Of a DNA stretch of 33,683 nucleotides, positions 1 to 33,683 are shown in pieces (position 1 is the stretch's first letter; each line of letters begins with the position of its first letter). The stretch spans positions 1 to 33,683 of the forward strand of contig VXLT01000272.1 of NCBI GenBank assembly GCA_009841475.1, in the 5' to 3' direction. The stretch is from Gemmatimonadota bacterium. Lineage in GTDB: Bacteria > Gemmatimonadota > Gemmatimonadetes > Longimicrobiales > Gaopeijiaceae. Under the pieces are notes generated by a model. That model saw nothing but the letters and a program-made list of their open reading frames with translations, did no database searches and was not told the origin of the DNA. A program made the position numbers and the translations under genes.

Positions 1-276
1 CTCCACCACACCGACCCCCGTCACCACCCCGGCCCCCGGGGCGGCACCGTCGTAGAGGTCGTGCGCGACCAGGAGCCCCACCTCGGCCCAGGTTGCATCG
101 GGATCGAGCAGGAGGTGCAGCCTATCGCGTGCCGTCAGCTTCCCCCGTTCCCGCTGCCGCTGGATCTTCTCCGTGCCTCCGCCCAGCCTCAGACGGCGGC
201 GGAGGGCCAGCAGTTCGCGTCCCCGGCGTCCCATGCGCCCGGGGTGCGGGGAACGGTCCTGCGGAGGGTTGTCCAC
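1..276 (-). CDS. Acyl-CoA carboxylase beta (carboxyltransferase) subunit, N-terminal part, cut by window edge
   Basis: Reading the minus strand from a GTG at 276-274 gives 92 residues with no stop to the window edge. The segment GGGTEKIQRQRERGKLTARDR, then LLLDPD and a stretch ending PGAGVVTGVGVVE, match the N-terminus of propionyl/methylmalonyl-CoA carboxyltransferase subunits (about 510-540 residues). In that family this subunit moves carboxyl from biotin to acyl-CoA in the cytoplasm. An in-frame ATG at 234-232 is an alternative start; neither has a clear ribosome-binding site. The stop of the B12-binding subunit gene lies only 5 bases upstream, so the two are probably co-transcribed, linking carboxylation of propionyl-CoA to mutase chemistry. 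Acetyl-, propionyl- or methylcrotonyl-CoA specificity cannot be decided from this fragment. Confidence 0.85.
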   Translation of the reverse strand, partial: MDNPPQDRSPHPGRMGRRGRELLALRRRLRLGGGTEKIQRQRERGKLTARDRLHLLLDPDATWAEVGLLVAHDLYDGAAPGAGVVTGVGVVE

Positions 277-281
277 GGGAA

Positions 282-701
282 CTAGTACGGGTCCTCGCGC
301 TCGGCGAACCAGTCCCGGATGTACCCGACGGCGTCACCGGTGGAGGTCCCGGGGCCGAAGACCCGCCCCACGCCCAGCTCACCGAGCGCGGTGGCGTCCT
401 TGTCGGGGATGATCCCTCCCCCCGTCAGCAGCACGTGCTCCAGACCTTCCGCGTCGAGGAGTTCGCGAACCCGGGGGAAAAGGGTCATGTGGGCCCCGGA
501 AAGCACCGACATCGCCACTACGTCCACATCCTCCTGAACGGCGGCCGCGACCACCATCCCGGGCGTCTGGTGGAGCCCGGTGTAGATGACCTCGAAACCG
601 GCATCGCGAAAAGCGGCGGCGATGACCTTCGCACCCCGGTCGTGGCCGTCGAGGCCGGGCTTCGCCACCAGCACACGGATTCGCCTGTCGGAAACCGGCA
701 T
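282..701 (-). CDS. Methylmalonyl-CoA mutase small B12-binding subunit (stand-alone cobalamin-binding domain)
   Basis: A 139-residue protein consisting of only the cobalamin-binding Rossmann domain. The DxHxxG signature is visible as [10 protein letters not shown] near residue 15; its histidine is the lower axial cobalt ligand in the family. It is followed by SVLSGAH and GGGIIPDKD motifs typical of the mutase C-terminal domain. The ATG at 701-699 is chosen because [16 protein letters not shown] is the usual start; an open frame extends further upstream but is unlike the family. It would pair with a separate large catalytic subunit, not in this window, to interconvert methylmalonyl-CoA and succinyl-CoA. 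The adjacent carboxylase gene downstream supports a propionate role. Confidence 0.9.
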
Positions 702-827
702 CGAGGTTGTCTCAATCGGTGGTTGATCGAATGAACCGACTGCACCGGACGGACCCTGGCGCACCGGCATATTCCGGGGTGCCCTGACGGGACCCGCCTG
801 CAAGATACCGCCCCGGGGCCGGCGCGC

Positions 828-1556
828 TCAAGCCAGCTCGAACCCGCTCTCTTCGAGTTCGTGGCCCGCGTGGCTCTCCGCTGCGTCCACGATCCGGCCG
901 TCGAAGAGATGCACCGTGCGCTCGGCCATGTGCGCGTAGCGCGGATCGTGGGTCACCATGCAAATCGTCGCACCATCCGCGTGCAGTTCGCCGAGCAGCC
1001 TCATGACGGCCCGGCCGTTGCCCGAGTCCAGGTTCCCGGTCGGTTCGTCGGCGAGGAGGATCCCGGGCCGGCCGACAATCGCGCGGGCCACCGCAACTCT
1101 CTGCTGCTGTCCACCCGAGAGCTGCGACGGGTAGTGGCTCATTCGGGACGCCATCTCCACGCGGTCCAGCACCTCCCCGACCCGCACGCGCCGCTCCTTC
1201 GCGGACAGGCCACGGTAGGTCAGCGGGAGTTCGACGTTCTCGAAGACCGTGAGATCGCCGATGAGGTTGAAGGTCTGGAAGATGAAGCCTATCGCGCGGT
1301 TGCGAACCTCGGCCCGCGCGGTGGCGGAAAGCCGCTCGACCGCCTCGCCGTTCAACAGGTACCGTCCCTCGGTCGGCGAGTCGAGGAGGCCGAGAATCGA
1401 CAGCAGCGTGGTCTTGCCGCAACCCGACGGGCCGGCGATCGAGACGAACTCTCCGTGCGGGACGCTCAAGGTGACGCCGGCGAGGGCGTGGGTCTCCACC
1501 TCGTTGCCGCGAAACACCTTGCCGAGGCCGCTGAGCCTGATGATCGGGGTTGCCAT
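828..1556 (-). CDS. ABC transporter ATP-binding protein, LolD/MacB type
   Basis: A 242-residue ABC ATPase with Walker A GPSGCGKTT (about residues 42-50), signature LSGGQQQR, Walker B ILLADEPTGNLD and H-loop VTHD. The GNLDS and QTFNLI sequences place it with LolD/MacB/FtsE-type ATPases, which power mechanotransmission permeases for lipoprotein release or peptide/antibiotic export at the inner membrane. No partner permease is adjacent: upstream is divergent murB, downstream after 126 bases is the mutase subunit. It is therefore an orphan ATPase here and its substrate cannot be named. Confidence 0.9.
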   Translation of the reverse strand: MATPIIRLSGLGKVFRGNEVETHALAGVTLSVPHGEFVSIAGPSGCGKTTLLSILGLLDSPTEGRYLLNGEAVERLSATARAEVRNRAIGFIFQTFNLIGDLTVFENVELPLTYRGLSAKERRVRVGEVLDRVEMASRMSHYPSQLSGGQQQRVAVARAIVGRPGILLADEPTGNLDSGNGRAVMRLLGELHADGATICMVTHDPRYAHMAERTVHLFDGRIVDAAESHAGHELEESGFELA

Positions 1557-1716
1557 GACGAAAAGCTAACAGAGTCCGGGGCCCGGCGAGCCGCATTCGC
1601 AACCGGACCGGATGCGCCGGCGTGTCCGTCCCGGCGTTGTCGGGCGTTGCCAAGGCCGTGCGGATTTGGCGAAACTTCCCCATGCCGCGCCTCACCGATT
1701 CCGTCCGGGTCCACTC

Positions 1717-2667
1717 GTGAACGCACCCCCATCCCCGCTCCTTCGGCGCTACGCGGAGATCGTCGGACCGGAGCGTGTGCAGTGGGACGCACCGCTGGCT
1801 CCGCACACCACGTTCAGGATCGGCGGACCGGCGGACCTGTTCCACCGGGCCCGCACCACGGAGGAATTCTGCCGTGCGGTGGGCACTGCCCGCGAACTGG
1901 GGATCCCCAGTTTCGTGCTGGGCCGGGGGGCGAACATCCTCGTCGGGGACCGCGGGTTCCGGGGCGTCGTGATCCGCTGCGACATCACGAGTCTCGAGTT
2001 CAAGTCCGAAGGCAGGGTGATCGCGGGCGCCGGGCTCGACACCTTCCCCGACCTGATCAACGCGACGGTGTCGAGGGGGCTGGGAGGACTTCACCACTTC
2101 GTCGGGATCCCCAGCACCGTGGGGGGCGCGGTGTGGCAGAACCTGCACTTTCTTTCACCGGCGCCCGCGCGCGCGCGAACGATGTTCTGGGAGGAGTTCA
2201 TGGAGAGCGCCACGATCCTCACCCCAACGGGCGAGATCAGGACCGCCGACACGGACTACTTCCGCTTCGCGTACGACTACAGCATCATCCACGACACCGG
2301 CGACCTGGTCCTGGATGTCTCCCTGCGGCTGCTCCCGACTCCGCAGGACGAGCTGAGGCGGGTAATGCGCGAAAACCTGGAGTGGCGCGACAACAGCCAC
2401 CCGGACCTGTGGCTCTATCCGTGTGTGGGATCGATCTTCAAGAAGATCCAGGGAATCGGGGCGGGACGACTGATCGACGAATGCGGACTCAAGGGGCACG
2501 TCCACGGCGCCGCCGGCATCTTCCACAAGCACGCCAACATCATCGTGAACCACGGGGGCGCGACCGCCGCCGAGGTCCTCACGCTCATCGATCTGGCCCG
2601 GACCACGGTGGCGCGCGAGACCGGCTACGAGCTGGAAACCGAAATCGGCATGGTCGGGGAGTTCTGA
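1717..2667 (+). CDS. murB: UDP-N-acetylenolpyruvoylglucosamine reductase (MurB)
   Basis: A 316-residue cytoplasmic flavoenzyme that reduces UDP-GlcNAc-enolpyruvate to UDP-MurNAc with NADPH in peptidoglycan synthesis. Visible are the FAD-binding segments TTFRIGGPADLF, LGRGANILV and GIPSTVGGAVWQN, the serine-containing GSIFKK loop, the KHANIIVN segment and the C-terminal LETEIGMVG that carries the catalytic glutamate in the family. The usual YR.S motif of the insert region reads YDYS here and an extra stretch precedes it, so this is a divergent MurB. GTG 1717 is chosen because VNAPPSPLLRRYAEIVG looks like a normal N-terminus; the frame is open upstream to 1612 but that part is unlike the family. 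It is transcribed divergently from the LolD-type ATPase. Confidence 0.88.
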   Translation: MNAPPSPLLRRYAEIVGPERVQWDAPLAPHTTFRIGGPADLFHRARTTEEFCRAVGTARELGIPSFVLGRGANILVGDRGFRGVVIRCDITSLEFKSEGRVIAGAGLDTFPDLINATVSRGLGGLHHFVGIPSTVGGAVWQNLHFLSPAPARARTMFWEEFMESATILTPTGEIRTADTDYFRFAYDYSIIHDTGDLVLDVSLRLLPTPQDELRRVMRENLEWRDNSHPDLWLYPCVGSIFKKIQGIGAGRLIDECGLKGHVHGAAGIFHKHANIIVNHGGATAAEVLTLIDLARTTVARETGYELETEIGMVGEF

Positions 2668-2695
2668 GCCCGGCTCAGCGGCCCCGGGCCCTGGC

Positions 2696-4069
2696 TTATC
2701 CCATCGAACCCGAGACGGCGAAGCGTTCCAGCGGGCCGCGGAAGCGTACCCACATCCTCCAGAGGAGCATGACCGCGACCGCCCCCAGCCCCGCTGCCAG
2801 TCCCCACCACAGACCCACCGGACCCGCGCCCATGCGGAAGCCCAGCAGAAGACTGATCGGCAGCCCGAAGGCCCAGAAGCCGAGGACGTTGTAGATCATT
2901 GGCCGCAGCGTATCGGCGACGCCCCTGAGGGCGCCGGTACACACCACCTGCAGACCGTCGACGAGCTGGAACATCCCGGCAACCGGGATCAGTACCATCG
3001 CCACGTGCGCGACCTCGGCCTGGGTCGTGAACTGTGCGGCAAGCGGCCCCGGAAGCGTCAGGAAGATCGCGGCCGTGACCGACATCACCGCGCAGCACAC
3101 CAGGATGGCGCCGCCCGCGTAGCGCCGCGCCGCACCGGGCCGCCCCTCTCCCACCGCGCGTCCCACCAGGACGGCCGCGGCTTGCGAAATCCCGAGCGGG
3201 ATCATGAAGGCGAACGCGGCCAGGTTCAGCGCGATCTGGTGGCCGGCCAGCGCCGACGTGCCGAGCCATCCCATGGCGATCCCCGTGGCGCCGAAGGCCC
3301 CGAATTCGAGGAAGAGCTGGAGTCCGATCGGACAGCCCAGGCGCGCGATTCGCCACAGTGCCGCGATCCGCAGCACCTCGCGGCCCGCCCCGCGCAGATA
3401 GGGAGCCAGGAGCCGCAGTCCCAGAGCGAGGACCACGATGCACATGAACCACCGGGAGATGCTGGTGGCCCAACCGGAGCCGACGGCGCCCATCGCGGGG
3501 GCCCCCAGATTGCCGAAGACGAGGACCCAATTGGCGAACACGTTCAGCAGGTTCGCGAGTACGATCGTCCAGACGACGGGCGCGACCCTGCCCAGCGCCT
3601 GGAGCACCTGCCGAAACACCACGAAGCCGTAGAAGGGCCACATCCCCGCGATCAGGGCATGGGCGTAACCGGCGGCGACCGGCACGACCTGTGCCGGCTG
3701 CCCGAGAAGGGCGAGGACCGGCTCCGCGACGGCCAGCGCCACCGTGGCGACCAGGGTGAGCACCACGCTCAGCACGAGGCCGCGCTGCACCGAGACCCGT
3801 ACCTCCGCCTGGTCCCCAGCGCCGAACGCCTGCGACACCAGCGGGTCCAGCGCCAGCAGAAGCCCCATCCCGAACACCGCTACCCCGAAGAAGTAGAGAT
3901 TCCCCAGAGTGACCGCCGCCAGCTGCGTTTCGGTGACCCGGCCCACCATCGCCGTGTCCACCAGCCCCTGCGATACGAGGCCCATCTGCACCACCGCCAC
4001 CGGCAGTGCCAGCGACGCGAGGCGCCGAATCTCCGCACGCGACGGACGGAAGGCGCGAATGGTGGACAC
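2696..4069 (-). CDS. MATE family multidrug/toxin efflux transporter (NorM-like)
   Basis: A 457-residue polytopic membrane protein with about 12 hydrophobic segments in two repeats, as in MATE exporters that extrude cationic drugs or metabolites using Na+ or H+ gradients. Family features include LPVAVVQMGLVSQGLVDTAM in the first helix, LDPLVSQAFGAGD after the second and the related segment in the second half. GTG 4069 is chosen: an AGGG stands 8 bases upstream and the protein then starts just before helix 1. A further GTG at 4129 would add 20 unlikely residues. It converges with murB, with 28 bases between the stops. No adjacent regulator is visible. Confidence 0.88.
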   Translation of the reverse strand: MSTIRAFRPSRAEIRRLASLALPVAVVQMGLVSQGLVDTAMVGRVTETQLAAVTLGNLYFFGVAVFGMGLLLALDPLVSQAFGAGDQAEVRVSVQRGLVLSVVLTLVATVALAVAEPVLALLGQPAQVVPVAAGYAHALIAGMWPFYGFVVFRQVLQALGRVAPVVWTIVLANLLNVFANWVLVFGNLGAPAMGAVGSGWATSISRWFMCIVVLALGLRLLAPYLRGAGREVLRIAALWRIARLGCPIGLQLFLEFGAFGATGIAMGWLGTSALAGHQIALNLAAFAFMIPLGISQAAAVLVGRAVGEGRPGAARRYAGGAILVCCAVMSVTAAIFLTLPGPLAAQFTTQAEVAHVAMVLIPVAGMFQLVDGLQVVCTGALRGVADTLRPMIYNVLGFWAFGLPISLLLGFRMGAGPVGLWWGLAAGLGAVAVMLLWRMWVRFRGPLERFAVSGSMG

Positions 4070-4174
4070 TTTGAGAACCCTGGTCAGTCCCGGGAAGCGT
4101 CCATGCCGACGGGGAGCGCGCAGGGGCACCTAACCTGCCGAACCGCGGGACGCTGTTCCACGGGTTGGCGGCGG

Positions 4175-6406
4175 TCAGGCAACGCCGGTGGCGAGGTGGC
4201 TCTTGCGTGGCAGCGTAATCACGAACTCGGTGAATTCGCCCGGTTTCGTGTCCACCTCCAGCTTCCCCCCGTGCTCCTCGATGATCTCGTGCGAGATCGA
4301 GAGTCCCAGTCCGGTGCCCCCGGTGCCCGTCTTGGTGGTAAAGAAGGGATCGAAGATCTTTCCGAGCACCTCGTCCGGTATCCCGGTGCCGTTGTCGCGT
4401 ATCGTGACCCGGACCTTCCTCTCGTCCGCTTCGGTCTTGACCCTCACCGTCGGGAGATAGCTGGGGTCTTCCTCCTTCTGACGACGGACGTGCGTGGCCT
4501 GGCATGCGTTGGTCACCACGTTGAGAAAGACCCGGCTCAGATCGCGCGCGATCGCCTCGACCTCGCCCGCGTTGGGATCGAACTCCTTGATCATGTCCAC
4601 GTTGAAGGTGGAGTCGACACCCCGCATCCCGTGATACGCGAGCCTGGCATACTCGTCCACCATCGCGTTGATATCAACGGCTTCGGACTCTCCGGAATCA
4701 TCGCGGGAGTGTGCGAGCATCCCCTCGACGATGCTGTTGGCGCGCCGCCCGTGCTCATTCACCTTGACGACGTTCGTGTTGAGGTCGTCGAGGATCTCCT
4801 CGATGAACTCCTTGTCGGGTTCACCGTTGCCGTCCTCGCCCCCGGCCAGCTCCTCGCGCAGCTCCTCGATGAGTTCGGTGGACAGCATCGCGAAGTTGTT
4901 CACGAAGTTGAGCGGGTTGCGGATCTCGTGCGCGATTCCGGCGGTGAGTGCACCCAGGGAAGCGAGCTTCTCCTGCTTGACGACCTGCTGCTGGGTGCGC
5001 CTCAGGTTCTCCAGCGTGTCCTCGAGCTCGTCGTTCTTCGACTGCACCTCGTCGGCCAGCTTCTCGACCAGGTTGAGGCGCTGCACCTCCACCGCATGCT
5101 GCCGGAAGACCTCGAGCGCTCCGGCCATGTCCGTGAGCTCGTCGTTGCCCTCGATCTGCACCTGGACCTCGAGGTCGCCCTTCGACATGCGCCGGGTCGC
5201 GTCGGAGAGGTGCCCCATCCGCACGAGGAGCCGTTCGCCGAAGAACTTCCAGGCCACGACGCCGAGGGTGATCGTCAGGACAGTGACGGTCAGAAGGAAC
5301 CAGACGCCCACCTGGACGAGTGTGTTGGAGCGGTCCGCCGCCTGCTGGGCGTCCGCTTCGACGCCGCCCGTGAGCGTCTGAACCTGGTTGACCAGCTCCG
5401 TCGTGACCCGGTTGCCGCGCGCGACCAGCGAGTCGGCGGCGGCCACCTGCTGCAGCTCGGCGGTCCGGGTGGCGAAAACACCATCCGGCGCACTGTACAG
5501 GTCCCGGAGTTCGCTGACGAATCCCTGCAGCCTGTCGCGGGGCCGGCGGCGGATCGCACCGAGTGCGTCGGTGATATCCGTGAATGCGGCGTCGACCCGC
5601 TCGCGGGTTGCCCGCAGCCCCTGAACATCGTTCTCGGTCATCGCCTGCGCGATTAAGGCCGTGGCACGGTTCCAAGCCGCCTTGAACTCGGAGAGCCCGT
5701 CCTTGTGGTCGAGTTCCGCGACAGTTCGGCGCTGCGACGCGGGCACCGGCGAATCGGTCAGTTCACGCAGCCCGGTCCGCATGAAGTAGTACTGGTCGTC
5801 GATCTCTCCTTCCAACTCGCGGTCCACGGTATTGCCCACATCTCCCAACCGTGCCTCCTGCGTATCCAGGTTACGTTGGTGGTTCATGCGGGTGAACACC
5901 GACTGGTAGATCTCCCCCACGATCGCCGCGAGGCTGTCGGCGAGCGGAACCACCTCCTGTCCGCGGCCCGCGTCCGCCCGCCCCATCGCCAGGGCCGCGG
6001 AAACCTCGTCGACCGCGATCCTGAGAAGGCTCTGTGTTTCTTCCACCTGAAGCCGCACGTTGTCCAGGTCATCCGGGGTCACGGCGGCCAGCAACCCGGG
6101 TGTGGCGCGGCCCAGATCGGCGCTGCTGCGCGCCACATCGACCGCACCCACCAGCGCCGGCATGTACTCTTCCGCAACCTGCGTCTGGCGGTTGCTCACG
6201 ATCGACATCAGGATCAGCGCCAGCACGATGGAAACGACCGTTAGCAGCACACCCCCACCCAGCCCCAGCACGATCTGCGTACCGATACCGAACCGTCCCC
6301 CGGTCGCTTCGCGAATCCGGTCGCCCAGACGGCTGGGAAGTCGTGGCAGTATCCACTCGAAGGCCGAGTGCAGGCGGTGGTCGAGTGTCTTCCTGGAATC
6401 CGTCAT
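4175..6406 (-). CDS. Membrane sensor histidine kinase with large periplasmic helical domain and HAMP
   Basis: 743 residues. Transmembrane helices at about 44-68 and 364-386 enclose a roughly 295-residue, mostly helical periplasmic sensor. A HAMP domain (about 387-440) and coiled coil follow. The dimerisation domain carries His493 in IAHEIRNPLNF, with an acidic insert at 520-535. The ATPase domain has the N box (NVVTNACQA), G1 (DNGTGIP) and G2 (GGTGLGLS). The HEIRNPLN style resembles two-component kinases of the NtrB/ZraS group. Its start overlaps the stop of the solute-binding lipoprotein gene, which itself overlaps the response-regulator phosphatase gene, so all three are one operon. The obvious model is that the binding protein presents ligand to this kinase, which phosphorylates the RsbU-like regulator; this is inference. 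Confidence 0.92.
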   Translation of the reverse strand: MTDSRKTLDHRLHSAFEWILPRLPSRLGDRIREATGGRFGIGTQIVLGLGGGVLLTVVSIVLALILMSIVSNRQTQVAEEYMPALVGAVDVARSSADLGRATPGLLAAVTPDDLDNVRLQVEETQSLLRIAVDEVSAALAMGRADAGRGQEVVPLADSLAAIVGEIYQSVFTRMNHQRNLDTQEARLGDVGNTVDRELEGEIDDQYYFMRTGLRELTDSPVPASQRRTVAELDHKDGLSEFKAAWNRATALIAQAMTENDVQGLRATRERVDAAFTDITDALGAIRRRPRDRLQGFVSELRDLYSAPDGVFATRTAELQQVAAADSLVARGNRVTTELVNQVQTLTGGVEADAQQAADRSNTLVQVGVWFLLTVTVLTITLGVVAWKFFGERLLVRMGHLSDATRRMSKGDLEVQVQIEGNDELTDMAGALEVFRQHAVEVQRLNLVEKLADEVQSKNDELEDTLENLRRTQQQVVKQEKLASLGALTAGIAHEIRNPLNFVNNFAMLSTELIEELREELAGGEDGNGEPDKEFIEEILDDLNTNVVKVNEHGRRANSIVEGMLAHSRDDSGESEAVDINAMVDEYARLAYHGMRGVDSTFNVDMIKEFDPNAGEVEAIARDLSRVFLNVVTNACQATHVRRQKEEDPSYLPTVRVKTEADERKVRVTIRDNGTGIPDEVLGKIFDPFFTTKTGTGGTGLGLSISHEIIEEHGGKLEVDTKPGEFTEFVITLPRKSHLATGVA

Positions 6407-7686
6407 CGGGAAAGCTCGTCAACGCGAACGAAACGGCCCTGCCTGATCACGGTCAGAAAGACCTCGTCCGATCCCTGGTTGTCCTCTGGACCGTATTCCA
6501 CCATGAAGCCGCCGAGATCGATCGGGCCCGCCTCGGCCAGGGTTTGCAGGAACGCTTCCCTGGTTGGCGGGTCGCCATCCGGTTCGGTGGACATGCCAAG
6601 TACCTGCACCACAAGCCGGCCGGCCAGGTATCCTTCCAGGGAGACGAAGCCGGGCTGGGCGCTCCCGTCGATCGCGCGCAGCGCCGCCTGGTAGCTCGCG
6701 ACGACCGGGATCGAGGTGTCGCGGGGAAGCGGAACTACCTGGGTCACCACGACGCCCTCCCCGGACTCCCCGAGTTCATTGAGGAGACCATTGCTCCCCA
6801 CGAAGGAGAGGTTCACGAACACGGCTCCGAGCCCGGTCTTGCGAGCCCACCTGATGAACTCGGCGGCGGGGCGGTACGCGCCAATGATAATCACCGCCTG
6901 CGGGCGCGATTCCTGGAGCCTCAGAAGCGCCCGCTTCACCGCGATCGTGTTGCGGACGTAGGTTCCGGCTCCGACGAGCGCCATGTCGCGCCGTTCCAGG
7001 GCCTGCACCACCCCGTTCAGCCCCGCGAGGCCGTAGGTGTCGTCCTGGTACAGGATGGCGATGCGGCTGAAGCCGAGGTCGGTCGTGAGCCGCTCCACCA
7101 TCCATTCGGTTTCCTGGTTGTAGGACGCACGCAGATTGACCACGTACCGCTGGTCGTCGCGCCGCAGCAGGGAGGCGCCGGTGAACGCGCCGATGTATGG
7201 TACTCTGCTTTCACTTGCGATCGGCTCGGCGACGTTGGAAGTGGGGGTACCCACGGCCCCGATCAGACCGAAAACCCCGACACTATCAATCAGTTCCCGC
7301 GTGTTTTCAACCGCCAACTCCGACTCGTAGCGGTCGTCCCGCGACTGCAGTTTGAGCAGGCGGCCGTGCACGCCTCCGTCACGGTTGGCCTCCTCGAAGG
7401 CGGCGAGAACGCCCAGACGCATGTCGGTGCCCAGTCCCTCTGTCGCGCCGCTAAGCGCTGCCGACTGCCCGAAGACGATCGAGTCATCGAAGACGCCCTC
7501 AGCGGCAAGCAGATCTTCCGGGGCGGCCTGGGGATCCCCTGCACCTGACTGCTGCTCCGGAGACCGGTTTGCCGAGGTAGCCGCGGAAGCTCCATCCGCT
7601 GCAGAACCCCCGCCCTCTCCGGCGCACGCCCAGGCCAGCACCACCAGCGCGAGCAGGCGCCGGAGCGGCGGGCGCGGCCGTTCCAT
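6403..7686 (-). CDS. Branched-chain amino acid-type solute-binding lipoprotein (periplasmic binding protein, family 6)
   Basis: 427 residues. A positively charged N-terminus, hydrophobic stretch and cysteine (LAWAC, about residue 21) suggest a lipoprotein. After a low-complexity Ala/Gly/Ser linker comes a type I periplasmic binding fold: IVFGQSAALSG, DGGVHGRLL, GLIGAVGTPTS and YIGAFTGASLLR are standard for Leu/Ile/Val- or amide-binding proteins. ATG 7686 is chosen; its A is the last base of the preceding TGA stop. No permease or ATPase genes accompany it. Instead it sits between a response regulator and a histidine kinase, overlapping both, which suggests a sensory rather than a transport role. 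The ligand is unknown. Confidence 0.88.
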   Translation of the reverse strand: MERPRPPLRRLLALVVLAWACAGEGGGSAADGASAATSANRSPEQQSGAGDPQAAPEDLLAAEGVFDDSIVFGQSAALSGATEGLGTDMRLGVLAAFEEANRDGGVHGRLLKLQSRDDRYESELAVENTRELIDSVGVFGLIGAVGTPTSNVAEPIASESRVPYIGAFTGASLLRRDDQRYVVNLRASYNQETEWMVERLTTDLGFSRIAILYQDDTYGLAGLNGVVQALERRDMALVGAGTYVRNTIAVKRALLRLQESRPQAVIIIGAYRPAAEFIRWARKTGLGAVFVNLSFVGSNGLLNELGESGEGVVVTQVVPLPRDTSIPVVASYQAALRAIDGSAQPGFVSLEGYLAGRLVVQVLGMSTEPDGDPPTREAFLQTLAEAGPIDLGGFMVEYGPEDNQGSDEVFLTVIRQGRFVRVDELSR

Positions 7687-8843
7687 CAATCCTCCGTGCG
7701 AGCGTACCGGAGGCACAGACAGGTGATGTCGTCGGATTGCGGGGCCTCGCCGGCGTGGACCCGCACCGCATCCACCACCCTTTCGCTGAAGGCCTCTGCG
7801 TTGGAGCCCGCGACCTGCTCGAGGACCTCCGCCAGCGCATCGTCCCCGAACTCTTCCCCCGCCTCGTTCATCGCCTCGGTGATTCCGTCGGTGTAGAAGA
7901 AGACCACGTCACCCGGCTCAAGCTCGATCGCGCCCCCGGGGAATTCGAAGCCGGGGAGCACAGCGAGGACGATGCCCGAGTCGCAGTCGATCTGCTCCAC
8001 GCTGCCGTCAGTCCTCACGACATACGGCAGATTGTGCCCCCCGTTCGCGAACTCCAACAGGCCGCTGACGGGGTTGAAGGTGGCATAGAAGAGCGTCACG
8101 AACATTGACTCCTCGTTGGACTCTACCAACAGCCTGTTGACCTCCGCGACCGCCGTGGCCGGGTCGGCCTCTCCGATGGCGGTCCCCTTCATGAGCGTCC
8201 GGCTCACCATCATGAAGAGCGCTGCCGGCACCCCCTTGCCCGAGACGTCGGCCATGACGATTCCCATCTTGTCGTCTTCGAGCCTGAAGAAATCGTAGAA
8301 GTCGCCGCCCACCTCGAGCGCGGGAGTCATGGAGGCGTGGATCTCGAAACGGGTATCCGTCGGGAAGACGGTCGGAAGGATGGACTCCTGCATCCGGGCC
8401 GCCACGCCGAGTTCCCGGCGTATTGCGACCAGCTCGTCCCGCGAACGCAGTGCTTCGCGCATGACCTCGAGGTGCGCGAGCGTCTTCGCGATCGTCGTTT
8501 CCAGGTCCGAAAAGTCGATCGGCTTGGTGATGAAGTCGAAGGCGCCGCGGTTCATCGCGGTGCGGATGTTCTTCATGTCCCCGTAGGCGGTGACGATGAC
8601 CGCCCTGAGGTCCCGGTTCAGTTCGTTCAACTGATGGAGGAGGGTCAGCCCGTCCATCTGCGGCATGTTGATGTCGGACAGTACCATGTCCACATCGTCG
8701 TGCGTCTTGAGCTGTTCGAGCGCCTCGACCCCGTTCTGGGCGAAGATCAGGGTGAGCGCTCCAGAGCGGATCTTCCGGCGGAACTTCTGCCGCAGCAGGA
8801 TCTCCAGGTCGGGCTCGTCGTCAACCACCAGGATCTTCGCCAC
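7686..8843 (-). CDS. Response regulator with PP2C-type (RsbU/SpoIIE) serine phosphatase output
   Basis: 385 residues from GTG 8843. The receiver domain has the acidic pair in LVVDDE (residues 8-9), phospho-acceptor Asp57 in LSDINMPQMDG, VTAYGD and the lysine of TKPID. A short helical linker leads to a PP2C/SpoIIE phosphatase domain with metal-binding GGDFYD (about 179-184), MADVSGKG (about 196-203) and a late DDITCL. Such proteins dephosphorylate a STAS anti-anti-sigma factor when the receiver is phosphorylated. GTG 8843 follows a GGAGGT by about 9 bases and gives the usual VAKILVVDDE start; GTG 8852 is possible but its spacing is poor. The kinase lies in the same operon, and the likely STAS target and its kinase are divergent just upstream. 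Confidence 0.92.
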   Translation of the reverse strand: MAKILVVDDEPDLEILLRQKFRRKIRSGALTLIFAQNGVEALEQLKTHDDVDMVLSDINMPQMDGLTLLHQLNELNRDLRAVIVTAYGDMKNIRTAMNRGAFDFITKPIDFSDLETTIAKTLAHLEVMREALRSRDELVAIRRELGVAARMQESILPTVFPTDTRFEIHASMTPALEVGGDFYDFFRLEDDKMGIVMADVSGKGVPAALFMMVSRTLMKGTAIGEADPATAVAEVNRLLVESNEESMFVTLFYATFNPVSGLLEFANGGHNLPYVVRTDGSVEQIDCDSGIVLAVLPGFEFPGGAIELEPGDVVFFYTDGITEAMNEAGEEFGDDALAEVLEQVAGSNAEAFSERVVDAVRVHAGEAPQSDDITCLCLRYARTED

Positions 8844-9114
8844 GCTGTTCACACCTCCACCGGATTGGGCACCGGCAGGCCGCAAGGGTCGGAATTGCGC
8901 CGCGCACGGAGTTCCGTGGCGCGAAAAGCCGATCCAATGTAGCCTATTCCCTACCGGTCCGCATTACCCCGGTTCTGGACTTGTGGTCGCTTGGCCAGTA
9001 GCTTTTGGGCGACAGTTTAGCCGGACCGGCCGGCGGGGGCGCGCAGGACGGCGTCTCCGGGACGCACGGCCGGTGAGTGCAGGGTGCCGACAACTCCCTC
9101 GGAGGAGGAAAAGG
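8844..9114. promoter_or_regulatory. Divergent intergenic region between phosphatase and anti-sigma kinase genes
   Basis: This 271-base region must hold the promoters of both signalling operons. I see strong ribosome-binding sites at each end: GGAGGT on the minus strand at about 8853-8858, and GGAGGAGG at 9101-9108 on the plus strand. No confident -35/-10 pair or operator is recognisable by eye. Confidence 0.4.
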
Positions 9115-9558
9115 TTGGAGGTCAACTATGAGTGGGACGTCAGCGTCGACGGCGACGAGCCCAGGCGGGTCGCCGAACAGTTCGAGTCCATATGTCTCGA
9201 GCATGGCGTGCCGATGGGCGTCGTCTTCAAGTTCCAGCTGGCACTTGACGAACTCCTGACCAACGTGGTTTCGTACGCGTTCGAGCCCCACACTCACGAT
9301 CCCGTAATCAAGGTAATGCTCCATCTCACCGACAACCGCATCACGGCCGTGATCAGGGACAACGGCCGAGCCTTCAACCCGCTGCTCGACGCGGCGGACC
9401 CCGATCTGGACCTCTCCGCCGAGGAGCGCAGTATCGGTGGCCTCGGCATTCATCTTACCAAGGCATTCGTAGACGAGCTCGAATACGAGCGACGAGACGG
9501 ATGGAACCACCTCAGCCTCGTGCAGCCAACGAAAGCGCACCTGGAGGAAAATGCATGA
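9115..9558 (+). CDS. RsbW/SpoIIAB-like serine kinase, anti-sigma factor type (HATPase_c_2)
   Basis: 147 residues. The GHKL ATP-binding motifs are an N box in LDELLTNVVSYAF, G1 as DNGRAFNP (the family usually has DxGxxFDP) and G2 as GGLGIHL. These small kinases phosphorylate a STAS partner and hold a sigma factor or another target. TTG 9115 is chosen because GGAGGAGG at 9101-9108 sits 6 bases before it and no better in-frame start exists. The stop overlaps the start of the STAS gene by 4 bases (ATGA), so the two are translationally coupled. The sigma factor or other output it controls is not in the window. Confidence 0.9.
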   Translation: MEVNYEWDVSVDGDEPRRVAEQFESICLEHGVPMGVVFKFQLALDELLTNVVSYAFEPHTHDPVIKVMLHLTDNRITAVIRDNGRAFNPLLDAADPDLDLSAEERSIGGLGIHLTKAFVDELEYERRDGWNHLSLVQPTKAHLEENA

Positions 9559-9893
9559 ACGTGGAAACCAGCTTCTCTGGAACCACCGCGGTCGCGACGG
9601 TAAGTGGTCGCGTTGACTCCGCCAACGCCAAGGACTTCGACCAGGAGTTGCGCTCAGTCATCGACAAGGGCGTCAGTGGACTGGTCGTCGACTGCAGCGG
9701 CCTCAAGTACATGAGCAGCGCCGGGCTGCGGGTCCTGCTGATCGCCATCAGGAAGACCAGCGCCGCCGGTGGCGGGTTGGCGCTGTGCAGAGTGCCCGAC
9801 CACATTCGCGAAGTCCTCGAGGTGAGCGGCTTCGTTCGCCTGACCAAGGTCTTCGATACGCTCGAACAGGCCCAGGCAAGCTTCTCCAACTAA
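9555..9893 (+). CDS. STAS-domain anti-anti-sigma factor (RsbV/SpoIIAA-like)
   Basis: 112 residues forming a single STAS domain. The conserved phosphorylatable serine lies in LKYMSSAGLRVLL (Ser54/55). When unphosphorylated, such proteins bind the kinase and release its target. GGAGG stands 8 bases before ATG 9555, which lies within the end of the kinase gene. Together with the divergent PP2C regulator this makes a complete partner-switching set: kinase, antagonist and phosphatase. A hairpin and T-run at 9907-9928 probably ends the operon. Confidence 0.92.
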   Translation: MNVETSFSGTTAVATVSGRVDSANAKDFDQELRSVIDKGVSGLVVDCSGLKYMSSAGLRVLLIAIRKTSAAGGGLALCRVPDHIREVLEVSGFVRLTKVFDTLEQAQASFSN

Positions 9894-9906
9894 CCCCCCC
9901 CGTGGT

Positions 9907-9928
9907 CGCAAGCCCCGTTTGCGGTTTT
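9907..9928 (+). terminator. Probable rho-independent terminator after the RsbW/RsbV-like operon
   Basis: CGCAAG at 9907-9912 pairs with TTTGCG at 9918-9923 (one G-U pair) around a 5-base loop, and is followed by GTTTT. The stem is short but sits 14 bases after the STAS stop. Confidence 0.5.
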
Positions 9929-10025
9929 CGGGCAGATGGGGGTGTTCACGGGCTCGCGGCCCCGGGGGTTGCGCCGGCAGCGCCGATGCAGCGCCTCCCG
10001 TGCAGCGGGGCCCAGATGCCTCGGA

Positions 10026-11081
10026 CTAGAAGAAGGTGAAGGCCTGGAACTTCAGCGACCAGTCTCTCCGGTCGCCCGAGCGGTAGAAGTCGAGGTTCAC
10101 GGCGATGCCATTGCGGCCCGCGGCATACACCATGAAACCGGGTGTGACCACCGCGCCCGTTACTTTATCCGGACCTTCGGCACCGGAATCCGCCCAGCTG
10201 ACACGGAGTAGCGGCTCGATACCCGCGAGTCCGGTCTCAGGCTCCAGTGCGCGGTACCAGAACGCCATTAGCTGGAGGGCGGAAAAGTTCGCGTCGTCAT
10301 TGAGTTTCCAGTTGCGCCCGCGCAGCCCGTTGACGATCACGTGCGGCCCCTGCCGCCAGGTGCCAAACTCGAACTCCGCGCCGAGAGCCGGCACATTCAT
10401 CGTCTCGCCCCGGGAGTTCAGGGTCTCGTCCAGGGCCAGGTAGCCGGACACACGGGTATTCTCCGCCAGATACGCCGACACCCTTCCGGAGATGGATTTG
10501 CTGGTGTTGACGTCCTTCCTGCCCAGCCCTTCGCCGTTCGTCACCGTAACCCGGTAGCCCAGGCGCCGCCCCGCGAGGCGCCCGGTCATCAGCACACCGG
10601 GTTCGTAGTTGTCGAGTCCCAGCGCCCCGGTGAACTGCCCGAAAGAGCAGACGCCGCCCACTCCGGGGCAGTGGTCGACACCAGTCACGCGGGCATTGCG
10701 CTCGATCACGGGGAGGTCCGAGTTCGCCACGAGCCAGAAGTAGGACATGCCCCGCTTGAACTGTCCGATCTGCACCTGAAAGGCGTCGGAGGGCTTCAGC
10801 TCCAGGTAGGCTTCCAGGACGGCCGAGCCCTGGGCGTCGAACTGGACGCGGCCGCCCACGCGGTCGCTCACGGAGCCGTCCATGGTCACCCAGGCTCTCC
10901 GCACGAAGAACGTTCCGGGCTGCCCCTCAACACTGGGCGCTTCGTACTGGACCTGCACTCGCCCACCCAGCACCAAGCTGGAACCGGTGCGCGCCCGGAT
11001 CTCCTGCGCCGCTACAGGCGCTGCACTCGCCGAAATGGCCGCAAGAATAAGGGCAAGTGTCGCAATCGATCGCTCTCTCAT
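10026..11081 (-). CDS. Outer-membrane porin, phosphate-selective OprO/OprP-like
   Basis: 351 residues with a Sec signal peptide ending near APVAAQ (about residue 26). The mature part is alternating beta-strand sequence with early LGGRVQVQYEA, FFVRRAWVTMDGSV and GGRVQFDAQG, which resemble the start of OprO/OprP-type barrels, and it ends in phenylalanine (FQAFTFF), the usual outer-membrane insertion signal. Two cysteines near residues 138-145 could form a loop disulphide. A GGGAG precedes the ATG. The gene is convergent with the STAS operon and divergent from the ammonium transporter. The specific substrate cannot be read from the sequence. Confidence 0.8.
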   Translation of the reverse strand: MRERSIATLALILAAISASAAPVAAQEIRARTGSSLVLGGRVQVQYEAPSVEGQPGTFFVRRAWVTMDGSVSDRVGGRVQFDAQGSAVLEAYLELKPSDAFQVQIGQFKRGMSYFWLVANSDLPVIERNARVTGVDHCPGVGGVCSFGQFTGALGLDNYEPGVLMTGRLAGRRLGYRVTVTNGEGLGRKDVNTSKSISGRVSAYLAENTRVSGYLALDETLNSRGETMNVPALGAEFEFGTWRQGPHVIVNGLRGRNWKLNDDANFSALQLMAFWYRALEPETGLAGIEPLLRVSWADSGAEGPDKVTGAVVTPGFMVYAAGRNGIAVNLDFYRSGDRRDWSLKFQAFTFF

Positions 11082-11426
11082 CCGGAGATCTCCCTTGTAG
11101 GGGGGTCGGTCTGTCTATGGCCCCGGGTGGCACTCGTGACGGATCAATCCACCATGGCCAGCTGCGGCACCCGCAAGGACACGGCCAAAGTGAAGGATGC
11201 GAGGCCCTTCGCGTCAAGTCCCCTGCCCACTGCGGCGCCCAATCGCCTACACCTTGCGTGGCCCCCCGGGACGCCACATTCTGATGTTCGTGATATTAGG
11301 CTCCGGCGGCCCCGGCCAGGTGTGGCGGACCCGCCGGTCCGGTTTGCCGACGAGATGCTGCAGCGCCGCCGATTGGTTCGCTGACAACTGGCCTGACACC
11401 ATTCCAACCCACCCACCGGAGTCACC
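11082..11426. promoter_or_regulatory. Intergenic region between porin and ammonium transporter genes
   Basis: 345 bases with no supportable gene. It must hold the divergent promoters. I looked for an NtrC/sigma-54 promoter (GG and GC elements 10 bases apart) ahead of the ammonium transporter and found none convincing. GC-rich inverted segments near 11325-11342 are not diagnostic. Confidence 0.35.
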
Positions 11427-12842
11427 ATGAAACCACAGAGTCGCCGCGACAGAGTCAACCACTCCCCGAACCGGTTCGGACGAGTCGCCTGGAGCATTCC
11501 GCTCGCACTGGCAGCCCTCGCGCTCTGGCCCGCGGGTGTTGCCGCCCAGGATGTCGCCGCCGAGACCGGCTTCGTCCTCAACACCTACTCCTTCCTGGTG
11601 TGGGGGGCGCTGGTCATGTGGATGTGCGCCGGCTTCACCATGCTGGAATCCGGGTCCGTCAGGTCGAAGAACGCGTCCATGATCTGCCTGAAGAACATCG
11701 GGCTCTACTCGATCGCCGGACTCGCCTTCTACTTCATCGGCTACGGGTTGATGTACACCGACGTGGGAGGAGGCGTCATCGGGAAGCTCAACCTCTTCTA
11801 CGGCCCGTCGGCCGACGAGATTGCGCTCCTTGACGGCAACGAGGGAGCGTTGGGCGCGGTGCTGGAAAACGGCTACTCGGTCACCTCGGACTGGTTCTTC
11901 CAGATGGTCTTCGTCGCCACCACGGCGTCGATCATCTCCGGGGCGCTGGCCGAGCGGGTCAACCTCTGGGCCTTCTTCGCCTTCACCGCGGTCCTCACCG
12001 GGGTGATCTACCCTGTCGTGGGCGCGTGGACCTGGGGAGAGGGCTGGCTCAACGTGATGGGCTTCCAGGACTTCGCCGGGTCGACGATCGTGCACTCGAC
12101 CGGAGGCTGGGCGGCCCTCGCGGGCCTGATCGTGGTCGGGCCGCGCTGGGGCAAGTTCCGCAAGGACGGCACCGTGAAGTCCACGCCGCCCTCCAACATC
12201 CCCGGCGTTACGCTCGGCGTCTTCATCCTCTGGCTCGGCTGGTTCGGGTTCAACGGGGGATCGGTGCTGGCCCTCGACGGAGCGGCCAATGCGGTTCTGA
12301 TGAGCAACGTGCTGGTCAACACCAACCTCGCCGCGGCGGCGGGAGTCGTCACGGCCATCCTGGTTTCAAAGCCGATTCTCGGCCGGATCGATCTCTTTGC
12401 GGGACTCAACGGAGCGATATCGGGACTCGTTGCCATCACCGCCGGACCCGACATCGTCGACGCCCGCATGGCGATCTTCATCGGCGCAATCGGGGCCTTG
12501 ATCTGCACCGCGGGCCTGAAGCTTCTGGAGTGGTTCCGGGTGGATGACGTGGTCGGCGCCGTGCCGGCTCACCTTTTCGCCGGAATCTGGGGCACCGTGG
12601 CCGTGAGCATCGCCGCCGGGGGCAACCTGGGCGTGCAGGCGCTCGGAATCGTCAGCATCGGCGCCTTCGTGTTCACCGTCTCGTGGGTCCTCTGGACCGT
12701 GCTGGACAAGACGATAGGGGCGCGCGTCTCCAGAGAGGTGGAGGAGCTGGGACAGGACGCGGCCGAGCTCGGGATCGATGCCTATCCCGAATTCGTGCTG
12801 ATGGTGGATCCGGACGACGGAAGCGACTTCCGCGACCTGTAG
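11427..12842 (+). CDS. amt: Ammonium transporter (Amt/MEP family)
   Basis: 471 residues with a predicted signal peptide (cleavage near VAAQ, residue 41) and 11 membrane helices. The pore features of Amt proteins are present: Asp215 and His223 in DFAGSTIVH, spaced as in E. coli AmtB, and the second pore histidine His382 in AHLFAGIWG. CAGFTMLESG and FGFNGGS are further family marks. Amt proteins conduct ammonium/ammonia across the inner membrane. No glnK (PII) gene is linked. Instead an ATP-grasp gene starts 10 bases after the stop, which ties ammonium uptake to an amidoligase-like gene cluster. The ATG follows a CGGAG. Confidence 0.93.
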   Translation: MKPQSRRDRVNHSPNRFGRVAWSIPLALAALALWPAGVAAQDVAAETGFVLNTYSFLVWGALVMWMCAGFTMLESGSVRSKNASMICLKNIGLYSIAGLAFYFIGYGLMYTDVGGGVIGKLNLFYGPSADEIALLDGNEGALGAVLENGYSVTSDWFFQMVFVATTASIISGALAERVNLWAFFAFTAVLTGVIYPVVGAWTWGEGWLNVMGFQDFAGSTIVHSTGGWAALAGLIVVGPRWGKFRKDGTVKSTPPSNIPGVTLGVFILWLGWFGFNGGSVLALDGAANAVLMSNVLVNTNLAAAAGVVTAILVSKPILGRIDLFAGLNGAISGLVAITAGPDIVDARMAIFIGAIGALICTAGLKLLEWFRVDDVVGAVPAHLFAGIWGTVAVSIAAGGNLGVQALGIVSIGAFVFTVSWVLWTVLDKTIGARVSREVEELGQDAAELGIDAYPEFVLMVDPDDGSDFRDL

Positions 12843-12852
12843 GCGCGAGCCG

Positions 12853-14376
12853 GTGCCCGACTCGATAGCCACGTCGCTTGACGAGCGCTTCGGCGAGCAG
12901 CCCCGGACCTGCAAGGCCGGGTCCGGGGCTTTCGCCCACTACGAGCTGGATCCGGGCATCTACGACGAGATGTTCCAGCGCGACGGCACGCCCCGGGAGG
13001 CATGCCACCGCCTGGCGGACACGTTGGCGCGGGCGTCACCGGACGACCTGGCCACACTGCAGGAGGGGGTGGCGCGTCGCTTCCTGCACGAGGGGATCAC
13101 GTTCACGGTGCTCGGCCGCGCCGAGATGTCCGAGCACATCATCCCGATCGACTGCGTTCCCCGGGTGCTGAGCGCGGAGGAGTGGGACCACGTCGACCGG
13201 GGCCTGAGGCAGCGGATCACCGCGCTCAACCTTTTCCTGGAGGACATCTACCACGAGGGCCGCTCGCTGCGCGACGGAGTGGTGCCCGCCGACCTGGTGC
13301 TGGGCTGCAGGCAATACCGGGTCCAGATGCGGGGACTCAAGGTCCCGCACGGCGCGTACGTGTCCGTGTGCGGCACCGACGTGGTGCGCACGCGCGACGG
13401 GTTCGCGGTCCTCGAGGACAATCTGCGGGTGCCTTCGGGCGTCTCCTACATGCTGGCGTGCAGGGCCGCGATGAAGCAGGCGTATCCGCGCATTTACCGC
13501 GCCCACGGAGTGCGCGAGGTTGCGCAGTACCCCCGGGACCTCTACTCCACGCTCGCCTCGCTGGGCTCCTGGAGGGGCGCTCCCCGGGTGGCCGTGCTGA
13601 CTCCCGGCCGCTACAACTCCGCGTACTACGAGCACGCCTTCCTGGCCGGGGAAATGGGGGCGGTCCTGGTCGAGGGCAAGGACCTGGTGGTGCACGACTC
13701 CGTCCTCTATGTGCGAACGGTGGCCGGACTCAAGCGGGTGGACGTGGTGTACCGCCGCATCGACGACGATTTCCTGGATCCGGTGACCTTCCGCGAGGAC
13801 TCCGTGCTGGGCGTTCCCGGGCTCTTCGAGGCCTACCGCGCGGGCAATGTGGTGATCGCCAACGCGCCGGGGACCGGGGTCGCCGACGACAAGGCGATCT
13901 ACGCCTTCGTGCCCGCGATCATTCGCTACTTCCTCGACGAGGAGCCGATCCTGGCCAACGTCGAAACGCACCTCTGCCGTGAGCCCGACGGGCTGGCGTA
14001 CACGATCGAGAACATCGAGGAGCTGGTGGTGAAGGAAGTGGGGGGATCGGGCGGGTATGGAATGCTGGTCGGGAGCCACGCATCGGCCTCGGAGCGCGAG
14101 GAATTCATCGCGCGGCTGCGGGCCGACCCCGCCAACTACATCTCCCAGCCGGTGCTTGCGCTCTCCCGGGCCGGCTGCTTCGTGGACGGGCGGCTCGAGC
14201 CGCGGCATGTGGACCTGCGTCCCTTCGTGCTGCGGGGCCGTGACGAGATCCGGATTGCCCCGGGCGGGCTCTGCCGGGTCGCACTGCGAAGGGGCGGACT
14301 GGTGGTGAATTCGAGCCAGGGCGGCGGATGCAAGGATCTGTGGATCCTGCGCGGAGACCGGGAGGGTGCGCGATGA
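12853..14376 (+). CDS. Circularly permuted ATP-grasp family protein (DUF404/DUF407)
   Basis: 507 residues matching the circularly permuted ATP-grasp type 2 family throughout. Recognisable segments include YDEMFQRDGTPR, LNLFLEDIYHEGRSLRDG, VLEDNLRVPSGVSYML, TPGRYNSAYYEHAFLA, VDVVYRRIDDDFLDP and VVKEVGGSGGYGML. Family members are predicted amide- or peptide-bond-forming ligases that use ATP; the substrate is not known. It starts with GTG 10 bases after the ammonium transporter. Its stop overlaps the alpha-E gene start (ATGA), and the transglutaminase gene follows. This trio is a recurrent cassette in bacteria, and the amt linkage is the unusual part. Confidence 0.92.
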   Translation: MPDSIATSLDERFGEQPRTCKAGSGAFAHYELDPGIYDEMFQRDGTPREACHRLADTLARASPDDLATLQEGVARRFLHEGITFTVLGRAEMSEHIIPIDCVPRVLSAEEWDHVDRGLRQRITALNLFLEDIYHEGRSLRDGVVPADLVLGCRQYRVQMRGLKVPHGAYVSVCGTDVVRTRDGFAVLEDNLRVPSGVSYMLACRAAMKQAYPRIYRAHGVREVAQYPRDLYSTLASLGSWRGAPRVAVLTPGRYNSAYYEHAFLAGEMGAVLVEGKDLVVHDSVLYVRTVAGLKRVDVVYRRIDDDFLDPVTFREDSVLGVPGLFEAYRAGNVVIANAPGTGVADDKAIYAFVPAIIRYFLDEEPILANVETHLCREPDGLAYTIENIEELVVKEVGGSGGYGMLVGSHASASEREEFIARLRADPANYISQPVLALSRAGCFVDGRLEPRHVDLRPFVLRGRDEIRIAPGGLCRVALRRGGLVVNSSQGGGCKDLWILRGDREGAR

Positions 14377-15371
14377 TGCTCGCCCGGGCCGCGGCCGACT
14401 TCTACTGGATGGGACGCTACCTCGAGCGCGCGGAGCAGATGGGCAGGCTGCTCGACCATCAGCTGACCCGGCTCGTCGACACGCCGGCCCGCGAACTCGC
14501 GCACAGCTGGCGGGTCCTGTACGACGTGGTGGGGCTCGCTACACCCTCCGTGCCCCACGATGCAGACGAGGCCGAGGCGTTTCTGATTGCCGACGCCTAC
14601 ACGCTTGCCGGGACTCTGGTCGAGGATGAGACTCAGCCGATTTCAATCGTGTCCTGCTGGGGACAGGCCCGGGACAACGCGAAACAGCTGCGTCCGTGGC
14701 TTCCGGTCCAGGTGTGGACCAGCCTTAACCAGGGATTCCTGTGGATCCACGAGACCGACCTTCCGGCCGCCTGGGCCGCGGGTCCCCCATCGCTCGTGCG
14801 CGAGGCGATCCGGCGCCTGCGCCTGATTGGCGGCGTGGCCCGGTCGACTATGGCCCGCGACGATGCCTGGCGGTTCATGGAGCTGGGGAGGCACGTCGAG
14901 CGTCTCCAGCACCAGACGGCTCTCTTGGAGAGCTGGGACCGGTTCGGCCCGTTGAGCGGGTCGAGCACCTCGGTCTGGTGGGCGGATCTGTTGCGAATCT
15001 GTTCCGCCCATGAGCTCTACTGCCGGGTCCGTTCGATGGTGGTGCGGCGGGGGTCCGTGCTCGCGTTCCTGATCCGCAATCCGGAACTGCCCCGATCTCT
15101 GCGCTTTGCGGTGCGCCGGATCGGGGAGCTGCTGGCGGACATCGACCCCGGCGGCGCGCGCCACCCCCTGGCGCCGCCCCATGCCATGGCGCTTCACCTC
15201 GCCGCCGCCGTCGAAATGAATCCCCATGGAGACGCGGGCATATGGCACGGCGAGGAAGAGTCCGGCCGCGGCCACTCGTTCGCTGACCTGCTGGGGGACA
15301 GCCTCACCCTGCACAATCTCACCATGGCGGCCTACGTGGACTATCCCGTGGAAACGGGGCTGCCGTCGTGA
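14373..15371 (+). CDS. Alpha-E domain protein (DUF403)
   Basis: 332 residues, largely alpha-helical. The N-terminal MMLARAAADFYWMGRYLERA is the family hallmark; later FLIRNPELPRSLRFAV and SVLAFL are also typical. Its biochemical role is not established, but it almost always lies between a permuted ATP-grasp gene and a transglutaminase-like gene and is thought to assist the ligase. GGGAGGG lies 6 bases before ATG 14373. The start overlaps the ATP-grasp stop and the stop overlaps the transglutaminase start (GTGA), so translation is coupled across the three genes. Confidence 0.9.
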   Translation: MMLARAAADFYWMGRYLERAEQMGRLLDHQLTRLVDTPARELAHSWRVLYDVVGLATPSVPHDADEAEAFLIADAYTLAGTLVEDETQPISIVSCWGQARDNAKQLRPWLPVQVWTSLNQGFLWIHETDLPAAWAAGPPSLVREAIRRLRLIGGVARSTMARDDAWRFMELGRHVERLQHQTALLESWDRFGPLSGSSTSVWWADLLRICSAHELYCRVRSMVVRRGSVLAFLIRNPELPRSLRFAVRRIGELLADIDPGGARHPLAPPHAMALHLAAAVEMNPHGDAGIWHGEEESGRGHSFADLLGDSLTLHNLTMAAYVDYPVETGLPS

Positions 15372-16351
15372 CCGCAGTCCACGAGGTGGAGCACGAACTG
15401 GTCTACGGGTACGATCAGCCCGTGCTGGGGTCCGTGATGACGCTCTTCGTCCGGCCGGGCGAGAGCGGCCGCCAGATCCTCGATGACTTCACGCTCGAGA
15501 CCTCTCCCGCGGGAACGGTGTCGGAGTTCGTCGACGGCTTCGGAAACCGCGGCCACTTCTTCACCCGCCACCGCCCCCACGGCGAACTCCGCATCGTTGC
15601 CCGGTCGCGCGTGAAGGTGGCGCGGCCCGTCACACATCCCAACGGTGAGGGCCCGTCCGCCCGCGCGGCGCCGGCCTTGAGCCCGAACGCGCCGGAACTG
15701 CAACTGATGCTCCGGTCGAGCCGTTTCGTCCAGCCCCGCTCCCCCGCACTGGCCCGGTTCCTTTCCACCCACGGGATCGAGCGGGAGGACGAGCTCCTGC
15801 GCAGCCTGCGAACGCTGGCATCCCGGCTCTTCGAGATCTTCCAGTACGCTCCCGGCGCCACCGCCGCCGATTCGCCCATCGACCGCATCCTCGAGACCGG
15901 ACAGGGGGTCTGCCAGGACTACACCCACGTGATGGCCTCGGTCGCGCGGCTCTGGGGAATCCCCGCGCGCTACGCGTCGGGGTACCTGGCGCCGGACAGC
16001 AGCAAGGGCGGCCCTGGGGAGAGCCACGCCTGGGTGGAGTGCTGGCTCGCCGAACTCGGATGGGTCGGCCTCGATCCGGCCAACGACTGCATCTGCGACG
16101 ACCGGCACGTCCGTGTGGCCGTCGGCCGGGACTACGCCGATGTCCCCCCGTCACGGGGAATCTTCTACGGATGTTCAACCTCCACGCTGGCCACCCGGGT
16201 GGCCGTCACGCGCGACGAACACGGGCGCCGGTCCGAAGCGCCCTTCGACTTCGCCGACAACTCCAGCCAAAGGAGCAAGAGACCATGCGATCCCATCACC
16301 AGCTCTTCAGCCCCCGCAGCTTCCTCTGGATCCCGGTTGCCCTGGGGTTAG
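15368..16351 (+). CDS. Transglutaminase-like cysteine peptidase/amidase family protein
   Basis: 327 residues. An N-terminal beta-rich region (about 1-100) precedes the transglutaminase core. The catalytic triad is visible: Cys182 in GVCQDYTH, His220 in ESHAWVE and Asp236 in GLDPAND. In this family context the enzyme is predicted to cleave or transfer the amide product of the ATP-grasp ligase. The start is a GTG overlapping the alpha-E stop. The last 22 residues are Ser/Pro-rich, unlike the family, and overlap the start and signal-peptide region of the next gene by 67 bases, so the C-terminus is probably an unimportant extension or the result of a lost stop codon. Confidence 0.88.
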   Translation: MTAVHEVEHELVYGYDQPVLGSVMTLFVRPGESGRQILDDFTLETSPAGTVSEFVDGFGNRGHFFTRHRPHGELRIVARSRVKVARPVTHPNGEGPSARAAPALSPNAPELQLMLRSSRFVQPRSPALARFLSTHGIEREDELLRSLRTLASRLFEIFQYAPGATAADSPIDRILETGQGVCQDYTHVMASVARLWGIPARYASGYLAPDSSKGGPGESHAWVECWLAELGWVGLDPANDCICDDRHVRVAVGRDYADVPPSRGIFYGCSTSTLATRVAVTRDEHGRRSEAPFDFADNSSQRSKRPCDPITSSSAPAASSGSRLPWG

Positions 16352-17013
16352 CGGCAGCCGCCCCGCCGGCCAGCGGCCAGTCCGCCTCGATCGGCGCCGA
16401 CGTGGTCAGCCGCTACGTCTGGCGCGGCGCCGACTTCGGCGAATCGATGGCGGTTCAGCCCGGACTGACCTTCGCACTTGGCAACCTCGAGGTGGGGGCG
16501 TGGGGATCCTACTCCATCTCTGCCTCCGGAGCGGGCGCGAACGAAAACGATCTGTGGGCGTCCTACACGGTCACCACGGACAACGGCGCTTCCTTCTCCC
16601 TCGGCTTCACCGACTACTACTTCCCTGCCCCGGACGCGGACGACGGGTTCCGGAATGCGGACGCCCATACGCTCGAGCTCTCCCTGGGATTCACCGGTCC
16701 GGAGAGCTTTCCGGTTTCACTCTACGCGGGCATGCTCGTGTATCACGTCGACGACGACAGCTCGATCTACCTCGAAGCGGGCCTTCCCGTCACCGCGGTG
16801 GAAGGCGTCGATCTGGGGCTGGTCGCGGGGATGACCGCCGGAGAGAGCGGGTTCTACGACACCGACGGCGCGGCGCTGATCAATCTGGGGATCTCCGCCG
16901 GCTCGGAGATCGAGATCACCGATTCGTTCGCGCTTCCGGTGAGCGTCTCGTGGATCGTGAATCCGGACGCGGACCGGTCGTTCCTGGTGTTCGGGGTGAG
17001 CCTGGCGCCGTAG
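16285..17013 (+). CDS. TorF-like putative outer-membrane porin (Gcw_chp/TIGR02001 family)
   Basis: 242 residues with a signal peptide ending near PPASGQ (about residue 32). The mature N-terminus SRYVWRGADFGESMAVQPG is the hallmark of the Gcw_chp/TIGR02001 family. The rest is amphipathic beta-strand sequence ending in FLVFGVSLAP. AAGGAG stands about 9 bases before ATG 16285, which lies inside the transglutaminase gene. In proteobacteria relatives are often linked to ammonium transporter/PII operons, so placement at the end of this amt operon fits an outer-membrane channel for the same nutrient. That link is inference. Confidence 0.8.
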   Translation: MRSHHQLFSPRSFLWIPVALGLAAAAPPASGQSASIGADVVSRYVWRGADFGESMAVQPGLTFALGNLEVGAWGSYSISASGAGANENDLWASYTVTTDNGASFSLGFTDYYFPAPDADDGFRNADAHTLELSLGFTGPESFPVSLYAGMLVYHVDDDSSIYLEAGLPVTAVEGVDLGLVAGMTAGESGFYDTDGAALINLGISAGSEIEITDSFALPVSVSWIVNPDADRSFLVFGVSLAP

Positions 17014-17030
17014 GCGGCGTTCGGTCGCGG

Positions 17031-18626
17031 TCAACGCCGGTCCTGCAACAGCGACTTGAGCAGCCCGGCGATCATGAGCAGCAGCACGACGCTCACAGGC
17101 AGCGCGGCGGCCATCGCGGCGGTCTGCAGGGCCTGAAGGCCGTCGGCGAGGAGCAGCACGGCGGCCACCACCCCGATACCGAGTCCCCAGACAATGCGGA
17201 AGCGCCGCGGCGGGTGGGCGTCGCCCATGCTCAATAGCGTGGTGATGACCAGCGTGCCGGAGTCCGAGGACGTGATGAACCACGTCGCAAGCAGGAGGGT
17301 GGCCAGGGCGGACATGGTCCAGGTCAGCCAGCCGATGTCGCTCAACCGGTCGATGGTCCCGTAGAGCGCGGCCTCGTAGCTCCCGTCGCGCACCAGATCG
17401 ATGATCCCGGCGGTCCCGGCGCCGTCCGCCGCGTTGAGCTCCAGGTGGATGGCGTTGCCGCCGAAGATCCCGATCCACAGCAGCCCCAGGGCCGTCGGGA
17501 CCAGCAGCACGCCCACGATGAACTCGCGCAGGGTGCGCCCGCGCGAGATGCGGGCGATGAACATGCCGACGAAGGGCGCCCAGGAGATCCACCATCCCCA
17601 GTAGAAGATGGTCCAGATGTTCTGCCAGGCGGCCTGCCCGGGATCATCGGCGATCCAGAACCCCATGGGCAGGGCATGCCACAGGTATTCGCCGAAGGAG
17701 GTGGCGACGAACCCCAGGAGCCACATGCCGGGGCCGAGGAAGACGAAGCAGCCCAGCAGGATGATGCTAAGGCCGATGTTCCACTCCGACAGGATGCGGA
17801 TCCCGCGGCTCACGCCGGACACGGCCGACAACGTGGCCGCCAGCGAGATCGCAGCGATCAGCACGACCTGGGTCACGACACCCGGATCCACGCCGGCCAG
17901 GAAGTTGAGTCCGGCGGCCATCTGGCTGACGCCGAGTCCCAGCGTGGTCGCGATCCCGAAGACTCCGCCGAACACCGCCAGCAGGTCCACGACATCACCG
18001 ATGGGGCCGTAGATCCGGTCGCCGATGAGCGGATGCAGAGCGGACCGCAGCGTCAGCGGCAGCTTCTTGCGGAATCCGAAGTAGGCCAGGCACAACCCGA
18101 CCAGAACGTAGACGGCCCAGCCGTGCAGGCCCCAGTGGAAGTACACGACCCGCATGGCATGGGCGGCGCGCTCCTCGTCCAGCGATACGGCGCCGGCGAG
18201 GTCGGCCAGGGGATTGTTCGGGTAACCGGCGCTCTGGCTGTTGTCGAAGTAGAAGAGCGGTTCGGAGATGGAGAAGAAGAGCAATCCGATCCCCACGCCT
18301 GCGGAAAACAGCATGGCGAGCCAGGAGGACGTGCGGAACTCCGGCCTGGAATCGTCGTCGCCGAGCCGGATCCTTCCGAACCGGCTGCACACGAGGGCCA
18401 GGCAGGTGAAGAGGCACGCGCAGACGGCCAGGATGTAATACCAGTCCAGCGTCCCCTCGATCCAGGCGCGGATGCGCCCGAACGCGGCGCCCGCGGCGTC
18501 CACGTCCCGTACGGAGGCGAGGACGAATACCAGGACAAAGCCCTTGGCGGCGAGTGCCATGGTGGGATTCAGCCCTTTCCACAGACCGTCCTTCGCCCTG
18601 GCTCGCCGCTGCCGCGCGTCGCTCAT
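17031..18626 (-). CDS. BCCT family transporter (betaine/carnitine/choline type)
   Basis: 531 residues, about 12 membrane helices. The BCCT signature WTIFYWGWWISWAPFVGMFIA is present with the following RISRGRTLREF; GVGIGLLFFSISEPL and ITSSDSGTLV are also typical. Family members import trimethylammonium osmolytes with Na+ or H+, or act as precursor/product antiporters. The C-terminus ends shortly after helix 12 (SLLQDRR), so the long osmosensing tail of BetP-type members is absent. ATG 18626 lies 17 bases after the serpin stop, suggesting co-transcription. It converges with the TorF-like gene. Confidence 0.92.
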   Translation of the reverse strand: MSDARQRRARAKDGLWKGLNPTMALAAKGFVLVFVLASVRDVDAAGAAFGRIRAWIEGTLDWYYILAVCACLFTCLALVCSRFGRIRLGDDDSRPEFRTSSWLAMLFSAGVGIGLLFFSISEPLFYFDNSQSAGYPNNPLADLAGAVSLDEERAAHAMRVVYFHWGLHGWAVYVLVGLCLAYFGFRKKLPLTLRSALHPLIGDRIYGPIGDVVDLLAVFGGVFGIATTLGLGVSQMAAGLNFLAGVDPGVVTQVVLIAAISLAATLSAVSGVSRGIRILSEWNIGLSIILLGCFVFLGPGMWLLGFVATSFGEYLWHALPMGFWIADDPGQAAWQNIWTIFYWGWWISWAPFVGMFIARISRGRTLREFIVGVLLVPTALGLLWIGIFGGNAIHLELNAADGAGTAGIIDLVRDGSYEAALYGTIDRLSDIGWLTWTMSALATLLLATWFITSSDSGTLVITTLLSMGDAHPPRRFRIVWGLGIGVVAAVLLLADGLQALQTAAMAAALPVSVVLLLMIAGLLKSLLQDRR

Positions 18627-18643
18627 GGCTTCGTACCGGGCGG

Positions 18644-19921
18644 TCAGCCCGAAGGCGGGCTCGCGACCTTCCCGGCGAAGAGGATGGTGCCCGAGAGACG
18701 CTCGCGGATGAAGAAGAGGAAGGGCCGGTCGGCGCGAACGGCCGGAGGCGCGCTCTCCACCACCGAGACGACGGTCGCCGCGGCCGCCTCGGTGCCTTCT
18801 TCGTTGACGTCCACCCAGGACTTCTGCTTCACGCTGGAGATCCACAAGCCCCCGACCGGCGAGAGTCTCGAGAGATCCGCCCGATGACCGAAGGCGTCGA
18901 CCATGCCGAGGGCGGCCAGGTCGTCGTTCAACTTGCGTTCGTAGGCCATGCGGAAGCGCGGGAGGAAGACTTCCATGTCGGTCTCGCGGAAGCTGGCGGT
19001 GAGGTCCTGCCACTGCGTGGCATCGAGGGATGCGGCGAGGTCGTCCACGCTCACGTCCGGCTGTGGAACGAGGATGGTCATCGCGAACGCGCCGCCCCCG
19101 TACGGCAGGTCCACGGCCCGGAACCGGCCGTTCTCCCGGTAGGGAAGGTCTCGCCGCATGGTCATGAGCGGCACGGTTTGCGTGGACCCGTCGTCCAGGT
19201 AGAAGGGTGCGTTGCGCGTGTCGGACCGATTGAACCGGAAGGTCCAAGGGCCCTTGAAGTAGATCGCGTTGATCAGATACATGACGACGTCGCCGGGAAT
19301 CACGGCGGGAACGATGTCCTCGATTCGGCCGTTCGTCGCGGCCTTGACCCACCCGTTGATGCGGCCGGACGCCGAAGGACTCGCGAAATCGAGTTCCGCC
19401 ACCTCGGCGTCGAAGGTCTCGCGCACAGCGGCCAGGAAGTCCGTGTGTACCGGGAAGCCCTGCCGGGTCCACACGGAGTTCCCCACCGCGGTCTCCACGG
19501 AAGGATCCAGGCCGACGAGAAGCTCCAGCAGGGACTCGTAGGCGGCGTTGATCTCTTCCTCGGCGAGGCCGTCGAACCCCAGCACGTCGCGCATCTGGTT
19601 CCAGGTCTCGCCCGCGGCTCCGTTCATGGTCATCCCGAGCGCCATGGACGCCGAGAGTGGCGAAAGGAAGAGGTTTTCGCCCGGGCGGCTGGCCTGCGCG
19701 AGGAGGCCGAAGGCGAATCCGTTGCTCGCCCCGATTACTTCGACCTCGGCGGCGCTCAGGGCGCGCGGAAGCCGGGTGATCTCACGGGGGGACGGATCGG
19801 TGGGCAGCAATCCGCATCCCGCTGTGGCGAGCAGGAGCAGGGTCCCGGGAATGGAGAAGCGGGGGCGGAGCGCGGCCGCGTGGGCGAGGTCGGGCGGATG
19901 TGGAGGTTCAGGTCTGGTCAT
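18644..19921 (-). CDS. Serpin family protease inhibitor, predicted lipoprotein
   Basis: 425 residues. The N-terminus has a hydrophobic stretch ending LATAGC (Cys36), a probable lipobox. The serpin fold follows: NLFLSPLSASMALGM, NAIYFKGPW and the C-terminal PFLFFIRE segment. The hinge EEGTEAAAAT at 374-383 is perfect for an inhibitory, loop-inserting serpin. Counting from P17 (Glu374) places P1-P1' at about Ser390-Ala391, after VVE. Inhibitory serpins trap serine or cysteine proteases covalently. ATG 19921 is chosen over a TTG four codons upstream. It probably shares an operon with the BCCT transporter. The target protease is unknown. Confidence 0.92.
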   Translation of the reverse strand: MTRPEPPHPPDLAHAAALRPRFSIPGTLLLLATAGCGLLPTDPSPREITRLPRALSAAEVEVIGASNGFAFGLLAQASRPGENLFLSPLSASMALGMTMNGAAGETWNQMRDVLGFDGLAEEEINAAYESLLELLVGLDPSVETAVGNSVWTRQGFPVHTDFLAAVRETFDAEVAELDFASPSASGRINGWVKAATNGRIEDIVPAVIPGDVVMYLINAIYFKGPWTFRFNRSDTRNAPFYLDDGSTQTVPLMTMRRDLPYRENGRFRAVDLPYGGGAFAMTILVPQPDVSVDDLAASLDATQWQDLTASFRETDMEVFLPRFRMAYERKLNDDLAALGMVDAFGHRADLSRLSPVGGLWISSVKQKSWVDVNEEGTEAAAATVVSVVESAPPAVRADRPFLFFIRERLSGTILFAGKVASPPSG

Positions 19922-20052
19922 TGCCGTTCCCAATCGTTCACTGAACGGTAGCCCGGCGGGGGGTCGGGGTCCAGCGGTTGCCGGTGGGACCCCTGGTCGC
20001 TAGCGTGGTATCCGAAGGTTGTCGATCTTGGCCGTGCAGCGCTGGAGTTCAC

Positions 20053-20151
20053 ATGTCTACGTTCGTGATGGTTCGTCGTGTCCAGGTACCGGACACCCAG
20101 GCGTGCGGACCTCTCACAGCACTTCCTGCGAAGCAGGTCGCTTGCGGCTAG
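20053..20151 (+). promoter_or_regulatory. Possible leader peptide overlapping the erm start (attenuation-type uORF)
   Basis: A 32-codon reading frame starts at ATG 20053, with GGAG 5 bases upstream, and runs to TAG 20149-20151 in a different frame from the methyltransferase. It begins MSTFVMVRRVQ. The methyltransferase GTG at 20078 has no ribosome-binding site of its own and lies in the 5' arm of a perfect hairpin (GTGTCC 20078-20083, GGACAC 20091-20096). Erm genes are classically controlled by ribosome stalling on a leader peptide. That this frame acts so is inference. Confidence 0.4.
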
Positions 20152-20881
20152 CCTGATCGCTCAGGCTCCCGTCCAACGAAACGATCTGGTCGTCGAGATC
20201 GGGCCGGGCCGTGGTATCCTCACTCGAGAACTGGCGCGTCGATGCCGTGAGGTCGTCGCGGTGGAGTTCGACGGAGCGCTGTCCGAGGCGCTTCGCACGC
20301 GCTTCCTGAGCGACGACCGCGTCACGATCGTCAGGTGCGACTTCCTGCGTTTTCGGCTGCCGGATGTCCCCTACAAGGTGCTGGGGAACATTCCGTTCAA
20401 TCGGACCGCCGCCATAGTCCGGCGGCTTGTCCAGGCCGATTCTCCGCCGCGGGACGCCTGGCTCGTGGTCCAGCGTGAAGCGGCCGAACGGTTTGCCGGC
20501 GGTCCCTGCTCTCGCGAGACCCTGCCCTCGCTGCTGCTCAAGCCGTGGTGGCAGATCGAGATCGTGCGGCGCTTTCGCCGTACCGACTTCGATCCGCCTC
20601 CCCGCGTCGACGCCGTCGCGCTCTGGCTCGCGCACCGAACAAGACCGCTTGTGGACCGAATCCAGGCCGCGCCCTACCGGCGCTTCATGCGGAGTTGCTT
20701 CGGCCGCGACGGCCACTCGATCAGGCGGTGTCTGCGATCCGAATTCACGCGAACGCAGATCCACCGGCTGAGCCGGGATCTCAGGTTTGATCCTTCCGGG
20801 CCGCCATCCGGCCTCACCTTCGACCAGTGGCTAGCGTTGTTCAGGTTCCGGAGGCTGGCGGGATTGCCGAACCGCTTCTGA
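20078..20881 (+). CDS. erm: Erm-type 23S rRNA (adenine-N6)-methyltransferase
   Basis: 267 residues. It has the Erm N-terminus RRADLSQHFLRS, the SAM-binding EIGPGRGILTREL (40-52), acidic VEFD and the catalytic motif NIPF (104-107). The C-terminal part reads LTFDQWLALFR as in Erm proteins rather than KsgA. Erm enzymes methylate A2058 of 23S rRNA and confer macrolide-lincosamide-streptogramin B resistance. The high-GC form resembles actinobacterial and other soil-type Erm proteins. The GTG start is forced because an in-frame stop lies at 20066-20068. KsgA/RsmA is the nearest alternative but fits less well. The gene stands alone between the serpin and the ABC exporter genes. Confidence 0.85.
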   Translation: MSRYRTPRRADLSQHFLRSRSLAASLIAQAPVQRNDLVVEIGPGRGILTRELARRCREVVAVEFDGALSEALRTRFLSDDRVTIVRCDFLRFRLPDVPYKVLGNIPFNRTAAIVRRLVQADSPPRDAWLVVQREAAERFAGGPCSRETLPSLLLKPWWQIEIVRRFRRTDFDPPPRVDAVALWLAHRTRPLVDRIQAAPYRRFMRSCFGRDGHSIRRCLRSEFTRTQIHRLSRDLRFDPSGPPSGLTFDQWLALFRFRRLAGLPNRF

Positions 20882-20937
20882 ATTCTCAGTCTCCGGGCCC
20901 GGCACCGGTAGAGTCGGACGTGTGGACCATCCAAGGG

Positions 20938-21762
20938 CTACAGGTCGCGCCTGCGCATGCTCAGGAATGAGATCAGGAGGAAGATGGTGCTGTAGGCCAG
21001 CACCGCCGTGACCAGCACCTCGACGTCGAGAAACTCCAGGGGTGCGAGTCCCCGTTCGGCGCGGTCGGCGTTCACCGAAGCGAGCACCTCGGGGTAGTGC
21101 GCCAGATCGTCGCCGAGATCTTCCGAGATGTTGACCGGGAAATACTCGGTGATGCGCGTTGCAGTCTCGCCCGCACGCCTGATCAACCCGACGATCGCCT
21201 CTTCCACGAGGAAGTACAGGAACAAAACCCCCATCGCCGGCCCCGCGGAGCGGATCAGTGTCGCAAGCATCAACCCCGCACTCCCGAAGAAGAGCAGGTT
21301 CAGGGTCAACCCCGCCAGTTAGCTGAGGTCGGTCGACCGGATGATCTCGGGTCCCCCCTCGCTCGGGCTGAAGAGAATACCGCCAATGCCGATAAGGAGC
21401 ACTGTTGCCACGAAGAGCGCGACGAGGCCCGCAAGCAACATGACCTTCCCGGCGTAGAGCCGCTCCTTGCTGAGCCCGTCGATCACGTTTTGCCTGCCCG
21501 TGCGCCAGGAAAACTCCGGGGCCACGAGCAGGATGATCAGCACGGCGACGAAGAAGCCCGCCGGCGAGGTCAACCCGGAAAGAACGCTCGGCCAGCTCTC
21601 CGGCAGGGCGTGAGCGAAATCCGGGAACCGGCGCGCGGTGCGCACGTTGTCCACCGCAATGCTCGTGTTGATCGCCGCGAAGACACCCACCGCCACCCAG
21701 AACGCCCGGCGCTTGACCGTCTTGAGCGTCTCGATCCGCAGGAGCACGCTCAGGATCTTCAT
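20938..21762 (-). pseudogene. ABC-2 type exporter permease, interrupted by an in-frame TAA
   Basis: Two pieces in the same frame form one permease of 274 codons: a 147-residue N-terminal part with MKILSVLLRIETLKTVKRRAF and two to three helices, and a C-terminal part with FLYFLVEEAIVGLI and a last helix before RRRDL. They are separated only by TAA at 21319-21321; the reading SRSTDLS-stop-LAGLTLN continues with family-like sequence, and one base change (TAA to CAA, giving Gln) would restore it. ATG 21762 overlaps the ATPase stop (ATGA). The stop may be real, making the exporter defective, or a sequence error. A TTG at 21309 could start a separate fragment. Confidence 0.8.
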
Positions 21763-22697
21763 GACGCGATCTCCGTCATCGACTCGAAGTCGCCCCTGGT
21801 GAGATCGATGAACACCTCTTCCAGGCTCTGACGGTGCGGTGCAAGGTACGACAGATGAATCCCCTTCCCCGCCAGGTAGCCGTTCACACCGGCCAGGTCG
21901 CCGCCCCTCAGCCCGACGATGATCCCGTCATCCGTGCGGCGCACCGAGGTCACCTCCGGGCAGTCCTCGAGCGCGGCCGCCAGCGCGTCTTCGTCCTCGG
22001 CGCGCAGCAGCGCCGACGTCCCCTCGCTCACCACCTCGTCCACCGTACCCTGCGCCACGATCCTCCCCTTGCGTACGATGGCGACATGGGTACAGGTGCG
22101 TTCGACCTCCCACAACAGGTGGCTCGAAAGGAAGATCGTCTTGCCACGGCCGGCCAGAATGTGAATGATCTCGCGGATTTCACGCATGCCTTGCGGATCG
22201 AGGCCGTTGGCGGGCTCGTCCAGGATGATGAGTTCCGGGTCGCTGAGCATCGTGGCCGCGAGGGCCAGGCGCTGCTTCATGCCGAGCGAATAGGTGCTGA
22301 AGCGGTGTTTGGCGCGGTCGGCCAGGCCGACGAGCTCCAGGCACTCCTCGATGCGCGAACGTCCCACTCCCTTGATCGCGGCGGCGACGCGCAGATTGTC
22401 GCGGCCGCGCATGTACGGATAGAAGTTGGGCGTCTCGAGGGTGGCGCCGACGCGTGAGCGAGCCGCCAGCAGCCCCTTCGCATCGGAGGCACCGAAGAGC
22501 CGGAAGCTGCCGCCGGTCGGGTTGATGATGCCGACCAGCATCCCGATGGTGGTGGTCTTGCCGCTGCCGTTCGGACCCAGGAAGCCGAACACCTGACCCT
22601 CTTCAACGGCGAACGACACCCTGTCCACCGCCAGGACGGACTTTTCGGGGCGCGTGCCGTAGCGCTTGGTCAGTTCACGGGTCTCGATGATGGGCAT
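21759..22697 (-). CDS. ABC-2 type exporter ATP-binding protein
   Basis: 312 residues. It has Walker A GPNGSGKTT, a signature-type motif in YSLGMKQRLALA, Walker B LIILDEPANGLDP and H-loop SSHLLWEVE, followed by the C-terminal domain usual for ABC-2 exporters (drug, bacteriocin or lipid export and copper-resistance NosF-like groups). The start ATG 22697 gives MPIIETRELTKRYG; open frame further upstream is not family-like. Its stop overlaps the permease start by 4 bases. With the permease interrupted by a stop codon, the transporter may be non-functional. Confidence 0.92.
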   Translation of the reverse strand: MPIIETRELTKRYGTRPEKSVLAVDRVSFAVEEGQVFGFLGPNGSGKTTTIGMLVGIINPTGGSFRLFGASDAKGLLAARSRVGATLETPNFYPYMRGRDNLRVAAAIKGVGRSRIEECLELVGLADRAKHRFSTYSLGMKQRLALAATMLSDPELIILDEPANGLDPQGMREIREIIHILAGRGKTIFLSSHLLWEVERTCTHVAIVRKGRIVAQGTVDEVVSEGTSALLRAEDEDALAAALEDCPEVTSVRRTDDGIIVGLRGGDLAGVNGYLAGKGIHLSYLAPHRQSLEEVFIDLTRGDFESMTEIAS

Positions 22698-22817
22698 GCA
22701 TGGACCCCGTGGAGAGTGGTGGGTGGAACAATGGAGGGTACGGGGGCCGACGCGGGCGTGTTTCAGCGGAGGCCGGCCGGCACGCCCTGTCCGGCGCCCA
22801 AGACCCGGCGAGGTCTC

Positions 22818-22846
22818 TTGACAACCGGTTACTGTGGTTGCATTAA
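22818..22846 (+). promoter_or_regulatory. Promoter-like sequence before the decayed brnT copy
   Basis: TTGACA at 22818-22823 followed after 17 bases by CATTAA, with the old brnT ATG only 26 bases after TTGACA. The same layout precedes the second copy at 33136, so transcripts may begin at or next to the ATG (leaderless). Confidence 0.45.
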
Positions 22847-22848
22847 CC

Positions 22849-22996
22849 ATGCAGATCGAGTTCGACGAGGCGAACGCGCGGACACCATCAAGACCCTTGG
22901 GCCGAAACAAACGCCCGCTGCCACGACGCACACAGGATCATCAGCATGAGGCAGGCCAATGAACGAGAACGACGGCTCCGAAGCCCGGGGTTTTGA
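22849..22996 (+). pseudogene. brnT: Decayed brnT toxin gene (internal deletion)
   Basis: Starts MQIEFDEA, matching the start of the second copy at 33168 (MRIEFDEA), then jumps to the nucleotides that encode the BrnT C-terminus (ending IISMRQANERERRL in one frame). About 120 bases of the toxin core present in the other copy are missing and the frame is broken. BrnT is a RelE-fold ribonuclease toxin; this remnant cannot make it. Confidence 0.8.
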
Positions 22997-23126
22997 TCCC
23001 GACACCGCTCCCGATCTCTCGAAGGACGACTGGCCGGAGAAGTTCCTCAAGGCCCCCGTACGCCGCGAGCGCCCCTCAAATGCGCGGCCGAAGGTAACGA
23101 CGAAGCCCACACGCGCCGGCCTGTGA
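22959..23126 (+). pseudogene. brnA: Truncated brnA antitoxin gene (55 codons)
   Basis: Encodes MNENDGSEARGFDPDTAPDL and continues closely matching the 85-residue BrnA at 33401 for about 46 residues, then diverges and stops at TGA 23124-23126. The C-terminal ribbon-helix-helix region that binds DNA in BrnA is absent. The stop overlaps the GTG start of the next gene, so translation of the remnant could deliver ribosomes to the oxygenase gene. Confidence 0.8.
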
Positions 23127-24295
23127 ACATCCCCAGCGCCTATGCGAGAGGATATGAGGCGGCCCGAGCCCTTGATCCCCAATTGGCGGAAGCATACGTC
23201 CGCCATACGACCGTCGGCGATCCCCTTGCGGACGCGGTGATCCGCGATCTGGGTTCCCTGTCTCCGGAGGAGATCCACGAGACCCTGGCCAGGGTGCTGG
23301 AGGGCGGCCCGGAAACGTCGCGCCACGACGTCCCCGATTCCCTACTGAATTCCGTCCAGGAAGCCGGAAAGACACCGGACTGGTTCGACAGAAGGCGCGC
23401 GCGCGTCGCTTCCCAGGCCTTTCTCCGCAACTCGGACATTGTCCTCGCGGCCCTCGTGGGCGGCAGCATCGTGGAGGGGTTCTCCACGCTGATCAGCAAG
23501 TCGTTTCGGATTCGGGGACGGCTCGTCGTCGCGGCCATACGCCGTCTCAAGCACAACGGCATGCAGTTGGTCGAGCAGTATCTCCCGGGCGGCATGGAGC
23601 CCGGGGGGGACGGATGGAGGCTGACGCTCCGGGCCCGCCTGGTGCACGCCCAGTCAAGGCATCTTCTCAACGGCTCCGACGAGTGGGACCGGGAGCGGTA
23701 CGGCATGCCTCTCAGCGCCGCACACGTGCTGTTGGCCGGCGCCGCCTTCTCGGGCCGCCTGATGAGGCACGTCGCCGCACTGGGGGGCGACTTCACGCGC
23801 GACGAGCGCGAAGCCTTCGTTCACGTCTGGCGTTACGCCGGAATACTGTTCGGCATCCCCGGTGAGATTCTCTTCAGCGACGAAGCCTCGGCGGTCCGAA
23901 CCTTCGAGATCGGCAGGATGTGCGAGCCTCCCACCGACCACGACGGGATCATCATGGCCAACAGCGTGGTGAACAGCGCGCCTATCATCGTCGGCATCAA
24001 GGCACCGCCGGAGCGCCGGAAGATGGCCCGCACGGTGACGCAGGTTTCCCGGGAGCTGATAGGCGACGAGCTCGCGGATTCGCTGAGATTCCCGCGGCGC
24101 AAACGGAGGGTGGTGCCGTGGCTGCGGTTCAGACACCGCGCCCGGCGCGTCGTCGGCAGGATGCTCCCCCGCGTGGCGGCGAAGCAGAACCAGGATCGAT
24201 TCGAGGCCTTGATGGAGTTTGCGAGCTTTGACGAGTTCGAGCACTCGTACAAGCTGCCGACGGCGCTTCATGATGAGCGGTCTTCGGATTGGTAG
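23123..24295 (+). CDS. MpaB-like oxygenase family protein (DUF2236)
   Basis: 390 residues. Family marks are LRARLVHAQSRHLL, YGMPLSAAHVL and REAFVHVWRYAGILFGIP, which include the conserved histidines of the DUF2236/MpaB family (relatives include fungal MpaB and latex-clearing Lcp proteins, heme b oxygenases). An oxidative cleavage function is possible, but the substrate cannot be told. The GTG start overlaps the truncated brnA stop; the N-terminal YARGYEAARALDPQLAEAYV looks native, so the coding region seems intact despite the junction just upstream. Promoter supply was probably changed by the brnTA rearrangement. The tRNA-Pro fragment begins 13 bases after the stop. Confidence 0.82.
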   Translation: MNIPSAYARGYEAARALDPQLAEAYVRHTTVGDPLADAVIRDLGSLSPEEIHETLARVLEGGPETSRHDVPDSLLNSVQEAGKTPDWFDRRRARVASQAFLRNSDIVLAALVGGSIVEGFSTLISKSFRIRGRLVVAAIRRLKHNGMQLVEQYLPGGMEPGGDGWRLTLRARLVHAQSRHLLNGSDEWDRERYGMPLSAAHVLLAGAAFSGRLMRHVAALGGDFTRDEREAFVHVWRYAGILFGIPGEILFSDEASAVRTFEIGRMCEPPTDHDGIIMANSVVNSAPIIVGIKAPPERRKMARTVTQVSRELIGDELADSLRFPRRKRRVVPWLRFRHRARRVVGRMLPRVAAKQNQDRFEALMEFASFDEFEHSYKLPTALHDERSSDW

Positions 24296-24305
24296 GGGGC
24301 AATTT

Positions 24306-24494
24306 CAATCGGGGCGGCCGGATTCGAACCGGCGACCTCCGGCTCCCAAATCCCCCACACGGGACGCGAAATCACGGCAAGAAATCTCATAAGTCTAACT
24401 GGGACTGCACGATCTGCGCTTCTTGCCGTTCGGGCGTGTCAGGGTCTGCGGGGCTGAAAAAGCCGGAAAACCGGGTCAAATGGAGGGCATTTGG
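24306..24494. repeat. 189-bp direct repeat, copy 1 (tRNA-Pro 3' half plus attachment-like flank)
   Basis: Matches 27058-27246 over 189 positions with no gaps and about 9 mismatches (roughly 95 percent identity). It begins with the tRNA-Pro 3' half on the minus strand and continues with about 145 bases that include a perfect 10-base inverted repeat: ACGGCAAGAA 24374-24383 and TTCTTGCCGT 24420-24429. Identity stops abruptly at 24494. The layout fits attachment-site junctions of two related integrated elements. Confidence 0.85.
24309..24350 (-). tRNA. tRNA-Pro(UGG) 3'-half fragment (not a complete gene)
   Basis: On the minus strand it reads from the anticodon loop (TTTGGGA, anticodon TGG), through stem GCCGG, variable AGGTC, T-arm GCCGG-TTCGAAT-CCGGC and acceptor CGCCCCG to discriminator A. 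No CCA is encoded. The matching 5' half of tRNA-Pro does not precede it. It is therefore an integration scar, not a functional tRNA. Confidence 0.75.
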
Positions 24495-24495
24495 C

Positions 24496-24535
24496 CGGAT
24501 TGACAGCTGGTGCTCCAATCCGCTCAGCCACCCCG
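24496..24535 (-). other. Hairpin and tRNA 5'-half-like sequence next to repeat copy 1
   Basis: CGGATTG 24496-24502 pairs perfectly with CAATCCG 24516-24522, with AGC/GCT nested inside. On the minus strand 24535-24510 reads like a tRNA acceptor and D-arm (CGGGGTGGCTGAGCGG then ATTGGAGCACC). It is absent from repeat copy 2. It does not assemble into a sound tRNA with the 3' half. Confidence 0.4.
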
Positions 24536-24563
24536 GCCGGTAGCTTTCAGGACCATCCGCTGG

Positions 24564-24815
24564 CTACCGCCAGGCGATCCAGAGAACGAGTTCAGGAACC
24601 CACTGGACCGCCTGCTGAACGAGGGCGAGGATCACAGCCGCCACGCAGACGCTGGCCCACCACTCACGCCACCACTCCCGGCGACGCTGCCGTCCGTGCT
24701 CTCGAGCGGTTGCGCGGAAGAACTCACCGGCTTCCTCCTCAGATCCGAAAGACCGGCTGATCCCAAGGGCATCGGTTTTGCGGAAGTCCGGGAGCTTCGT
24801 CTTCTGCTCGCTCAT
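24564..24815 (-). CDS. Small single-pass membrane protein, unknown function
   Basis: 83 residues. The first about 45 are polar and charged (MSEQKTKLPDFRKTDALG at the start, REHGRQRRREWWREWW later), followed by one hydrophobic helix (about 50-75, ASVCVAAVILALVQQAV) and a Trp-rich end. I do not recognise a family. The ATG lies 21 bases after the stop of the next gene upstream on the same strand, suggesting a two-gene unit. An inverted repeat GGTAGC/GCTACC straddles its stop (24539-24568) and may end transcription. Confidence 0.6.
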   Translation of the reverse strand: MSEQKTKLPDFRKTDALGISRSFGSEEEAGEFFRATAREHGRQRRREWWREWWASVCVAAVILALVQQAVQWVPELVLWIAWR

Positions 24816-24836
24816 GAGGATCAGTCCAGTAGGCTC

Positions 24837-25178
24837 CTATCTCCAGACCCATGTGTCGATACCGTTGACTTGATGATGCCGATCCCAGTGTCTCTCGATC
24901 AACTGAGCAATCTGGCGATCTGTCTCGCGCCGCAGCACTCGCCGCCACGCGTAGTCATCGCCTAGACCGCGCCCTTCCTCGTCCTCGGCGAACAGGTGCG
25001 ATAGGTTCAGCAGGGGTTCGAGGGCGTTGATGTCCCGCTCGTCGTCCGTCAGTTCATAGAGGCCCATCTCTGACAGGACCCGCTTGACCAACCTGGGGAC
25101 GGTGAATGAGGTCAACAGCAGGTGCTCGCGAACGCCCCACTGCGATGGCAGTACGCTCTCGCTGTGGCCGTGCGCCAA
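24837..25178 (-). CDS. Unknown protein, probably 5'-truncated
   Basis: About 113 residues if read from TTG 25178; no good start codon or ribosome-binding site is visible. The part from about GVREHLLLTSFTVPRLVKRV to the end (GIDTWVWR) has the look of real protein, with alternating hydrophobic and acidic helices (GLYELTDDERDINALEPL, HLFAEDEEGRG). The frame continues upstream only as Arg/Pro-rich shadow of the propeller gene. It may be the C-terminal remnant of a longer element gene cut at a junction near 25.2 kb. No family recognised. Confidence 0.45.
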   Translation of the reverse strand: MAHGHSESVLPSQWGVREHLLLTSFTVPRLVKRVLSEMGLYELTDDERDINALEPLLNLSHLFAEDEEGRGLGDDYAWRRVLRRETDRQIAQLIERHWDRHHQVNGIDTWVWR

Positions 25179-25207
25179 GTTCCCGCGGCAGATGTGTAGC
25201 CCAAGCG

Positions 25208-26551
25208 GTGCGGAGGACGAGGGACGCGGACGAGCAGGGATCGCTGTTCGCCACGCCGGAGCGACGTCCAGGATCCCCTCCGCTCCTGCCCCGGCCGGCC
25301 GCGTGCCTCGTCGTCGTGGCGTCGTTCCTCGCCCTGCCCGCGTGTGACCGGCATGGCGACGAGGCCGCTCAGGGAGAGGCCCCCCAGGAAACGGTGACCG
25401 TCCGGGATTCGGCCAACATCCGGATCGTCGAGAATCATGCCCCCGCATGGGATCCCGCCCGCTTCTGGACGGTGGACCCCGAGCCGGAGATCGTCATCGG
25501 CGGGAATCGCGCGTCCCAGGCGGCCGACGATCCCGCTCATCTGCTGTGGCGGCTAAAGGGGGCCGCGCTTCTTTCGGACGGGCGGCGGGTGGCCGTGCTC
25601 TCCGGTGGTGAGCCATGGGTGCTGGTCTTCGACACCACGGGCGCCCTTGCCGCTGCATTCGGGCGCAAGGGGCAAGGCCCCGGCGAATTCTCCTATCCCC
25701 TTCACCTTCAGGTTCTTCCTGGGGACACCATCGTGGTCTGGGACCGAATGTGGGGTCGGATCGGCCATTTCGATCCATCAGGAACGCTCCTGAGGGATCG
25801 GACCCTCGACCTGGGCGCGGTGTTCGCCGCGGCGCAGACGCCGGAGCAACGCCTGGGTGAGTCGATGGCCCTGCCCCTTCCGGACGGAACGTTCCTGGTT
25901 GACGTCAAGCCCGGGGATTGGACTCCCGTCATCGACACGCGCTACAGGGTTCCCACTGGCTTCCTGAGGGTCGACTCGGCCTACGCCACGCACTCCTTCG
26001 GGTGGTGGGACGGCCAACAAGTACTCGCGACTCGGCTACCTGTCCCCTTGCTCTTCCCGACCGAAGCGGTGTTGGCTGCGGGGGGAAGTCCCCTTTCGGT
26101 GTACATCAGCAGCGGAGACCGATATGAAGTTCACCAGTTCTCCCCGACGGGTGTCCTTCGCCGAATCATCAGGCGCACGGCGGTGGAGCCGATCCCCATC
26201 CTCGCCTCGGAAGTGGAGGCCTGGAAGGCGCGGCTGTCCATGGAGGGACCTTTGGATTGGGACGCGTGGGATCGGGTCGTGGCGCGCAATCCGCCGAGAC
26301 CGTACCGCGCGAGGGTCGCGGGGCTGATGACCGACATCGACGGGAACCTCTGGGTGGCGAACCGGCTGGACGAGCAGTCGAGCGAGTGGAGCGTCTTCGA
26401 CCCGGAGGGCCATTGGCTGGGGACGATGTCGCTGCCGTTCGGCCGAGTCACCTGGATCACGAGGGATCGCATCGTCGGGGTGCTGACCGACCCCGACACC
26501 GGCGTGGAGTCGGTGGCGGTCCACCGGCTGAACCGCACCGCGCCGCGCTGA
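25208..26551 (+). CDS. Six-bladed beta-propeller lipoprotein
   Basis: About 447 residues if started at GTG 25208, which is uncertain because the usual short signal peptide begins later. A hydrophobic stretch ending FLALPAC gives a lipobox. The mature protein then starts TVTVRDSANIRIVENHAP, followed by FGRKGQGPGEFSYPLHL and repeated beta segments such as DIDGNLWVANR. This matches the six-bladed propeller (NHL-like) lipoproteins numerous in Gemmatimonadota and relatives, of unknown role. It lies on the strand opposite to the two small genes before it and overlaps no other supported gene. Composition is similar to the backbone. Confidence 0.72.
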   Translation: MRRTRDADEQGSLFATPERRPGSPPLLPRPAACLVVVASFLALPACDRHGDEAAQGEAPQETVTVRDSANIRIVENHAPAWDPARFWTVDPEPEIVIGGNRASQAADDPAHLLWRLKGAALLSDGRRVAVLSGGEPWVLVFDTTGALAAAFGRKGQGPGEFSYPLHLQVLPGDTIVVWDRMWGRIGHFDPSGTLLRDRTLDLGAVFAAAQTPEQRLGESMALPLPDGTFLVDVKPGDWTPVIDTRYRVPTGFLRVDSAYATHSFGWWDGQQVLATRLPVPLLFPTEAVLAAGGSPLSVYISSGDRYEVHQFSPTGVLRRIIRRTAVEPIPILASEVEAWKARLSMEGPLDWDAWDRVVARNPPRPYRARVAGLMTDIDGNLWVANRLDEQSSEWSVFDPEGHWLGTMSLPFGRVTWITRDRIVGVLTDPDTGVESVAVHRLNRTAPR

Positions 26552-27057
26552 GCCGGGCGCCTGTCTTGCCCACCCCAAAGCTCGGCTAACGCTATTCAGA
26601 TAGGTCCTGCCAAACCCCGGTCGCCGCCATGTGGACCACGAGTTCGCGCCCGAAATCGGTGAGCGCATTCGACCATGCTCGGGAGTCCCGCCAATTGACT
26701 CCGGTTTTCCCGCTTTCCCGACCCGACACGACCGAACTTGGTCCAACGGCAAGAGTGGCAGATTCAGTTCGACGTTGGCGGACGTTGGCGGACCTCGTGA
26801 TGATGGCAGATGTTCAGGGTGTTGGGCATAGACACGGGGGTCCGCGGTGCCGCTATTCGATCCTCCAGCTAACCACGTACTCCTCGTCGAGAACACCCCG
26901 CAGAATCCCTGCGCGCTTCGGCGCGGGAGGTCTTGGGGGTCGAGCGCCCCGACGAGGACCGGCTCAGAAAGGCCATCGAGGAGTACCGGGGGGTTGGCTC
27001 CGCGTCCAATTAGCGGACATAGTTAGCGAACATCGAACCCCCCAAATCCCGTAACTC
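26552..27057. other. Non-coding or degenerate stretch, with a possible C-terminal gene remnant
   Basis: 506 bases without a supportable intact gene. Frame 26873-27013 on the plus strand encodes a plausible C-terminal tail (AREVLGVERPDEDRLRKAIE then EYRGVG) that lacks any start and is preceded by a stop. It could be a remnant of an antitoxin-like or other small protein. The rest shows no clear motif. Confidence 0.3.
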
Positions 27058-27246
27058 CAATCGGGGCGGCCGGATTCGAACCGGCGACCTCCTGCTCCCA
27101 AATCCCTTACACGGGACGCGAAATCACGGCAAGAAATCTCATAAGTCTAACCAGGACTGCACGATCTGCGCTTCTTGCCGTTCGGGCGTGTCTGGGTCTG
27201 CGGGACTGAAAAAGCGGGAAAATCGGGTCAAATGGAGGGCATTTGG
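27058..27246. repeat. 189-bp direct repeat, copy 2 (tRNA-Pro 3' half plus attachment-like flank)
   Basis: Gapless match to 24306-24494, offset 2752 bases, including the 10-base inverted repeat (27126-27135 and 27172-27181). Sequence on both outer sides differs from copy 1. In the tRNA part the anticodon stem reads GCAGG instead of GCCGG, so the two scars derive from slightly different tRNA-Pro versions. Confidence 0.85.
27061..27102 (-). tRNA. tRNA-Pro(UGG) 3'-half fragment, second copy
   Basis: Same extent as the first fragment: anticodon loop TTTGGGA, stem GCAGG, T-arm and acceptor CGCCCCG, discriminator A. No 5' half is adjacent. It marks a second integration junction. Confidence 0.75.
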
Positions 27247-27326
27247 AGGGGTCCCTATGCCTTTTGGACCATCCACGAGGCGGACCAAATGCTTGGCAGG
27301 AAACCAACACGCGTAATCGCTCAGGC

Positions 27327-28142
27327 TCACTCGCGGTCTTGCCCCATCACCTCAATCAACCTTCGACAGACGGGTTCCTGGACCACCTGCTCGCGGCATC
27401 TCTCGTCACCCAGGAGTTCGCGCAACAGATACTCAGCCCATTCGTGCTTCGCCGTCCTGAAGTCCCCCCGTATCTTGCGGAACACGGAGGGCCTCGGTTC
27501 GCTGGCCCTGGCCGCGCTCACGGCCGGCTGAATCACATCGCGATCGAGTCCTCCCGACCTGGACCACCGGGGCCAACCAGGAACCCGTCTTCCCACCACT
27601 CCGAGCGCCCTTCGCACACCCCCCTCGCATGCCATCAAGACCGACTCAAACATCGGGTCCATGCAAACGGTCAGGACCGTAGCTGACATCGGGGGAGGTG
27701 GCCGTTGGCGGATGGCAGGACTCGGGCGCGCTCGAAGCTCCGCATATCGAGACGCAGCGTTCTCCCGCCAGCTTGTTGGGAGCACCTCGCTTCGCGACAG
27801 GTGCCTATACAGGTCCACGCATTCCTTCCATCGGCAGGTATCTGCGTCCGGATCCCAAGGCGGCAGAAGGTCCCATGCCACGATAGCCACGTCAATGCCG
27901 TCGCCCTCGATCTCTCGAAGGATCAGTTCATCGAGACCTATCGACGCGCCACTCATGACCGGGGAACTTGGATCCATCGTGACAAGAGTCCGCTTGTCGA
28001 TCGGGACGACGCGAGCGATCGGCTGCAACCCCAACTCACGAACCAAGAGCTCGCGCCACAGTTTCTCGAAGGGATCACCGCGCCGTGTCGGCTGTCCCCG
28101 GCTGCCTTCCGCGAAGAGCACGATGGTTGGCAGGGATGTCAC
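27327..28142 (-). CDS. Putative TOPRIM/DUF4276-like partner of the AAA ATPase
   Basis: About 271 residues. A conserved-looking start TIVLFAEGSRG (Glu12) is followed by IDVAIVAWDLLPPW (Asp91) and a DPDAD cluster (97-101), an arrangement that could form a TOPRIM-type metal site. VLTVCMDPMFESVLMACE resembles the CMExW segment of DUF4276 proteins. No database check was possible, so the family call is tentative. GTG 28142 is chosen: it follows AGGGG by 4 bases and comes 7 bases after the ATPase stop. TOPRIM-like proteins next to ABC-class ATPases act as nuclease effectors in several anti-phage systems, such as PARIS AriB or OLD-type systems. Here that is inference from arrangement. Confidence 0.55.
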   Translation of the reverse strand: MTSLPTIVLFAEGSRGQPTRRGDPFEKLWRELLVRELGLQPIARVVPIDKRTLVTMDPSSPVMSGASIGLDELILREIEGDGIDVAIVAWDLLPPWDPDADTCRWKECVDLYRHLSRSEVLPTSWRENAASRYAELRARPSPAIRQRPPPPMSATVLTVCMDPMFESVLMACEGGVRRALGVVGRRVPGWPRWSRSGGLDRDVIQPAVSAARASEPRPSVFRKIRGDFRTAKHEWAEYLLRELLGDERCREQVVQEPVCRRLIEVMGQDRE

Positions 28143-28149
28143 CTCACCC

Positions 28150-29412
28150 CTACTCGCGGTTGCCTTCCATGACGTAGATGGAACCCGGAGGAACTCGGCC
28201 CTGATATCGTTTGACCGCTTCTCGATCGGCAAAGCGAGCGTATCGGGTCTCGCCCTCCGAACGGGTAACCTCCAGAATGTCCTGGACGCGCACGCTGTCG
28301 AGCAACCACGGCGAGTGAGTCGTCACGATCACTTGAACGCCACGCTCTGCCGCAGATTGGAGCTGCTCCAGAACCGCGATCACCGTCCAAGGATCAAGCC
28401 CGTTTTCGATCTCTTCGATGCAAAGAAGGGAAGGAGGAGGGTCACGTTGCAGGAGGGCGAGGATCGCGGTAATCCTCCGAGTGCCTTCCGACAGCATCCA
28501 CGCTGGTACGGCCAACTGGTACCTGCCGGTTCGCCCACGATAAGGCATTCGCTCTTTGAGCGAATAGAAGACCCGCTCGTCCCGCCCCATGGTCGGCTGG
28601 GATACCTCGACGCCCCGGATGTCGGGAAGAATGCGCCGTATGGCAGCGATGAGGTCCTTGGTCTGATCCTGGTCGAGTTCGTTCAAGAGAGCAGGCAGGT
28701 TTTGCCCCTCCTCATCCAACAAAGGCTCGAACGAGCGTCGCCGTGCGTGTGATCCTCGTGACAAGCGGTTTGGACTCAACCGTAAGAACACGGCTCGATC
28801 CCAGAAATCCTGAAGGCGTCCCAAGAACCCTGCGGGGGAAGATGCCTGGTTGTCAGCATCACTAACGGACGCACCCACCCGGGCCAGAGCCAGCCGATCC
28901 GGCTCAGTAAACCAGACGAGGCCGCCACCCCGCTCCCCGGCGCCAGGATCATCAAAACTCACCACACGGCGTCCCCTGTCGTCGACCGACCGTACCACAT
29001 CGACCGGATCGCCGCCGTCCTTCTTGACGCTGAGCCTCTCACTCATGACGGCAGGAGTCGCTCCATCCTCAGATTCACGCACCTTGAGTGTGTACGACAC
29101 CGAAGTTTCGGCGACCGGCTCACGCCAAGAGATGTCGATGCAGAAATAGGGGATCTGCGTCCGCGAGCGGAGATTAATCAGGTCATGGACACCATGGTAC
29201 CGTTCCGACGCTGCCCTCGCATCCTGCCGTATCGTGCCGTCGAGCCATTGGAGTGCTTCCAGTAGTGTGCTCTTCCCAGTCCCGTTGCGTCCAATGACCA
29301 CGTTGAACCCGCCCAACCGGATGGGATCGGGCTTGAAAGCCGCCTTGAATCGCTCGAGGCGCACCGCCACCAACGAGAGAGTGGATTGAGGGTCGGATTG
29401 GGATGGAGGCAT
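28150..29412 (-). CDS. AAA family ATPase, ABC/OLD/RecF-like
   Basis: 420 residues. The N-terminus has LVAVRLERFKAAF and Walker A GRNGTGKST (41-49). After a long insert comes an ABC signature-like LSEGTRR, Walker B SLLCIEEIENGLDP and switch histidine TTHSPWLLD. This is the AAA_21/AAA_15 class found in OLD nucleases, AriA and many defence operons. The protein has no C-terminal TOPRIM domain of its own, unlike class 1 OLD; the next gene 7 bases downstream probably supplies the effector. It is preceded by a 302-base gap and the HNH-like gene. ATG 29412 has only a weak ribosome-binding site. Confidence 0.88.
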   Translation of the reverse strand: MPPSQSDPQSTLSLVAVRLERFKAAFKPDPIRLGGFNVVIGRNGTGKSTLLEALQWLDGTIRQDARAASERYHGVHDLINLRSRTQIPYFCIDISWREPVAETSVSYTLKVRESEDGATPAVMSERLSVKKDGGDPVDVVRSVDDRGRRVVSFDDPGAGERGGGLVWFTEPDRLALARVGASVSDADNQASSPAGFLGRLQDFWDRAVFLRLSPNRLSRGSHARRRSFEPLLDEEGQNLPALLNELDQDQTKDLIAAIRRILPDIRGVEVSQPTMGRDERVFYSLKERMPYRGRTGRYQLAVPAWMLSEGTRRITAILALLQRDPPPSLLCIEEIENGLDPWTVIAVLEQLQSAAERGVQVIVTTHSPWLLDSVRVQDILEVTRSEGETRYARFADREAVKRYQGRVPPGSIYVMEGNRE

Positions 29413-29714
29413 GGTAGCGCGTCGATAGGTCCTCGGGCTGCGGATCCTGCCTTGAACAGGAGCACTGAAGGAATGATGATGTCGGCCAGAGAATCTGGCG
29501 AACCGACAGCAATGACTGCAAGCACCGAGGGATCAGAAGACCTTCGGTACTCGCACCACCCCCGCACCTCGACGGCACCGCGTCCGCACGTCAGCACCAG
29601 GAGTCACCAACCGTCACTGTGACCCAAGTCGTGACACTCGGAGGCATCGAGTGCGGCAGTCCGAGAACTAGGCGAGGCCCAAGCTTCCCGGCACACCAGG
29701 GTGGGTGGCGGGGA
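29413..29714. other. Gap between HNH-like gene and ATPase gene
   Basis: 302 bases with no gene I can support. Short minus-strand frames run into the ATPase but lack starts and family features. It may hold a separate promoter for the ATPase pair; no clear -35/-10 is visible. Confidence 0.3.
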
Positions 29715-30158
29715 TCACGAAGATGAAGCTTGAGCGCCGAGGAGAGTCTCACAGAACGTTCGGAGTTCCTCCACGGTGAGATCGTTCTTACAGTCGTTCG
29801 TTCTCCAGCCACAGATCCGGAAGTCCGCTCGCTTCGATTCGGGATCCGCATGATCGACGGTCGGAAGGAGGGCGAATCGCTTCTTGTACTTGACGCCCTG
29901 GCGTTGGCTATCCCGGTTGTCGTATTGGCTGATGAGGGACCAGTCCAACTCCTCGTGGGTGTAGAAGTCTCGACCGCTGGACTCCAAGACAGCCCGATGG
30001 ATGGCCTGCTTGTAGCTGGACACGCGTATGGGCAGGTTCCATCTCCTCCTGTCACGGCGGGCATGCGCCCGTGCCTTGCGATGAAGCCACCGGACGTAGA
30101 CTTGGCGGGTGACTACCGCGTCGTCGAGAAACGGTGGCAACTCGTACTTGATAGCCAT
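29715..30158 (-). CDS. HNH-like small protein downstream of the restriction-modification gene
   Basis: 147 residues. The N-terminal half is basic (WLHRKARAHARRDRRRW). The C-terminal half contains ALLPTVDHADP, then ADFRICGWRTNDCKNDLT and EELRTFC, an order of His, Asn and Lys like a zinc-free HNH (beta-beta-alpha metal) nuclease. The ATG lies 26 bases after the restriction-modification gene stop, so co-transcription is likely. It might be an accessory nuclease or specificity partner. I recognise the motif arrangement but cannot name the family. Confidence 0.55.
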   Translation of the reverse strand: MAIKYELPPFLDDAVVTRQVYVRWLHRKARAHARRDRRRWNLPIRVSSYKQAIHRAVLESSGRDFYTHEELDWSLISQYDNRDSQRQGVKYKKRFALLPTVDHADPESKRADFRICGWRTNDCKNDLTVEELRTFCETLLGAQASSS

Positions 30159-30184
30159 GCGTGGTCCGGTCTTCCGTCGAGCGA

Positions 30185-33031
30185 TCAGCGCTGGTTGCGT
30201 TCCAGCAGGCCCTTCAGGGCCGCGTCATCCATGATGTCGGCGGGCCAGCCGTAGGCGGCGGCTACGGCGGCATCGAGTCGGGTGTGGGCGTCGGACAGCC
30301 ACTGTGGCCGAGCGTTGTAGAGGTTGGTGAGGGTCCGCTTCTTGAGTGCCGTCGCCGCCTTCTTGTCCCGCGGCACCGGACGCCGGGGATAGCCGGGAGA
30401 GGGCTCCTCGACCCACTCCACCCAGTCGGGCGGGTTCAGCCACCGATCACGGAGTGCGACGAGTCGCCGCGCTGCAGAAGCGATGGTCTGCGCGCGTGGG
30501 TCTGTGACGTAGTCAGTCGCGGCACTGTCGGGCGAGAGCCCGTCCGGGAAGGGGAAGGTCTCGAAGGTCGTGGTGGGGGTGTAGCGGGGACGGTCCTCCA
30601 AGCTGGTCCCTTTGCGCAGCGCCCAGACCTCGTGGAACCGGCTGTGCAGGATCCCGAAGGTGGTGTCGTCGTCGCGGGCGATGACGATCAGTTGGTGGTC
30701 GGGACAGACACGAGCATCGAGCCATGCGAAGAGGCGGTGCTTCGCGACAGTGGGCGTGACGATGTACCGCGATAGGCCATCAAGGGCGCTCCACATCCCC
30801 TGTCTTGGCTCGACATGCCGCCACCAGTTGCGGCGGTAGGACTCGCGACGATTCCGCTGTCGCATCGGGTGAACGTACTCCTGCGCGTGCTGGAACGGAG
30901 CTTCGTACAGGGCGGCCTCTTCCCTCACCATCGTCCAGCCGAAATCGACGATCCACTTGTCTGCGGGTCTCCGGGTGACGGCCATACCGTTCATCCACGG
31001 CCTAAGCACGTCCGAGTTGGGACGGCCGTTCGGATTCAAAGGCTCTTGCAGCCACTCTCGGGCCAGCTCGCCAGGGACGTCGAACGGCCCGCCTTTGGTG
31101 TCGCCCATGAATGCCACCCCCGAGTTCCGGTCGAGCCGCCGGGCCTTCGTAAGATCAACGCCGACCCCGCCGCGGCGTGCTGACAGATCCGTGTAGATCT
31201 CGTCCACCGTCCGGCCATCAAGCCGTCGCCCCGAGGCGAGTTCGTCGTCCGACTGAGAAAAGCACACCAGCGAAACGCGGACGGCCGCTCCATCAATCAC
31301 CCACGGCTCGTCACTCCAAGCGTCGAAAATCGGCCGGCCGTCTGTCGCCTTCTCCAGCGCCCGCCGATTCGCACCACCCCTGATGGAGTTGGTCGCCACC
31401 AAGCCAACCCGTGTCGAGCCGCTTTCCTGCAGATGGTCGCCAGCCTTCACGAACCAATAACAGACCAGATCTGCCTCGCGGGGCACCCGGCCCTCGTACA
31501 CCTCGAACATGGTCGAGACGTACTCCTCCCCGAGATTCGTGATGAGCAGTTTCCCGCCCAGGAAAGGCGGGTTGCCGATGATGACGTCGGCCTCGGGCCA
31601 CTCCGGCTCTGCACCTGTGGGCGTCAGAATCGCGTCACGACACTCGATCGTCTCCAGCGGGTCGAGGACGGGTTGCCGCGACCCCGGAAACCCGTTGCGG
31701 CGCATCCATTGGATTTCGCCGATCCACACCGACACGCGCGCGAGTTCGGCCGCGTAGGCGTTCAACTCGATGCCCTTCACGTTCGCGGGACCGACCGACG
31801 GGAAGCCGCGCTGGAGCCCCATCGCCTCTGCCTCCAACTGCACCCGGTGTTCCAAGTCGTGGAGGGCGTGGAGCGCCAGGTAGAGGAAGTTGCCGGACCC
31901 GCAGGCGGGATCGAGCACGGTGAACCGCCGCAACCGCTCCAAGAATGCACCCAGCAAATTCTCCGCCCGCTTTCGGTGGCGCGTCTCTGCACCCTTTGAC
32001 TTGGCTGCGCTCGCGCGCTCGATGCTCTTGGCAATCCCGGCCTTCGTGGTTTCCCACTCGGCCAGCAGGGGACGAACGATCACCGGGTCGATGATCCGCA
32101 TGATCTTGTCCCGGTCCGTGTAGTGCGCCCCGAGCTGAGACCGCTTGTCGGGGTCGAGGCCCCGCTCGAAGAGCGTCCCCAGGATCGAGGGGTCGATGTT
32201 GGACCAGTCGAGTTCAGACGCTTGCAGGGTCGTCTCGATCTGGGCCTTGTCCATGGGTAGGGTCGCGTCATCCTCGAAGAGCCCGCCGTTGAACCAATCC
32301 ACCGTCTCAAACCCTACCCTGCCCCCGACGGACATCGCCCCGAACAGGTCGCGCGCCAGCGTCGCGAAGTCATCAGGCCGCTGCCGGGCGTGTTCGAGCA
32401 TGCGGGTGAACATGGCGTTCGGGAGCAGTCCCACATCCTCGGCGAACATGCAGAAGACGAGGCGGTTGACGAAGTGAGCCACCTCCTCCGGGGGGTGGCC
32501 CTGGTCTCGGAGCGACTGAGCGAGCTGCGCGAAGGTCTTGGCGGCGCGTTCCGTGAGAGTCTGCCGGGTCTCACCCGGCCGCAGCCGCTCTGGATCGGAC
32601 ATCGCCCACTTGAGCTTGTCCCGTACGGCAGCGTCCGCGAGATCGTCCAGTTCGAACTCGTGGGTCTTGCTCACTGAGTTCGTCCAGTTCGTCCGGATCC
32701 GAAACCGGCGCATGTCCGAGACGATCAGGAGAGGCGGGTTCTCCAGCGCGAGCGCGTACTGCCTCAACTGGTCGAATGCGGCGTCGAGGTTGGCGTGCTT
32801 CCCCTTGTATTCCCAGGCGAAGCAGTGGCGCTTCCACACGTCCGCCCAGCCTCCTCCCCCGGAGTCCTTGAGGGCTCCGCGCTCGAAGCAGTAGTGGTCC
32901 CCCTTCGGGTCGGCCTCCGCCGGCGTGGGTGCGTCAAGCAAGCGGCACAGGTCGATGAAATGCTCCTGTGCTGCGGAGCGTTCCTTCAGCTCCGAGGCGT
33001 GCCACTTCGTAATGAACTCTTGGGGAGTCAC
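30185..33031 (-). CDS. MmeI-like (type IIG/IIL) single-chain restriction-modification enzyme
   Basis: 948 residues, close to MmeI in length. The N-terminal nuclease has a D-x9-E-x-K site (Asp64, Glu74, Lys76 in WADVWKRHCFAWEYKGK), the spacing known for MmeI. A helical spacer with GAHYTDRDKIMRIIDPVI leads to the methyltransferase: motif I DPACGSGNF (374-382) and motif IV NPPF (487-490), the N6-adenine type. A target-recognition domain and C-terminal helices follow (TTTFETFPFPDGL, then AYGWPADI). Such enzymes modify one strand of a short asymmetric site and cut about 20 bases away. The GTG start follows GGAG by 4 bases. It faces away from brnTA across a 104-base gap. Confidence 0.92.
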   Translation of the reverse strand: MTPQEFITKWHASELKERSAAQEHFIDLCRLLDAPTPAEADPKGDHYCFERGALKDSGGGGWADVWKRHCFAWEYKGKHANLDAAFDQLRQYALALENPPLLIVSDMRRFRIRTNWTNSVSKTHEFELDDLADAAVRDKLKWAMSDPERLRPGETRQTLTERAAKTFAQLAQSLRDQGHPPEEVAHFVNRLVFCMFAEDVGLLPNAMFTRMLEHARQRPDDFATLARDLFGAMSVGGRVGFETVDWFNGGLFEDDATLPMDKAQIETTLQASELDWSNIDPSILGTLFERGLDPDKRSQLGAHYTDRDKIMRIIDPVIVRPLLAEWETTKAGIAKSIERASAAKSKGAETRHRKRAENLLGAFLERLRRFTVLDPACGSGNFLYLALHALHDLEHRVQLEAEAMGLQRGFPSVGPANVKGIELNAYAAELARVSVWIGEIQWMRRNGFPGSRQPVLDPLETIECRDAILTPTGAEPEWPEADVIIGNPPFLGGKLLITNLGEEYVSTMFEVYEGRVPREADLVCYWFVKAGDHLQESGSTRVGLVATNSIRGGANRRALEKATDGRPIFDAWSDEPWVIDGAAVRVSLVCFSQSDDELASGRRLDGRTVDEIYTDLSARRGGVGVDLTKARRLDRNSGVAFMGDTKGGPFDVPGELAREWLQEPLNPNGRPNSDVLRPWMNGMAVTRRPADKWIVDFGWTMVREEAALYEAPFQHAQEYVHPMRQRNRRESYRRNWWRHVEPRQGMWSALDGLSRYIVTPTVAKHRLFAWLDARVCPDHQLIVIARDDDTTFGILHSRFHEVWALRKGTSLEDRPRYTPTTTFETFPFPDGLSPDSAATDYVTDPRAQTIASAARRLVALRDRWLNPPDWVEWVEEPSPGYPRRPVPRDKKAATALKKRTLTNLYNARPQWLSDAHTRLDAAVAAAYGWPADIMDDAALKGLLERNQR

Positions 33032-33135
33032 CGTTCTCCGCGTGTCGAGAGGCTCCTGTCGATCTCCTCCTCAAACTTCACCGCCCAGCCGGGATTATGT
33101 CCATTCCCGCCGTCCACACCAGACGCCCGTCGTAC

Positions 33136-33164
33136 TTGACAGCCCATTTTCTGTAGTAACATTA
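33136..33164 (+). promoter_or_regulatory. Promoter-like sequence before brnT, possibly leaderless
   Basis: TTGACA at 33136-33141 and ACATTA at 33159-33164 are separated by 17 bases. The brnT ATG is at 33168, only 3 bases after the -10 element, so the transcript would start at or beside the ATG. The arrangement is conserved in the decayed copy at 22818. Confidence 0.5.
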
Positions 33165-33167
33165 ATC

Positions 33168-33438
33168 ATGCGGATCGAGTTCGACGAGGCAAAGCACGCG
33201 GCGACGCTCAAGGCCCGAGGGCTGGACATGGCCCGCGCGGAGGAGGTGTTCGCCGACGCCACGCTGACCGTCGAGGACGACCGGCAGGACTACGGCGAGG
33301 TTCGCTACATCACCATCGGCTTTTCTGGACGAAGCAATGGTGGTACTCGTCTGGACACGCCGCGACGACGTACACAGGATCATCAGCATGAGGAGGGCCA
33401 ATGAACGAGAACGACGCCTCTACGGCCCGAGGTTTTGA
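33168..33438 (+). pseudogene. brnT: brnT toxin gene with a one-base frameshift
   Basis: The first about 52 codons encode MRIEFDEAKHAATLKARGLD, AEEVFADATLTVEDDRQDYG and VRYITIGF, the normal BrnT N-terminus. At the T-run 33321-33324 the frame shifts: as written it ends in unrelated sequence at 33404, while one T fewer gives GFLDEAMVVLVWTRRDD and then RIISMRRANERERRLYG, the conserved BrnT C-terminus, ending at TGA 33436-33438. BrnT is a RelE-like ribonuclease toxin neutralised by BrnA. Either the toxin is inactivated or the extra T is a sequence error. The 3' end overlaps brnA by 38 bases. Confidence 0.85.
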
Positions 33439-33658
33439 CCGCGACACCGCTCCCGATCTCTCGAAGGACGGCTGGCCGGAGAAGTTCGCCAAGGCGCCTG
33501 TACGCCGGGGCCGTCCCCCAAAGGCGCGGCCGAAGGTATCGACCACCATCCGGTTGTCCCAAGGGGTCATCGACCATTTTCGCGCCGGAGGCCGGGGCTG
33601 GCAGACGCGGATCGACCACGCCCTGCGGGACTGGATCAAGCAGAACGACGTTGCTTGA
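33401..33658 (+). CDS. brnA: BrnA antitoxin
   Basis: 85 residues. The N-terminal part (MNENDASTARGFDRDTAPDL) is acidic. After a basic linker (RRGRPPKARPK) comes the ribbon-helix-helix type region VSTTIRLSQGVIDHFRAGG and GWQTRIDHALRDWI, the BrnA hallmark. BrnA binds and neutralises BrnT and represses their shared promoter as a complex. AGGAGG lies 5 bases before ATG 33401, inside brnT. The protein is intact, unlike the 55-codon copy at 22959. Confidence 0.92.
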   Translation: MNENDASTARGFDRDTAPDLSKDGWPEKFAKAPVRRGRPPKARPKVSTTIRLSQGVIDHFRAGGRGWQTRIDHALRDWIKQNDVA

Positions 33659-33683
33659 CAGTGCTTGACGTTTGGCAGGGTCG

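Follow-up and report, generated by a model that had tools for sequence, protein, structure and literature searches.

The 33,683 nt of Gemmatimonadota DNA analyzed here (the window) belong to a genome of 4.18 Mb in 369 contigs, whose nearest named relatives are metagenome assemblies, including some named as Gemmatimonadota, Longimicrobiales, or Candidatus Palauibacter. Sponges, marine sediments, and saline soils are given as habitats of the Palauibacterales (PMC10469786). The window contains a gene predicted to encode an Erm family 23S rRNA (adenine2058-N6) methyltransferase (Table 1). Its product reaches 235.5 bits against NF000499.2, the Erm model of NCBI, exceeding the curated cut-off of 212, and 154.9 bits against PF00398, and its best relative of solved structure is 6nvm_A, an rRNA adenine N-6-methyltransferase. 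The neighbors of erm encode a serpin, a BCCT transporter, and an ABC transporter ATPase; the serpin gene (18644–19933, minus strand; PF00079, 344.9 bits) is divergent from erm. No earlier erm start is possible in the window because a TGA at 20066–20068 closes the frame, leaving GTG 20078 as the first possible start.

Table 1. Features of the erm locus, in window coordinates.
Feature	Position	Strand	Basis
-35-like element TTGCCG, at the left end of the conserved unit	19978–19983	+	pattern in 23/28 copies
-10-like element TAGCGT, 17-nt spacer	20001–20006	+	sequence, pattern in copies
Leader Shine-Dalgarno (SD) GGAG	20044–20047	+	5-nt spacer to ATG; SD plus ATG in 29/30 copies
Leader ORF MSTFVMVRRVQVPDTQACGPLTALPAKQVACG, 32 codons + TAG	20053–20151	+	ATG at -25 in 29/30 copies
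Possible outer helix, GGTTCG 20070–20075 with CGGACC 20106–20111	20070–20111	+	local fold of some copies
Start-codon hairpin of erm, GTGTCC/GGACAC	20078–20096	+	24-row alignment, stem third positions
erm, 23S rRNA adenine N6-methyltransferase, GTG start, 267 aa	20078–20881	+	NF000499.2, PF00398

An earlier note on this DNA had read GGAG and ATG 20053 as opening a 32-codon frame over the erm start, and had placed the erm GTG in a GTGTCC/GGACAC stem and without a ribosome-binding site of its own. Each of these readings agrees with the sequence. The leader frame runs from ATG 20053 to a TAG at 20149–20151; the erm GTG lies 25 nt 3' of the leader ATG, in the +1 frame, and the leader TAG is 71 nt downstream of it, for an overlap of 71 nt between leader and erm. 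By inspection there is no SD-like run directly 5' of GTG 20078; the leader SD is the only good one. As a chance baseline, the ATG and GTG codons of the window (erm left out) and of 12 related loci were examined for an SD-preceded, out-of-frame ATG 13–34 nt upstream and open across the codon; this arrangement was found for 65 of 7,533 (0.86%), a frequency that is if anything too high because each of the 12 loci carries a real erm copy.

The copy set comprised matches of at least 70% identity that include the N terminus, 30 of them distinct; 14 matches lacking the N terminus were left out. Conservation of the leader in related erm loci had been proposed in the earlier note as a check, and it was borne out: an SD and an ATG exactly 25 nt 5' of the erm start are present in 29 of the 30. 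The only change at the erm start codon is from GTG to ATG, in two copies, so that it is still a start codon. Substitutions were counted on a tree of 26 full-length copies built from erm codons 35–255 (L055 and L056 left out), with the leader sites of L038, the single leaderless copy, treated as gaps. The three positions of the leader ATG have 0, 0, and 0 substitutions versus 8, 8, and 7 (23 in total, L038 set aside) at positions -4, -3, and -2, and the first G of the SD core has none. Residues 1–10 of the leader have the consensus M-S-T-F-V-[MLVT]-V-R-R-V, with exceptions at residue 2 in L036, L017, and L018, at residue 3 in L037, L047, and L050, and at residue 9 in L017 and L018. The 32-codon length is kept in 26 of 28 copies, the leader being longer in L036 and L055. 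L038 has lost both the ATG and the SD of the leader to a deletion that lies between the promoter region and erm; an intact copy, L040, is in the same assembly. Within erm itself, R-x-R, the macrolide arrest motif, occurs at codons 3–5 (20084–20092) in 20 of the 26 full-length copies.

The stem at the erm start pairs 20078–20083 with 20091–20096 around a 7-nt loop. In an alignment of 24 copies (the 28 less the leaderless L038 and L045, L018, and L056), 143 of 144 hairpin cells form standard pairs, with no two-sided changes. Of the 31 pairs that RNAalifold predicted from the same 24 copies, none had changed on both sides; covariation is uninformative because the sequences are too alike, and weight was therefore placed on synonymous sites and on the three lineages compared below. 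Third positions of the erm codons in the stem (2, 5, and 6) have no changes, while those in the loop (3 and 4) have four and five. A20093 was exchanged with G three times, altering both proteins and keeping a standard pair. When 30 sequences (28 window-type copies and the two distant loci L057 and L092) were folded, all three start-codon bases were paired, at an unpaired probability of at most 0.1, in 20, versus 20.6% of 456 background positions; L050, L017, and L018 are clear exceptions. At this threshold the erm initiation site is sequestered in mRNA structure, with an unexceptional folding energy: the hairpin does not exceed shuffled sequences (z = 0.14 for the window, and null for L057 too). 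The outer helix is a weak candidate, which competes with other outer pairings, and some copies fold differently.

The same layout is found with two more distant Erm genes. In L057, whose Erm is 53% identical, GGAG is followed by ATG GTC ATG GTC CTC TTC CGT GCC CGG (leader MVMVLFRARS), and the erm GTG overlaps leader codon 7, 19 nt after the ATG. In L092, from a genome in the same order and with an Erm 44% identical, GGAG is followed by ATG ATC ACG GTG ATC TTC CGT GGC CGG (leader MITVIFRGRQ), and the offset from ATG to erm GTG is again 19 nt. The +1 register is constant in the 29 copies and in both of these loci. In each of the two, the GTG falls within the paired part of a local hairpin whose sequence differs from that of the window hairpin, and in a wider fold of L092 it pairs with a different partner. 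Both distant leaders contain R-x-R; window-type leaders have F-V-x-V-R-R-V, with R-R-V instead of R-x-R and no exact known arrest motif. When the three lineages are aligned at the GTG, an Arg codon, CGT, straddles it in all of them (His in L017 and L018), and the x codon of R-x-R in L057 and L092 begins 2 nt after the G of GTG, the place of leader codon 10 in the window. The GTG starts leave 13, 9, and 14 residues before QHFL; in our own translations of the DNA, Erm(X) and Erm(46) have 12 before the matching Gln. Genomes around that of L057, taken as overlapping sets from its order (79 genomes), its class (90), and a sample of the phylum (377), yielded only the L057 and L092 genomes, and no further nested-leader lineages were found in viral contigs. 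Since 29 of 30 copies keep SD and ATG, the ATG is unchanged, and two distant Erm genes show the layout again, the 20053 frame is, on this comparative evidence, a conserved leader and not a chance occurrence.

What exactly is conserved was compared at the peptide and nucleotide levels. In leader codons 2–8 there are 12 third-position changes, 12 first-position (eight of these at codon 6), and three second-position. Codons 4, 5, and 8 have third-position changes only and codon 7 none at all, so that codons 4, 5, 7, and 8 (F, V, V, R), picked after looking, have seven third-position changes and no others. A column-shuffle coding test of codons 2–8, with the 29 copies that have the leader ATG as rows, gave p = 0.079, or 0.089 for the 16 distinct sequences, not significant at 0.05. 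Because of these values, and because codon 6 is free, the constraint on the leader peptide is only suggestive. Constraint on the nucleotide sequence of the overlap is clearer, with the proviso that the beginnings of genes may be conserved on other grounds: in the overlap (codons 2–24), fourfold erm codons average 1.43 third-position changes versus 2.89 elsewhere (p = 0.00065), twofold codons show a trend in the same direction (1.33 versus 2.08, p = 0.10), and the least variable 23-codon stretch of erm begins at codon 5. The invariant GTT at leader codon 7 is not accounted for by the peptide alone.

Upstream of the leader, the pattern TTG-N3-N15..19-TAnnnT ends 33–48 nt 5' of its ATG in 23 of 28 copies. 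Sequence 5' of the -35-like box cannot be aligned across the copy set and is shared by few pairs of copies; what the copies have in common is the unit from this box through the erm stop, while their flanks mostly differ. Among the 26 full-length copies, flank similarity was found in 18 of 325 pairs upstream and 17 of 325 downstream. The unit (window 19978–20881; loci L032–L054) occurs in two families of a single class, and from genome to genome its surroundings are for the most part unrelated. Together the promoter-like elements, leader, and erm look to have spread horizontally, by some route. After the erm stop there is a near-perfect palindrome, GCGCCGATGGCGCATCGGYGC, in L033 (4793–4813) and L034 (2055–2075), with similar sequence in several other copies; it is possibly a terminator or the end of a mobile unit. 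As a repeat element it was rejected, with no match in the window's genome at up to two mismatches.

Of 121 genomes in the window's family, 23 carry window-type erm, fragments counted, and full-length copies with 87–89% identity are found in genus g82, in another family of the same class. Of 298 Gemmatimonadota genomes, 20 have a protein above the Erm cut-off, all of them among the 30 (of 395) matched by the window's own protein. A search of plasmids with the window Erm returned 1,756 records and one of phages 32, every one below 60% identity. N-terminally truncated erm remnants are found at L019/L065, L058–L062, L068, L077, and L078, and some of the genomes with remnants (e.g., those of L062 and L068) also carry a complete copy elsewhere.

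Comparison with described erm systems shows both likenesses and differences. The ErmCL–ermC pair also has a hydrophobic leader stretch (IFVI in ErmCL, F-V-x-V in the window) and an erm initiation region in mRNA structure. It differs in having a spacer between leader and ermC, and the frameshifting induced there by ketolides goes into the spacer, not into erm (PMC5009743). In ErmDL–ermD there is likewise a short leader before an erm disfavored by mRNA structure, and the R-x-R of L057 and L092 has a counterpart in R-L-R, with arrest at codon 7; there, however, leader and ermD have an intergenic region between them, and the stalled ribosome refolds the mRNA (PMC8298421). The window erm, in contrast, begins inside its leader, offset from the leader frame by a single base, and lacks its own SD. 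The same enzyme family, at 32–34% identity, includes Erm(X), Erm(46), and a Dietzia Erm (L119, L120, and L121), but these have an SD directly 5' of the erm ATG, and in these and a pig E. coli plasmid Erm, four loci only, no SD-preceded frame runs into erm within 120 nt. The window locus thus shares two features with inducible erm leaders, a short ORF with an SD located 5' of erm and an erm start sequestered in mRNA structure, but the leader does not end 5' of erm and erm has no SD of its own to be freed. Because this defining separate, freed erm SD is missing, the locus is filed as a variant of known leaders.

This bears on the suggestion in the earlier note that the frame is an inducible erm leader working by stalling: the conserved leader, the only good SD, and the stemmed start all fit, but the usual stalling geometry does not. 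Leader codons 4–10 begin from 16 nt before to 2 nt after the erm start, and a ribosome arrested at any of them would cover GTG 20078; classical attenuation, in which a stalled ribosome refolds the mRNA, is therefore a misfit. The +X+ motif, present as R-x-R in L057 and L092, arrests the ribosome with x in the P site, at codon 7 in the case of ErmDL (PMC8298421). Arrest at the equivalent place here would put the erm start inside the ribosome, and a second ribosome would therefore be barred. The outcomes that remain are a restart at GTG by the same ribosome after loss of its peptidyl-tRNA, a shift into the erm frame, or coupling without sensing.

Most likely, to judge from these sequences, the leader makes erm translation depend on its own translation and senses macrolides. 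Ribosomes would load at the leader SD, and the SD-less, stemmed erm GTG would be used mainly through translation of the leader, whose nascent chain would sense macrolides, with erm expression low when the drug is absent. With drug present, arrest or peptidyl-tRNA drop-off would take place, less surely, at leader codons 8–10, placing the P site somewhere from 4 nt upstream to 2 nt downstream of the erm start, with the stem already melted. Translation would then restart at GTG, a start-codon hand-over in place of the classical freeing of a distant SD for a second ribosome. Macrolides cause drop-off of short peptidyl-tRNAs, in the case of erythromycin after roughly six to eight residues. Restart following drop-off is documented in another setting, where a ribosome that has lost its peptidyl-tRNA resumes on the same mRNA; that case differs in involving poor peptidyl transfer at Pro or D-Ala and restart from an A-site aminoacyl-tRNA, and not erm leaders (PMC8934632).

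For the reading as a whole, that the 20053 frame is a genuinely translated leader on which erm depends, that macrolides are sensed, and that a hand-over is favored, we have slightly more belief than doubt. In its favor are the SD and ATG kept at -25, the lower rate of change at fourfold third positions in the overlap, the nested layout with R-x-R in L057 and L092, a start-codon change that leaves a start codon, and the usual Erm N-terminal length given by GTG. Its most specific element, that the antibiotic-arrested ribosome is itself brought to within 4 nt of the erm start, in a frame one base off, and begins anew at that codon, is put forward tentatively. Against a simple restart, a drug-bound ribosome could be arrested again at the R-x-R of erm codons 3–5. 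Further points that tell against the proposed mechanism are the R-R-V of the window, the weak shuffle test, the nonsignificant twofold comparison, the leaderless L038, the hairpin energy, and the wider fold of L092.

Drug-independent translational coupling would need no sensing: the leader would load ribosomes and melt the hairpin, erm would be constitutive, its level following the flow of ribosomes along the leader, and the sequence of the peptide would be irrelevant. The best-conserved parts, namely SD, ATG, distance, and stem, are those it would use, and the peptide-level test is weak. On the other hand, the absence of first- and second-position changes at leader codons 4, 5, 7, and 8 (as noted, picked after looking) and the presence of R-x-R in both distant leaders suggest that the peptide matters. 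Translational coupling also typically depends on a stop codon close to the start, and the leader TAG is 71 nt downstream of GTG. We consider this explanation unlikely.

A programmed or drug-induced +1 frameshift from the ATG 20053 frame into erm, giving a leader–Erm fusion, would agree with the constant +1 register, and drug-induced frameshifting is known in the ermC leader, but the shift described there unfolds the spacer and yields no Erm fusion (PMC5009743). By eye, there is no recognizable +1 slip site at GTT CGT CGT GTC C and no +1 re-pairing at codons 7–10. The fusion would also have about 21 residues before QHFL versus the 12 of Erm(X) and Erm(46). Since GTG changes only to ATG and gives the usual Erm N-terminal length, a fusion is disfavored, and we regard it as distinctly improbable.

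Classical attenuation could be retained if arrest came later, at about codons 19–20, where the ribosome would keep the 3' arm of the stem from pairing and leave GTG free for a second ribosome. The extension of the leader 71 nt past the G of GTG, its near-constant length, and a Pro at residue 20 in 26 of 28 copies would all suit such an arrest; the residue is Ser in L039 and L050, however, the erm codons dictate this part of the leader, and, from estimated footprints, a new 30S subunit at the SD-less GTG would nearly collide with the stalled ribosome, so that there is very little to recommend it. Least credible of all is the absence of any regulatory function, with an accidental out-of-frame ATG and ordinary non-SD initiation of erm at GTG, for although the statistics for one sequence taken alone are modest (such a frame precedes 0.86% of start-like codons; hairpin z 0.14) and one copy does without the leader, the other 29 retain it with its ATG unchanged and the distant L057 and L092 repeat the layout.

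No overlapping erm leader was found in the open-licence literature at the level of titles and abstract beginnings. A systematic survey of erm leaders, covering 35 known erm genes and further homologs, scanned ~250 bp upstream and the first 10 erm positions for small ORFs, limits that would tend to clip an overlapping leader; neither "overlap" nor "Gemmatimonad" is present in its main text (PMC11264731). Further related literature includes PMC5118997, PMC8274638, PMC6238534, and PMC13410324.

In the erm leaders of the literature seen here, a spacer lies between the site of sensing and the start of the gene, whereas at this locus a single handful of codons would serve both as sensor and as gene start, and the standard model of induction therefore does not carry over without modification. 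The hand-over, if true, would represent a nested-leader class of erm control, of a kind missed by surveys limited to pre-gene sequence. The proposed mechanism would, if true, provide a compact test case for restart by macrolide-stalled or aborted ribosomes, and would add an erm reservoir in uncultured Gemmatimonadota.

Follow-up and report, generated by a model that had tools for sequence, protein, structure and literature searches.

Known integrative elements at tRNA genes

Lambda-type systems usually carry arm sites beside their att cores and have an integrase that regulates its own expression. When phage lambda integrates, its sib site is parted from int; the action of sib also involves RNase III. 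In sib retroregulation, int is controlled from a site downstream of it (Schindler and Echols, 1981, cited in PMC5300877). Islands at tRNA anticodon loops with lambda-type tyrosine recombinases were described by Williams (2002) and Campbell (2003), both cited in PMC8371274. The same paper explains the use of anticodon loops for attachment by the 7-bp overlap that they offer between palindromic arms. Tandem integration has been described for the SGI1-type IME (PMC2297512), and tycheposons have been described in Prochlorococcus and also in Methylophilaceae (PMC10872708).

A locus related in kind to these systems was analysed in a Gemmatimonadota genome, where two integrative elements probably lie in tandem at a tRNA-Pro gene. 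SGI1 is similarly a mobilizable island with tandem integration, but we know of no hairpin family in SGI1 of the kind found here. Its target also differs, being the 3' end of trmE (PMC8409611). As described, tycheposons resemble the present elements in being cargo-carrying elements of aquatic bacteria that use tRNA genes and tyrosine recombinases; the elements studied here differ in having the hairpin family and in targeting non-tRNA palindromes as well. A likeness in architecture exists with the IMEs and islands of tRNA anticodon loops (PMC8371274), which share the 7-bp overlap in anticodon-stem-loop arms, the tRNA restored on the integrase side, the displaced half on the opposite side and tandem accretion. 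In contrast to those islands, a single recombinase family is present here at very high copy per genome, both orientations of the tRNA half are used as well as non-tRNA palindromes, and the distal hairpin is complementary to the leader of the integrase gene. Tandem tRNA islands are ordinary in kind, while the scale of the family and the link between hairpin and leader are unusual. The Palauibacterales genome paper makes no mention of integrases or genomic islands, and no description was found in other open-licence literature.

Two probable attachment junctions at tRNA-Pro(UGG)

The window, meaning the whole stretch of 33,683 nucleotides that was analysed (GCA_009841475.1, VXLT01000272.1:1-33683), makes up one complete contig (C41); the assembly comprises 369 contigs and 4.18 Mb. 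The genome is Candidatus Palauibacter-like, and from general knowledge of the clade and the Palauibacter papers we take its members to be sponge symbionts, whose genomes are filled with islands of one recombinase family. The first-pass annotation of the window had noted two 189-bp direct repeats of about 95% identity at 24306-24494 and 27058-27246. These align without gaps and with sharp ends at 9 mismatches in 189 positions (95.2% identity), a match well beyond chance (BLAST E = 1.9e-82). Each repeat begins, as had also been noted, with the minus-strand 3' half of tRNA-Pro(UGG) from the anticodon loop outward, and these first 45 nt are 98% identical to the genome's intact tRNA-Pro(UGG) on contig C339 (ARAGORN on L006/L050). 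No complete tRNA was found in the window by ARAGORN. The 10-base inverted repeat reported for the flank is real and corresponds to a stem of about 10 bp (ACGGCAAGAA / TTCTTGCCGT) that closes a 61-nt hairpin in both copies. The features of the locus are listed below.

24306-24350, minus strand: copy 1 tRNA-Pro(UGG) 3' half, acceptor end to anticodon-loop spacer; probable outer junction, adjoining a chromosomal mpaB-like gene
24339-24355, plus strand: copy 1 putative att core CCGGC TCCCAAA TCCCC (5-7-5), as chromosomal arm, 7-nt overlap and element-specific arm
24370-24430, plus strand: copy 1 61-nt hairpin, 10-bp stem and loop with GGACTGCACGATCTGC (alignment A1, stem covariation)
24431-24494, plus strand: copy 1 arm-like segment with AGCGGGA-type motifs, kept in dispersed copies; putative arm-binding role
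24495-27057, no strand: inner element A, about 2.6 kb, a remnant with no intact integrase, bounded by the copy 1 hairpin and the integrase-proximal motif before copy 2
25106-26551: six-bladed beta-propeller gene, in element A
26672-26755, minus strand: further copy of the flank within element A, inverted and truncated to the hairpin's right half and the arm-like segment; read from the sequence
26942-27010, plus strand: C-terminal remnant of a tyrosine recombinase, 23 codons, in element A (tblastn)
27040-27057, plus strand: integrase-proximal att flank of element A, AAATCCCGTAACTCC; the motif also follows the integrase on C339 and in many other elements
27058-27102, minus strand: copy 2 tRNA-Pro(UGG) 3' half; probable internal tandem junction of elements A and B
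27091-27107, plus strand: copy 2 putative att core CCTGC TCCCAAA TCCCT (dyad geometry)
27122-27182, plus strand: copy 2 61-nt hairpin, the probable distal end of element B (alignment)
27183-27246, plus strand: copy 2 arm-like segment (repeat alignment)
27247-33683, no strand: visible part of element B, which presumably runs past the contig end at 33683
28150-29412, minus strand: AAA_21 ATPase, element B (Pfam)
30185-33031, minus strand: MmeI-type restriction-methylase, element B (Pfam)
32925-33658, plus strand: BrnT/BrnA toxin-antitoxin pair, element B (Pfam)

A search of the rest of the genome for an intact tRNA-Pro(UGG) and a neighbouring tyrosine recombinase gene, as the first-pass annotation had proposed, located both on C339. 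The order on this contig is RdgB-like and Lnb-domain genes, intact tRNA-Pro, tyrosine recombinase and relaxase. The recombinase (387 aa) is encoded on the opposite strand and ends about 53 bp beyond the tRNA. Matches of the recombinases were to PF00589 (E = 4.5e-17 and 9.6e-20), to a PHROG integrase family (3.6e-52) and, in the PDB, to lambda Int. With recombinase genes about 50 bp from an intact tRNA, a tyrosine recombinase thus adjoins att, as in lambda-type integrative elements. The relaxase is MobA/VirD2-like (PF03432, E = 2.2e-5; MbeA model, E = 3e-13, far below that model's cut-off). The earlier statement that no recombinase gene is present holds for intact genes in the window, but the full gene lies on C339, and the 23-aa remnant in element A is 96% identical to the integrase of a tRNA-Pro element (tblastn E = 2.6e-9). 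The remnant's stop is about 45 bp before copy 2 and is followed by the integrase-proximal motif AAATCCCGTAACTC, which was found after the integrase in many elements. Since remnant and motif both precede copy 2, this copy is read as a tandem junction between the distal end of element B and the integrase end of element A.

Element B would be split over C41 and C339, which are not joined in the assembly. The link between them is supported by synteny with a relative (G012), in which a single contig contains mpaB, a half tRNA-Pro with hairpin, a 4-kb island, an integrase remnant, an intact tRNA-Pro, Lnb and RdgB. From this order it also follows that copy 1 would be the outer junction and copy 2 the internal one. 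A half-tRNA with hairpin is found beside mpaB in the relatives G012, G020 and G011, and the same junction of integrase end, half-tRNA and hairpin occurs in the single-contig relative G001. No empty tRNA-Pro/mpaB site was found among the relatives. A mirror-image arrangement was found at tRNA-Ile, where the intact gene has an integrase at its 5' side on one contig (C331) and the 5' half with a hairpin is on another (C304).

Copies 1 and 2 are thus very probably the distal att junctions of two related, probably mobilizable integrative elements in tandem at the tRNA-Pro(UGG) anticodon loop. This agrees with the earlier proposal of two related elements stacked at one tRNA gene, which now has the G012 gene order and the integrase remnant in its favour. 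The tandem anatomy was seen by sequence comparison, and we infer from it that recombination occurs, or once occurred, in this way.

Geometry of the att core

The position of the core was determined from spacing and from a dyad in the sequence before the hairpin. Over 69 distinct flanks, complementarity peaked at a dyad centre 22.5 nt before the hairpin (2.21 of 5 positions, vs about 1.3 elsewhere), a position that fits a 17-bp core (two 5-bp arms around a 7-nt spacer) with 14 nt between core and hairpin; the copy 1 core was placed on this basis. Among 31 candidate elements in relatives, the 20 that share an att core at both ends were taken as complete. These 20 elements are 3.2-15.7 kb long and have 9-41 bp common to both ends, ending 14-19 nt before the hairpin. 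An identical core is present at the hairpin end and the integrase end of each, with a tRNA half at tRNA targets. In the window's own element, the matching core at both ends is seen only across the two unjoined contigs.

Targets in complete elements include tRNA-Pro and tRNA-Arg; tRNA-Ile is represented by paired ends on two contigs, and tRNA-Val was seen at an integrase end. The non-tRNA targets are palindromes such as CTGCCAAAATGGCAG and others resembling CCCTGACGTAACGTCAGGG, as well as apparent 3' ends of genes. A 5-7-5 rule that covers both tRNA loops and unrelated palindromes means that one recombinase family can diversify its targets.

In the proposed mechanism, a lambda-type tyrosine recombinase, whose gene lies at the end opposite to the hairpin, would recombine a 17-bp site that is laid out like an anticodon stem-loop, with two 5-bp inverted arms and a 7-nt overlap. 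The element would bring its own tRNA half, so that an intact tRNA gene remains on the integrase side while the displaced half is left at the far side. Copy 1 would be the outer chromosomal junction beside mpaB. Copy 2 would join element B, on the right, to element A, whose integrase has decayed to 23 codons.

Two further insertion sites were noted. In one locus (L057, contig C161, about 2700-2830), a hairpin copy abuts a cytochrome P450-like CDS cut near FGAGNHRCLG, apparently a protein-gene target. Five loci from different genomes (L252, L255, L259, L260 and L261) have one recurring target, GCGCCGGGCTGGCA preceded by CGAGCACCGAGAGCGG, perhaps another repeat.

The flank as a dispersed family

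The 145-base flank described in the first-pass annotation is indeed common to both repeats, but it is composed of the 61-nt hairpin and the arm-like sites and recurs at other places in the genome. A genome search with the last 125 bp of the repeat identified about 18 copies, mostly away from tRNA genes. The dispersed copies consist of the 61-nt hairpin and then a segment with AGCGGGA-like motifs; related motifs also occur in integrase-proximal positions. Hairpins were scanned for with an nhmmer profile. Occurrence throughout the genome away from tRNA genes had been named as evidence against the att reading. Such copies do exist, but in each of the 20 complete elements the copy is accompanied by an att core of its own at constant spacing, and the dispersal therefore generalises the att reading without refuting it. 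The flank is not specific to tRNA-Pro; a large family of elements shares it as a conserved distal end.

The family is widespread. In a sample of 59 genomes, all 22 other members of the genus had the repeat, which was also present in two further genera of the family. The exact 16-nt sequence of the loop was present in 34 of 149 genomes of the class, including a second family, while its reversed control gave 0. Integrase matches per genus genome ranged from 4 to at least 19 scored. Records of related genomes bear the names Gemmatimonadetes, BD2-11 clade or Candidatus Palauibacter. Several integrase loci come from records with a Gammaproteobacteria label (RHO1_bin_70, SB0675_bin_31 and others); these bins probably belong to the same Gemmatimonadota group and were mislabelled.

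The hairpin and the integrase leader

The 10-bp stem forms in 90.9% of cells over 65 copies, vs 36-60% in slid controls. Seven of the 10 stem pairs are changed on both sides, with 44 such cells vs 12.9 ± 7.5 in shuffles. This outer stem was named by the analyst; the RNAalifold consensus on alignment A1 chose a different, weak structure. A 16-nt block in the loop is nearly invariant across copies and is better conserved than the stem. Its exact reverse complement, GCAGATCGTGCAGTCC, precedes the integrase start and lies directly ahead of the likely ribosome-binding site; 69 of 103 distinct integrase leaders have it exactly. Information in the leader is high across a 19-nt stretch that is sharply bounded. 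Relative to the ORF upstream, the block is found in each of the three reading frames and is therefore not conserved as protein. No Rfam match was found to E = 1 in window positions 22000-33683.

Cognate leader and loop pair fully, by Watson-Crick or G-U pairs, in 19 of 20 elements, which were picked for their common att core and are not independent on a tree. In all eight elements with variant leaders the pairing is retained by G-U pairs, and in two of these the loop has changed to match. The leader variants G13A, G13C and C11G would break pairing with the standard loop. In two elements (L310 and L213), leader G12 and the loop C change together, a co-change that fits RNA pairing and a shared, co-evolving protein site alike. 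A loop with GGAGTGC (G094) and a leader with GCACTCC (G003) both exist, and in the stretches examined their cognate partners were not found; the same applies to the leader GCAATCC. In a further locus (L216:455-515, minus strand), a reversed hairpin copy lies about 40 nt upstream of an integrase that has no usual leader block. The complement of this hairpin supplies a leader-like block, a possible rearrangement between the two sites.

In the inferred circular form, the distance from the integrase stop to the hairpin is 108-122 nt (median 120) in all 20 elements. The loop would be able to pair with the integrase leader in the circle, and integration would separate hairpin from integrase, as with lambda sib. 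The likeness to sib is that an element able to form an RNA hairpin lies downstream of the integrase across attP and is moved to the opposite end by integration (20/20 inferred circles). Unlike sib, the present loop is complementary to the integrase leader, and the hairpin follows the integrase at 108-122 nt in the circle. By this analogy the hairpin may work in a way resembling sib, and it is not classed as a sib-type retroregulator. Its most likely function, held tentatively, is that it restrains integrase expression from the excised circle. A more specific proposal, put forward with somewhat greater reserve, is a sib-like antisense switch in which a structured RNA at the distal att end would pair with the leader of the integrase mRNA and silence the integrase in the circle, possibly also in trans between the numerous islands and stranded ends of a single genome. 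An RNA or DNA signal between the far att end and the integrase leader is a clear, testable hypothesis and, if true, would help to explain why co-resident elements do not excise together.

Alternative explanations

The 16-nt block might instead be bound as DNA by a protein of the element (the integrase, an excisionase or some other) at both the distal att arm and the site upstream of the integrase, in an autoregulatory role, with the stem incidental or protein-binding. This explanation deserves serious consideration even if it is rather less than probable. Leaders and hairpins show the same substitutions (12 A to G, 13 G to A and 3 A to G, in leader orientation), as if one protein tolerates them, and a protein using both sites would give the leader-loop match equally. 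Arm sites next to att cores and integrase autoregulation, being usual in lambda-type systems, are also in keeping with it. However, it leaves unexplained the covarying 10-bp stem, which leader copies are seen by inspection not to have, and the constant antisense orientation in complete elements; the leader site is also about 1.2 kb from the core.

It is unlikely that the hairpin does no more than end or stabilise transcripts that read through from the integrase gene in the circle, or that it is an oriT-like or cruciform DNA structure, with the leader match due to shared ancestry. A stable, conserved hairpin at a constant distance after the integrase in the circle would suit such a role, but no T-run follows the hairpin, and the 16-nt block is conserved above the stem, in both places and with sharp edges. 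That the repeats are dispersed MITE-like or REP-like sequences, landed by chance near tRNA fragments, is very improbable, and this reading was rejected on the fixed att geometry. The many genome copies, most of them not at tRNA genes, would favour it, but the 14-nt distance to an att core common to the integrase end is fixed in the 20 complete elements, and the tRNA-Pro and tRNA-Ile halves stop at the anticodon loop at the same distance. An identity as integron attC was likewise rejected: the palindrome ends do not have RYYYAAC/GTTRRRY core boxes, and crossover would be in the core 14-19 nt away.

Minor features of elements A and B

The cargo of element B, comprising the ATPase, the restriction-methylase and the toxin-antitoxin pair listed above, is of defence type. 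Just inside element A, beside copy 1, a sequence at 24509-24534 (minus strand) resembles a tRNA 5' half (GGGGTGGCTGAGCGGATTGGAGCACC...). An interrupted tRNA or intron was considered for copy 1 and rejected, as this sequence is not the 5' half of tRNA-Pro and has no other copy in the genome within 3 mismatches.
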